From Dipylidium caninum (Eukaryota; Platyhelminthes; Cestoda; Cyclophyllidea; Dipylidiidae): 64,000 nucleotides of DNA. Below, piece after piece: positions 1-64,000 of this stretch. Numbering within the stretch: the stretch's first letter is position 1; the number at the start of each line of letters is the position of its first letter. The stretch is taken from positions 2,664,271 to 2,728,270 of the forward strand of contig QEYB01000448.1 of assembly GCA_017562135.1 (NCBI GenBank), written 5' to 3'. The position numbers and the translations under genes were made by a program. Below the pieces are notes generated by a model, which did no database searches, was not told the DNA's origin, and saw only the letters and a program-made list of their open reading frames with translations.

Positions 1-1011
1 TCGTTCTCGGACAGTTTTCTCCATGAATAGTATAAAAATTTAGTTTTATAGAGCGACGATACAAACGGAAAAGTCTGAGGCTTTTTCTGTCGAGGTCCCA
101 CGCCAATTCCTGTTCAAATCTAGGATTTTTTTCGTGTCTTATGGGATGAGTGCAGAGTATCTTAGAACCCAGTTTCGCCTCTGCAAGTACACAGGCTGTG
201 GGTAATTCTTCGAAATCCTCTCCTGTATTGTAAACAACACAGGAGAATATTAGAAATTATACCGTTCCACAACCGGTAGTATTTCTCACTAAATCAAACT
301 CCTGTTTCCCAAACAACTCACCTGATATCAGAGATAAAACAAGTAAGCGACGATCTTTCCGAGACATTTTAGAAGTGAAGCTTGCGGGGAAACACCGTCT
401 TCAAATTAGGGCGCTTTCATGGTAGGACACCCTAAAGTATGACATTAATTTTACTCCCGTATGATAAGTCTTACCTGCGTGAGTTGCTCACTGTTAAGTT
501 GGATATATTTGTTTAAACTATTTTCAGACGTGAGCTAAGGCACTAAGGTAGGCTAATGTTGGTACAACTTTTCTAAGTTAAAACCCTTTTTCTGTACTAC
601 AGGTTGGAAAATTAGCACTTCTATACACCATCACGGATAAACAATCTGCAAATTAAACACTTGCCATTGTACTTGAAAGCACCAGCAAGGGACCGCCGAG
701 CGCTTCAAATAGAAGCCGCAGACGAGGGCCACCCGGTTGCGCTGACTGCAATTGAGGTGCGCGAATTTAGGTCAGTTAAACAAACACTGATATCTCGTTA
801 CCGTTTTCACAGGCTTGGTGTACGACAGGTATTTAATGTACCACTTGTCTATAGGAGTACTTTATTTAAATTGAAATATGAATAGGCTGAACCAACGTGC
901 ATTTTACACATGGCTGTAATCTTTTCTACCTCACATTAAAAAATAAGATAACACTGATGTGTCGCATAAACCCTTGGCCTTATTTCGCGCAATGTTATAG
1001 TAATGAAACAA

Positions 1012-1150
1012 CCAGTTCATGGCTTTCAAATTTAAGTCAAAACTGTGATCTCTATTTTTCGTCCCATTTTCAAATTCCCTTCGGGTACAGTCTCCTCGAA
1101 AGTTTCAAAGTTACCTTCAGCCCGTCGAGAAGCACTTTTCTTATTTTTAA
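1012..1150 (+). repeat. interspersed repeat, copy A
   Basis: Clearly similar to the reverse complement of about 2345-2485. Both copies keep a readable frame with the shared words NLSQN, SHFQ, FGYSL and ESFKVTF. This points to an old mobile element or a duplicated coding fragment. Ends are approximate; no terminal repeats or target-site duplication were seen. Confidence 0.6.
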
Positions 1151-2344
1151 CTTCGTTGCGTATTTGACTTCTGTGGGCAATTTCAAGTACAAGCGCTCAG
1201 GAAACTAACAAAGTTGCCAACTTTGATCCCTTTTACTCCAATAGGTTTGTCGCCTTTTGGAGTGCATCAAACGAAACTGTCAACGGTGCGTAGTGAACAA
1301 TTATTTCAATCATCCGCCTGTATGTTTTCATTATATTACTCGGGGAATATCGTTGTTCATCCAAATATATGAGGATGTGCATTCTGTAGTCGAAAAGCGT
1401 GAATTTATGAGCGCTTAGAAGTGTTGTCAAACTAACCTAGATAGTGTTTTCTCCGATCATGCTTCTCTGTGACTTAGCATATCAAAATGCGGAAAATTGC
1501 TATTTAACTTCGCGGAATTTTCGACTTGATTTGAGTCCAATTCTGCGTGGCTAAGCTCCTCACGCTACGTGGTGTTAAAGCACCATGCTATATTTATACG
1601 ATAGTCTTGCCAGTGCTCTACTTTTCCCTCAATTAAACCTACTCATGCGTTTAAGGCCCTTCGAAAAGAGGTTGGAGTCACCGCCTCGGAGGAAGCCGAG
1701 TCCATCATCACTTGGGGGTATCGGCTGATGAGCCGGTTTCGACCCATCCTGTCGAGTTAGAGGGACGCTGCAGACCCAGTTTCTAGTAAGCCTACTGGCC
1801 TTCACCAACCCTAGAAGAGCACTCCGCCACCGCGCCGACATTCCATATTCCTAGAAGAACGCCTGCACGCAGTGCACCAACTCCCTCTATGAGAAGCTCT
1901 CAAAATTTCGGCGGCAATATTTATGGTAGGAGGTAACACCAGAAAATACCAAAAATGAAAACCATCTTTGACTTATCAGTACTCCAAATGAAATGTGAGG
2001 CAGGGTGGCGTGCGACAGTCTTTCAACGTAACGCGTTCACCATTTTGTGAAATCTACTGATGATGTTCAAACATTCAGTTTGAAAATCTCTGGAAAAGTA
2101 ACGTTTCATCGTTTAACAAGAAGGCCCAGACCATTCATTTACTTAGAACCTCCATTATTACCCATTATTTCTACCAGAAATTCGAAGTCAACCTAAATTA
2201 TTTAATGCGATTGGTACCCAAATCCAGTACACAAATAGCATGATTCTCGATTTTCTTGTACGGGAGGACTTGGAACTTGCTGGACGTGGAGGTGAACTTC
2301 GAGGCTGAAACGCCCTAAGGTTGGAAAAAGTTTATTTCTGCCTT

Positions 2345-2485
2345 GACGTGAAAATATCATGCTACGACTTTCGACGGGGTTGAAAGTAACCTTAAAACTT
2401 TCGATGAGACTGTAGCCGAAGTGAAGTTGAAAGTGGGACAGAAAAAAGAGATCATAATTTTGACTTAAATTTAAAAGCAGTGAAT
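2345..2485 (-). repeat. interspersed repeat, copy B (inverted)
   Basis: Inverted counterpart of copy A, about 1.2 kb away. Similarity runs from a TTTAAATTTAAGTCAAAA-like start through the FGYSL/ESFKVTF-coding part, then fades. Substitutions are scattered, as expected for old copies. Confidence 0.6.
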
Positions 2486-3982
2486 CGGCTATCTCAGGTG
2501 GGCGCAAGTGGGCTGAGGGGCTCCCCAACTCTCACTCAAATTGGGTATGGGCAAGGAGGCGCCTCGAGACTTTGTAGCCACATTAGACTGGCTTTTAACG
2601 CGCTCCCACCGTTGTCAGCACATTTACTGCCCCCTCCACCGGGCGTGATTTGAGAGTCAAAACATTAAGGCGTCTCAACCAACCGGTCAGGCGTGGAAAG
2701 TGATAACAGAAATTGAAGTAGAAGTGACTTGAGAGGAGCGGCTTTCCGCTTCTCAGGACTCATGTTCAGGCGCTGGGCGGGCTAGTTGGCGGTCTATTCG
2801 CAGACAAGTGTTCCCACATCCACCTGCTGGCGAATTAAACCTTCGCCCTCGCGAATTATTTAGGCTGCGGGAAAAATTGGGGGCTAGGACGAAGATAACC
2901 GCTAAAGGGACTTGGATTTACGGTATGTGTTTATGTCTCAGCGAGTAACATTGTAAGGGAGTTGTTCTGGCCTGAATATGCTTTTCTTCTGGAAGGGAAG
3001 GAGGTGGGGCTTTTTTAAGAAAGTCCTATTTCCCTACATGAGATGGCGAGATGTGGCCGAGGCCAAGAAAGGCGTGCGGCGGGTTGTGGACTGCAGCAGC
3101 GGGGATGACTGCCTAGCTTATCGCGGCCGAGGATTTTCGGAACGTCGAAGAGCGCCGCATGCCGCTGGTGGATGATGAGGGGGGAAGGACGACGCCAAAA
3201 CCATCCTGCAGGGGGGAGAGGAGGAGAAGCGATTATGCCTCCATGCCGTTCCCCTTTGCGATGTAAATGTAGCTGAAGTACATTTAACTGGAATACGACT
3301 TTTCGTAGCCTATGAAGGAGTGCAGGTAGAAAAATCCCACAATGCCGATGAGCGTCAGCGGTGAATACTCCTGACGGCATTTAGGATTCCTTAACTGGCC
3401 CAAGTTAACCCTATTGACCTCGACGTGGGAGACGATGAGGCGATCAGACCCGTCCACTGACGCGAAAATTAAGAGCCACATCGTCTCCATCCTTCTAAAT
3501 TTATGGCGCTGAGGCCATTTATTTAAATATTCCCCCTAGGGAATCCACTGCCTATGTGGGTCCGCCATAAATCACCGCTCACGACCATGTGTTCGCACCA
3601 TTCGCGTCGAATAACGGCGACATTGGGAGTGAGGGGACAGACTTCGCAACTGTGCCGGAACGGCTGGCGTGGGTTTGCTTTACTGACGACCCAGCCTCCG
3701 GCGGGGACAAACTTACGTGGAGGATTTCCTCTGCGGCAGAGCAAATTTACATACTCAACCAACTGTTAATCTCGAGCTCACGTGGAAGCATGGTGTGAGG
3801 AGGGGACGAGTCCAGAGAAATGGAATCACGATTTGGGAGCGTGTGACACCCCGCGGCCGACGGCTCCGCTCGAGGCGACCCGGTTGCCTGAGGTTGGGGC
3901 TATGCACGTAACTAGGAGATTATTATTTTAGTCTGTGATAAGATCTCACAGTTTTATTCGCGCTTCAAAGAGTAATGAAACA

Positions 3983-3988
3983 TTTATT
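3983..3988 (-). promoter_or_regulatory. polyadenylation signal AATAAA of the GPCR gene
   Basis: TTTATT on the plus strand reads AATAAA on the minus strand, about 50 nt past the GPCR stop codon, a normal distance for a 3' end signal. Confidence 0.55.
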
Positions 3989-4002
3989 TCGATGGTACGC
4001 CT

Positions 4003-4028
4003 ACACACACACACACGCACACACACAT
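4003..4028 (+). repeat. CA dinucleotide microsatellite
   Basis: Interrupted (CA)n with one G substitution, in the 3' untranslated region of the GPCR gene between the stop codon and the AATAAA. Confidence 0.9.
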
Positions 4029-4040
4029 GCCTACAAACAG

Positions 4041-4844
4041 TTAGTTTGGGTAGCTGGTTGTGACAGCTTCGGTTTGAGCAATTCGTCGTATAGAGGCACG
4101 GGAGCGGGGAGAGTAGAGGAAAAATTTCCTCTTGAAGAGGCCCAAAGCAGCCTTCCTGAATGTGCGTCGTACCAAACAGTAGACGAAGAAGTTAGTGCTC
4201 AGGTTAATCATGAAGAGGAACCACGCGATGTAGTAAATGTCCGCCAGGCTGCCGGATGACTCTTTCCACGTGTCGAGGAAGTGATTGAAGGTCTGGACCA
4301 CATTGATGATCGCAGAAGGCAGGGTGAGAGCGACGAAGCAAAATGACACAGCCAAGAGTTGCATTGTGGTGGAGAAACGCGAGATCGGCAGGCCCGACCC
4401 GGAGTGGCTGGCCACACCTCCGCGCCTGCCCCGCCCCCCTCCGCCTCCGCCTCCGCCCAGTCCAAACTCTCCTTCAGCACCAGGCTGTCGACGATTGCGG
4501 ATCTTGTGGAGGATGACGGCGTTGCAGGAGCAGATAATGGTGGCCGGGAGGACGGAGAGGAAGAGAACTTCGAAGATGCGGTTGACGTTGAGCACTTCGG
4601 TGGGGCGGCAGACAAACTCGCCGGTGCCGCAAGGGTCTCGCACTGTCTCCAGGGCAAAGAACCATGGCATGTTGAGGAGGAGGCTGATGAAGACCGTGAG
4701 GAGGATGTGGAGCTGAGTGCGTCGGAGAGTGAAACACTTGATGGCGTGAAGGGGCCACACTACTGCAATTAACCGCTCGATGGTGAACATCACGACTGTC
4801 CACGTGGACAGAGTTCGGGAGGTGAATGATACGAACACGGTTAT
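4041..4844 (-). CDS. GPCR exon: TM3 to TM7 and C-terminal tail
   Basis: 804 nt after the acceptor CTTTTCAG. Holds TM3 with ERL, TM4, extracellular loop 2, TM5, a glycine-rich loop 3, TM6 (FCFVALTLPSAI), TM7 and the stop codon. Confidence 0.85.
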   Translation of the reverse strand: MTVFVSFTSRTLSTWTVVMFTIERLIAVVWPLHAIKCFTLRRTQLHILLTVFISLLLNMPWFFALETVRDPCGTGEFVCRPTEVLNVNRIFEVLFLSVLPATIICSCNAVILHKIRNRRQPGAEGEFGLGGGGGGGGRGRRGGVASHSGSGLPISRFSTTMQLLAVSFCFVALTLPSAIINVVQTFNHFLDTWKESSGSLADIYYIAWFLFMINLSTNFFVYCLVRRTFRKAALGLFKRKFFLYSPRSRASIRRIAQTEAVTTSYPN

Positions 4845-6235
4845 CTGAAAAGCAGGCGTAGAGAAAAAGTAATAACGTAATGAAGAGGCCGCTAACCGGT
4901 TTATGCCAAAATTGTTGCTGATTGCAAGGACAAAGAGAAATGATAAGTTGCGTGTTTGCCAGCGCTCTGCTTACGCCCTCCGGACAAACGGCCAGCGAGT
5001 TGTTGCAGGGACTGTCGTCTACACGTCTTAAGACTGTCAAAAGGGGCAATTTGATAATAATGTGATGATAACAATGGAAAAAAAGCCTCCGCGTCCCCAC
5101 AGAGGTTCGGTAGTGACTTGCCCAGTTGCCTCGTCCTCCAGAACCGGCTAAATGTATATTCCAGTGGAAGGGAAATGCGCTACTGTGTGGAGAGCGGTCG
5201 CTAATTTGAACCAAGGAATTGCCTACAGAGCTGCCTCAGTCGCCACCTCCTGAACCCCACGGCGCCCTCGGTGGCGCCTTACACGATAGTGCCAATTGCC
5301 AACGTCTGTCGGCTCGGCCTTAGGCGGCTCGGGGCCTGGCCGCGACGGGACGGGACGGGGCGGGGCGGGGCAGGGCAGGGCAGGGCAGGGCAGGGCAGGG
5401 TGGAGCGAGGAGACGCGTTTAGCGGCTCGGACACATGCTGGGGGCGGTGGGGTGGATGCGCCAGCTTGGCTTTCGTCGGCATGTAGAGCAAAATCTTGAG
5501 GCTGCTCTCTCCGTTCCAACGTCCCCTTCACCGCCACCCACCAAAAGGTAGCGAAGCAGAATCGCAGGTAAATAATTACTTACTGCTGCCCTATTTTGAG
5601 TTTAATTAATCCTCCGCTTTATTGCGCTTTATTAATGAGATTCCCCGTCACCCTGGGGAGCAAGTGAGGCGATGTCGTACGTCAAAAATCACAGCCAATA
5701 AGATTAACGGTATTGTCCGGTGGATGACGAGAAAAAGGCATTGCTAAACACTACGTGAACGTGCTCACAGTTGAAGAATGATGCCGTCGATGGAGGAGAG
5801 CACGCACCTGACAGACTCCGGGCTTCGAAAAGTAAATGTCTATTGCCGTGAAGGCTGGTCCCGATTTAGACATGAGGTATACTTTGAGCACCATCAGCGG
5901 GTAGAAGGTGCACTGGAAGGCCGTGATGGAGACACAGTCGAACACGGCCAGGCATCGCAGATAGCAGATGCAAGCAGTCTCCTTGGAGGTTGCGTTCAGC
6001 AGCGCTATCACGAATATGTTGCCTAAAAGGAATGCGCATTGGTGAGCGACGCCGGCCCGCACCAACCGCCCGCTCTGTGGGCAGACGAGAAGACCGCGGC
6101 CAATGAAGGCGGCGTCGGACTCACGCACCGACAATCCCGATGACGGCGACCACGGGTTGCACGTAGGTGAGGAAGAGGATGACGCCTGCGGACGGCCTCC
6201 CGTTGGAGTGGCTCCCGAGGGTACTGTTGTAGCAA
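4041..6235 (-). CDS. class A (rhodopsin-type) GPCR, neuropeptide-receptor-like, 5' exon missing
   Basis: Seven-transmembrane receptor, probably for a neuropeptide (FMRFamide-type is a guess). Exons on the minus strand are 6235-6129, 6022-5808 and 4844-4041, joined in phase by introns of 106 and 963 bp. TM1 ends in the GIVGN signature across the first junction. TM2 contains LRCLAVFD. The TM3 cysteine is in GVCQ; the DRY position reads ERL, followed by IAVVWPLHA. A second extracellular cysteine lies in the DPCGTGEFVC loop. TM7 has NLSTNFFVY where NPxxY is usual, then a basic tail. Intracellular loop 3 carries a glycine/arginine-rich insert. About 373 residues are visible. The start methionine and N-terminus must lie in an upstream exon, because the first visible exon begins at an acceptor-like site (pyrimidines then CTAG) with no in-frame ATG. 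An N-glycosylation site (NST) sits just before TM1. Assignment to class A is firm; the ligand is unknown. Confidence 0.85.
5344..5402 (+). repeat. G-rich pentanucleotide repeat in a GPCR intron
   Basis: Imperfect period-5 array that drifts from GGGAC through GGGGC to AGGGC units. The closely spaced G runs on the plus strand could fold into G-quadruplexes. It lies in the 963-bp intron between TM2 and TM3. Confidence 0.9.
5808..6022 (-). CDS. GPCR exon: end of TM1, TM2, first extracellular loop
   Basis: 215 nt after a CTTTTAG acceptor. Encodes NIFVIALLN, TM2 and the loop up to GVCQ, the conserved disulfide cysteine. The donor is GTGCGT, phase 0. Confidence 0.8.
6129..6235 (-). CDS. GPCR exon: N-terminal tail and TM1
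   Basis: 107 nt with the CYNST glycosylation site and TM1 (VILFLTYVQPVVAVIGIV). It ends at a GTGCGT donor in phase 1, so the TM1 asparagine comes from the next exon. Confidence 0.7.
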
Positions 6236-7546
6236 CTAGTGCGACGAATGAGGAGGTAAAAGACCAGTTCCCATACTTCTAACCTACCCGGCAAATTGCA
6301 TTGCTAGTTCAAACATTTCCATTCAGCGTCCAGGTCATCGTCTTCTGTGCACTACAAGGTGAGAGAAGGGGCTCGGTGGCTCTACAAGCGTTAGCAACGG
6401 GTCCATCTGGGAGGAGCCTTATTCCATAGAGCGGGCGCGTGGCAGTCGCCTTATCGAAAGGAGTAAGGAGGCAGACTTCGAGGCTTACTTGAGGCAGTAT
6501 GTTTACGTTGGAAAGCGAACGCGATAGGAGAGTGGGTTACTTCAACATTTGCCTCAGTTAATGAAGGGGAAGGCGGAAGCTTATCAGATGTGGCGCTGTG
6601 TCTTGTCCAATGGCGTGGTTGTAGCAGAACACGGGGCTTATTGCCATGCTGGGCCTTGGGAGGGTGCATGCGTGCTCCCCACGGTTGCCGTGGGCACGAG
6701 GCATGAGGGTCGGGTGCTCCTTCCTTGGCTGACGGCCTTCGTCTCCCACTTAGACTGCATTTGGAGCCCAGACCAGCCGTGTGGAAAAACCGAATTTCCT
6801 TCCGAACCGTATTTTGTATGTGGCCCTCTGACATGAGCTCATTCGGGCGAACGACTTCTCCTCCGAAGGTGGACTCGCTGCGTGTGACGTCAACCAGCCC
6901 GGTGAGACGAGAGCCGACAGGATTTTCTCACACAGTAACGTCTGTGGCTGATGTTGCTGACGAAAGGGGTTGGAGCGAGCACTTCGTTTGAGGCACCACA
7001 CAATTACCGCCGATGCCACTGACACGGGGAATCTGAATCTCATGCTCGAATGACCCTCAGACTAATTTATGCCTTCGAGGAGGAAAAGGCCATAATAGGA
7101 CGCGAAGTTTGAGTGTTCCCTTTTGAGGTCAGACGCAAAGAAGTTGAGTCCCAAAAAATAGGCTTTTGTGCCGTTCCGACTTCGCCCTCTGAGCGCTCAC
7201 ATCGAGGAGCACGTCGGCGTGGTGAATGGAAGTTCCCTAAGGACTGTGTCGTGCCAAAGTTGTACTCAGGGCAAATGGGACATGTGCTTTATTAAGATTT
7301 GGCGTGGCCGCAGGTGAGGAGCAGTGGAATTTTATGCAGTTCTGCGGTTAACCTCCGAACATTCGAGCTTCACCCAAGTACAAGGATTTGCCGCGGCCTT
7401 CATTGGCGCTGACGACCTCGTGTGCGCCGTCGCCCAGGTCCTGGGTGTCCTTCTAGTGAAAGACACATTTCCATCACAAAATGTAGACTAAGCCAACCGT
7501 CCGTGTCCAGGAGGCTAATGAGATACAGGGAGCATCCGCCCCGCCC

Positions 7547-7599
7547 CTCCTCGCCTCGCCTCGCCTCGCCTCGTCTCGCTTCGCCCCGCCCCCCCCCCC
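7547..7599 (+). repeat. CTCGC pentanucleotide repeat followed by poly-C
   Basis: About eight CTCGC units, the last ones imperfect, run into a stretch of 11 or more C. It is a second period-5 array within 2.2 kb of the one in the GPCR intron. Confidence 0.9.
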
Positions 7600-8713
7600 T
7601 GCGTGGGGCGCACAGGGCAAACGGTCCTATGCCAAGGCTAAAGCAGTGTCCGAAACGCGCCTAACAGGCGTGTCAGGGCGGGAATCAAAGTTTAGCAGGG
7701 CGGCGAAATGAAAGGATGGTTTAATTAGGGGGAACTGTGAGCCAATGAGGACAAGGATTGCTTTATTAACCTGAAAGCGCCATCGCCTCACCGTCCCAGT
7801 CTGAGTATCCAGAGTAAAATTATCGTGAGCACATATTGCGTCAACAAAAGCCTGTCGCTTTGGAGTCTGAAAAAACGTGTTGCGCAGTAGGAGAATTTTG
7901 GGGAAGGAACAGAAAGGAGGGGCGAAAGACTACTTCGAAAGGGGTCGGGAAGGAAAGAAAAGAAAGGCAAGCTAAGCATCAACAGCACCGGAATCTGCGC
8001 AAGGACGAGAGCGTATAACACAAAACAAGAGAGAAAAAAGTCTTGGTCTTGAGGGAGCGAACATCCCTTCAAAGAACTTGGCGTCGTTTCAAAAACCAGT
8101 GCTTGAGCACCTCCCCACTCGGCAGACGCACCCCCGACGGCGACAACTGCGGAGCCACCACCCTCCCTCCTCCAAACACGTTTACCCAGTTGACGAATGC
8201 GAGGAGGTTGGTGCCCAGGTTCGAGCAAAGTGGATTCCCGGAAAGCTAATCTGCTCCGTTGGTCCAAGGTGGCGGCGTATGCTATGGGGCGGCGCAAATC
8301 GCCGACGGCGGGGGAGGAGACGGCGACAAGACCGGTGCCGTGATCTCGTCGGAGATAGGCCACACGTCGCCATCCATCTAGTCCACATTAGTTGACGAAG
8401 GAATTATCCAAGAGTGCACACCAAAACGGCCAACGATTCCGCGCTTCCACGCAAATGGGCGTGGAAGGTAATTTCATTGCCTACATACGCACTCTGTCGT
8501 CTCTTAGCTGTTGGATAAAGTTTGAGGGCAATAAGAAAAAAGAAGTGGTTAATGACAGGGACAAGTCCAAATGCTGCATGCGTGTAACTGGGCGATCCGA
8601 GGGCGCGGGACACTTTTATGGCATGGTGTAAAATGTTGAAAACGATGTGCGAGGCTGCGGTGAGGTGCGCAGTTAGGCCCAAAACAACCCCCCCCCCACC
8701 TGAGGTCTTTTGA

Positions 8714-9415
8714 ATGCCGCAGGGGGTGTCCAAATGGCGATTTTTCGAAAATGCTAACCGAGTTGAAGTAATCGGCTTCAATGCATTTTACGATGAAGCC
8801 ACTCTTGGGGGGATCGAAGCACTGGCCCGGGTTCCGTCAACTTCCAGCCTCATGTCGGGCATGGCACAGTCGCCAAGTGTCCAGCACGAGGGGCTTAGTT
8901 TACTAGCAGGTGAAAATCCTGCTCCTCCGCCTCCTCCTCCTCCTCGTCGAGTTTGCAACCATACTGGGGCAAGAAAGAAGGAGAAGGACGACGCGATTAT
9001 CCGGCGTATGAAGGAGACAGCAGGCGAATCCATTTCGACTAGTCTCGGCATTTACTTTTTCACCACCCGGACATCAAGCCTCGGGGCATTTCTCTTGAAG
9101 TGGAGAGGATTGCGTTCAACCGGCATTAGAAAAATACGTGGAGTGAAGCAGGACATTCGGGGGAATTTTGCAAAACCGGCGTATCATGGCGACGCGAACA
9201 CTTTCCGTGCACCGGAGTGGATTTTCGACTTCAGTAAACAAGCGAGTGTCACCGTGCTTCGTGCTGTTATTCCTGCTAGTGTGGGCGTTATTACCCCAGT
9301 CAACCTCTCCTACTCGCGCGGAGAGGCAAAGCTGTTAACCAAATTGAAATTTCTCTCCGTGGCGACAGCTAAGCAGGAATTAGGCGCGTCTGTTGCAGGT
9401 GAAAGAGATACCTGA
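8714..9415 (+). CDS. hypothetical ORF, 233 codons, function unknown
   Basis: One of the longest uninterrupted frames in the window outside recognised exons. The translation starts MPQGVSKW, carries a short proline run (APPPPPPP) from a CCT/CTC-rich stretch near codon 70, and ends GASVAGERDT. I see no signal peptide, membrane segment, coiled coil or known motif. There is no obvious splice context on either side. It may be chance openness in GC-rich DNA. Confidence 0.2.
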   Translation: MPQGVSKWRFFENANRVEVIGFNAFYDEATLGGIEALARVPSTSSLMSGMAQSPSVQHEGLSLLAGENPAPPPPPPPRRVCNHTGARKKEKDDAIIRRMKETAGESISTSLGIYFFTTRTSSLGAFLLKWRGLRSTGIRKIRGVKQDIRGNFAKPAYHGDANTFRAPEWIFDFSKQASVTVLRAVIPASVGVITPVNLSYSRGEAKLLTKLKFLSVATAKQELGASVAGERDT

Positions 9416-12400
9416 CGTACTATTTCTCGGCTTCACACCATCAAAATATTTCACCTAAGGCTGGCTTAGTGGGCAGTTGCACACCAGAAGCCAATGGGCG
9501 AGAAAACCGTCCTCCCGCCTCAGCTGCCACTACTGAGGCCCGTCCGCGTGGCAGCGGCTGGTTGGAGTCCGGGTGAGTCTCCACCCATTGCGGCGGCCGC
9601 TGACTACCACCACTCGACGCCGGGAGGCGCAAAACACTCGCTGAGGACGACCTAACTTTGGCTGCACAGACTGCTTGGTCCAACACCCAGACCAATTGAG
9701 CTGATGGGATCTTTTCGAGAGAAATAAGGACTCAGAACCGTGCGTATTGGCCTGGTTACTTTTCTAGCCAATCTACGGCGACTCCGGTTCAGTTCCCCCC
9801 CCCCTTATTCTCCACGGGTGAAGTCATTTGACCGCTGTCGGCTGCGTATCGGACAGGCATGGGTCCGGCACAAGGACACGCACAGGAGCCCACTGGCAGC
9901 AGCACAAGGGTAAAAAGTGGGGGCGCGTCGCACTTAAAACGTCTTGGCCATTGTTAAACCTTCCTACTTAGAGAGGATAACAAAGAGCGGGACATGAAGG
10001 GCCGTCGGCTGACCTTTACCCGTAAAAACGTCCATGCGTCCTGCGACTCGCTCCCGCTGTCATTTGCCAAAAACCTGCTGGTGACATGAGCTACGGCAAA
10101 AGTGGTGCCGCTATAAAGGAAGCATAAGCAGAGGAATTCCTTACACCTCAACATTTCCCTTCGGCGACGCCGTGAGTAAGTTGGAAAGAAGGCGGCTACG
10201 AGAAGTCGCCCGTTTATGCACCCTATTTACTGGAGCTACTTCATCAGTAGGGTTGTGAAATGCAGGGAGCTGAGACAGAGGGAGGGTGCGACTCGACTCG
10301 GGCGCGTCGAGGATGTCAGGTCGTGCTAGAGACCGTCCAACCCACTCGGGGTTTGCGCAACAAGTGGGAAGGCGTGCCGGCTCCACGGGTGAGGGGTGAA
10401 CGTGAGAGAATTTGGCCTACCCACGGTGAAGTGTCTTTCAAGCTTGCACAAAAAGTTGCATCAAATAACGAAAGTTGTAGAACTTACAGAATGACAAGAT
10501 TAGACCAGTCCACACATTATCGAGAGGAAGGAGGAATTTATTCCGATAAAAGGCAGGCGGCGACGCAGATACAGAGGAAGTTGATAAATAAATTGTGCGT
10601 GTCTGGAGAACTCCACCGCTCCTTCTCCTCTCATTGGCCAGCGGCGAATAACCTCCTAAGTGGACATGAATTCATCCTCGAAGTGGCCGGGCTTATTGAC
10701 AATCAAGCGAGAGCCAGCAAAAGCCTCCTTAAAAGGTCCCTAAGTAAGCCACTTATGGTGGAGTTCCTCCATTCTCATGTAGGCTTTCACCAAACCCCGG
10801 CCAAAATAACGCCGCCCCGCCGCCGATCGCATCCGACGCGCCCGAAAGTATGGCCCAGGCAGCCGTGGGGCAAGTGAAGCGGTGGCCGAGCCCCCTGGAA
10901 AGGCGTCGCTTCGGCCAGCTGTGGGGTCCGCCGGCCTTGGTGATGGCGATGGCGAGCAGGCGAAATGTCCGAGTTCGACAGGATCACACGTCTTCGCCAA
11001 TGTGATTGTAGATCTGAACTGCCTTGTACTATCGGCGTTTTCCGCAAACCACGGCGCCAGTATTTAAACTGTTTAGAGTGGATTCGCATTGGAAGCCTCC
11101 CCAACCCCAACCCCACCCCACCGCCGCTCATCTGGAGGGAGTCGTTTAAATAGTCCCAGACACTAAGCCAGGAAATAAAAGCCTCTGCTTTATGTGCTTT
11201 ACTTCAGTGTTTTCGCCTCTCTCAACTGCCATACAGTCAACTCAATTGTTCTCCTCGAGTCTTTGTAAGTGACAGAAAAATGTTTTTGAAATGACATCTC
11301 AAAAGCCAAAAGCAGGTTTGACAGATGAGCGCGTACTTTCGAGCACCGCACACACGACACCGCGATGCCTCCTGTCCACCTCTGACCTATAAAAGAGGGG
11401 CACTAAGGGCGTCCAAAACGGCAGAAAAGGCAACCGAGCAGACGTGAAACTGTCGTTGGTCTCAATGAAGCAGGTTCGTGATCCTGGCGGGGCGATGAGC
11501 GATGGACGGGATGCTTCCCCGCGGTCTGGAGGAGCCTCATCCAGCCAAAATATGTACAAAATAATGTTGTCTTGCGAAGCTGGACAAACCGACCAAACAA
11601 CTTAGTGTACAGGGAAGTTTGAGCCTTATTCCCCAAATAAGTGTTGGGGCGAAAGAGCAGTAGCAAGTGAGACAAAGCACCTGTTCGTATCGGATACGAA
11701 TTCACTGCTGGACTCGTGTCAAACAACCCTTCGCCCAGGTGGCTTTGATTCTGTGAGACTTCTCCTTCGACTCTGCTGTCGAGGCATAGAAAAGTAGGAC
11801 TTTGTCCCGACAAACTCCACGTCCGTCTTCCCATAGACGATGTCGTAGGAACCCTGTAGTTTCCATTGCAGATGTCAATCAGCTCAGGGAAGATTATTTT
11901 AATGAGACAAGGGTGCTAGTTGATACCCAACGCCGAGTGCAGGGCACCCAGTGCCTCCACTTAAGGCCAGATTGTCCTCAAATGACTCTTGCGCGAGGCG
12001 CTTTTTCAGCGCCACAAGCCTTCACATGGAGAAGTGCTAGCAAGACGTCGCCTTGAACGTCAGATGGAGGCGGAGTTCCCGCTCTCTACTACCTCCGCTT
12101 CCAGTACGCAGGTTATCCTGCCAAATTGTGGAAACATTCTGGGAAAGCAAGTCAGAGTGACTGCAGAGTTAAGCAGAGTCAACCGCAAATGCAGTGTGTT
12201 GGCGTGCAGAAGGGAGCCATGAGCGAAGTGAATAGCGGTGTCGGATCGGAGAAAGTACCGTCGGGGCACGAGAAGCCGGACTCATTCGCAGCCCGAAGAA
12301 ACACCGCGACTCTTCGAGGCGCGGATGTGGAGGCCAAAGCGTGTGTAACGCAAGGATGCACCAGTGTTTCAGAGCTGCGTTGAGCATGTCGTCCGTGTCA

Positions 12401-14289
12401 CGAAACACGCTCAATGAGGGCAGTTGCACACCGCAGCTGCGTCGAGGGCACGACTTTTGGCGACCGAAGTTGCCTCTGCGACAGCTAGTCTCAACTGGCA
12501 CTCTCGACTAGTAAATGGTGGCGCTGCGAACAATGTGCAGGACATAGACAATTGTGCAGCTCTCTCGGGGTGTACAGAGTGGTTGCGCAATCCTCACACG
12601 GGAAAAGCAACAAAAGACGACGAAAACGCTAAAGGGGAGGAGTCGCGTAACAAATAGGCCTGCTCGAAAGAGTCCCTTCACATCCACCACGTGATCGACA
12701 GGGCTGCCGCAATTTACCACTTCACATGGGGGGGAAAGCACCTCTCCCCAAGGAAAACACGACCTACCACAGTGGAATTAAAAGCATCTCCTGTTTTGGC
12801 TTTACACTAATTTTGTTTACTGTCGCGTTACACACAATTAAGCGGAATGCGGCACTTGGGGCAACCGACACCTCCAGCGCGACAGCCCTACGACAATGGC
12901 GAGGCCCGATTGTTTTTGCACTCCATGTCGCTCCTCATTGTAAGTGAGCGAACCACATTCCAAAAGCTCCTACTTTAATGGCGCTTCCATGGAGCTAACT
13001 GAATTACCACAAGTGGATCGGATACCGCACACCGCCACGTGTCCAAGTGGCATTACTTGAAGGGAGAAAGGCGATATAAAAAAAGAAGGGTGTTAACAAA
13101 ACTCACTTCGTGTAAAAATAGCGATTAATCACTCCATCACTGGTATTTAAGTGATGAGAGAATTTGCTTACAAAATACCCAACGAGCCAAGTCGAAGCCA
13201 CGGCGCCATCCGGGAGGAAAAATCCGGCAACCCGTCCAAATGAGGGCACCTCATTGAGAGAATGGTCCTTTTCGGCCCTCGACTAAGCTGGAGCACGCAC
13301 GGCCACGCCAGCCGACCAGCGCCCACGACAAGGATTTGGGTCGTCAGAAGATGGCCAGTTCGCGGTGTGGCTGCTGGGCAGCTGCCTGCTCCGAACCGCA
13401 AACATTAGGACTCACAAACACACCCACGCCCGTGCGACGCGTCGATTGCAAGCGTCTCGGCTTCTCCTTTTCGCTCGAGACATCTCCGCACCATGCGAAC
13501 TTCCAATTGAAGCCCGGACGCCACACAGGCGTGCGAAGCAGCCAACAGATTGGCAAAAAAGCCAGAAGTGCAACACAAGCGAACTGCCATAGAGGAGCAG
13601 TAAACCACCGTTAATGTGGCAATCAACATATCTTTAGCACCCCGCAAGCGAGGATGTCAACTTTTTACGCACTAGGAGGGAAGTTAACCTGCTAACTCTT
13701 TCAAGTCGTAAAGAACTCAGGTTTGGTTGAGCGAGGCGTGATGAGGAGAGGTGGGTGGGCATTGTATGCCTTCGAATAATGCAGGAGTGATAAATAGCGA
13801 ACGTACGTTTGACATACAAGTCGGTGATAGCTGCAATTCGAGGGAGAGAGCAGGGTATTTGAGTAGGAAGGTCAAGACAATGACAAAACGCAAAACTGGT
13901 AAAAGGTGAACCAAAGATATACAACAAAAAGTGCCCAGAAGACGGAGATCCTCTCTTGCCACATGCAAACTTGGTAATTTCGGTAAAGTTAAAGGCGGGA
14001 AGATGGGATCGAGTCATTTCTGGAAGCAAGAGAAGGGTGAGAGAGAGGAAGAGAAACACCGGTGTAAATTTAATCTCAAAAAGTAAAATAAAACTACCAC
14101 GTCTCATTCGTTCCACCAACCCCACAAAAATTGGCCAAAAGATTACAAAGGAGTTGAAAAGTCAGTCCCAACCACAAATATGAAGACGGTTGCGCCATTC
14201 AAGTAAATGAGCTCATAAAGTCGGCATATAAAAAGGGACAAGGGAAAAGGTCGTGCGGAGGGCAGCTAAGGGAATCAATCAAGTGCCAG

Positions 14290-14397
14290 CTAGGGGGTGT
14301 CAATGTCAGATGTCTGGTCGCTGGGGTAATCATCTGAAGGGGGGTCGTTTTCGCCGCTCACTTGTCTCGCTCCCCGCCGGCCCTCACGCTCCAGTGT
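14290..14397 (-). CDS. ANO10: anoctamin exon 12: acidic C-terminal tail and stop
   Basis: After a strong pyrimidine tract and CTAG the frame reads TLEREGRRGARQ and then a Ser/Asp-rich end, TSDIDTP, with TAG. Phase fits exon 11. No family motif is expected here, so it rests on splice logic and composition. Confidence 0.7.
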   Translation of the reverse strand, partial: TLEREGRRGARQVSGENDPPSDDYPSDQTSDIDTP

Positions 14398-17300
14398 CTA
14401 GAACAGGCAAAGGGAGAAAGCGGACATTCCCTTCGCAAGTAAATACCACCTACTTGATTTGAATATAAATAACAACTTTAATGTGTCCACCCATCTGTTT
14501 GGCAGTTTGTATTATTTTCGAAAACAAATTTACGAAAAAACGCTCTCCAGGGGAACAACGGTATATAGCTTTACTCTTCGCCTGAAGTTTAAGACTTGTC
14601 CTCTAAATACTAATGTGTTCGCACTACTAAAAGTCTCGTTCAAAGGTGATAAATTGGGAGCAAAGTGTGATGGGTGACATAAGCGGCCAAAAGTAGAATG
14701 CGTCCTAGCCTAATTCAGGCAACGTCGAGAGTTCAGATCCCTCAGACACGAGACATTGCTGGGAGCCCGAGGAAGGAAGGAGTTACACGGACGTACCCGT
14801 AGTGCCTCACGACGCTTGTGCTCCAAAATGGCGATGGAGCGCTCGAGGGCAAGCGGAATCGGGGGAACGATGTGGGAGAGGCCGAAGCGAAGAGCGAACA
14901 GAGTGTGCTGAAACCAACCGAGAAGGGAAAGATCAGAAGGGAAAGATCAGGCACCAATCAAATGGGATCGCGATTTATTCTATTTACAATTTTTTTCCAC
15001 AGAGGGTCCAAATAAAGGACGTGGGTTCATTTTAAGTGTCAGGATTTCCTCTAACCAGAATTCACGCAACATGGTAAATAGGTCTTGTGAAAAAACATCC
15101 TGGAAGTGCCTGAGGCAAATTGCGACAACAATGTCGTGAGTTTTGCCCATCCCTGTGACAGATGATTTCAAATGAGTATTGCGAAAGCAAAAAGAGCAAT
15201 AAAAATCTGCTAGTTGAAGAGGTTTACTTATGAGATATCAGACAGTATGTTTTATTTACGTGGGAGAAAAGGCGAAAACTAGGGTGCTCGCTAGCATGTC
15301 AATACAAGAAATAACCGAAGAAGATTAACCGAGTAGGAAAGCGAAAGAAACCCGATGTTTACAAGAACGTCTTATTTGTCCGAGGCACCAGCCAATAACC
15401 GCCGTTTAGTCGGCGGCTCCAACCCAGCAATAAGACATTAGCACTACACTGAATATTAATGACAATCTCTCAGAAATGCTTCCTCGCCTCCGCTCTTGTA
15501 GAAAGGCGGAAAATAGGAGGGGGGGGGGGCAAAGAAGTTGTGGCAGGTATTTCAAATGTATTGGTCCCCCTTCAGGACTTCATAAAGCGCAGAGATTCAC
15601 TTAACATTTTTACGTTGAAAAGTGACAACAGATGAAGTGCCACCTGCGGTGCACAGTAATGCAAAGTGGGGGAGACACTCACCTCGACTGCAATGAGGAG
15701 AAAGATATATTGGTGGGTTGATAGTCCCGGAAGGAGAGCTTGAATACTCCCCGACACTCCAATAAGGCCGATGTTGACTGCGATCGCCACGTAACTGACT
15801 ATCTCGAAAGCTCTCTATAGACCATAAAAAGAAGAGAAGTACAAAAAAGGCCACCTTTTGCTGTAGAGTTTCAAACTAAAACGCAGGAGCACTTATAATA
15901 GTGTACTATTTGATAAAGATATGATTAAGGAAAGAAGTAGTAAATGGAGACTACTTGTAAAAATTGTTGGAAATAGTTGAAAGCTCAATATACCTCGAAA
16001 AATTATCACTGAAGCGCCTTCCCACCATAGTGAGGAGATTGTGTTAAAATTGAATAGAGGAGGAAGAATCAAAAGCTATATCATGCACGTGTGCCTGAGC
16101 CGCCGGTGTCAAGGGGAAACTTCTACGTCGAGAAAAGACAGCAGAGGAGACAGCAAGCACTTGGTCATCAACAGTGGGGCACAAACGATGAGGAGTTTTA
16201 AATTAGCTTAAGTGAGTGCATGACATGTGCAGGCATTGGGGGAAAATATGAACATGGATGAAAAACAACATCACTCCCGCTGAGCGCATCGTAATGGGAA
16301 TCACATGTTTAGTACTCGCTTTCAGGGAAAACACAGGGCTGAGAGAAAATACGAAATTGCTATTTGGGGAGTCTAAAATGAAGCAGTCGGATAAGTCAAG
16401 TGTGAAATTGACCTATTGAGAAAATGTAAAAAGTGGGCACTTTAGAAGTCGGCCAGAACGCCACTGGTGAGGCGCGTGTGAGGAGAATAAACTTGCATAT
16501 GTGATAATGTTGAGAGTTGAAAGTGACAACAATAAAACAAAAACAGTAACACCACAATGAGGAAAGGGAAGAGCACATGGAGTTACGTACGGAGGGGGGA
16601 TGATCGAGCAACATGAAGTGAAAGAATTATTGGGAGTAAGAGATGGAAGCTATCATAAGTAATTCTGATCTAACTCCTAACCACGAATACATACTTCCCA
16701 AACGCCGATTCCATGGGCGGTTTCTGCGAAGGGCCTTTGGAAGTTGGTCAGAAGCTTGAATGCATCACTGCGTATTTCGAGGATATTGTTGAGGAAAGCC
16801 AAAAACCCGCAGACAGGAAAGGCGCAGGTGAACATGCTGACGAAGCCGAACTGAATAAACATCTCAAGGTAATCGTCGGTTGCGTCATCATACTGCAAAG
16901 CGAAAAGACCTCACATTTGAGATAAGAGAAAGGTGAATAGAAGACATAGAAGAGGTTCCACCTTGGGCATTATCTCCTCCTGCTCAGCTCGTGTAATCTC
17001 GGTTTCTATCGGATGTCTTTTTGGTGAATTGTCCCCAGTGCCTTCTACGCCAGTAGGAGAGTTGTCCTTCTTCAGAGTTGGGAATCCATCGGCACGGAGG
17101 GAAAGATAAACTTGGCGAATACGGGTTTCACCCAATGGAAGGAAGACCTCCTTCACGTTTTCAGCAATCTGCCGCGTTACGAGTATCGTCACGAGGTGCT
17201 AATTTAAGTAGAGTTAAAATAAAAACACTGCTAGAAATAATTGACATTCGTGCTCAAAGACTCGACTTCCTCTTAAAACTAGTCAGTTTCCGTAACAGAC

Positions 17301-20300
17301 AAGGATTTCGTATCTTTTATAAAAACCAATACCCGATATAGCTACTACAAAAGCCATATTTAAGCAAAAAAGTAGTATAGGAGTATTCCAGCTTTAACTG
17401 ATTCCACGGCCTTTAAAACATATGTCCACAAATAGAGGAAGAAGGAAAAAGTGAATTACTCTTCGCAAATCTCAAATAGGAAAGGTCAGGGACTAACGAT
17501 ATAATTGCATAAATGCTATGCAAAAGACTAAATGAGTAGCACGCGCAAATTGGTCATGAGTCCACCTAAGTGGGACGGACACCATCCTATAAGGTATTTA
17601 AAGGGAGTATTGAAGGCAGTCGATCAACCTTAGGTAAGTAAAAACAGTGCTGAGGTTAAAAGGGCGCCCTTGCAAAGGTGGCAAAAAAAGAGAGGGTGCC
17701 ATGGGAATCGGTGTTGACCGACACCAAATCCGCCATCCGGTGCTGCTGATAGTCGCAGTGAGGGAGAGAGAACGGTTAAGGGTCACTTCGCGAAAGTTCC
17801 AACGCGGTGATTATGACAGAGGATGCATGTAGATGAACTTAAAAAGACGCAAAAGCCACTCGAACTGGAGACGGGGTGTAGGATAGACTAGTAAGAAATC
17901 CAGGACTTTGACTAAAATGCATGCGTACAACTGTTTATAGGACATGAAAACACCTTAGAGTCATATAACAAAACGAGATCTGATTTATGGAGAGAATGGA
18001 AAAAAATTGTGAGTTCATGCAAATGTCAAATTCACACGATACACTTTCGTCTTGAGTGAAGTAAAATTAGGTGAAATTGCTTCCAGGAGCTGGGCTAGGA
18101 TTAAGAAAATTATTGACGCACATGTCTCAGAAGGTCGAGGTCCATTCGATAGAAGGCGATGTAGAAAGACGCGTAGAAGGCATTTATGAACTGGAACTAA
18201 AAGGAGAGCAATCCAACTGAAAGCACCGAAATTTCTTTTCCTCAAACATTAGTAGAAATATATTAGGCCCAACGTCCAACAAAACAAATAGGCTCAATAG
18301 GTTATTTTATGAATGAAAGCAAAAAAAGACGTAAATGCAATTGAGAGATGGGATAATAGGGAACGGCGACTGTCACAAGGAGTATATGCATAAGGTACCT
18401 TGGTATGAAAATACGATAAAATTACTTACTAGGATGAGTTTTGATATCAGTGCGTTGTTGTACGATTCAGCCAGCCGATGGTTCTCCAGGTCTGTCAAGC
18501 GAACCGCTATTTTGCGGTAGACTGCGTTGATCACAGCAATATTCAGAGCGTAGAGGATCTGGAGGATGCAAGAGGCGGATGAGCAGCTATTTAGAATAAT
18601 TTCGTCATGGAGCTGAAGGAAGCGGGAGAAGAGCACCTTTTTTCTCTTAGAAACTGCTCTCAACATGGGACTCTTATTCTGCTAGTCTTGCAGGGAGTGA
18701 TTTTATCAGAAGAGTAACTAAGTTCTCCCAAGGCACACATTCACAGACTTCCAGATTGTATGTATGCCAAATTTGCAAATTTGCCGTAGTAAACACGAAA
18801 AAGTAGCAGATTGCGGGCCTACTGTAATTTATAAGTAAGGCGGCAAAGGCCAGAAAGAGAAGGAGGGTAAGGCCGTCTCGGAGAACAAAGTAGGCTTCAG
18901 CCAACAGAACAAACGGACACCTAGCACGACAATACACGAGAAGTAATGTTATTACATTATAATAATCCGGATATCACCGAGTGAAGCTACATAATTTGGT
19001 GGATTTGGCCGCGAGAATACGTACCACATACACCAAGAGGTAGTTATAAGGCCTACTTTTTACCACTCCGGAAGTATTAAACTACAGAAAATGACCACGG
19101 AAGCATAGGACGTTCCCAGACTATCAACAGGAGTGAACTGTGTACTTGAAGTCCGAAGCAAGCATGTCGATGAGGAGCAGTGTAGTGAGTGGCTCAAGTT
19201 GAAAGTTGTGGAAACAAGAAGAGGGTGAATGGAGGGTGAGAGTTGTAATGGCGAGAATGCTCCACAGATTTACCAGGGGTAAGAACGGTACAAATTTGGC
19301 ACCGCGGAAACGCCAAGAGGAAGCCTTAGTATCCGCATACTCCTGGAGTGTGATGTGGCCAATAGCCACAATCACGACAAAGACTAGGCAGGCGAGAGTA
19401 ATGGGGATGGTAATGAAACAGACGATGAGGTTTCGCTTCCACCGAGGATAAAAGGGCTCCAAACGACCGGTTATTGGGGAAGGTTCCAGAGCACCCTAAA
19501 AGAGAAAAATCCTAATGGCGAAGTAGCAAGATAATATTGCAACGGAACCAGACTGTACTGTTTTTCTTTTGGATGTAAATTCAATGGACGTAAGTTAAAT
19601 ACCAAAGGATCTTCGTTACCTCAAAAAAGCGAGGATGATAAAGTGGGAGGCAAACCACTGGCACGGTTAAAAAAGCCACTAGGAGCGAATAAGCTCAATG
19701 CCATATTATCAAAAGAGAAGAATGTCTGTTTTGTTGGAGGAAAAGGGGAAGCATGGCACTTTGAGCACCTTAACCTAAAGAATCAGACGCCTTACATGTA
19801 GTGAGTGCAATAAATATAAAAAATTCCCAACCACCTTAGTCGGAAGAGGAAATTTTTCAGTTGTGAAATTTAATATTTTGGGTGAATATTTCATTGACAG
19901 AGTCGAAGTGAGTAGGCGATTGTAGAAAGACGGGGAATGGAGGTAACTTCACCTCATCAGCCTAATCAGTTGTGATTGGCGCCTACCCGAGGGCCCGAAT
20001 GTCCACTTACGCCTATTCCCTATCCGACTCCCTCCTCAGCTGAATTATATCAAGAAGGTAAAGGCATAGAGGACATTTACACAGCGCGCAGGATTCACCA
20101 GGCTCCCCTGGGTGGCAGAGAGGAAAGCATAACAGGGTGACAGGGAATAGGGCAAATAGAGGGACTTTTTCCAAAATAACAGTCTCGCTACAGTGCTAAC
20201 GTGAATACTTGTTGTGCTTTCGAATTTCCTCCCACGAGTTCACGCACAAAATAGGAATTTCTATGTTTCGAGACAAAGCACTATACCTTCGCCCAAGTGG

Positions 20301-23300
20301 TGAAGAAATGTCGGGTTCAATTCAACCCAGTGAGTTGGGCGCTAATACACACTGGCGAGCGGTGATGCAGCCCAATAACGTGAACATTATACGCGGTAGC
20401 CATGGAAATTTCGGTACAGCGGAGATAAATAAGGTATTAAGTAACAAGTAGAATGTAGTCTTTCGACAAAAACAAGGGGCGGTTTTATTAAGGTCATAAG
20501 GGAGGATGCGAAAGTGACGAGTGTGCAACAAGTGGCTTTCTCCCCCATTAACCGCCATTTTACCAGTCTGCTAGGCGTTGCGTAAACCACATTCGACGGA
20601 CTTTAAACTCAGTTGAATCGCTTACCCGGAAAAGCGGACGAGGCTGCTCCAAGAGACTGGGCAATTTATCCGAAGTGCCCCAGCGATGTGCGTAATAGTT
20701 GTTGGTTCGCTTCCAAGCCTCTTGAAAGAAAACCGCCCAGAGCATCGTAAAAAACGCCAGAACAGGATAGTATAACGCCGTTTCCTTCTGTAGGAAATGG
20801 GCAAAAAAGCAAACAAATGATATGGCCAGAGGTGATAATAAGATCTTCAGTGGATACCGGTAAATGTACTAATACTGATGGCTATACTAAGTGGAATTGA
20901 GAATCCTAAGGGGAATATTGCCACCGAAACGGGGTTGGTATGTGGTTTGCTGCTTGCAAACTCGACGGCAAGTCCACCCTTACTCCTAAAACCATCATTA
21001 CACCGTACCTCCTGAATCAACTTCAAGTAAAGTCATTGGTAGATGCTGCAAATTTACAAATGAACTGAGGGGGGAAACGATGAAGAGAAGGTGGAGGCGG
21101 TAGGGAGAATATACACGATATCCCACTATTTAATAAGTCGCGAATTGATAGGAATTTGACGTAGGCCGCTAGCTCATCGGTTTCCATGCCCAGGGGACTC
21201 TCTCTTGGAAATTAACTGACAGACGTAAAAGCCTGAGATGTTTATCTCGAGCGACAAGTGTGGAGTCAGGAAATATCAACTTAAAGTCCTATTGACATAA
21301 GGTAGCTAGACTTTCGGTTGTGAGAATGTCTCCGTATCGCCGATGAGAAGATACATTTCAATTTAATCCTCGATTAAATTGATGACTCTATCGAACTGTG
21401 AAAGAACTGCCAAGTGACGGCTCTGATAGGTGGATCTAAGGTCAAACATCGCGGCTCCCACGGCCTGTAGACCACATTCAGTTTCAGCACGCTTGAAAAG
21501 CGTGTTAATGAGATCAAAATGCGGAAGGTGTGTTAAATCCATGTAGATCAGCGGAAGGTGTGTTAAATCCATGTAGATCAGCAGAAACTTACGTGGAGAC
21601 AGAAAGCTGCCCATTTACGTCAAATGAACAAGTGGTTCACAGCAAAAAAAAGTGAAAGTCCACTAGGAAATGACATCAGAGTCCATCACTTCCCTTAAGA
21701 AAGCATGAACAAAATATCGTCTTGGTACCAACTGACTCTGCTGTCAATTAGCATGAAGTGCCACTTTCGCAAGCAAAGCGTTATATGGCAGTGTGAGAAG
21801 TTTGCGATGCAAGGTAGCGGAGACACTTTAACGAGGTGGTTATGAAGTTGGGTACTCCACTTTGCTGATTGAGCCCATACAAGGCTTTACGTGAATATCA
21901 TTAGTGTATGGCTGAAGAAAATACGTTTCAAAGAACGTGGTGTTACGCTCCGCTCTGTGACCCCGCGACTCCGTAGAAGACCTTTTTACTCAGCATCACG
22001 TCAATCAGATGGACATTTGACGAGAATTCTACGTCATAGCAACTTAAAAAACGATGGAGAAGGAGGGAGGAAAAGGAGAAGGAGGAGGAGGAGGAGGAGA
22101 CGAGAATCACATCCCTTTCAAATAAATTATACATCATGATTGTCTTATCGGGGTAAGAAATAGGAATTTCGGAGAAATGACAAAAAGAAGTGTAAAACTG
22201 AGATAAAGAAGGTTAAAAGTGTGTTTAGCTGACTTCCACCATTGCATAACGACCAACCTTTTGTGTGTGAAGAAAATTAAGGTTGGTGGTTAGTATGACG
22301 GTCTGACAGAAGTGACCAGGTGGGTGGAACGATATTGCGCCTCAACTTGTCATTCGAGGGGTTTGGAAACATTTTTGACAATTTCGCTATTTTGTTGCAA
22401 AAATTAGGTGTAGTCGACTAGATAGAAGATGACCACAACGTAAATTCGAAAGTTCTAGACAATGCTTTCCACATTAGGGAACCAAAAGCAGTGATTTATT
22501 GGAAACCTCTGGAAAACATTCCTTCCGGGGTACGAAAGAACTCTCGGGGCAGCCTCAGACAAACCCACCGCTATAGACAAACAGATTGGAGCAAAATTGA
22601 CCCCTTGTATTCTTTGGGCCATAAAAAATAAGGCTAAAATTACATTGTCAATGACTTTCCATGAGTTTTGAAAGCACCTCTTGAGAAAAGTGCGTTTGCG
22701 AGGAAGTGGTGGTATAATATAATGAACTTCATAGTGTTTGCACTTCCTACCGGTTAGGACGCACTTCTTTAGGCCAAAACGAAACCTTGCCAGCAACGAT
22801 AGTTGCAAAACCTTTTACTATCTATTCATGAGTAAGCGTCTGCTCGCAGGGTAATGGAACTAATCGTTTATAAGGCTGAGGTAGGTGGAAAACCAGGCAT
22901 CCACCTGCCTCCTTACCTTAAAACGCATTTCAGAGTCTTAGTTGACATTTACAAGTAATTGGATAGTGTACCAAATGCGAAGGAGGGGGCCGGAGAAATA
23001 CTCTTAGTAACTTGATCAACTTCAAGTTTCCTTTACAGAATAGACAAAGTGCAGACGTTTAATGATATTTAACACATTAAAAGGAGGTCTTTAAGAAAGG
23101 AATAGCCAACAATAGAGCGAAAAATCATCAAAAGCAGAGAGTTGTGAAAGGCAAGATTATAGTCGAATAAAGGGGAAGACGAACATGATAGAAGATAAGT
23201 GCTAAACCAAATTTTACTGAGGTAGTTTATTTAGATTGGCATACATTTGGAGTTCTAATGACTTATACCAAGTAAATTGTGCAATAAGATTAGCCGAACT

Positions 23301-26300
23301 CACCCCAGAAGGCATAAGGAGCCAACACAAGAGGCCGAAGATGGCGGGAAAAAGGAGAGAGGTGGTATAATGACCGAGCCAGGCGAAGTAGAGGGCGATT
23401 TTAACCCCGAAGTACTTCGCCACCTCGTCTAATGGTTGTCGATGCATGACACCGCGCACCCACGAGTTGTGCAGTGCCATACGCGCCTCCCGGTCGTGCA
23501 GCGGAAATATCGTGGCAATCTTGCCTGCCGCCAGAAGCACCGGCACTGCACAATAGAATCGTTCAGTAATTAGTTGAAACAGACCGACATGCTCCTAAGA
23601 ATGAGTTTAACTGGCTTCTTTTGTGCTAGAATAGTTCATGTAACAAATCATTCATTAAATGTTCCTTGTTATTATTGCCCCGATCTTCCCAAATACCCAA
23701 ACTATATGGGCTGAGATAGCGCGAATGCAATAAAATAAAGCGAGTTAGTTAATTCAACATATAACAACGTAAAAAAAGCAACGAAAATAACACATATTAT
23801 ATTTACTGGTCACATTCCAACGAATTGGGCCTCAGTTAGAATTTTCCATATCATTTTGACTGCAAATTTTGAGTCGATTTCAATGATGCCATTAGTCATT
23901 GAAGGCGGGTTTAGAGACTACTGAAATGGCCAAATTGACAACCGCCTTCACACTCTATCACTTTACCAGCCGTCCTCGTAAATGCTAAACCTGGGACCGG
24001 ACAATAAGTGCCAGTTGAATACTTAAACATGTGAAGATTTGAGGAAAAATTTACCAATATTTTCAGAAAATATATGTCAAGCCGACACAAAAAACATTTT
24101 CCTTGCGTTTTCATTTTAGCTTACTTTTGAATATATGGAGGAATTTTTAGGGTAGTCATATAAGCTGACAGATTTGGTTAACGCTGATAAAAAAAACTCA
24201 ACTGGATGTGCATCCAAAAATGGAGTAGTGAATGGGACAGTCCAAAGATAATGAAGAATGTTCGTATATGCACTTATGAGGATTCAGTGAATTACACAAA
24301 GATTAGAGAGTACAGGGAGGGAAGAGAGACCATTACAATTGGGGAGAATTTCCATAGGATAGGCGAAATTGTGGGTGATGGACCAAATGGGACCCTGTTG
24401 GGAGGACGAGAGGGGCGGGGGTGGCAGTCAAGGCGATTAGTCCGAATCCGATATTCCACGTGCACGAAAGGACAAAAATAGCACTCGTCGACCGTGAAAA
24501 TCTCTATCCAACTAGCAGTCCAGCGAACGCATAAACAACATAAAGAAAAGCAGATGCAGTGGGGAGTTCCGCCTACTTGTAGTGGATGGAGATAATCGTC
24601 TGGGTTTCAGAAAAAGGATTCCTCGGTCGCGCAACTATAACGCCTACATTTGTACCACATATTTGTAGTGACGGATGCGACAAAAAGAATGCATCGGAAA
24701 GTGGCCAAAGAGCACTTTCCTGTTTTTTAAGACAGTTTCAATGCGTTTTATAACTTGTGATTTAGCCTAAAAATTCCACAACTTTACAAGACACCAAATA
24801 ATCTGCGACGACTCCAACTGTTGAGTGAAGACTAGAAGGAGTAGAATCCACCATTAGTGTGTTTAATGAAAACAGCTTTAGTGTAGATTTGAGTTAAACC
24901 TATTGAAATGAAGACCCAAAATCAATAAGTGCGGAACACTTGGGAAAAACGTAATGTCCTTGTTGTTCTCGAAGAGAGAAGAAGGAAAAGGCTCTATTTT
25001 GAGACCATTAAATGCAAAAATGAAAAGGCCTACTAGAAATTCCTTCCTGCGCTGGGTTTAAAATTGTGTAGTCCAAATGAGGATTAAGCAACTTGGGAGT
25101 AGGAGTACCTAATTTACATTAGACACGGGATACGCATGGAAAATGTATTGTAGAAAAAGCCAAAAAACCAGTTAGACCATGGATGTTTTAACGGTCGCAC
25201 TCACTGATAGCTTGTCCATGAGAGAATCTGATGTTGGCATCCCAAGCATCTCCAGCCATTGCACGGAGACTCATGAGATAATAATGAACGATGGTCTGTC
25301 GTTCGCCACTGGAGAAAAAGTTCTCCTGATCGAAAATTCCCTCAAAATTTTCACAATCTTCGATGCAGAATTCCTGCAACTCACCACCACATTCAGGAAT
25401 CAACCGCTTACACAACCGAACCTCTTGAGCGCCTTTAAGAAGGCTGTGGGCAGAAGAAAATAAAATCGACTAATAATAGGCGGCTCCGTAGGTAGTAAGT
25501 AGACACATCGTTTACCAAAGCCCTCCAAGGGAGCTATTCGGGTAAATGAGAAAAGTAGAGTTTTTTTACGAAATTAGACACCAATCATGATTCAGGGGGA
25601 GGAAGCCTTGAAAGTTGGGGATGCTAAAATTATGCTAACTCCTCTACCTAAATGGATGGCATTCCCTGCAAAACTTCGAAAGTGAAGCATAAGGCTATTA
25701 AAATTCCTGAAAATAATGGAGGAACCAGTACGGGAACCTTCGGACGTATTAAATCCGCAATAACCCCGTACCGGGGCACTTAGCGCCGGGATACATGTCT
25801 GTTCTACTTCGCCACCATTATGGATGGTTGAATAATTTGGGAAATTCGCGTAAGCCACTGGAGTTAGAAGGAGTTTATCGTAGTACTAATTTCACGACTG
25901 ACGCAGGGCGGACAAACCCATTACAGTTCAGAATTTTTAACGAAAATTGCAGAAGATTAGGAGGAACTCGTCTGTCGTTACGTGACGGAAAAGAACGTAA
26001 GAGAATAAAGACTTTCTACAAAATGCAGACCGGCTCAAGGTCCAAGCAGATAGATATGACATTACCCTTGAGAAATGCTCACAAACTGGGCGTATTACTA
26101 CTGAACAGCTATACGGTGAAAGTACCCACACCGAGGTTAACGGAGTATATTAATAACATAGGCTCAATAAATCGCTGACGCCGACAATGCTGGATATCAG
26201 GCATTGGAGAGGAGTTTTCGTGAATGTATTAGATTGAAAACTATGAAATGGGCGTTCTTAGTTTGGTCTCTGTGTATTAGCGATCGTTAGGGATGCATTG

Positions 26301-28283
26301 TTCCCGCGGTACTAACTGCCTCGACTGCAGATTATCGAACGACCGCAAGAGCAAGCACGCATTTTCGTTGCTTCCTTCGCGATACACCCTTGTCGCCGTT
26401 TTAGTGCCAATTCATCACTTGTGATAAAAAGTGGATTCTACACGATAATCGGAAATGATCATGCAAGTGGGTGGATAAGAGTGAATACACCGCCAGGACA
26501 CACCCCTAAACCTAAATTTCATCAAAAAGAAATTATGGCTAGCATTATTACTTCCTACAAATAAACGAAGCACTAGCGGGGGAAATCCCATTGCCGTGAT
26601 GGATGTCATGAATGAGAAACAGGAAGAAAAAACAACCAGAACTGCTCGATCGACAGGGCACAATGCAACTCCATGATATCGCGCGACGATCGCACGCAGC
26701 TTCAGTTACTGTCGACAAATTACATAACTTCTCTACAATAGAACATTTTACCACATTCCTCCATATTCACGTCGATATTTCACCAAGAGATTGTTACCTT
26801 TTTCGTAACTGGGATTCATTTTTAAGAGAGAAAATGCAATACTTAAAATGATATCATAAGAGATTTGGATTCGTTTATTAACTTTAAAATAAAGATTTTT
26901 TTCAAAAGGATATACGCTACACTACTTGATCAACTGATGACAAGAGGTCTTAGATGTCGATGGGAATTAGTTGTATTGAATACAAACTGCGATTTTGTTT
27001 TCTACTTGTATTCAACGCCCGTACGGAGGAGCGATCAACTCGGATTATTCGGGTTGCCTACTACATTCACAGATAATTTATGCGCCCACGGTGTTTGCAA
27101 AAACACTAGACAACACCACACAGGTACTATTTGCGTATATCCCGAAATGGCCGAAACAAATGGTTATTCAGATACATGATAATAAAGTTTGGAACACAAT
27201 TTGCAAATCCTATGGCCATGGAGCTTGCAGTCTCAAAAAGCCAGAATTATATCAATTACGTAACGGTATTTACTCTGAGGATTAACGTTGGTCATCAATT
27301 AGTGAATTTTCTTAGAGGCCGTAGTCTCTAAGTCAAAATTTAACTCCCGTATAAAGCACCCTCCGCACAAGGTAGCAGCAAGGAAGCATTTTTTAGAGAT
27401 AAATAAAAACCACCAAACAAGTATTTTTGCATAAGGAAGGAAAAATTGCGGGTTAATACTAGTAGACAACTATCTAAACGAATTTAACAATTTCTTTTCC
27501 CGTAAACCATGATTTAAACGTTAAAATTAACGAAAATAACTTCATCTACAAAAGTAGGCATTTATGCTGCATGAGACTGTGTGTATAAGACGAAATCTGT
27601 GGGGTATGTAATAAATTAATAGACAATGATGTGGATAGAAGAGTTATCTTCTTTGAACTACTGCACAGGGTATGCTGCAGAATATAATCTTTTGAGTACC
27701 AGGAGACAAATATTTCATATTGAAGCTACGTGTTTTTCCGCTCAAATATGATGCCACTTAGTTTATTTTGGCCATAACAGTAAGGCTTATTTCATACTAC
27801 TGACAGAATGTGTGCCGTATTAGAATATAACGCTACTACAAAACATAGTACCTCGTGATAAACAATGAAACAGCGATCCCAAGAGGCCTAAAAAATTGAG
27901 ATAAGAACATAAAAACCGAATTACCAAGCCTGCTATCCGAAAACATAAGGCAACTAACAAAGTAAATTAGATGATAGATGATAGATGAAAATTACATACT
28001 CTTTAAAAGAACAGGTTAAATACAATGCCGGACGTTGAGTGCCTTTGTGGAAAGTTTTGGTAAATATTAGCTCAGGAATTCGTGCTTGTAGGCGACTGGA
28101 AATCCAATCCAATTGCTCCTCACTGGTACCTCGCTCGAATGTGACCACAACATCGCAGTTGGAGGGAGGTTTCGCGGAAAAACTTCGCCATTTTCGACTA
28201 CGTTCCAACAACTCCCGTCCAGTGTAAGCGACACGTTGGCGGAAATCAGTAAAGCGTTCTGCAGCAGAGGAGATAAAGTCCAT
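14290..28283 (-). CDS. ANO10: anoctamin (TMEM16), ANO8/ANO10 clade, 12 exons, about 712 aa
   Basis: Anoctamins are ten-helix membrane proteins acting as Ca2+-dependent lipid scramblases or anion channels; ANO10 (TMEM16K) is an ER scramblase. Exons on the minus strand: 28283-28000, 25443-25205, 23545-23304, 20787-20626, 19495-19274, 18558-18430, 18196-18122, 17198-16962, 16892-16695, 15814-15683, 14907-14797, 14397-14290. All junctions have GT...AG and agree in phase. The ATG has an in-frame TAA directly upstream. The cytosolic N-terminal domain carries NCDVVVTF and RIPELIF. Family marks follow: IFPLHD, KIALYFAWLG, WKR...RWGT, QPRPLFR, LENHRL, DDYLEMFIQFGF, NNILEIRSDAFKL (acidic residues at Ca2+-site positions), QRPF, IGVWERAFE, AVEHTLFALRF. 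It lacks the long acidic insert of vertebrate ANO8, and TM7-TM10 read more like ANO10, while the N-terminal domain (SSGERQTI) recalls ANO8. The tail is short and Asp/Ser-rich. Introns run from 69 to 2758 bp. An ATTAAA lies near 14069, past the stop. Confidence 0.93.
14797..14907 (-). CDS. ANO10: anoctamin exon 11: TM10
   Basis: Reads HTLFALRFGLSHIVPPIP then the helix ILEHKRREALR. Acceptor TTGGTTTCAG, donor GTACGT, phase 0. Confidence 0.9.
15683..15814 (-). CDS. ANO10: anoctamin exon 10: TM9
   Basis: Begins RAFEIVSYVAIAVNIGLIG and ends FLLIAVE at a GTGAGT donor, phase 0. ANO10-like at the WxxAFE junction. Confidence 0.9.
16695..16892 (-). CDS. ANO10: anoctamin exon 9: TM7-TM8 Ca2+-site core
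   Basis: Most conserved exon: DDYLEMFIQFGF, AFPVCGFLAFLNN, LEIRSDAFKL, NFQRPFAE and GIGVWE. The intron before it is only 69 bp. Confidence 0.95.
16962..17198 (-). CDS. ANO10: anoctamin exon 8: TM6 region and cytosolic linker
   Basis: Starts HLVTILVTRQIAENVKEV, then a charged linker ending EEIMPK. The linker is short, unlike the long acidic insert of vertebrate ANO8. Donor GTGGAA is weak. Confidence 0.88.
18122..18196 (-). CDS. ANO10: anoctamin exon 7: TM5
   Basis: Short 25-codon exon (FQFINAFYASFYIAFYR) bounded by CTCCTTTTAG and GTGCGT. Reading past the donor meets a stop within four codons. Confidence 0.9.
18430..18558 (-). CDS. ANO10: anoctamin exon 6: TM4 and LENHRL
   Basis: Reads ILYALNIAVINAVYRKIA then LTDLENHRLAESYNNALISK. 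The LENHRL core is nearly invariant in this clade. Donor GTAAGT. Confidence 0.92.
19274..19495 (-). CDS. ANO10: anoctamin exon 5: PITG loop and TM3
   Basis: Reads GALEPSPITGR, FYPRWKRN, then TM3 (CFITIPITLACLVFVVIVAI). Ends VPFLPL at a GTAAAT donor. Confidence 0.9.
20626..20787 (-). CDS. ANO10: anoctamin exon 4: TM2 and WKR/RWGT motif
   Basis: TM2 followed by EAWKRTNNYYAHRWGT and QPRPLFR, hallmark anoctamin sequence. Acceptor TTTCCTACAG, donor GTAAGC, phase 0 at both ends. Confidence 0.92.
21363..21614 (-). other. ORF of 83 codons inside an anoctamin intron, unknown
   Basis: Lies between anoctamin exons 3 and 4 on the same strand. The frame contains the duplicated peptide LIYMDLTHLP and then FKRAETECGLQAVGAAMFDL. 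It could be an exon of another transcript, a gene fragment or chance. It does not fit between the neighbouring anoctamin exons, whose sequence is continuous without it. Confidence 0.25.
21521..21580 (+). repeat. exact 30-bp tandem duplication
   Basis: Two identical copies, 21521-21550 and 21551-21580, start GCGGAAGGTG and end ATGTAGATCA. Thirty bp is in frame for the minus-strand ORF that contains it. Confidence 0.97.
22076..22101 (+). repeat. GGA trinucleotide repeat
   Basis: Purine-rich (GGA)n run in a purine tract of the anoctamin intron between exons 3 and 4. Confidence 0.85.
23304..23545 (-). CDS. ANO10: anoctamin exon 3: FPLHD motif and TM1
   Basis: Contains IATIFPLHD, the QPLDEVAKYFG segment and TM1 (IALYFAWLGHYTTSLLFPAI). 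The methionine at the start is split across the intron. Donor GTGAGT, phase 0. Confidence 0.9.
25205..25443 (-). CDS. ANO10: anoctamin exon 2: N-terminal domain
   Basis: Acceptor TTCTGCCCACAG. Reads LLKGAQEVRLC then FFSSGERQTIVHYYL and ends HGQAI. Donor GTGAGT, phase 1. Confidence 0.85.
28000..28283 (-). CDS. ANO10: anoctamin exon 1: start and N-terminal cytosolic domain
   Basis: Begins MDFISSAAERF right after an in-frame TAA. Includes NCDVVVTF and RIPELIF, typical of the anoctamin N-terminal domain. Donor GTATGT, phase 2. Confidence 0.85.
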
Positions 28284-31200
28284 TTAAAAGACTGGCATAT
28301 ACACGTTGAATTCGTATGCGGCAGTAGGGTCTTGTGAAGCAGGGGAAAGCGCGACGCACTCTAGGGGCGCTGTTTAGCGTATGACACGAAATTGGCCAAT
28401 AGAAACCTTCGTCTTCCACCAGTGATATGCTAGAGTATTTCGTATTTGCTACTTAAATATGGAATGTTGTAAGATGTTAAAAGCACGATTGCATTTTACA
28501 ATAAAATAAGTGGTAGAATAAACAAAAACCCATTTTTTATAACATGGTTAAAACATATTTTGACAATATTTTATTTTAAGACATACAAATAACTACGATT
28601 AATAAACTATGGACAAGCCAAAGAAGCTAGATCCTTAAGGCTCAGCTTCAGAAACATATGGAAATGAAGCAAATTTTCAAGCAATTTAAAAAATAAATAT
28701 CCGCATTGATTAACGACAAACGGTCACATAAAAAATTAAAAATCCGTCATCCAATAGAGATGTTGTGAAAATCTACCATCTCGGCTAAGACGTAATATAC
28801 TACATGTTCAAAATAGAATTTAGCCCTTTGAGAGCGAACGGTTTTTCATTGATCAGATGACAGTTTCAAATACTTCATAGCCATGGGATGAGTGCAAGGA
28901 GATTATTCGCCCGAAATACCTTAACGTAAAACTATACTGCGATAAGAAGATGAGAGGGACGCTATAAACTCGTAATAATAACCGCAATCAGGACTTAACG
29001 AATAAATCATTTAACCAAACGACGAAGAGAACTCTGTAAACTCTGAAACAATTCGATCTAAAAATCGAAAAACTGGTGGTGTGGAGAATAAGGGGTTTCT
29101 GCTATATGCAAAAAAGTTAAGGACAGCAAAATAAAAATGTACTTTCATAGGCAGGAGCAGAATAATATTGTGGAATTAAAATTCACCGATAATAAAGATT
29201 CTCATTAAGGTTCAAATCATGAATGTCCACATAAGGTTTAAAATAAAAGATGTAACACCGAAGTGTTCCTCCACTTCAGAGTAAACCGGCCTGCTTGGCA
29301 TAAAACATCTAGCTCCTGTACCTAATAAGGTACAAATTCGAGTTGTATCAGATGTGGTACATACTGGCAGAACAAATTAAAGTCAAGCAATTTTTAAACC
29401 AAACAGTGCCCCTAAATAGTTACCCTTATATTTATTAAAATCCGGCATTTCTACTCGGAGGGCTCGTGGTAGTGTGCCGGCTTGAAAGGTTTACACTGCC
29501 GCGCGTAATTAAAACAAGTATAGAGGTGTTAACATTATCGGAGTTACGTTTAATATTATACTGCTCGTTTCATACGTATCAAGTATTTTAAAAGTGCGTA
29601 CTGAAGTCTGTATAGTTGATTTATATAGGGGCGTAAATGAACTGTACTTTGATAAGGAAATTAATTGCCTTCAGTAAAAAAAGGTAATGCATGTGATTCA
29701 CTCACATAATCAAAGGGTGTGATTTCTGAAAGTCTGCAAACATTTTTTGTATAGGTTTGCCCTCAATGTTACACCACTGCGCCTTAAGGAAACCTCTTTA
29801 ATTCTGCTTGCGTATCATAGGCCAATACATACCATTATTTTAACCTGTCACCTGTATGGGTCTTAACCCATAAGTAATTTCGCTTTATGATATACGCATG
29901 AGGTCTACGATTGTTACACAGACTTTCGACTATACTTTCTAGGCAGTTTATGCTGTTATCAGTTCGCGTCTGTTGTTTGTTATGGAGCGCGAATATCTGG
30001 GTACTAATGTTAACGTATGATTCGCAGATCCTACGGCGATTTTTGGCCACGAGTACACCATCAATTTCGAGTTTGCAGAGGATATGTCATAAATCCATTC
30101 AGTGCCTCGAGCAAATAAAATGCGCGCGTCAGTCACGTCTATCAGTAGTTCTTGCCGGAATTAGATGCAAACCCTTCTACCACATAATCATCGCCTCATA
30201 GAGGCATAGCCTCTTCATAACGACTCCGCCTACTCCATTTAAACACTTGGATCCTTCTCATCTGACTAGGCTCACCCTGTCGCAACAAATTCGGCATCTT
30301 GATTCTTCCCTTATGATGTAATATGTGGAAGAAACTTACTAATAACTGACTTTCAGAATCTGTTGCAATTTGTGTCCCAAGCTGTCCCACTTGACCTACT
30401 CGTACTCCACTTCTCCACTTACACTCTTGCACATTGAATATGTCCGTCTCTATTGCCCTACTAAGGGGGGTGGGGGGGGGGGAGGAAGAGGGCGGTCTTC
30501 GCCTTCCCTTGCCCCATTCTTGTTGCAGTGCTCGACTTTTTTCGGTGAGTTGACGCCGGTATAAATAAAACTGCATAGGTCGTAAGTGCTTAAAGTAAAT
30601 TCAGGAAATGAAAGCTGAAAAAGCAGCCAAATTTCGAGGAAGGGGATGCTGCCATTGTTCTACTTTAATCTTATGCCCTGGTTACCACGAGGCGATTGCA
30701 TGAGGAAGATATCGGCCTTTTTACCATGAAAGCCTTAATACATCATAAAACAAAGAAGTACTATGAAAAGTTTTACATATATAGGTATTAAGAATTAAGT
30801 GATTTGAATCATGGGTCCAAGTAGGTTTTCTTTAGAAGGGGTGAAAGAAAAGGCTAAAGTTATGTGACTCCACGATCTTCATGCAGAGTCAGGATTGTTG
30901 AACCCCACCACTTCAACCTGCCTCCAGCTTGGGAAAGTATTTTGTGCGCCTGGGGTACGGGCCTTCGTCAGGCAGCAGCGGCACCGGAGTTCGTTCATTC
31001 CAAGCGTTAAAGTATTTACTTTTGCTCATCCTCACTCCGAACTTTATTTGTCGTGCATTGTGCTGCTCTCTTTAATTTATGCGAGGCTTTTATTCTGCCT
31101 TTCCTGTTTGTAGACTAGGCCACGTAGTCTTGAATCCTTGTCTCCACTTTCCACATTAAAAGAGGCTTTTTTCAGTTCCAACACAACCTACCATTATTGT

Positions 31201-31897
31201 GCGGCGGTAGCAGACTCCACATAATATACCAACCGGATAGTGTTATTTAAAAGAAAGCACTCAAAATGGAGATAGCATTCTCCTACCACTCGAGTCAGGA
31301 GCTTACTTCAGTGAAGAAAAGGCGAGAAAAACAACAGTTACATTGCAACCTCTGCAAAAATTTGTAAACTCTCCCTCATGTCAACTGTTTTCTTTTGCCA
31401 CTGTGAGGTTATTCGTGATATCGAATCTCCACATACCTTTACAAACCACTTTGGATTGGCGTACTCTTGTTCTTCCATGTTAAAACCACTTATATTGCAA
31501 AGAATTGGCTCGAATGGGGTGCGCTAAATGGCTTTATTTTCAAGGGCTTATAACGAATTCCTTCAATCACCGACAGACTCGACGTAATGGCCGTACAGTC
31601 TTCCCTTTCCGATGGGGTTTTCCGAGATCAAAAGTGCAAATTAGCAAATGACTGATTTAGATTTGATTGCGTTACACAAAAGAACGGCCACCGGTCTTGT
31701 ACAGGTGCGCACACGCGCGCACGTACGCACCGTGTTGACAGGCGACCAATGGGAGCCCGCGGAGTTGTGGACCAATAAGCGCCAACTTTAACTATAACGA
31801 CATGTACGATGGTTTGCCGCACATTGGCGATTTCAACAAAGAATAGGGTGCGTGAGTAGTCCATCACTGCGGAAGCCCCCTTTCTTCGGCATCAAAA
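28284..31897. other. divergent spacer between anoctamin and tetraspanin
   Basis: Holds the 5' flanks of both genes. I see no coding exon: frames are short and overlapping. An AT-rich left part gives way to a more GC-rich part near the tetraspanin start, with mixed CA/CG dinucleotides near 31700. Confidence 0.55.
31746..31776 (+). promoter_or_regulatory. two CCAAT boxes upstream of tetraspanin
   Basis: CCAAT occurs at 31746-31750 and 31772-31776, 26 bp apart in the same orientation, 120-150 bp before the tetraspanin ATG. Spacing and place fit a proximal promoter; function is inferred. Confidence 0.4.
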
Positions 31898-31957
31898 ATG
31901 TCCTGTGCGGTGAAGTTTATGAAATTCATCCTCTTCAGTCTCAACCTCCTTTTTGTG
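31898..31957 (+). CDS. tetraspanin exon 1: start and first half of TM1
   Basis: Sixty nt, MSCAVKFMKFILFSLNLLFV, ending at GTGAGT, phase 0. The fit to exon 2 across TM1 is the evidence; the 20-codon length makes it easy to miss. Confidence 0.82.
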
Positions 31958-34900
31958 GTGAGTCAACGAATTCCCTTTGTATGGCCTGTCGATGTAAAAA
32001 GGACGGAGTGGTGGTAGGCCGGCAACTCTTAGCTCCGGCAGAGTCCATGAATTTGGTACTTCATTCAGGGACATTGGCGACTCTCGTGTACATGCGCAGC
32101 CAAGGCAGCCAGGCGATACCGTGTTAGAGGTAAAAAGGCTAATTCTCTAAGAAGGAGCAGACACAAACCGCTAAAGTTTGTGGCAGGGCGTTAGGAATTA
32201 TGAAACCGCCTCCGTTCTCCTGCCTATTGTGGATTCTGCCTGACGTAGTCTTTATCAAAGTCATAGCAATTTCCAGCCAATTGCATTGGTGATGGACCAT
32301 ATTCAACGCTTCTTTGTCACAGGAGGTTTGATCCTGAAGCTTTAGAGAGCATAATCAACCGGACTATCGGTGCCCTGAGCGCCTGATGCACGTAGGCCTA
32401 AAAGTCGGAGAGTAATTGGGTGCTGACTGTAATACTTCCCAGTCCTCCCATGAGTCTCCTCGAAGTCTCTAAACTGAATCAAATTCTGCCAAATGGAGTT
32501 GATAAACGAACTCTTCGTTTTTTGCACAACTACTTCTGTTTGGCATGGTTCCAGTCGCACTTCGAACCCAAATTAACGTGTACTTACGGCCGCTCGCATT
32601 TGCCGCCGGCGGCTATTGAAGTAGTGTGGGATTCGAACAAAGAGTACTCGCCCTTTTGCGCTCATTTCGTTCCCGCCAGTCCCCTTTTGTCTTGAGAAGT
32701 GGTTCAGTGACTTCATATTTACAGTCCGGTGACCGTGGGAAGCGTGAATTTATGTGCTCCAGTTGGCGCAATGAGGCGACTCTTTCGAGTGCATGAATTT
32801 TACTTCGGCCGTAAGTTCCAGTATATTCCGACAGTGGGTAGGATCGCGTCGACGGGGTCCGAGCTGAGGGTCCGTCGACCGGGTTTTAACAGAAGTGTTT
32901 TCGGTGCCCTTCCTCCCCCCATCCCTCCACCGACACCGCCGGCGCCGGCGCTGTCGATCGGGCCTCCCTCCACTCACACATGCTCGCGAATGTACCGACC
33001 TGTAGCCATCGCCGGCTCCAGCGTGTGAGGTGCGAGGTCAGTCGGCACTCCAACACACTTTGGCCTCTTTACGCTGTTGTGTCTCGCTTGAGCAGGCCAC
33101 TGTCCACTCCCCCTGTCCTACCTCAGTCTATCCATCTGCAAAACTCACCGTCTCATCATGATTCTTATAGCATTTTTAATTGTAAACATGGTGAATAAAT
33201 CGGTGTTCAGGTGTAAATATCGAGGAAAATAGAGATGTATCTAACAGAATACTTCCCTTAACGACTTTCATCAAATTCTGTGGCGCACAAAAGATTTTAT
33301 TCGTCGAAGCTTACAAAAAGTTTCTCGATTCAGAGCCAGTATCATTCTCTCTTTTGCCATAATTTTGCGCGTGGAGTCGCTCGGGCGTGTAGATGACTGA
33401 TGGCGGAGCATCGGCATCCTGCCCTCTCCGCCATCACGCCCCAGTGCGTCTTTGCGAGCTCCGATGACGACGTCCCCGTGGAACATTTCACTGCTCAAAA
33501 AAGGTGATTACTGGCTTTTTGAAGGGGCGGAGACGACGACGTGCCCCCGAGACCTGGGCGCCCGTGTGGCCGAGTACGCGGTCGGATGCATCTCGACTCC
33601 TCGTACTGCGCCACTCGTATCTCGTGGTCGCCACCCGCGCCCTTCTGCCTCGTGGTTGCGCCGCGCGAGGTAGCAACGGCAACCATTCAAGCCGTTGCGA
33701 GGCCTCTTCTCACGTCATTTGCACTTGCGGTTTCGTCCCCTGTTGTGTCCCAGTCACTGTGCGCTCTTCTCGGAACATTTTGGACCTTCTGCTGGCCACT
33801 CATCGCAGTGCCGTCCGGCCGTCCATCTGAGCCTCTGGCAATGAGCAGGATGTTCACTCTCTCGTATCTCCAATCCGCCACTTGCATGGCGCTCAGTCCC
33901 AAGCTACTCCAAATATCATTTGTTTTAGTTTACTCCGTACGAGTGAGAAATAAATCCCATGCGAGGCAGACCACATCAAGGCTCGATGGCCGCCGAGAGA
34001 AGTGAGCGTTGTTGACAACTTCATGTTGGGGTTGAGTTTAGCAGGCACGACTATAAATTTCCCCAGTGTCCCTGAAATTCGTCTATGGGCGCGGCAGTAG
34101 GGGAGGTTTACTGTTGAGGCACGAAGGTGCCGCTTCGATGACATGCATTTCCACTTGTGTTGCGTAAAAATCTCCCTGAGTGAGATGTACAGTTGCACGG
34201 GAATCAGTTCTTGACGACACAACAATCTGCGCAACAGAGTTAGGACCTGGCCAGCAGCACCCGACTTCATTTGCCGCTGAGTCGCTCCGCGCCATGACCC
34301 ACCTCACAGGGCGGTGGGTGGAGTGCCCGTCTCGGGACTGTCTTGTCTCCCACCTGCGGGGACGAGGCATTCCCCCAGACAAACTGGGAGGACCCTCCGC
34401 TCAACTGCCCACTCATACAAACGCACGTATTCGGTCGGTTGACCTGTCGTTTATGGCTAATTCGGTTACAAATTTGCATGGTATGTGTATTTCCGAGTTC
34501 TGGATGACGTCAACTGTTTATGAGCGACGGCGAAGTCGCAACTGATATGAATTAAAGCGCAAAGATAAACGAAGTAGAAGTGGATGGCTCGCGCGTTGGC
34601 AAACGCCATGCTGTGTGCACCACAGTCTGTCTCCACGGGGCCGTCTGCTTCCCGCCTGTCATCATCGAATTGGCATTTAATTAAGCAAATGGACTAGCGG
34701 TTATTCAACACACCGACAGCCCAGCCCTGGCGATCATTTGGTCGACATTCTCGAGCCGAAACAAACGCCCCGGCGTGTCAGTCCCAGGCCCAGGAGCCGT
34801 TTGCGCCCTCTGCTGGTGGCGAAGGACACCCGACGATTGAATGACAGCCATGGAAAGGGACGAGGATCCAGTGCGCTTCAGGGTACTTTCCGTGTGACTG

Positions 34901-37900
34901 AGAGCGGCATTGCCAACATCGGTCGGGAAGGAGTGTCGTTCTCGATGTCGCCCCACTTCTCCTCGTCGCACCCCTCGGTTTACTCCAATCTGCCGTCAAA
35001 CTCGAACCGTCGGATTGGAAGATGAGCACTGGGCTTGACGTCGAAGTCCCCCTCTGCCTTCAGGCAGACGCTTAAGTGTCCCCGCAGGTTCACGCTCTGG
35101 TGGTGTGTAGTGCAAATCATATCATGGCGGGGGTGAAAGTTTTATGGCCACGACAACACGACTTCAGTGAGTGAGGAGATGCCCTCCACGGGGGCGCCTA
35201 AGCGGCTGTGCTCAGCACAGCAGTAACGCCTCTACGACGCATCTGTTCGTGGGCATTTTCGGGTCGATTTGCCTCGCCTTCGCGGAGGAACAAAGTGGCA
35301 ATGAGAACGACACGTGGCACCCAGGTTGGTAGATACGTTGAACGCAAGACAGGAGTGTTCATCCTCGAGATCCTCCTCCTCCTCCTTTGCCTCAGGCCAA
35401 TTTTGTGCTTAAAGTGAGGAAGAAAGACATTTCCGCATTAAATTTCAGATTCATAGAGTCAGGAGGAGTAACACTTTGTCCGATGTTTAGATCCAGGCAA
35501 AAGTCCCTTTAAAATTTCAATTGGACGAAACAAATGACAACTTGCATGTCAAACTCTCTCCCCGTTGGCTGACTAAGCGTGAAGTCATTGTTTCTAACTC
35601 ATCCCGGCGCTACCCCGACTGACCTTGCTTTCACGACAGACAATTTTGTGCAATCCCAAATCAAGTGTGCCTGATATCCAAGAGTTGTTCACAGTAAGCC
35701 CCCTGTGCTAAATGTGATGTTACACGCAAAAAATTCTCTTGATGGCAGTCTTTGCAGAGCGGACAGTCAAAACTCGGGTCTGTGGCCGATGAGGGGGGCG
35801 GAGCGGAAATAGTGGGGTACCACTCTGCCGAAAAGTTTAGCTGTGGATTCTGTGGACAAAGGCGGTGGAGGGCGTTGGGAGGAATCGCAATACTCCCGAG
35901 GCGGCGTCAAACCACTCCGCAGGCTGCCGAGCGACCCTGTTGGGCCAGAAGCGATCCATTCCATCCTCCCTCCGCCTCACCCGAGCACGGTGTGGGTCCG
36001 AGACCCTCCGCACGTCGCCTTGGAGTCCAACGGTGTCCTGCACCTTGCCAACAGCTCTCTCCCGCCGGTGTTTGCCACGTTTCGCCCAGAACTGATATCT
36101 TTCCCCTTCTGCGGCTCCTCGACAGTTACTGTTAGATTAATATGTCAGCAGATGTGGGAAATCTGTTGACCGGAGGGTCTGCTCTTAGTTTCCACCCAAA
36201 CAATTTCGATGAGAGCGAGCGGGCGCAGCAACGGAGTTGGAGACGAGGTCGAATCGCGGTGGCGACAAAAGGCTGTTCATAAAATTTCTTACCCGAAGAC
36301 GCACAAGGGAGTGATACTTGAGTGACACTGGCAAACGACACCAAAATCCGCGGTTTTCGGAAATTCCCAAGACTTAGGACAAAACCGGTTCAACTGCCGT
36401 CAGTCTTCCGCTTTGCCTGTTCTGTGTAACAGGACTGTGATTATTCCTCCAAGCCGTAAAGAGTCACGCCACTATGAGAGGCGGTTTATTATTGGAGCAG
36501 AAAGGGGCTCGGAAACTGAGGTCGGGTGCGAGGGGGGTCGCTGGGGAGCGGAGGGTCCGCGCTGGCCTGCCTCGGGGGTCTGCGAAGCCCCGAAGTGTTG
36601 GTCTCATCGCCGCTGGCCTGAACAGTGCGTGGCAAGCTCAGGAGCCGGTGGGGTGGCGCGAAGGCTGGACAGACTCGCTTGCCAGCACGCGCCTGGTCAA
36701 CTTTCGCGCCTCTGCCAACTTAAAACTCATTTGCCAGCATTAGTTAAGTCATTTTCTCGGGCTAAGAAAATTCCATTTTGCTAATGTCAGAGCGCTCACC
36801 CCCTACTCCCGCTAAATTTGTGTTTCCTGTAGGAAAATAGGAGCATAGAGTGAGGCAGACTGGCGTGACACTTTGAAAGGTAGTTTGAAGGCAAAAAAAA
36901 CCCTCGACTTACTTCATCCACGACACGTCTCCGCTATAAGTCCCACCTTTTGCCGTGCCGCTGTTTTAACTGAAGTGTCGGTGCATGTCTCCATTTGCTT
37001 GCCTCGTGGAATGGATTTACCGACGCTGGGACAGTAATACTTGCAGGAATGTAGGTTACACACACGACTCGCACATCCGCGGCCACTACGACTGCGGCCC
37101 GCGCGTCGCCGCTCGTCCCGGTTGGCTGCGGGGGCCGGGGCCGGTGGACGGACGAGCTAACTGGTCGCAATCACCCTATTTTTTGCAAAATTTGCGAGTA
37201 GGCCTTTGCGGAGCTCAGACGTCAGTGAGACTTCCTCCGACCTCCTGACTAGGTGTGGCGGGGATTTGAATTCCTCGCCCGGCGCACACGCCCTCCCACA
37301 TCCCTGAATCCGCTTTCGTCGGTGGGGGGACCGAGCACAAAAGCCCCGCGCTCCCTACATCGCCTCGGCAGGGGAAAGTTTTCCCCATCTAAAGCGCGTC
37401 CTCGGTATCACGAGGAGGTGCCATCATGTAACAGGGATGGCGTGACATTATCGTTTATCCAGGAACTTTAGTGCTACAGCAGTTATGGTGGTAAAAAGGC
37501 GGTCGGGCACAGCGTGGTGTGGCGTGCTGTGAATAATCCCATGACTAAAATGGAATTCGAGATCCACTCTCCAGCCTCGACCGCGGTCATCGCTCCTACT
37601 TTGGCCGCTCGCCTCGTCCGACTTTCTCGGCTTCGCGGCCGGCACAACTGCTCCACTTAGTGCCTCTCCTCTCCCCCTGGTTTGCGCAAACTCGACTCCA
37701 GTGTGGAATTTGCCGTCTTTTTCTCTGTCCAACCTCGTAATTTACGGCACTAACATCTACAGGGAAGCCATTTCTATTTTAATAAAATCCCAAAGTGACC
37801 TCGTCTGTTCCCCTCAGTTGCCACGGTTCAGTGAGGCGTTAATTTGGTTCATTTTTTGACCTCTTTGGCGGAAATTGGGGTTTAGAACGCCTTAGACCTT

Positions 37901-40900
37901 TGAACCGAATGTACTGGGATTATTCTCGCGTTTTTACGGTGGCCCGAAGATCGCTTTCATGTGTCTTAGACAAATCGCCTCGGCATTTGACGTCCACTGT
38001 TTGTGGACGCTGAGAAGGCGGACTCGCTGCCGACGCGCACGGCGCTGTTGATCGGCGCAGGAATGTCCCATTTCTGTACTCCTAAATCTCGTTTCTGGCG
38101 TCTGTGGTTCTGCGGCCAACCCACTTGGGGATGTGCCGGTGGACTCCGCTGTCGGACTAAGACATCCACATGACCACTTGTCCGGTCAACCTCCTCCTCG
38201 CATCGGCCGCGAGTTGCACCGCGGCCACGGTCTGGCGTGAGGAGTAAATTTCGCCAGCGCGAGTACTTTCTATCCGGTCAACCAACGGCGCCTCCATTTT
38301 CCACTGCCAATTGGCGCGAAGGCTTTTAGAAGGTTTCCTTTAAACAGCCGCGCGATGGAGGCCAACAAAAACGTCCGGGTGGAATAGTGAAAAGAGTGCC
38401 ACCATTTTGAGAGAAACACTGTTCTCTCTTTCTTTCTTCCTTCCATCCTTCCGTGGACGCCTTTAAATGCCTATTAAAACTGCGATAGTGGAATGCGTTA
38501 AGTCCCTGTCGCCCAAATCACCGCGCTTCTTGAAAGAGTTTCTAACTTCACTGGCACAGCAAACGATGTTCGTGGGGTGTCAGAACGTCCAGGTTGGAGT
38601 AGAATGCCAACACACGCGCTGAACGGCGCCGAGACCTTCGGTCAGCTCTGCACTTCCGCATCCACAGAGTGGATGGAAGTTTGCACTCACTGAGACTGTG
38701 GGCAGATGCGCCATGTAGGAAAAAACGCGGGGAGACCCGCTTGCTCCTCCTCCCCTCTTCCATTGTCAACGCGCCTTGGCCTGCCTGCACTAATCCCGAT
38801 GCCTTAATTCGAAGTGCGGGCTTCCACAGACCGCCTCCACCGACCCCCCTCCATGAAACTCGTATGATGGAACGAGTAGACCCTCTGGGGCGGCATTCAC
38901 CCACCAGCTCTTGGCTGGACTGTAAACGAACAGGTCTGGCCACCTCCTCATCGGGCCTTCAGCGTTCAGGGTTACCATGCGATCAGCGACGTGACCTGCC
39001 TCCCGAAGTACCCGCCGGTTTGAGGTCGAAATGTGCTCTCCCATGCGACCTTAACCGGCTTCCCCTCTAAGTAGCAGTGCGTGGATAATCCTGTCCTCTG
39101 TCTACTCTCCCCTCCGCGACTTCCTGGCAGAATCGCAGGATCGTGTGGAACTTTGCCTAAACAATAATTTTAATGCACCACACCGATGTAATTATGGGTG
39201 AATGCGTTTTATGCGAAAGAGGAAGGAAACGATGGTCGAGGCGATACTCTGCAACTAATCGGGACTCGAATAAAAGGGACTGGGTCAGCATGCGGTAGCA
39301 AGTTCACCGTCCATGAAGGAAGGAATCGAGAAGCGAGGTGAGGCGGCGGCGGGGGGGGCTTTTCGTCTCCCCGCCTTTTGCTGGAGGTCTGGTGCTGGGA
39401 GAAGCAGGAGGAGGAGGAGGCGGACTAATTGTGCGGCAAAAGCGCGTGAGGCTGGGCAAAGGAGGTGAAGTGTCCCCCCCTGCCCCGCGCTTCGGCACCA
39501 CCCGTCAGGGTTTGATTGCCTCGGCATGATGATTGACCAAAGTGGAATCAACTTCCACTCATTTGTGTGCGCATTTCCTGCTCACTGTTAGTTAAAAGCA
39601 CCTCACCGACCGACGATGCGGCCTTCCAGTCGAAGTCGTTCGTCGCTCACGTCTCATCCTGAACCGGCCCTCCCAGTCGGCGTATTTCAGTGCCGATGGC
39701 CAGAACACCACCCTCGCAGCTCAATCCGACGCCGCAAAGGCACAAAGTATCACCCTCTCATGGACGGTGACAGATTCAGCCTATCTATTAGTGGAAGCAT
39801 AGGATGATCGCAGGTGAGGAGTTCACTTCCCAAGTCGTCACGTCCTGGGACGTCGCGTTTGGGGATTATAATCGACACTTCCACCAGGGCAGCTTAAAAG
39901 GAAACAACTCCTTTTACTGGAAATTGCTTTTTTTTGAGTGATTTTTTATTTTTCTCGCATTTGTGAAGAGACACGAATGCGCGCGGGTATGCACAGCTCG
40001 AAGTCAGCCTTCTCTAAACTCCTCGGGTTGTACGCCTGTAATCTGTTTTATATTGTAAAACCCCCAGAAAAACGGTATTTTTTTCGGGTCCGAACTTGGA
40101 GGAGCACCTGAGCCTTGTGCTCTTAGCGGCGCCTTAGAATGTGTTGAAACAAGTTTAACGCGGACTCTCTCGAAATGCGGCCGTAGGAGGCCACTTCGGA
40201 TGCCTTCCTTTAAACCGAAGCGACTTGCACCATCTCACCAGACACCCTTGCACAGCAGCAGCCACCCCGGGTCTCCGACTAGAAATGTAGTGGTCAGTCG
40301 AGCGAATAGGCTCTTGGCTTCCCTTTATAGCTGGTTGGTCTAGCACTGGTTGTGGCCGGCGCCTGGGCCGTCTTCAACATTCCCTCCTTCATCCAAGCCC
40401 TCGCTTTCGCCTTCGACACCGAAGTCACGGGCAGCGAGCTCTACCAGAACGCCAAGCTCACTCAGGCCATGGCTTACATCTGCATCGGTCTGGGTCTCTT
40501 CATTTTCCTCGTCGCCTTCTTCGGGTGCTGCGGCGTCGTCACCGATAGTTGTTGTCTTCTCATTACTGTGAGTGCTTTCCCTCTCCTTGTCAACCAACCA
40601 TTCTCCTATTCTTCTGACCTTTATCCCCATCTACCCCCGAGGTCGTTGCATGAGCACTCGCCCAGATCGCGTTTCATGACCCTATCTTAGTTTCACCTCC
40701 GTCAGCATCCTTCACAGTCCACCTGACAGAGATCGGAAGATAGACTTTCCCACTCGTGTTCGTGAATGAGTTCCTCTTATGCGTGTAAACTGGCACAACG
40801 GAGGAGGTGAGGACACCCTCAAACTCCCTGTTGCATTCGGCCAATTCGTGTGGCACAAAAAGGCAGTGGTGCTGAGTACTGGAGAAATAAGGAGCGAGAA

Positions 40901-42516
40901 ACAAAGAGTAATATGCTCCAGACCAAGACACTTCTAAGTTGGTAACAGGAGAAGAGCGGATGACCTGGGTCCTTTTAGTTGCGACCATCCCCCGTTGCCT
41001 CACGGAACTACAGCAAAATGGTCGAGTAGGAAATAAGGTGGCAACCGCCGGCAGTTTCGCATGCTTTGATTTCGTCGGACAGTGGACGAGATGAGATGAA
41101 ACTTTTGGCCTGGCCTCTACCAGTGGGAATTCAGCATTTTTAACGCGTTGTCCTTGCCCCTCTGCATCCCGTGGAGGAAATCGCCTATGCCACGTTTGAG
41201 TCTTTTTTCTTACACTAATAAATCGTCAAGTCGGCAATTGGTCTCCGTCTTCTTTTAAACATACGCGCCGCAAATCGCTTAACAGCGTCTCCCTCGTCTG
41301 TAGCAACGATCAGACCCGAATGCCGACATGTGGCTTCGAGTGCCGCATCCAACCGGACTCTCATTCCGAGTGCTAACCGGATTCTCCCTCTCTCCCCCCA
41401 CTGATCGTAAATAGATGCTCTCCTTTCCCCTTTCAGTATGCCGTCGTCGTCAGTCTACTCTTCCTCGCAAAAGTAATCTGCGTTCTCGTATTTCTACTAC
41501 TCGGTGAGAAGGTGAGAAAAAAACATGAACTTTTGAATCTGATACTGATTAAAAAGCATCGTCCCACCTCACTATGGCGTGGAAAGCAGAAGATGATCGA
41601 GTTGACAAAGCAGTCTACATCACCCACCTTTTATCACAGCATCACCTTGCCAATTCTCATAATCTTCGACTCCACTGCGTCATTCTCGAGTGAGAAGCCC
41701 CATCACTTTAATTCAAATGACATTAAATATTCCTCAACTTCTCGACTTCCCGTCAGATCGAGGCTTACCTGGGGGAGGGGGGGGGAGGGGGAGAACACCT
41801 AACTCGCTATTGATGGCATCCTCACCGTCCCTCACTTTGCAGATCTCCCCGATCGTTTTCGACAATGTCCACTGGAGTTTTTCCGACAACTACAAGAGTT
41901 ACTTGGGTCTGCCGCATAAGAACGACACCATGTCGTACTCGCAAGTAATGGATACCATTATGTTGAACGTAAGCTAACTTCATTAACCGAGCCTTTACGA
42001 ATGGACCGATAACTCTTTCAACCTTATCTGTTCAGTTAAAGTGCTGCGGATTATATGGTCCGCAGGACTTTGAACACGTCGAGACCTCCAGGGCTTGGCA
42101 CGATGTGGGACGATATTACGTTAATGCCGACGGCGTAGAATTCACTGGAGATGCTGTCGGGTTGCCCGTCGCTTGCTGTCAGTTCCGCAACACTGATTTC
42201 CCTATAAATTGTGAGTTTGCTACTCCTTTTGAAGGAATCAGTGTCCTGCCTACGCCATTCTATTAACCTGACTTACATTTCAGCTACCTTCGCTCGACTA
42301 CATCGAAGCATGAAAAACACCCAGTGTCCGCTCAATCCAGTGTCCTCTTATCATACGGAAGGTTGTATCGAAAGGATATCATCCGCTCTGAAGCAGTACC
42401 CAGTGGTCATCGCAGTAACACCGGTGGTAATCGCGGTCATCGAGATAATTGGAGTTATTTTAACCAGCGCGTTGGTCCACGAAGTTAAGCAGGATGTAGA
42501 ACGAGTGTACTACTGA
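31898..42516 (+). CDS. tetraspanin, 6 exons, about 301 aa
   Basis: Four-helix membrane organiser; in flatworms such proteins are abundant in the tegument. Exons: 31898-31957, 40331-40567, 41437-41511, 41843-41968, 42036-42210, 42284-42516, all GT...AG and phase-consistent. The N-terminus MSCAVKFMKFILF leads into TM1 across an 8373-bp intron (FSLNLLFV joined to LVGLALVVAGAWAVF). TM2 reads AYICIGLGLFIFLVAFFG and is followed by CC motifs. TM3 reads YAVVVSLLFLAKVICVLVFL. The large extracellular loop has the hallmark LKCCGLYGPQDF, a second cysteine pair in LPVACC, then TQC and EGC, six cysteines in all. TM4 lies after QYPVVIAV, and the tail is short, ending VERVYY. N-glycosylation is possible at NDT. 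Which family member it is (CD63-, CD9- or TSP-like) cannot be told by eye. Confidence 0.92.
31958..40330 (+). other. 8.4-kb first intron of tetraspanin
   Basis: GC-rich in large parts. It contains many open frames on both strands near 33.5-34.0, 35.7-36.1 and 38.5-39.1 kb, none with a recognisable domain or a clean exon structure. No nested gene is supported. Confidence 0.6.
40331..40567 (+). CDS. tetraspanin exon 2: TM1, small loop, TM2
   Basis: After CTTTATAG: LVGLALVVAGAWAVF, small extracellular loop, TM2 and GCCGVVTDSCC. Donor GTGAGT. Confidence 0.92.
41437..41511 (+). CDS. tetraspanin exon 3: TM3
   Basis: 25 codons after CCCCTTTCAG, YAVVVSLLFLAKVICVLVFL then LLGEK; donor GTGAGA, phase 0. 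Confidence 0.88.
41843..41968 (+). CDS. tetraspanin exon 4: first part of the large loop
   Basis: 42 codons between CACTTTGCAG and GTAAGC. Helical, with NDT as a possible glycosylation site; ends VMDTIMLN before the CCG exon. Confidence 0.88.
42036..42210 (+). CDS. tetraspanin exon 5: CCG motif of the large loop
   Basis: Opens LKCCGLYGPQDF, the diagnostic tetraspanin motif, and includes LPVACC. Ends in phase 1 at GTGAGT. Confidence 0.93.
42284..42516 (+). CDS. tetraspanin exon 6: end of large loop, TM4, tail
   Basis: Last two loop cysteines (TQC, EGC), TM4 (VVIAVTPVVIAVIEIIGVIL) and a short tail to TGA. Confidence 0.92.
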
Positions 42517-42700
42517 GAGGAGGGCCTTTTCTTCCGAAGCGGGACGACAGGCAGAGCGATTCGAGATCCCGAACACGTATACAAGCCACCTCCCCCACCC
42601 ATTTGCCTGTGAATTTCCTACATCCAACCTTCCGAATTGATGGTCTTTATCCATTACGAACCGCCAGAAAACATATTGATGCACACAAGGGTTCACCACC

Positions 42701-42706
42701 TTTATT
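42701..42706 (-). promoter_or_regulatory. possible AATAAA poly(A) signal for HAP40
   Basis: AATAAA on the minus strand, about 390 nt beyond the HAP40 stop. Confidence 0.3.
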
Positions 42707-42756
42707 TAAACTGCTGGCACTTTACTACAACATAAAAGCAGGTAAATTCTGGGAAA

Positions 42757-42762
42757 ATTAAA
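42757..42762 (+). promoter_or_regulatory. possible ATTAAA poly(A) signal for tetraspanin
   Basis: ATTAAA variant about 240 nt after the tetraspanin stop codon. Confidence 0.35.
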
Positions 42763-43092
42763 AATATTCAGGACGACAAAATCATGACGAACTCGACGTA
42801 CGTAGAATAGAATGGGCCTATCAAATTCATCTTTCGTGTAACAACAAAGTAATAGCTAAGATGCGTTTTACCCCATTAAGCCCCAAGTTAAAAATGTCTA
42901 CTAAAAAAGTAAAAAAAAATTATAGACCCATACGCGAGTGTCCCCGAAAAACAGCAAATTCCAGGGTGTTACAGTGTACCCTAAAATTGGCGAAGTTAAA
43001 GAATATGCTAGCCAGTTGTGAGAATTTAAAAACAAAAGAATTAGATCAAAAAAATCAAACATAGCAAATGTAAATCACAGAGCAGTGAGAGA

Positions 43093-43230
43093 TCAAAAAA
43101 TATCGTCGTTAGGGTTTGTATAACTTTCAAGTAAGTCTTGTAGAATTCGTCTTTGGAGATGATTTAAATGGGATTGAGCAAAACTGGTAGTAGCATCCAA
43201 TGTACTGATATCACCTGAAACACACGCAAG
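43093..43230 (-). CDS. F8A1: HAP40 exon 8 and stop
   Basis: LACVSGDISTLDATT, then SHLNHLQRRILQDLLESY and the TGA. The acceptor at CTATAAAG keeps the frame; a nearer-looking TTTCAG would break it. Confidence 0.82.
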   Translation of the reverse strand, partial: LACVSGDISTLDATTSFAQSHLNHLQRRILQDLLESYTNPNDDIF

Positions 43231-44326
43231 CTTTATAGTTAGTAAAAGGCAACTCCCTTACAATAAGCGACTTCAATTGTAAAAATAATTCTTCTTCTAA
43301 GTAAGGAGTAAAGTTCTCCTTTCCCAAGTCAGACGGTTCACCAATATAGACAGCCAATGACAACGGTCCTTGTGTAGAGATTTCACCTAATTTCGGGGGC
43401 TACCAACACGGTTAGGTGATACGACAACATACCAAAGTAGAGAGAATAAGAAGAACCCTATAAACCTCCGTTTCAGTTAAATGGTCAAGAAACATCTCAA
43501 TTTCGTAACCATGTGTTTCTAAGTACGATGAAATAAGGGTGTAACAAACCTACCACAAGCATCCAGGACAAGGGTTTGGATCTTGAGAACAACATTGAGT
43601 GCAGACGAGTAATCGCCTTATGAAATTAACTATGAAATATATTAGTGTAAAACCTACGAGAGAGGATTAGAACCTGTAAACATTTCATAAGGATGTGAGT
43701 AGCACGGGGTGCGTCGCGGCAAAAAATGTCAGCAGCAAGGCTATATACGTTTATGGCCTCTGAAAAACGCCTGAATTTCTGCATATAAACAGATTAAGAA
43801 GGAACATAACAGAAAACCCCTAAGATATCTCCAGTAAATATGTAACAGTTGGCGGCATGTGTGAGCGAGACACATGACTCATATATCTGAGGAAATTATT
43901 ATAATGAGAAAATTTGCCTTTGCAGCTTTGTTAAAGCAAGAAATAGCATGCTCCAACAACTCGCCCGACGAGAAAGTACTACTAGTGTGGAGATGTTCTT
44001 CAGCCTTGGCGAACAGGTGTCCAGCTTCTATTAAAGCGGCCGCTTCCGCAAGCCTATTGGAACTCAATGCCTCACACTTCGCTTTGCCAAGAGAAAACAC
44101 GGCTGCATACTCATAAGTATCTTCGGCAGCGAGTAATTTTGCAATATATGCTAGGAGGCAAAGTTTCACATGGAATTGACTCGAGGCATACCGAAATCAT
44201 TTCTTGCTTCATCAACGTTTGCTTGGCGAAAAATTTTTCTATTTGTGAGGTTGGAATGTGCACATACTTCCGCAGCTTCCCAGATATCTCCCGATAAACA
44301 TTAGGGTAGTCGACCTCCGAGTTCAT
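43093..44326 (-). CDS. F8A1: HAP40 (40-kDa huntingtin-associated protein, F8A family), 8 exons, 313 aa
   Basis: HAP40 binds and stabilises huntingtin and is linked to early endosome motility; it is an all-helical, TPR-like protein. Exons on the minus strand: 44326-44192, 44109-43918, 43886-43818, 43778-43658, 43616-43554, 43518-43433, 43399-43262, 43230-43093. Introns measure 82, 31, 39, 41, 35, 33 and 31 nt. All phases agree and the sum is exactly 314 codons with the stop. Motifs matching the family as I remember it: YREISGKLRK; QEMIS joined to YAAVFSLGKAKC; EAAALIEAGHLF; SRDYSSALNV; EVYRVLLIL; LEEELFLQLKSLI; SHLNHLQRRIL. Human HAP40 is about 371 aa; the difference fits loss of its proline-rich low-complexity stretch. 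Intron 2 uses a GC donor. An AG after a pyrimidine-rich stretch ends two nt before the ATG, possibly a 5' UTR or spliced-leader acceptor. Confidence 0.85.
43262..43399 (-). CDS. F8A1: HAP40 exon 7
   Basis: PPKLGEISTQ to LEEELFLQLKSLI; the PEELFLLLQSL family block is plain. Donor GTAAGG. Confidence 0.85.
43433..43518 (-). CDS. F8A1: HAP40 exon 6
   Basis: THGYEIEMFLDHLTETEVYR followed by VLLILSTL, equivalent to the EVSRVLLLL segment of the family; donor GTATGT. Confidence 0.82.
43554..43616 (-). CDS. F8A1: HAP40 exon 5
   Basis: 63 nt giving RDYSSALNVVLKIQTL, matching the RDYTGAL segment of vertebrate HAP40; donor GTAGGT. Confidence 0.82.
43658..43778 (-). CDS. F8A1: HAP40 exon 4
   Basis: KFRRFSEAINVYSLAADIFC to MKCLQVLILS; donor GTAGGT in phase 1. 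Confidence 0.8.
43818..43886 (-). CDS. F8A1: HAP40 exon 3
   Basis: 23 codons, IYESCVSLTHAANCYIFTG then DILG, between micro-introns 2 and 3; continues the helix begun in exon 2. Confidence 0.75.
43918..44109 (-). CDS. F8A1: HAP40 exon 2
   Basis: YAAVFSLGKAKCEAL, then EAAALIEAGHLFAKAEEHL, ending CFNKAAK. The next two bases are GC, a non-canonical donor; read-through meets a stop after 11 residues. Confidence 0.85.
44192..44326 (-). CDS. F8A1: HAP40 exon 1
   Basis: MNSEVDYPNVYREISGKLRK to KQEMIS; donor GTATGC, phase 0. The YRxxSxKLRK pattern is the N-terminal HAP40 helix. Confidence 0.85.
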
Positions 44327-44330
44327 CACT

Positions 44331-46521
44331 AGCGAGTGATGAATAGAGTTAAGTGAGGTAGGCTGGAAGGAGTGAAAGCTGCCTTAATATAGCAACTTCA
44401 AACATGACGGTCCTGAAACGAAATCGCTCTAAAGTCCTGTAATATTCATTTTCCTCTAACGTTACAATAAATTGTCTCAGCTTTATTCAGACCCAGCTGT
44501 TGGACGCAAAGCACCAAAAAAGTGGTGGTTATCCTGGGTACCCCAATAAGTTTAGTGTTTCCCATTGCCCACAAAGTTGTTGCAGAGTATTAAAATGGTT
44601 TTTAATATAATTGTTAAAATAAGGCTATTACTGTGCACCGTGACAAGGATGTGAGACTGCAAAGACCCAAAGTATGTGCATGCAGAGCCAGCTAAAATTG
44701 ATGACATAAATCATGTGGCGTCCTCATGTCCGTGACGCTTCGCTTGGTCACTGCCTCGGGAGAACCTCCAATTTGGCCGCACCGATTAAACGGGTTTTTG
44801 AGAGTGCTTGTAGAACCAGGCGTATAGATGCGCAAAAATTCCCGTGTAAATATTTGTAACCTATTCAGCAAGAACCTGGAGGTTATTGCACCTTCGAAAA
44901 CCGATATAATTTTTCTATTTATATTCGACAGAAGATTTTATTAAGCGCAATGGTAGTAGCAACGTAAACCTTAATCCGACTCTCGAATTTACACAGCTTA
45001 AAATAAATATTAAGATTTTGCCTCTACTTAGTCGCACTTCGTACTATCCAATAGCGTGTGCAAAAAAGGAGGCTTGGTGTGTATCAACGGATACTGGTCA
45101 TTATACGTGAATTAAAGGTGGAGGTCCCGCTGCCAGGAAAATTTGTGCTTTATAAATTTTAAATATAAATATTGTTTTTAAAGGTCATTATTTTGCCCTT
45201 GTAGCTGTCCGACAGAACAACAAACTAGAGGTTCTCCCTTAGATGCTGCCGGGACGGTTTATGAAACAAGTAATCTCAAGGAAATAAATGTTATACTTTA
45301 CTGCCAGTCCCAATATGCTTCAAATCATTTACATTTTTAAATTCATAAAGTGTTGATATCTAAATATGTTATAGTGCGCGCAAAATGTTTCTCTCTGAAG
45401 GACGAAATCAAGATCCATTTTGTTTAAACCTTCCAGTATACGAATAGTTTTGGATTGTCACAACAACAAATACTTCGTATGTTTCAAGTTTAGTTGACAT
45501 CATTAAAGGGTGAGGATTCGCACGTTGCATTTATGGTGGAAGTGGTGAGATATTTGCACTGTCTGACACTCTGGCTTTTTACGGAAATTTGTAAATGATG
45601 TGTTCATATGCAAACGTCTCTTTATATTTTACCTCACAACTGTTTGAAGTTTGGGGTAGATTAGAGCCCACTTTTATCACGAAGGATTATACGAAAGAGC
45701 CAATATCGGACTCAATCAAACCTATCCGCAATTGTGTGTACTAGGTGAGACAACTTTAAGGCCTTCTATATGTCGGCTCCATTCTCCAACACTAATCTAC
45801 GCGTGCCTCCTGGTTTTGCCAATATATTGTGGTGCTTTGCGCGCGAGGTTCTACGCGTGCAGCCGCCTGATATACTTACATTTGGAATGGAATATTTCGA
45901 TCACCAGCTTCGTGTCAGACTGGGTATAATGTCGCACATCATGATATGTAATTTATATAGAAACTGGAGAAGATATATCAAAACTCGGAGCAGCATATGA
46001 CGACAGATATTATAACGGTAGTTGGTTCAGAGTATAATTTCAACGCCATAATATATTATAGTATATGTAGTATAATTATAACGCTATAATTGATCTTGGC
46101 ACATTTCAATTCAACTCAATTCTTGCTTACATTTCTGAACATCATCATCCATACGTATATCTTAGTCGATTCTGACCTATTTGTGAGATTAATTGTCTGA
46201 TTATGAATTTCAAACTACTGACTCCCAAGCTAATTCTCTCTGATTCTATCCAAGAATTTAGCTTTTAATTTAATTGTTTTATCGCTACCAACTACTGCAG
46301 TAAATTATGGTCGAACTCGAATTGTAATATATGAGGGTGACGTCTTCACGTTTCAAAAGATCATATAGCCATACGATGAAATTAACCGTTTTACATTTGC
46401 CTCCTCCTCCTCCCTATCATCATCATCAGCATGTGCCTGACGACGCTTGCTACTCCAAATAAAAAAATTGGAAAAGTGACATAAGCGGCATTGGTCGCAC
46501 ACATACTGGCTGCTGTAGAAT
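44331..46521. other. AT-rich spacer, no supported gene
   Basis: Short frames only. Contains an imperfect AT-rich palindromic stretch near 46050-46090 built of TATAAT-like words. Confidence 0.55.
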
Positions 46522-46728
46522 TCAATGGTAGATGAAGAAATTTGAATCACCGCTGTTGGTGGCTAACAAAGTTTCATTTGATTTATCCCATACAAATTCT
46601 TTAATCCCTTGCAGGGGACATTCGGCGCTGTTCATCTTAGTGATGAGTGTTGAATGCAAGAAATAACTCGTCTTATCTGGAAGAATACAAAACTTCTCGG
46701 TCTGCTTGATAGAATCGTTGCGTTGCAA
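46522..46728 (-). CDS. possible C-terminal fragment of a beta-propeller-like protein
   Basis: The frame ends GIKEFVWDKSNETLLATNSG then DSNFFIYH and TGA, a rhythm like one WD40 blade (strand, W-D turn, LLAT, F-I strand). No GH or WD dipeptide and no second blade were found, and upstream exons were not identified. Alternative splicing out of a 38-nt GT...AG segment near 46510-46547 would change the end. Weak call. Confidence 0.22.
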   Translation of the reverse strand: MQRNDSIKQTEKFCILPDKTSYFLHSTLITKMNSAECPLQGIKEFVWDKSNETLLATNSGDSNFFIYH

Positions 46729-47461
46729 TTAAATGGTGTTAAATCGTGACTCTTTTTGCAGTCAATAGTCATTTCACCCGAAAAGGAGAACCGAACATAG
46801 CCGACTTTTTATTAGTCTCTTGTTGCCATTGTTAGTGTTGCAACAAAATCCTGGCCAATAGTCGAGTCACTAACACGCTAAGGGTATCACCCACCTCATT
46901 TCAACAGATCAAAAATCGGGAGCTCACTGAAAATTCACTATAAATATCCTCTGCCATGGAGTCTGTTCAGTGTAGAAACGGAAATCTTCTGTTGTTAAAA
47001 GATGATTTCAGTTATTTGAATAAAGACGGTCTGCTTTTTTTGCAAAGATTCATTTGGCTGGGATTTAAAACTGACAGATTGACAATCATGTATGCTGGTC
47101 AAACCGACTGGAATGGGATTATATGATGTTTTGTACGAAGTGTAAAAAAGTGTGCATGTTAGCTGATTTCTCCTCGGACCGGTTCACTACTACTGGGAAT
47201 CACGGGAGTGTCAACCTGCTATCCCATTGTGTCTTGTGAAAGACGAGTCTTAGGTCATTCTTCCAAAAAAAACATATGCGTTCCCTCGAATGTGGGGAAT
47301 ACCGCGATATTTTGCGATAGAGGGAAGTTAGTATATTTACATGAGATGGGAATACTTGGGCGACTGGAGTAAATGCCTCGTACGGGTGAAATGAGAGGTG
47401 TGGTCGCCGGAGTGAATGCAGACACATTTGCTTCTTCACGCAGCCTGGTCTGACCGCAGTT
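46729..47461. other. spacer, no supported gene
   Basis: 3' flank of the Ig-domain gene. Only short frames. Confidence 0.5.
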
Positions 47462-47523
47462 TCAGCCCTCCAAATCAGTAGCGCCTAACATTGGACAAAT
47501 GGGGCCTTGGCAAACGGACTGGT
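47462..47523 (-). CDS. Ig protein exon 8: candidate C-terminus
   Basis: After a strong tract (CTTTCCCCTTTCAG) the phase-matched frame reads YQSVCQGPICPMLGATDLEG and stops. It rests on splice signal and phase only. Confidence 0.5.
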
Positions 47524-50500
47524 CTGAAAGGGGAAAGAAGGCGACATTTGAGAAGCCTTCCAAGAAAATATGTTGCCGCATTTTAAACTCCTCTGCGTAG
47601 CCTTCAAGCGACCACGTGAGTCCGCAGCCTCCTCCTCACACGCGGGTGCAGTCAGCCCAGCGGGTCTGTAGCGCCTTAAAGCCCGCTTTCGGTTTCTCCC
47701 CCCCGTCCTCCGCTGTAGGATGTGTTTCCTGCTCGTGAACAGCAGTGCACCTCCTCGGAGTAGGCCGCGGGGGCAAATGTCTGTGCCTTTACAGGCGCAA
47801 TTAAGTTGCGAAAGGAGCGGTGAGACGCATTATAGGCGGGAAGAATTGGCGGCGAAGTCGCCCTCGCCGCCGACCAGGTCCCCATACGCTGGCGCCGATG
47901 GGTCAACTACCCCCACAATCGCAGTGGGCCTCGGGGCAAAAGGGGAAATGCGGGACGGGGAGAAATCAGTGGAGACTCACAAAAAATGTGCGTTATTGTC
48001 ATGTCCATGCCATATCGGTTGGCCGCCATGCAAGTGTAATTTCCATAGTCGCTTTCTCTGATGTTCTTCACTTTCAGCAGAGAAATCACATCTGTCACCT
48101 GAAGGAGACAATGGGCTTTCGTGAAATAACTTTTGACTGAATAAAGATCGCAACTCAGGGGGTTGTATGTAGAAGTGCGGTGCTGGAGGTAAGGGGGGAC
48201 ACTCACGTTTAAAGAGTGGGCGTCAGTGGCAAAACAAACACCCCCCGTCACTTAGGGGCGGTGGTCTGCCGCCAGGCACTCGACGTTTACTGGCTTAAGT
48301 GATAAGGTGGCTGTCCACAAGGTGCACAGTGTCATTCTGCCGCCCTACTCTAAGTTAACACCTCCCAAACTGGCGGAAGCCGGCCAAAACAGTGGAGGCA
48401 CAGGCGGGACCTCCACTTCTACGTAAACAATCCACTTAGAATGTCAAATGTCGAGGTCAAATACCTCGGTTGACCAGGATGGCTAGGAACGCGGTGTCTT
48501 TCATGTAAGTTACATGAAAGGGGTTTTCACCGATTTCGTGGGGTGAATCCACCACTGACGCCCTCAGGGAAGCCGCCTTCAACGGCTGCTCAGACGACTA
48601 GTCAGGCGGTACAGGAGGGGGAAAAGACGGTTACATTTGTTCCCACCGCGCCATAACTTCGCGTCTTCTCCAGCTCGTACTTGGCGCTATCGTAGAGCGG
48701 TATATTGTTCACTTTTGGGTCGTAGATGCCCTTGAACCAGAGCAGGTCCGGGTCGGGGTAGCCGTTCACGATGCACTCCATTATTACGTCGTAGTTGCTG
48801 TCGCTCTTCTGTACCCAGAGGGTAAAGAGAGGGGGAGAAAAGAGATGAATAAGCGCCTCATTTCCATTGCACCCTTTTATCTTCTTAAGACTCGAAAAGC
48901 TATAAGAAGTTAGTGAAACAGACTTCAGCCTTGTAAGGAGCTCGCGAATGTCTGTTCGCCGACGCTTCAGTGTTTGGAGGACGGCGAGGGGGCCGCTGTG
49001 TGACTTAGGCCTGGTCTGTTGGGTTGAAGGCAGTCGATCTCATGGCCTCGGGGAGAGAGGAGGAGGTATTCAGCCGTCCACCCTCTCCCTTTTAGTGGGA
49101 GACCAGCAAACACCTCCCAGTGTATTTTCTAGCCAATTACTTTAGCTTCACTGACAGAGGCAACAAAGTCATCTCTCGCAATGCTGGCTGATTGTGGAGA
49201 GAGACGACACAGCGTGAACTGCTATTGAGGAGAAGAGGAGGCGGGGAGAAGCGGAGGGTCAAACCCACCTGGCCGTAGGCGCCTTTGTAGCGAGCTAGAC
49301 GGATTTGTGGTCTGTAGTTGACCTCGAGCATGACGTCGTACTCTGTGGATCCGTAGACGTTGTTCGCGGCATGGCATCTATAGATGCCTCGGTCGAAACG
49401 GTTTACCCGAGGTATGTGAAGCGTTTCATTCTGGAGTGAAATCGCAAAAGAGTTATAAAGCCTCGTCAGACGCTCTTGTTCATGTCAACCCCCTCGGCAT
49501 TGCATAGAACAACAAAATCGGTACTGAGTGAGACACTTTACGAGGAGGAGCGCTCACGAGATAGCACTTAAGCTTGAGTCTTTTCCTCAAAAAGAACTCC
49601 GAGTTTATACCTCGAAGACCCCCAAGAAAGTGCAGATTGAAGCGTTTAAATAAAATGTCACATTCGTTAGGTGGACCACTGAAGCGGAACTTTACTGAGC
49701 GATGAGTGTTAAAAAAAGTTAAGGTTGAAGCTCCGTCGTGGTGGACACAAACCAATATGAGGCAATTCTCAGTGGCATTGCCTGGGTGGAAGGAGTCAGG
49801 AGTTGAAGAAAGTAAACGTCTCGCAGCATTTCCAGCTTTTAAGTCTAATACCGCCAAAAAAGCTCGAGGTCAAATGAGTGCCTCAGCTCAATGGACGCCC
49901 ATTATATCCTGGACACAATCTCTATGAAATCATGGAAGATTTTTTCGTTGGTTGTAGGAAGTTACCGTGTTGACCGGGGTGTTGCAGCTTTTTAGACAAC
50001 TTTTATGAAAACAAACTTACTTCAGTCAACATGACAGATTTGGGACAGCTGATTAGTGGTACGAGAACTTGTCAACACGACTTCGTAAACACCAGTTTTC
50101 GCAGAGAAAAATAAACCCCAGTAGAATCGATGTCTTACTTCTATCACTTTGTGCCGAATATGAATATATCCGCGAAAGTAAACAGCACGTGCAAATTTTT
50201 TCATATCCACGCAAATTTTTGCATAAAAATTGCATCTTGAAACTTCCAAAAAAGTGATGCGACTCATGGTTTTCCACAGAAGAAGAACTAAATAGGTTTC
50301 AGATTTCTTAGTTCCCTAGCTTGTTCTGAGCATCAGTGTTCTACGAAACAGTGAAACCCAAAGCCCTCTCTCATTCTCACAAATTACGAAGACAGCGGAC
50401 CTCTTTAACGAACGAAATTACTTTGATTATTCTTTTTTATTTAAATATTGTAATTTACTCTTCCAATCAACAAAAATATTTAACAACTTATGGGAGTAAA

Positions 50501-51633
50501 GTAGAAAGTCTTACATAAATTCTCTGCGGGGAGCCTGGGAGATTAAGCGGCCTCCCATTAGCTCTGGTCCAACTGACACGGGGTTGTGCAGAACCTTGGG
50601 CATGGCAAACCCACGTTAGCGAATCACCTTCGTCGACGATCTTTGAGGCAAGACCAGGAAGTATTATAGGTGCCTGAGTAACGAGTAGGCGTCCGTAAGC
50701 CTCTGGCCACAGGCTTCGCGGCAGTGATTCTATCGTGAGCATATGCGAAACCACAGTCTGTCAATGAAATCTGCATAAACTGCCAAGGGGTAACTGTATA
50801 GAGTATATTGAGTTACTACCATGATGTTCTATTTTACAAAAAATGCTACTTACTTATTTCCAATACGCAACGGTAAATTCCGTTGTCGGTGATATCGGAG
50901 AAACGGACTTCGAGCTGATAAGTCTGAAGACGGTCAATATCCACTCCCGGCATATTGGGTGCAAAATCGGGCCTCCCAGGGAAGAAGCGAGCTTGATATT
51001 TTTCCATACCGTAAAGACCTATTCGAACTGGTTCAAGCAATTTGGTGCCTATGCTAATTTGCTTGTCGCCGTAATACCAACTGGCTTGCTAGAACAACCA
51101 ACACACATTTGCGTGCATCAACATATTTTGTACCGCCGCAAATAATGATAAGTAATAAAGACGAAACAGCATAAGTAATAGTAAAATCCTTTGGACTAGA
51201 GCTTCACGTACTCCACAACATGCTAGATGCTGACCGTTAAAAAGCATACCGCGTAGAGGCCTATCAAAAGTACTTAGAATGTATGATATATTAATTATAT
51301 ATAACTACCTACACACAAATATAAGTTTGAAGAAGAATGCAATACTCGGGTGCAATGCACTATGCACCTTTACATCTCATTCAAATTATGATATCCCATG
51401 ACTATTATGCTTCTAATTTGGTTCTACGTATGGTCTTACGTTTAACTGAGATTCATCCAAAACCATCGTACAATTTAGGTAGCCAGTGTTCTTTTCTTGC
51501 ACCACTTCCGTATTAATCGATTCGATAATTTGAGGAATAAATTGGTTAACGCCTAAGAGTGTTATAAAATAAATTGCTCACCTGTAGAACCCGCTGCAGC
51601 AGTGTAAATTAAAATTAAGTAAACTTGCATCAT
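47462..51633 (-). CDS. three-Ig-domain adhesion protein, lachesin/IgLON-like, 8 exons
   Basis: Neural-type cell adhesion molecule family. Exons on the minus strand: 51633-51582, 51552-51440, 51088-50854, 50757-50515, 49430-49269, 48808-48647, 48098-47981, 47523-47462. A signal peptide (MMQVYLILIYTAAAGSTG) opens it. Ig1: LNC ... WYYGDK ... ITDNGIYRC. Ig2: DEGDSLTWVCHAQG ... VSWTRANG ... RGIYRCHAANN. Ig3: VIMECIVNGYPDPDLLWFKG ... SDYGNYTCMAANRYG. The run of DxGxYxC motifs is diagnostic of Ig domains. The predicted end, YQSVCQGPICPMLGATDLEG, has no GPI-type hydrophobic tail or membrane helix, so the product would be secreted unless another exon is used. The junction between exons 3 and 4 does not agree in phase with the best donor (see findings). 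Confidence 0.85.
47981..48098 (-). CDS. Ig protein exon 7: end of Ig3
   Basis: VTDVISLLKVKNIRESDYGN then YTCMAANRYG; donor GTGAGT in phase 1. Confidence 0.88.
48647..48808 (-). CDS. Ig protein exon 6: first half of Ig3
   Basis: KSDSNYDVIMECIVNGYPDP then DLLWFKG; acceptor CTGGGTACAG, donor GTGGGA, phase 0. Confidence 0.88.
49269..49430 (-). CDS. Ig protein exon 5: end of Ig2
   Basis: NETLHIPRVNRFDRGIYRCH then AANNVYGSTEYDVMLEV; acceptor TTCACTCCAG, donor GTGGGT. Confidence 0.88.
50515..50757 (-). CDS. Ig protein exon 4: end of Ig1, first half of Ig2
   Basis: TVVSHMLTIESLP closes Ig1; VDEGDSLTWVCHAQG and VSWTRANG start Ig2. The only frame-compatible acceptor, TTGACAG, gives phase 0. Donor GTAAGA. 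Confidence 0.82.
50854..51088 (-). CDS. Ig protein exon 3: second half of Ig1
   Basis: QASWYYGDKQISIGTK to FSDITDNGIYRCVLEI; tryptophan of strand C and cysteine of strand F are in place. The likely donor GTAAGT leaves phase 1. Confidence 0.85.
51440..51552 (-). CDS. Ig protein exon 2: first half of Ig1
   Basis: VNQFIPQIIESINTEVVQEK then GYLNCTMVL, the first Ig1 cysteine; donor GTAAGA, phase 0. Confidence 0.78.
51582..51633 (-). CDS. Ig protein exon 1: signal peptide
   Basis: Two ATGs in a row, hydrophobic core YLILIYTAAAG, donor GTGAGC in phase 1. Confidence 0.75.
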
Positions 51634-51943
51634 TGACCTTGGACAACTAAATTCTGCGGTATTTATGATCACTAAAATAAATTTAGAAAAATTGAATGTT
51701 TTATAGGATTTCGTTGTTTGCCTTACACTTTGGCCTTTACCTTTCAAGATAAAACGACTGCGGATTTTTAGTCATGATTCGCTCCAATATTCACCAAATT
51801 TCACGTTGACAGTTGACACTGGCTCCTTCAGCGGCGTTGAAATGTACCACACAAAACTATATTTTCAGCCTCTCTGTTATGCTGAGCCAATTTGCATTTT
51901 TCAATTTTTGCCGTTTTCCTCGTTGCCCTGTGCGTCGCAAGTC

Positions 51944-52115
51944 ATGGAGTTCAGACGCATTAGAAGTCGAGTCGCAGTTAGTCAAGACATCAACACAAAA
52001 CGATACCTTGCTAAGCTGTCTTCTGTAACGTCGGGGCAGCTATCGTCACTACTTTGGGAGAATAACAGTTCATTTGATGGGACATATCCATCGAAAACAT
52101 TTTTGTCAACGACAG
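51944..52115 (+). CDS. candidate first coding exon of an unknown gene
   Basis: ATG followed by 57 codons, MEFRRIRSRVAVSQ ... LSSLLWENNSSFDG, to a GTAGCC donor in phase 1. It starts about 310 bp from the Ig protein start on the other strand, as if sharing a promoter. No downstream exon was found, so it remains a guess. Confidence 0.28.
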
Positions 52116-53877
52116 GTAGCCCGCGCACGTAATATAAAATAATCAGAAGATATAAAGTAGGTTAGAGGTTGTTTTTCATGCATTTTGACGCCGCGTAAAA
52201 ATAGCATCCTGTGGCGTTGCCACCGAACCCCGCTACTGTCACTTAAGAGTAGCGCGTTTCTAAAAATCTTACCTTTTGCTCATTTTTGATCAGCACTACG
52301 CCTGTTACGCCATTATGGCCTTGATGGGTAGCGCAGTGGGTTTTGAAACCTGCCGATCCCCTCTAAATGCTTATTTAAAAAGAATATATACATAGCCCAA
52401 AATTGGATGTGGTCACAAGCGCTGAACCCTCGAGAAACATTTCCTTCCTTAAACCTTATGGTGTTAATCTAGGGCTTAGCAGCCTCTCTTATACGTCAAC
52501 CCAAAACATTCTGGGTCATAAGGGTCCCGCCACAATGATTCGTTAAATGTCAAATAAGAATACCCAATTAATTTGGTTGCAAAGAGATTCTCATTTCGCT
52601 GTATTGTCTTAGGGTGCAGTTTTATTATTTGGTGGAAAGTAATACCTCTTAGCTATATTAAAATCCCCCCTACCTCTCTTTGCTCTCGCGCTTATTCAAA
52701 CTATTATTAACTTAGCGAAAGGCTGAATACCCTATTAGCGGAGAAGAACTTTCTGGAACGCAAACGTCGCCACGTGCACGAAGCGTGGTAACGAAACCTG
52801 CCTTCGCACCAATCGTTGGGCTGCCGCCCCCTTGGCCGCCTCTCATTGGCTCGGGCTTTTGGCATGGATTCGCCGGGGCAGATCCAGTGCCAAGACCTCC
52901 AGATCGAAAGTTTGGCTCATTCTGCGCTCCACGGTGGCAACGCACCCCCGTACATGATTTATATTTAGGCTGCCATATTAAATTTTACCTGGCATAAAAG
53001 ATGGATAAGCTGGCCCCATTTCTCTCACCTCGTCGCGAGCCAGAGTTCCGGCAGCCCTCGGGTGTACAAATGTGCGTCAGAGGGCCACGTTCTAACTTGT
53101 TTCCATGGTTGTATCGTGGGCGTGTGCGGTGTTTCACGCTTGTGCCTGCTTTACTACCACACCGCGGTGCTTCAAGCTGCACGGGGCCATCAAACTGAGT
53201 ACCTTCTACAAAGTTGTCTAGTTATTGGCGGTCTTGTGACGAATACTTTAGGTTGTTTTGTTAGCATTATGCTTTCCAATTGAGGGCAGCAAAATTACAC
53301 TCAGAAAACTCATAAAAGACGGTCACACCACAAATTAGGGTGCGTAATTTTAGAATACTTCTACTTTGGCAAAAGCCTCCCCACCATACGCTCGGATGAG
53401 TAAATTTTTTGCTCATCCGCCCTACACAGTGAGAGTTGGAAAAAAAGACAGCTCAGGGAGATCGCAAATGAAGTTCTTGTTCTTAAAGGAAAGCTAAAAA
53501 CACCGCGTTAGGAGTGGTGGAGGTGGCTCTAGCAGGCGCGCTTCAGCTAAATCGACTCTTCCCTGTTGACAAAAACTGGAGGCGAGAGACACGGTTTGGG
53601 TGCGATGGAGCTTGGCGCAACCCGAAATCGCGCAGAATTTCCACTCCAACTGATGCTTGGCAGGAGGGCCGATAATCCGCAGCAGACAGGCTTCGACTCG
53701 CTCCGGAGCTGCTCCACAGACTGGGTGGACGGACAGGACGTGGCCGAGTCTAGTGGAACAGGTGCCAGTGGCTAAGAGCATCGAGGGCGCGGCTTTGTCC
53801 GTAGACTTCGTGGAAATCTAATTTTTAATCAAAGTGCTCATAGTGTAGATTCACGCCTTATTATCCTCCCTTAAATC

Positions 53878-54957
53878 ATGAGTTTACAAGAAACGGAAAC
53901 GGTAGCTGACAATATCAAATATAAACAGCTCACAAGGTGCAAACACAACGAATTATCAGAGTGGTCGCTCGGTCGACGTGAAGCCCAACTCCACTCCACC
54001 GGAATCTTTCCATCCACTTTGCAAAATCACGTTTTTTTTGTACGCATCTGGACGCGCCGGATGGCGAGTGTGGCTCCTGCCCGGAGATGGTTCGTGGGCC
54101 ACGAGGTCCTCTCAGTGGTAAATGCGCACTTGGCATTGTCGGCGCTCGCTGCGCAGCAATTCGACTTTCCATCAGTAGATACGAGATTAAATATATATTT
54201 CGGCCTGCTTAAACGAGACGCGCTGCAAGTGCCGCACAAACCCTTTCACCCCCCCCCCCCCCCCCCCCCGCGGGGATCCCTCAGGCCAGTCCAACGGAGC
54301 CTCGACGACCGTCCTTCTCTTCCTCCCCAGTCGCACGACAGAAGAGTCTGGCACCCAAACCTCTCCCACCACTCTTTTACGCATTTGTACTTCTGCCGCT
54401 TTTATATACTTTATCACGCGCATAAATTGATGTGAAGCTGTTTGAACCAGTGCAAAACGACGTGGTCCTCACTGCAGCTATTTGGACGTTCTCAAGTCCG
54501 GCGTAAGTCGAGGCGCCTCAACGACAGGTTGCATGCTCGTGTCGTGACAAGACGCGCGGCGATAACACGCGCACGCAATGTTGGAGTGGACCCTCGCGTT
54601 CGTCCGAAGCCGCCTTTCTCTCGAGCACTCGGCCAGTGTCGACAAGCCACCACTGCATTGCCGCGATGTTCAAACGATTCATCTTTTAAATATAAAGCTC
54701 TAGCCGTTAACAACTGTTCCAACGAATTTTATACTGCGCTCAGGAAGGACCATGCTGGACGACCTAGCTTCCAGAGGAGGGCTCCTCGGACCACATTGGG
54801 CGATGGAAGGCGCAAGCCGAATGATGGGACATCTAATCGGACACTCCATCTTTTGGCCATTGCAATGCCACTCTTCATTATCCTATTTGCTAAAAGCGTA
54901 CATAAAGTAAGGATGTCTTTTTCGAACGATTACGCTTGGCATTTCCCCAGGGACTAA
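53878..54957 (+). other. 1,080-nt frame broken by one TGA, unknown
   Basis: Two consecutive ORFs, 53878-54435 and 54442-54957, share one reading frame and are separated by a single TGA. Part of the translation is a proline run caused by the poly-C tract at 54249. A hydrophobic segment, LLAIAMPLFIILFAKS, lies near the end. It may be a decayed gene or chance in stop-poor DNA. Confidence 0.2.
54249..54269 (+). repeat. poly-C tract, 21 nt
   Basis: Uninterrupted run of C inside the frame above. Homopolymers of this length are often miscounted in assemblies. Confidence 0.95.
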
Positions 54958-55785
54958 ACACGCAGCAGCAGTCATCACAGATGCGGAATCTTCGGAAGAT
55001 GGTCCCCCCACGCCCAAGATGAAGTGGATAAAAATATACTTGCACTCAGGTCGGACGCCCTTCATGGACTCAAAAGTCTCGCCACTGATGTTGGCAAGGC
55101 GTGCCATGGCATCAGAATGTCCGCCACACAAACCGCCACTTGGGCGACTCCAACACGTCCTTGCGATGCACCAGTGGGAAGCGCGCATGAGCGGAGCAGT
55201 TGGGAGACCTGGCGGAGCGAGACAGGCGCCCCGGGGCTGCCTCCCAACAGCCATACCGCAGAACGAAAGTGTTAGCCCTCAAGGTAAACTCTCGTGATGG
55301 AGGCGTGAGTTGAAGTAAACATCACAAACTAATGGCCCAGCGACAAATGGGGCGCACCCTTTGCCTTTATTCATGTTCGCGGTCGCGTGTGAAGCCTCAA
55401 CTTGTTTATTAAATGATCTCATTGAAAGCGTGTTTACTTCACAAAGAGTGTAGGGTGGAGAATGCTGTTTGGGTAAAGCGACCGCCTTGACGCTGCGAGG
55501 CGGATCCACCTCAGTCGGAGGCGATGTTTGAGGTGCACGACGCCGGCGGGGGCAGTGGGTGGGATCGGCCGGGAAAGTGGGCCCTACCTTATATGCCCTT
55601 CGGGGTTCCGCAGACCAACTCGCGGCCTCCTCCGCCGACGACGACATGCTTCCATGCGTTGGGGCATCTTCTGGTCTCCTCAAGCATTGATGTAAGAAGG
55701 CAAAATAAGAAAAGGCGCAACTAATGCTCCGAGTGATTTTAGCCATAGTGTTGCGAGCATCGGCACTGCAAATGTCGCAGAACAA
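54883..55785 (-). other. 903-nt minus frame broken by one stop, unknown
   Basis: ORFs 55785-55279 and 55254-54883 share a frame with one stop between them. The first starts MFCDICSADARNTMAKI. No domain recognised; it overlaps the right end of the plus-strand frame. Confidence 0.18.
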
Positions 55786-56421
55786 ACTCTCACCTTAGTG
55801 TAAAGGGAATCTTAACCATCGCAGCCCAAAAAGTTGTCATATTGCCAGTGGCACGCCACTGAAGAGCCCTTGAAAAGACAAAGTCGGTGCTTCTGCTAGG
55901 CGGCACACTCATCGGGTCACGTACACGTCAAGTTTTTGAGATTTCACACCGAGAAAGTTCTGAACACCCCGACACACTCACTGGATCATCGGGCCAATGC
56001 GAGTGGACTCAGAGGCGTCCGCCCTAAGAGGGGCAGTAACAACAAAATCAAGCAGTGACAGACGGTAACTGACTAGCCAAGGCAGAGTACGCTCTTCCAA
56101 ACGGCCCGCTACAACTGCAGAAGGGACAACAACTTGGGCGGTGTACAAAGAACAGCAGCACGCATCAGGTCGTAAAAGCTAAAGCCTACGAGTATACCGC
56201 TACCCACGAGGGGTTGCCGGGCGAACCTTTGCTGCCCCTCACCGAGAAAAAGCCTGCAGGCCTAATCGGGACGGAGCGGAGACAAACGGTGAGAAAGCGG
56301 CAAATAACTGAAATTATAATTACAGGTCGGAAAAAGATTAAGATAAAGGTGATTAGGGGATAGTCTATAGTACAGAAGGGAATGGGGAAGGAGATACGGC
56401 GCCACAAAATTCGAAGTATCT

Positions 56422-56612
56422 TCACTTCTTCGTCTTAGGTTTCAGAGAATACCGAAGATGACGTAAGAGGGCTGAGGCCTTATGTCGTTCTGTCTTTCGC
56501 GAAGGGTACGGCTGCGGGTTCGCCGACGCCGACGGACCAGACAACTCGCCGTGCACAAAGCCCTCGGCACCATCGGGTGAGCCAGATGTTGAAGGAATGT
56601 CACCATATGGTG
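56422..56612 (-). CDS. unknown gene, last exon block h
   Basis: PYGDIPSTSGSPDGAEGF, Ser/Ala-rich, then a basic end (LLRHLRYSLKPKTKK) and stop. The 78-nt intron before it is free of stops in frame. Confidence 0.65.
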
Positions 56613-58626
56613 CTGAGGGATTAGAAACAGAAACAAGAGCGCTCAGATGAGTTAAAAGAAAATCAACTGGCGAGCAATGGTGGGACTTACGGTTCGTCCC
56701 ATCTTGCCGCTGCGCCTCCACAAGAAGACGTTCTGTCATGACAGCGAGACGATGACTGCCCTGTGAAACGCCAAGATAGATGCGCGCCAAATGATTGTTG
56801 GCGGCCCTCAGTCGATGTCGCAGATCGCGATTCACATTGAGCTGTTGTTCCAACTGTAATTAAAATAAAGTATACATGAATGCCTTGGTGTGGCCCTCCC
56901 TTAGCAAGATAATGTGTGGGCAGCTTACGGTCGTTCCAATTGCGTTGTATTGTTGGGTCAACAAATTTGCCAATGATCGCAACTCCTCAATATCATCGAG
57001 CGTGTCAATAGCCCAAATCAATTCCTGAATGGGGGCTCTGGACCAACTTTGCGGAAGACCCGGTGATTCAGGAATTCTTTGAAAGTCACCATATAAAGTG
57101 CTGTCTTCCGTAACTTCGCATTTCGTCGAGATTCCACTCTCGCCATTAAGGAGGTGGGTCAATCGGAGACTGGTAGCCAGCATCTCATCCGCTTGTGTCT
57201 GCAGTAATTTCGGTAGTGAAGGGCGTTTCAACGTGGATACCATTTCCTTAAGGAGATTCCAACATCTGCGTAGCAAAGCTTTGACCTCATTTGTCGACTC
57301 AAGGTCGAGAGAATTTTGACTTGTCTCCGAGTGTGAGGTTGACTGCCGTGGAGATGTATGACCTGGAGAAGGCGAAGGAGATTGGAAAGCCGGAGGCTCT
57401 GAACGACGACAACTCGGGGGAGCAGCAGGAGGGCCTCTGATTCAGGCAACCTGACTCGGTTGACGGGGAATACAGCGAAAGGATGAGTGGCTGAACAAAT
57501 CCCGAATTTCTTGAATCAGCCGAAGTTGCGCGCTCTCAGTGCAGTCGTCTCTCGAAGGAAGCGACACTTGGGTGCAAATGAACGGTCGACGAGATTTTCG
57601 CCACCAGGCAGATTGCTCAAAAGATAAAGAACCTCAGTGTCCCGAATATTTAAAAGTCGACGTAAATACAACTCCGTGGAAGGAAGTTCAAGAGATACAA
57701 GAGGACGCGAAAATTTCGCCATAAAAGGAGGCTTATGAGGTCGTGAAGCTCCGTTAACCAAGCATAATCGCAAACCCGACAGTTGATTGAGCAAAGTGGC
57801 CAAAGAGAAGGAAGGGGATTCCTCCAGTTGACCTGCACACACCGACAAGCCTGCCCAGAAGGCATCCAGTAAGTGTGAAAGTCGAAGCCTTTGGCTGTTA
57901 AGCTCGCCCGAAGGACGCAGATTGGGCTCACTTTGACTGCAATATCTAAAGCAGGTATCCCGCATAGGAGGTCGAGACGACAATTCAGATTGACGCAGTG
58001 ATGAAGACCACATATTTCTGACTTCTGGGCCCCAAGAACTGTCCCCTCATTTGCGGTCGGTGCATCAGTAGGCGAGAGATTGTTACATAGATACCACGTT
58101 AGCTTATTTAGTGGCGACTTTGCATTAGGCTGCAGTTTCATCGGTGCCAAGTAACAAAGGTGTTGAAATTTGCCAAAAAAGTCAGACCAAGAGGACAACA
58201 TTGATTGGATTTGCAAATGGAGAGCAGATTTTTCGTCTGCAAAACCAACGCCTGGGTATATTAAGACGCTCCAATTGGAGTGTTCAAAGGATGCACACAA
58301 ATACCCCTCACCGCCTATTGAATGGAGGTGGCTGCTCGAAACAGGAAGAGGGCTCGTCGACACCGGGGCGCCACCGACACAGGATGGCTAGTAAGAATGT
58401 CAGAGAGAGATTCCAAATTGATCTGAGGCAAAGAGAAAGGAGAAATGCATTCCGTATCAGAATGAACCAAAGTATCTACAGCACCTGAGGCGACGACTGC
58501 AGTCGAGAAAGCGAACCGAATTTCGGAGAGTAGACCAGACAACTTTACAACCAGAGAAGAGAGAGATGCAGAAAAGATGGGAAATTCAGAAAAGGCGATA
58601 GGAATATTGAGAACATTTAAAGACTC
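56422..58626 (-). CDS. unknown leucine-rich helical protein, 3' part of gene
   Basis: Not recognised. Likely exons on the minus strand: 58626-58364, 58331-58312, 58236-58095, 58038-57568, 57532-57451, 57396-56929, 56853-56691, 56612-56422. Introns are about 32, 75, 56, 35, 54, 75 and 78 nt. The product has helical, leucine-rich stretches (HLQIQSMLSSWSDFFGKF; LRLSHLLDAFWAGL; LLRRCWNLLKEMVSTL; IQELIWAIDTLDDIEELRSL; LEQQLNVNRDLRHRLRAANN), a Ser/Pro/Thr-rich linker (FQSPSPSPGHTSPRQSTSHS) and a basic end, LRYSLKPKTKK. This looks like a coiled-coil or scaffold protein, perhaps cytoskeletal or centrosomal, by composition only. The first visible exon begins at an acceptor after a long pyrimidine tract, so more exons lie upstream, possibly in the repeat array. 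The end of exon 1, the 20-nt exon 2 and the exon 4/5 junction are uncertain. Confidence 0.6.
56691..56853 (-). CDS. unknown gene, exon block g
   Basis: LEQQLNVNRDLRHRLRAANN, a charged helix, to AQRQDGTN; acceptor TTTTAATTACAG, donor GTAAGT in phase 1. Confidence 0.7.
56929..57396 (-). CDS. unknown gene, exon block f
   Basis: Ser/Pro-rich linker followed by helical segments with LLRRCWNLLKEMVSTL and TLDDIEELRSLANLL; donor GTAAGC, phase 0. Confidence 0.65.
57451..57532 (-). CDS. unknown gene, exon block e
   Basis: AQLRLIQEIRDLFSHSSFRC then IPRQPSQ before GTTGCC. The frame differs from block d, so an intron of about 35 nt is required. Confidence 0.5.
57568..58038 (-). CDS. unknown gene, exon block d
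   Basis: Largest open block: SWGPEVRNMWSSSLRQSEL, LRLSHLLDAFWAGLSVC, LATLLNQLSGLRLCLVN, STELYLRRLLNIRDTEVLYL. The donor (GTGTCG) is one of several possible. Confidence 0.6.
58095..58236 (-). CDS. unknown gene, exon block c
   Basis: EKSALHLQIQSMLSSWSDFF then GKFQHLCYLAPM; acceptor GGTTTTGCAG, donor GTATCT, phase 2. Confidence 0.6.
58312..58331 (-). CDS. unknown gene, candidate 20-nt micro-exon
   Basis: Needed to link block a to the next exon in phase: it begins after TTTCGAGCAG and ends at GTGAGG, reading HLHSIG. A 23-nt version with another AG is equally possible. Confidence 0.35.
58364..58626 (-). CDS. unknown gene, exon block a
   Basis: ESLNVLNIPIAFSEFPIFSA onward to INLESLSDILTSHPVSVAPR. 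The acceptor has a long T/C tract ending TTGTGCAG. The frame meets a stop about 50 nt beyond the proposed donor. Confidence 0.5.
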
Positions 58627-58877
58627 CTGCACAAAATGAAAGAAGAATAAGGATTTAGAGGAAAGAGAAAAAAAAAATGGAGAAACGAGGTTGGTCTAAA
58701 GGACAGGAGTCGCCGAATGAAACAAGAGAAAGTGAGAGATTTCGGGATTTTCTGGTTCAGAGGAGGAGCAGAAATCGCAGAGTTTGAGAGACAACGAACA
58801 CAAAAATGTCCTTCCGTCAGGGAAGAGTTAGGCAACACAAAAGAGAGGGGAAAAGGGGTTGCCGAGAAAAAGAGACT
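58627..58877. other. C/T-rich stretch between unknown gene and repeat array
   Basis: On the minus strand this is a very pyrimidine-rich region that could be intronic. The open minus frame (SSLTEGHFCVRCLSNSAIS) has no identified function. Confidence 0.4.
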
Positions 58878-61800
58878 TCCGCTCGGCAAAGTTGGTGAGT
58901 CAACTCTGCTGGATCTTCACCGTCGACAGGCCGACAAGGTTTTCTGTTCAACTCGTCCTCCAGGAGTTTTCAGATTCGGTTCTGAGGGTCCGCATCTCCA
59001 ATGGCCACTCCCGACAACAAACTGCGTCCGCTCGGCCGACTAAGCGCCTCCTGCAGCCTCTCCTCCACGTCTTCTTTCCGCCTCCATTATCCTCAGGGCC
59101 TCCTTAAGCTCCTTATTCGTAAAGCCTCAATCGCCGCCATCGGAGGCCCGCATTTCGCGCATCCCTCGCGCTTTCAGTCAACAAACTCACTCTCCCCAGC
59201 CATATGGAAACGCCTTTTTCCACCTCCCTTTGCTGCTGCCCCCCCTCGCAGGGCACAAGGTCGCTCCCGAGGTCTCGCCATTTGTCGGTGGCCAGACAGA
59301 CAACAAAGGCGTCCTCCATCACCGCCTTACCACACTCGGCTCCACAACTTCGGCGGGAACACCGACAAATGCGACCTCGCTCGGCAAGTTGGTGAGTCAA
59401 CTTCTTTCCACCTCACTCGCCGACAAGGCCTCGCAACTTCACCGATTTCTGCACGACTCTCCTCCTCCCATGACCCTTCAAACGTTTCTCGCTAACTCAC
59501 CTCCAATCTCCAACGACGCAACTTCGCGTCCCTGCCGCCGTTAGCTACCGCCTCCTGCACCTCTCCTCCAGCTCTTACTTCTCCGCCTCCCTCATCCTCA
59601 GGCCTCGCTCAAGCTCCTTATTCGTCGCCTCAATCGCCGCCATTCGGGCCCGCTTCGCCGCATCCTCGCGTTTCACTGTCAAACAAACTCACTCTCCCAG
59701 CCAATTGGAATTCCGCCTCTTCCCACCTCCTTTGCTGCTCACACCAACCTCCGCAGGCACTCAAGGTCGCCTCCGAGGTTCTTCGCCATTGTCGGTGCAT
59801 TGCAGACAACAAAGGCGTCTCCATCCGCTTCACCACACTCGGCTCCACACAACTATCGGCGCGGAACACCGACAAATGCGACTCGCCTCGCAAAGTTTGA
59901 GTCAACTCTTCCACTCCGCCGACAAGGCCTCTTCTTCACCGATTTCTGCCAACTCTCAATCCTCCAGACCCTTTCAAACCGGACTCTCGCAAACCTCCTC
60001 TCCGACGAACCGCAACTTCCGCGTCCCTCGCCGCCGTAGCTACGCCTCCTGCAGCTCTCCTCCATCCGTCTTCTTCTCCGCCTCATCTCAGGGCCTCCTT
60101 CAAGCTCCTCCTCGTATCCCTCGCCTCAAATCGTCCGCCATCGGCGCTCATTTGCCCGCATCTCTCGCGTTTCACTGTCAAACAACTCACTCTCCAGCCA
60201 TTGGAATCGCCCCTCTTCCACCTCCCTTTGCTGCTCACCCACCTTCCGCAGGCACCAAGGTCGCCTCCGAGGTCTTCGCCATTGTCTGGTGGCATTGCAG
60301 ACAACAAAGGCGTCTCCATCACGCCTTCACCGCCTTCACAACTCGGCTCACAAACTTCCGGCCGGAACCACCGACCATAAGTGCGACCTCGCCTTCGCAA
60401 GTTGGAGTGAGTCACTTCTTCCACCTCCGCCGACAGGCCTCGCACTTCACCGTTTTTTAATTTCTGCACAACACCTCTTCCGAGACCGCAACTCCTCCTG
60501 CGTAGGACTGCCGCAGTTTCAACCGCGTTTTTTCGTTTCTCGGGCCTCTAAGTCTTTCTTCGCAACATTCGGGCCGATCTCCGACCTGTCACCATCTCGC
60601 ACTCTTTGTGCTCACCACCTCGGAGGGCCCTAAGGTCGCTTCCGAGGTCTTCGCATTGTCGTTTTGCATTGCAGGCCATAGCGTTCGCACACCATCCGGT
60701 TCAACTTCGGGGACGAAAATGGATTAACTGCCTCGGAGTTGTGGAGTAACTCTTCCCTCGCGACTATGGCGCACTTTCACATTTCTGGCCTTCCATCCAC
60801 CTCACTCGGACTCCCTCGCCGCCCGGTAAAGCCTTTCTTCTCCGCCTCCTCATCCTCAGGGCCTCCTCCACTCGACACAGTTCCTCTTCCCTCGCCGTTC
60901 ACTTCCTTCCGCCAACATGATTGTCCAACGCTTCAACAACTCATCCTTCTCCGTCTCCTTCTCGGCCATATTCCCTCGGCCATTTTTTCTCACTTTCACA
61001 CGCTTCTTCTTCCAAACTCACTCCGCACCTCTCTCTCACTCGCCGTCTTCTCTGCCACTCGGCCCTCAGTTCACCTCTCTCCCACTCACCTCTCGCTTCA
61101 GTCACAAATGACATCAACTCCGCCCCATGTGACACTCTTGACGACACTCTGCTGCTTGCCTCCAATCGACGCGGCAATCGCGTGCCGCATCTCTCCGATC
61201 GCACTCCACGGCATTTCACGGGCTTTCTCTCCACCACCGCCTCACTCCGCGTTCTAGTCTGTTCCGCAGTGTGACTGTTTGTTCAGCTCATTACATCTGA
61301 TCTGAACGACGATCAACTCACTCCGCCTGCTCCTACCTCCAACACGAATTGGCACCTCGCCTTGCGACTCAGGAGCGGCTTGTCCGCCAATGTCCTCACC
61401 GCGCAAAGCGCCTCTCCCCACGCGGTGTCCACTCTCCTCCCATACGCGTGGCAGTTATCACATTCTCTGGCGTCGCGGACCCTGTCGCGCAAGAAACGCA
61501 GAGGCTCGTTTCATGCCCTCTTACTTACCCGACCGGGACACGGAGATGCAAATCATTATGCGAAGTTGGGTGAGTCAGACTCTTCACACTCGCCGACAAA
61601 AGGCCTCGCACTTCACGATTTTTCTTGCACACCTTCGTCACTTAACCGGTCTGCACACCTCCATCTCGACCGCGCAATTCGGTCCTCCGCGCCGTAGTAG
61701 ACTCTCCGCTCTCTCCAGTGTTAGTCTTTTTGCTCCGCCTCCTCTTCAGGCTCTCAGTCCTTTTCCGTCGCTCAGATCGCCGGCGCATTCGGGCCCCGCA

Positions 61801-63920
61801 TTCGCCGCATCTCGTGCGTTTCACTGTCAACAACTCACTCTCCCACATTGGATGCTCTTCACTCCTTTGTGTTTTTCACCACCTCCCGCGGCCAGGTCGC
61901 CTCCGATGGTCTTGCCATTGTCGGGCTTTGCAGACACAGGGTCTTCCATACCTCTTCACCACTCGCTCCCCATACTCCCGGCGGGAACTTCCGATCAATC
62001 TTGACTCGCGTTCGGCAAGTTGGTGAGTCATCTCTTGCTTCGCCAAAGTCCACCCCGCCGACGAGGCCTTCTAGCGTTCGTTTCTGAACTTTCTTCTCCG
62101 ACCTTACCCCCCGGGTTTTCGCACACCTCATCTCGGACGCGCAATGTCCGGCGTCCTCGCGCGTAGTCGCTTCCTGCAGCTTTTTCAAGCGTCTTTTTCG
62201 CCGTCCTCTTTCCTCTTGCTCATAGCTCTTTATTCGTCTGCCTCATATCTCAGTTCGGGGGTTCGGTTCGGTCCAGCATTGCCGCATCCTTGCGTTTCAT
62301 CTGTGTCTTCACACTCTCGCTTAGTGATTTGGATGTTTTTATGCACCTTGACTTTGTTTTAACACTCGCATGGCTGCTTAGTCGCGTCCTCGGGATCTTC
62401 GCCTTGTCCGGTAGGCATGTCAGACAAAGTCGGTCTTCTATTCAAACGACTTCTATTATCACATTCGATCTATAAAATTATCGCGGGAAGCGACAATGCG
62501 TGACCTTGCTTCCCCGGAGGTTGGTGATCGGTCATATATTTCCCATCCTCCGTCGACAGGCTGCTATTCATTTCCTGACTTACTTCCTAGCCCTTCAACG
62601 GCTTCGCAAGCCTCATCTCGGACGACGACTTACGCCGTCCTCGCCGCCCGTAGCTACCTTCTCTCCAGCTTCGTTCCAGGTCTGTTTTCTACGACTCTCC
62701 CATCTCAGGGTCTTCTATAGCTTCTGTTTATTTTGTTCAATCCGCCGCCTTTGGGCGCATTCGTCGTCTTCCTCGGGTTTGTATGTCATATATATCACTT
62801 CCCAGCCTTTGGATCGCCTCATATGTGCACTCCCTTTTGCTCCTCAACCACCTCGCAGGCCAAGGGTCGCCTAGAGGTATTGCATTGGTCGGTGCCATGC
62901 AGCAACAGATAGGCAAGTTCCATCACGCTTCACACATCGGTCACAACTGTCAGGCCCGGGACCGCAATCGACTCTCAGTCTCTGAGTGTGGTCAACTTTC
63001 CACGTTCCGCGACAAGGGCCTGCACTTCCCGATTTCTTACGACTGCTCCCTCGATTCAGCCCACCCGTGTAAGTTATCGCAACACTCGTTCCGCGACGAC
63101 GTTACACGCGTGGATCGCGCCGTTAGTACCAGCTCTGCGCTCTCACGCCTTTTCTTCTTCTACGGCTACTTAATTCAGGGCGCTCTCAAAGGGTGTAGAT
63201 CTTTTCGATCGACTCAATTTGCGCTCTATCTCGGGCACGCATCTCGCGCCGCTTCGCGTCTTCACTGTCACACTCATCTCTTGCAGTCTTATTGGTCGTC
63301 TTTTCCAAATCCTTTGCTGATCACACCTCGCGCACCAAGGTCCCTCGAAGGTCTTGCCATTGTCCCTGTGCATTGAGAACTAAGGCGTCGTCCATCTACC
63401 GCTCCATTCGAGCTCCCGATATTCCAGGCCGGGACACGACAATGCGACCTCGCACGCAGTTGGATAGAGTACTCTTCACTCGCCGACAAAGGCTCGACAC
63501 GTTCCGATGTTTCTGACACTCTCTCTCCGACCATTTTTCACCGGTTCTTTCGCACACTCATCTCGCGACGCAACTTCCGGCGTCCTCGGCCGCTCGTAGC
63601 TACGTCCTCATCAGCTCTTCAGTCTTTTTAGCTCTCTCTCTTGGCTACATCACTTCTCGGACGTCTTTTCGTTCGTGTTTCTCTCGCACATTGATCCAAC
63701 GCGGGGGTCGACACACCAGTCCAGACCTCCTATCTCCTCTCTGTCTCGGGTATGTCTCGGCCTTGGTTCCCTAGGTTTCCGGCTTTCTTCTTTGAACTGT
63801 CTCGTCCTTCGCGGTTTCGTCTGACACTGGCCATAGTTGCTCTCCCCACTCACTTTCACAATTCGACATACTCCCCATCCACCTCGCAAGATCTCTGTCT
63901 TCATCAGAGCCAACACACTG
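58878..63920 (-). repeat. degenerate tandem array, unit about 0.5 kb, roughly ten copies
   Basis: A GTTGGTGAGTCA-like word recurs near 58891, 59388, 59895, 60401, 60738, 61565, 62019, 62520, 62987 and 63459; the first three intervals are 497-507 bp, later ones more variable (about 340-830). Other anchors recur too: TTTCACTGTCAA, CAGACAACAAAGGCGTC, TCCTGCAGCTCTCCTCC. Copies differ by scattered substitutions and one-base indels and become harder to align to the right. On the minus strand the unit reads as an E/A/K/R-rich frame, for example LTVKREDAAKRARMAAIEAT followed by NKELERGLRMREAEK, and elsewhere LQEAVATAARDAEVASSEM. Confidence 0.85.
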
Positions 63921-64000
63921 TGACCACATGTTGAGTCTCACTCCTGCTCATGCTGCCTCCATCTCGACAGACGGCGCAATCGCGCTGCGCCCGCACTTCC

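Follow-up and report, generated by a model that had tools for sequence, protein, structure and literature searches.

A contig-terminal tandem array in Dipylidium caninum is probably the middle of a giant coiled-coil gene of tapeworms

The array and the coding sequence beside it

The window, that is, the whole stretch of 64,000 nucleotides of Dipylidium caninum DNA analysed here, has a mean GC content of 47.7% and ends with contig C852 at position 64000. On its minus strand, a tandem array of three modules (S, a, and b) reaches the contig end and is followed by non-repetitive coding sequence. The features are listed below (P numbers denote related proteins).

58869..64000, minus strand: contig-terminal part of the array, with S, a, and b modules and many indels (nhmmer with clean modules from contig C731; genome DNA search; contig end at 64000)
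59104..60101, minus strand: best preserved short units (S+a), with anchors at 59105, 59610, and 60101 (spacings 505 and 491 bp; module matches)
60870..61540, minus strand: b module, specific to the long 334-aa unit (nhmmer, 2.1e-71)
63733..63989, minus strand: second b module, partial, at the contig end (nhmmer, 1.5e-11)
58384..58686, minus strand: C-terminal coding sequence, first piece after the array (tblastn of P0007 228-331, 38%)
58097..58300, minus strand: C-terminal coding sequence, second piece, in another frame (tblastn of P0007 350-418, 43%)
57429..57947, minus strand: C-terminal coding sequence, third piece, in another frame (tblastn of P0007 470-638, 49%)
56425..57558, minus strand: C-terminal coding sequence to the stop codon (tblastn of P0007 599-926, 51%; P0006, 60%)

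Modules cut from the clean copies of contig C731 were used as nhmmer queries at an E cut-off of 1e-3, and 17 matches were found on the minus strand of the window, namely nine S, six a, and two b (E 3e-5 to 2e-71). Module S is a coil of about 79 aa common to both unit forms. It is followed in unit A by module a (84 aa), made up of a short linker with proline and a short coil, and in unit B by module b (255 aa), a longer coil. The module lengths (237, 252, and 765 bp) are all multiples of 3. Unit A comprises 489 bp (163 aa) in the clean copy and unit B about 1002 bp (334 aa), and both are open in clean copies. Unit lengths were read from these copies; the S+a consensus is one base short and out of frame, while the 1002-bp S+b consensus is open. 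The two forms alternate irregularly in the Dipylidium array. Tandem Repeats Finder, for which the longest period given was 500, left the array unreported, and searches of the window against Rfam and for tRNA returned no match.

An earlier note, made from the window alone, had proposed a minus-strand coding array with a unit of 504 bp (168 codons). Coding on the minus strand is borne out by the module matches and by tapeworm protein relatives, and the unit is corrected to 489 bp (163 codons) plus the second form of about 1002 bp (334 aa); the window spacings of 491 and 505 bp scatter around 489 because the copies carry indels. The sequence blocks quoted in that note (IEATNKEL, LQEAVATAARDAEV, EVVEPSVV, and VGEQQREVEE) are all present in the unit. 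Its claim of a stop-free minus strand holds for the clean units, in which the proposed check for in-frame stops found none, and fails for the window copies, which are broken by indels.

The C-terminal part shows three frame changes on the array side, for which small introns are possible, and two small introns were placed by eye within 56425..57558 (about 56928-56854 and 56690-56613). The region at 56.4-58.6 kb had been taken for the non-repeat helical C-terminus of the array protein, and this is supported by P0007, in which the repeat leads into this same C-terminus. What had been called the first exon of a gene there is instead C-terminal coding sequence, the N-terminus lying on C731.

A second contig end and the tapeworm relatives

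The same array was found at no fewer than two contig ends in the 106 Mb genome, C852 and C731, and nowhere else among the matches listed. The array on C731 lies in complementary orientation to that on C852 and has cleaner copies, whose clean stretches are open in frames of 359, 360, and 273 aa, with some frame ends running out of the true frame. Exact DNA repeats within C731 reach 465 bp (polishing may have helped), and exact matches between the two arrays extend to at most 53 bp. Furthermore, C731 carries a unique, stop-free N-terminal exon of 1,216 aa with one match in the genome. At the junction of this exon with the array, the frame changes near L009:8840 and the array starts mid-module.

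Of 7,992 proteins scored, five were significant matches to the N-terminal exon (53-57% identity), all from Taenia, Hydatigera, or Echinococcus, and the relatives among the matches listed are tapeworms only, apart from one unnamed record. The uncharacterised proteins P0001 (TSMEX_001678, Taenia solium), P0002 and P0007 (A0A915EY73 and A0A915EX99, Echinococcus canadensis), P0003 (TcWFU_001511, Taenia crassiceps), and P0008 (Taenia asiatica) are, judged by sequence, apparent orthologues of the array gene. In P0002 and P0003 the N-terminus is joined to the repeat, inside which both models stop; P0007 has the repeat at its start and, at its end, the C-terminus that matches the window. P0003 holds two tandem 329-aa units in which 201 of 202 comparable residues are identical, and unit B is 54% identical to the T. 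crassiceps unit over 336 columns (E 2e-93, 5-sequence set). The Dipylidium sequence thus belongs to a cestode coiled-coil repeat family (P0002/P0003/P0007), with a homologous N-terminus, repeat, and C-terminus, the last at 38-51% identity in four pieces. Among the papers listed by literature searches, none concerned such a tapeworm gene.

Because P0002 and P0003 join the N-terminus to the repeat and P0007 joins the repeat to the C-terminus, the three parts are best read as one gene, which would span at least about 5,500 codons. These joins also support the very large protein of coiled-coil repeats that the earlier note had envisaged. No single sequence runs across the array, and the link between C731 and C852 is inferred; their ends presumably lie at one locus, and translation would continue in one uninterrupted frame through the whole array. 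If the two ends were instead different loci, genes or fragments that share a repeat, there would be no single giant protein. The missing link between the ends, the short 53-bp exact match, and the fact that the N- and C-terminal models of E. canadensis (P0002 and P0007) are distinct entries all speak for such a separation. We nevertheless consider it unlikely, because each end carries the half missing from the other, the N-terminal exon matches the genome once, the repeat was found nowhere else among the matches listed, and both joins exist in relatives. Low exact identity between the arrays is also expected at the observed error rates.

Condition and variation of the copies

With indels set aside, stops occurred in 10 of 1,109 codons in window copies versus 3 of 3,223 in C731 copies. 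Error rates of the copies are approximate, as the reference consensus carried surplus columns: window copies showed 4-11% substitutions and 4-13% deletions, above the C731 copies, in which insertions amounted to 5-7% within 6 kb of the contig end versus 0.7-0.8% further in. Most indels were 1-bp events (282 of 367 in C731 and 319 of 423 in the window), and indels were shared above chance in one of four sets (window a modules, p 0.007), not in the other three. The error level shows no smooth slope, with a clean patch in C731 about 3.3 kb from the contig end. In the window, the two modules adjoining the C-terminus carry more errors than their neighbours on the far side.

In the window, the broken frames resemble long-read indels left uncorrected rather than decay. 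The array defeated the assembler, which ended two contigs there; both ends remain largely at the quality of raw long reads, and the window copies consequently look decayed. A truly broken, pseudogene-like array tail, with only the inner C731 copies functional, would fit the frame breaks, the higher substitution and deletion rates, the stops in the window, and the one set of shared indels. We regard this as very unlikely given that most indels are of 1 bp, with no sharing above chance in three of the four sets, and that C731 copies near their own end are also indel-ridden and those more than 6 kb away nearly clean. Moreover, the downstream C-terminus, conserved in relatives, has three frame changes on the array side as well (possibly small introns).

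Variable sites between array copies fell 8, 9, and 9 on the three codon positions, and 7 of the 26 were clearly synonymous, about the neutral 26%. The codon-biased substitution between copies that had been set as a check is therefore lacking, and with neither codon-position bias nor synonymous excess, protein selection is invisible within the array. Neutral-looking variation would also be expected of a non-coding satellite or subtelomeric repeat open by chance, and the array is indeed contig-terminal; coding on the plus strand could likewise be argued from a 328-aa frame (59474-60460) and from the few stops in antisense frames of the unit consensus. Both are extremely improbable: the protein sequence of the minus-strand unit recurs in T. 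crassiceps at 54% identity, relatives link this unit to N- and C-termini, its modules are multiples of 3 in length, and the array lies between two conserved halves of what the relatives present as one protein.

Predicted product and comparison with known systems

We conclude that the array very probably forms the central part of a single giant gene, present in a cyclophyllidean tapeworm and coding for a presumed rod or scaffold protein. The N-terminal part, unique and rich in helix, would comprise exon 1 and the 1,216-aa exon on C731; after it would come numerous coiled-coil units in tandem and, last, about 700 aa of C-terminal sequence that is likewise unique (58686-56425, minus strand). Copies within a species are far more alike than those between species (201/202 versus 54%, from one T. 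crassiceps pair), and unequal exchange and gene conversion probably keep them near-identical while species diverge. The coiled-coil-rich nature of the repeat, also proposed earlier, is borne out by hydrophobic periods of 3.50 in unit B and 3.55 in the Taenia unit, with 0 of 2,000 shuffles reaching the signal in either case. Unit A as a whole gave a weak heptad signal only (153 of 2,000 shuffles reached its value), and module a alone gave none (1,319 of 2,000). AlphaFold models were weak for the N-terminal part (pLDDT 47.5; residues 666-842 modelled as one 177-residue helix) and useless for the C-terminal part (pLDDT 35.4).

No membrane span was found in five proteins (highest KD19 1.49), and the product has no apparent signal peptide or known domain. 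Pfam searches of the N-terminal exon, exon 1, the C-terminal frames, the repeat, and six relatives gave matches below the cut-off only, and a PDB sequence search gave none with the C-terminal (E<=1) or N-terminal (E<=0.01) profile. With signal peptide, membrane span, and known domain all unapparent, the product most likely serves as a coiled-coil scaffold or long rod in the cytosol, and its span would be set by unit number. It is most likely confined to tapeworms, with repeats homogenised through concerted evolution.

This reading explains the terminal repeat, which gene annotation run on this assembly is likely to overlook or split. The same gene is present in Taenia and Echinococcus, where the models end or begin within the repeat. 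Were the gene continuous, its product would be a very large tapeworm protein and its array a good example of concerted evolution within coding sequence. More generally, contig-end tandem arrays of unpolished reads can mimic decayed genes.

Three families of long coiled-coil proteins were compared and rejected. Like pericentrin/AKAP-450, the product is a long coiled coil, and the partial relative P0004 bears such a UniRef name, as far as the name is listed; the C-terminal PACT domain of that family (PF10495), however, had no match in the C-terminal relatives P0007 or P0008 at E<=1. The sole PACT match found in the genome belongs to another gene (C593:614179-614433), and tblastn at E<=1 placed neither the N-terminal exon nor the repeat nor P0008 within the 26 kb around the PACT exon. 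Centrosomin/CDK5RAP2 is likewise a long coiled-coil scaffold, and it differs in its N-terminal Cnn_1N motif (CM1, PF07989), which was unmatched in P0001-P0004 and reached at best 20.1 bits in the genome (on C211), below the cut-off of 28.5. For nesprins of the ANC-1 type, no KASH domain (PF10541) was found in P0007 or P0008, and no C-terminal membrane span (highest KD19 1.24 and 1.31, respectively); the genome has 10 weak KASH matches on other contigs, one just at the cut-off. Calponin-homology domains were absent from the N-terminal exon, exon 1, and P0001-P0004.

Caenorhabditis elegans ANC-1, a giant nesprin, has six tandem repeats of 903 residues that are almost 100% conserved at the nucleotide level (PMC8139857), and it resembles the array gene in being a giant protein with near-identical tandem helical repeats. 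It differs in its calponin-homology and KASH/membrane domains, none of which were found in the array gene. By analogy, we offer a rather unlikely suggestion: a ruler or spring protein confined to tapeworms, 5,500 to more than 7,000 residues long and made of two alternating coil cassettes whose number varies between species and perhaps worms, might space organelles or anchor microtubules in the syncytial tegument, as ANC-1 does in the nematode epidermal syncytium, with neither CH nor KASH domains. The closest likeness is to the tapeworm proteins themselves, in the N-terminus to P0001-P0005, in the repeat family to P0002, P0003, and P0007, and in the C-terminus to P0007 and P0008. In the 329-aa unit of T. 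crassiceps, module b is fused to the beginning of module a, whereas Dipylidium has separate forms of 163 and 334 aa.

Two array ends in the genome assembly

The window (C852:2664271-2728270) reaches the end of its contig, C852, with base 64000 as the last; the assembly totals 106,277,105 bases across 920 contigs. A genome-wide search located the DNA of the array, and its repeat protein, in at least two places (such counts are lower bounds), namely the ends of C852 and of a second contig, C731, in opposite orientation. In gene orientation, C731 leads from a hexokinase gene through a unique N-terminal exon into the array, which continues up to the contig end; C852, on the minus strand, leads from the array into C-terminal coding sequence. 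These look like two flanks of one array that the assembler did not cross.

Features of the array ends and other exons (L009, local coordinates at the C731 end; L018, C593 region)
L009 about 1000-2640, (+): gene for hexokinase, preceding the array gene's N-terminal exons; one exon tested, PF00349, 86 bits, above the Pfam cut-off
L009:5193-8840, gene orientation: N-terminal exon, 1,216 aa inside a 1,244-aa open frame
C731 587,858-598,394 of 598,478, opposite to C852: array end located by the genome search
window 64000-58869, (-): tandem array, up to the contig end
window 58686-56425, (-): C-terminal coding sequence
window 4041-4970, (-): rhodopsin-like GPCR exon, PF00001, 67 bits
C593:614179-614433 (L018), (-): PACT-domain exon (pericentrin/AKAP9-like), the sole such exon found in the genome

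Around L009 8780-8860, the array is entered mid-module with a frame change, which is either a genuine boundary or a minor assembly fault. Elsewhere in the assembly, the best COX1 match has six in-frame TGA codons and no other stops, as expected under the flatworm mitochondrial code. COX1 matches lie on three contigs (C637, C471 and C261). Because four of the six are interrupted by TAA or TAG, the assembly may include mitochondrial contigs, nuclear COX1 copies or DNA of foreign origin.

Module structure and quality of the copies

Three modules were defined from clean C731 copies.

Modules of the tandem array
S, 237 bp: shared coil; 16 matches in C731, 9 in the window
a, 252 bp: proline-bearing linker (VFPSEVVEPSVV...) and short coil; 11 and 6 matches
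b, 765 bp: long coil; 5 and 2 matches

Unit A (S+a) measures 489 bp (163 aa) and unit B (S+b) 1002 bp (334 aa; 1003 in the reference copy, which has one extra base), with one to three a modules between consecutive b modules in C731. The 504 bp unit of the earlier note falls within noisy spacings (491 and 505 bp in the window, 489-578 in C731) and gives way to the clean value of 489 bp.

Error rates were measured against a common, itself imperfect, consensus. In C731, copies lying over 6 kb from the end had insertion, deletion and substitution rates of 0.7-0.8%, 0.8% and 2.2-2.3%; those closer to it had 5.0-7.2%, 1.3-2.7% and 1.1-3.1%, and window copies 4.5-7.6%, 4.0-13.3% and 4.1-10.7%. The level was uneven, with a clean patch near 594.9-595.4 kb in C731 and, in the window, two modules adjoining the C-terminus worse than those just past them. 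Such a pattern is typical of long reads left uncorrected at the ends of contigs. The outermost copies may instead have truly decayed, as indel positions were shared above random level in one of four sets (p 0.007). Nevertheless, sharing was at random level in the other three (p 0.21, 0.56, 0.14), and most indels were single bases (282 of 367 in C731, 319 of 423 in the window; 21 in each had lengths divisible by three). Furthermore, the C-terminal sequence beside the array, which Taenia and Echinococcus share, has three frame changes, all of them at about 58.4-57.4 kb; these too fit read error, although small introns may account for them.

A codon-level check of substitutions, proposed in the earlier note, left selection inside the array unsupported: in S and a, 26 sites varied (counting those where three or more of the 16 and 11 C731 copies, respectively, had the minor base); they fell 8, 9 and 9 times on the three codon positions, with 7 clearly synonymous and 2 unclear (26% expected without selection), at low power in noisy, homogenised copies. 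GC3 was 74% in the modules versus 38% in the N-terminal exon; fourfold sites had 62% G and 12% C in the array and almost equal G and C in the exon. GC-biased gene conversion does not by itself account for this one-sided excess, since it could increase GC as a whole but would not favour G over C.

Relatives linking the array to both termini

The N-terminal exon has one match in the whole genome and, among 7,992 scored candidates, five significant relatives (53-57% identity) from Taenia, Hydatigera or Echinococcus; all significant relatives of the array gene with a species name are tapeworm proteins, which places the source among the cyclophyllidean tapeworms. Two of the five, P0002 (E. canadensis) and P0003 (T. 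crassiceps), continue into the repeat. P0003 carries two tandem 329-aa units, identical at 201 of 202 comparable residues and 54% identical to unit B. At the other end, P0007 (E. canadensis) starts in the repeat and ends in sequence encoded by window 58686-56425 (38-51%, four pieces), a C-terminus common to P0008 (T. asiatica); another related protein, P0006, matches one C-terminal frame at 60%. On these sequence matches, the N-terminal exon, array and window C-terminus most likely form one gene. With array lengths of 10,628 bp (C731) and 5,132 bp (window), it is predicted to encode about 1,350 + 5,250 + 700 residues if the ends do not overlap and about 5,500 if they overlap fully, the terminal lengths being estimates and the real array possibly longer.

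Predicted structure and role

Unit B and the Taenia unit have a strong hydrophobic period of 3.5-3.55 residues, matched by none of 2,000 shuffles each; shuffles reached the observed value in 27 of 2,000 cases for S alone, 153 for A and 1,319 for a. A low-confidence model of the N-terminus of P0004, a partial relative, is helical, with one 177-residue helix. The UniRef name of P0004 is unsupported here, because the one PACT exon found in the genome lies apart from the array gene. No Pfam family exceeded its cut-off in the array-gene parts and relatives, and hydropathy and inspection by eye revealed no apparent membrane span or signal peptide. Given this period, the helical model and these negative searches, a cytosolic rod or scaffold is the most likely predicted role. 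At a helix rise of 0.15 nm per residue, a fully helical B unit would span about 50 nm. Although its defining domains are absent from the array protein, C. elegans ANC-1, as described in PMC8139857, is the best mechanical parallel.
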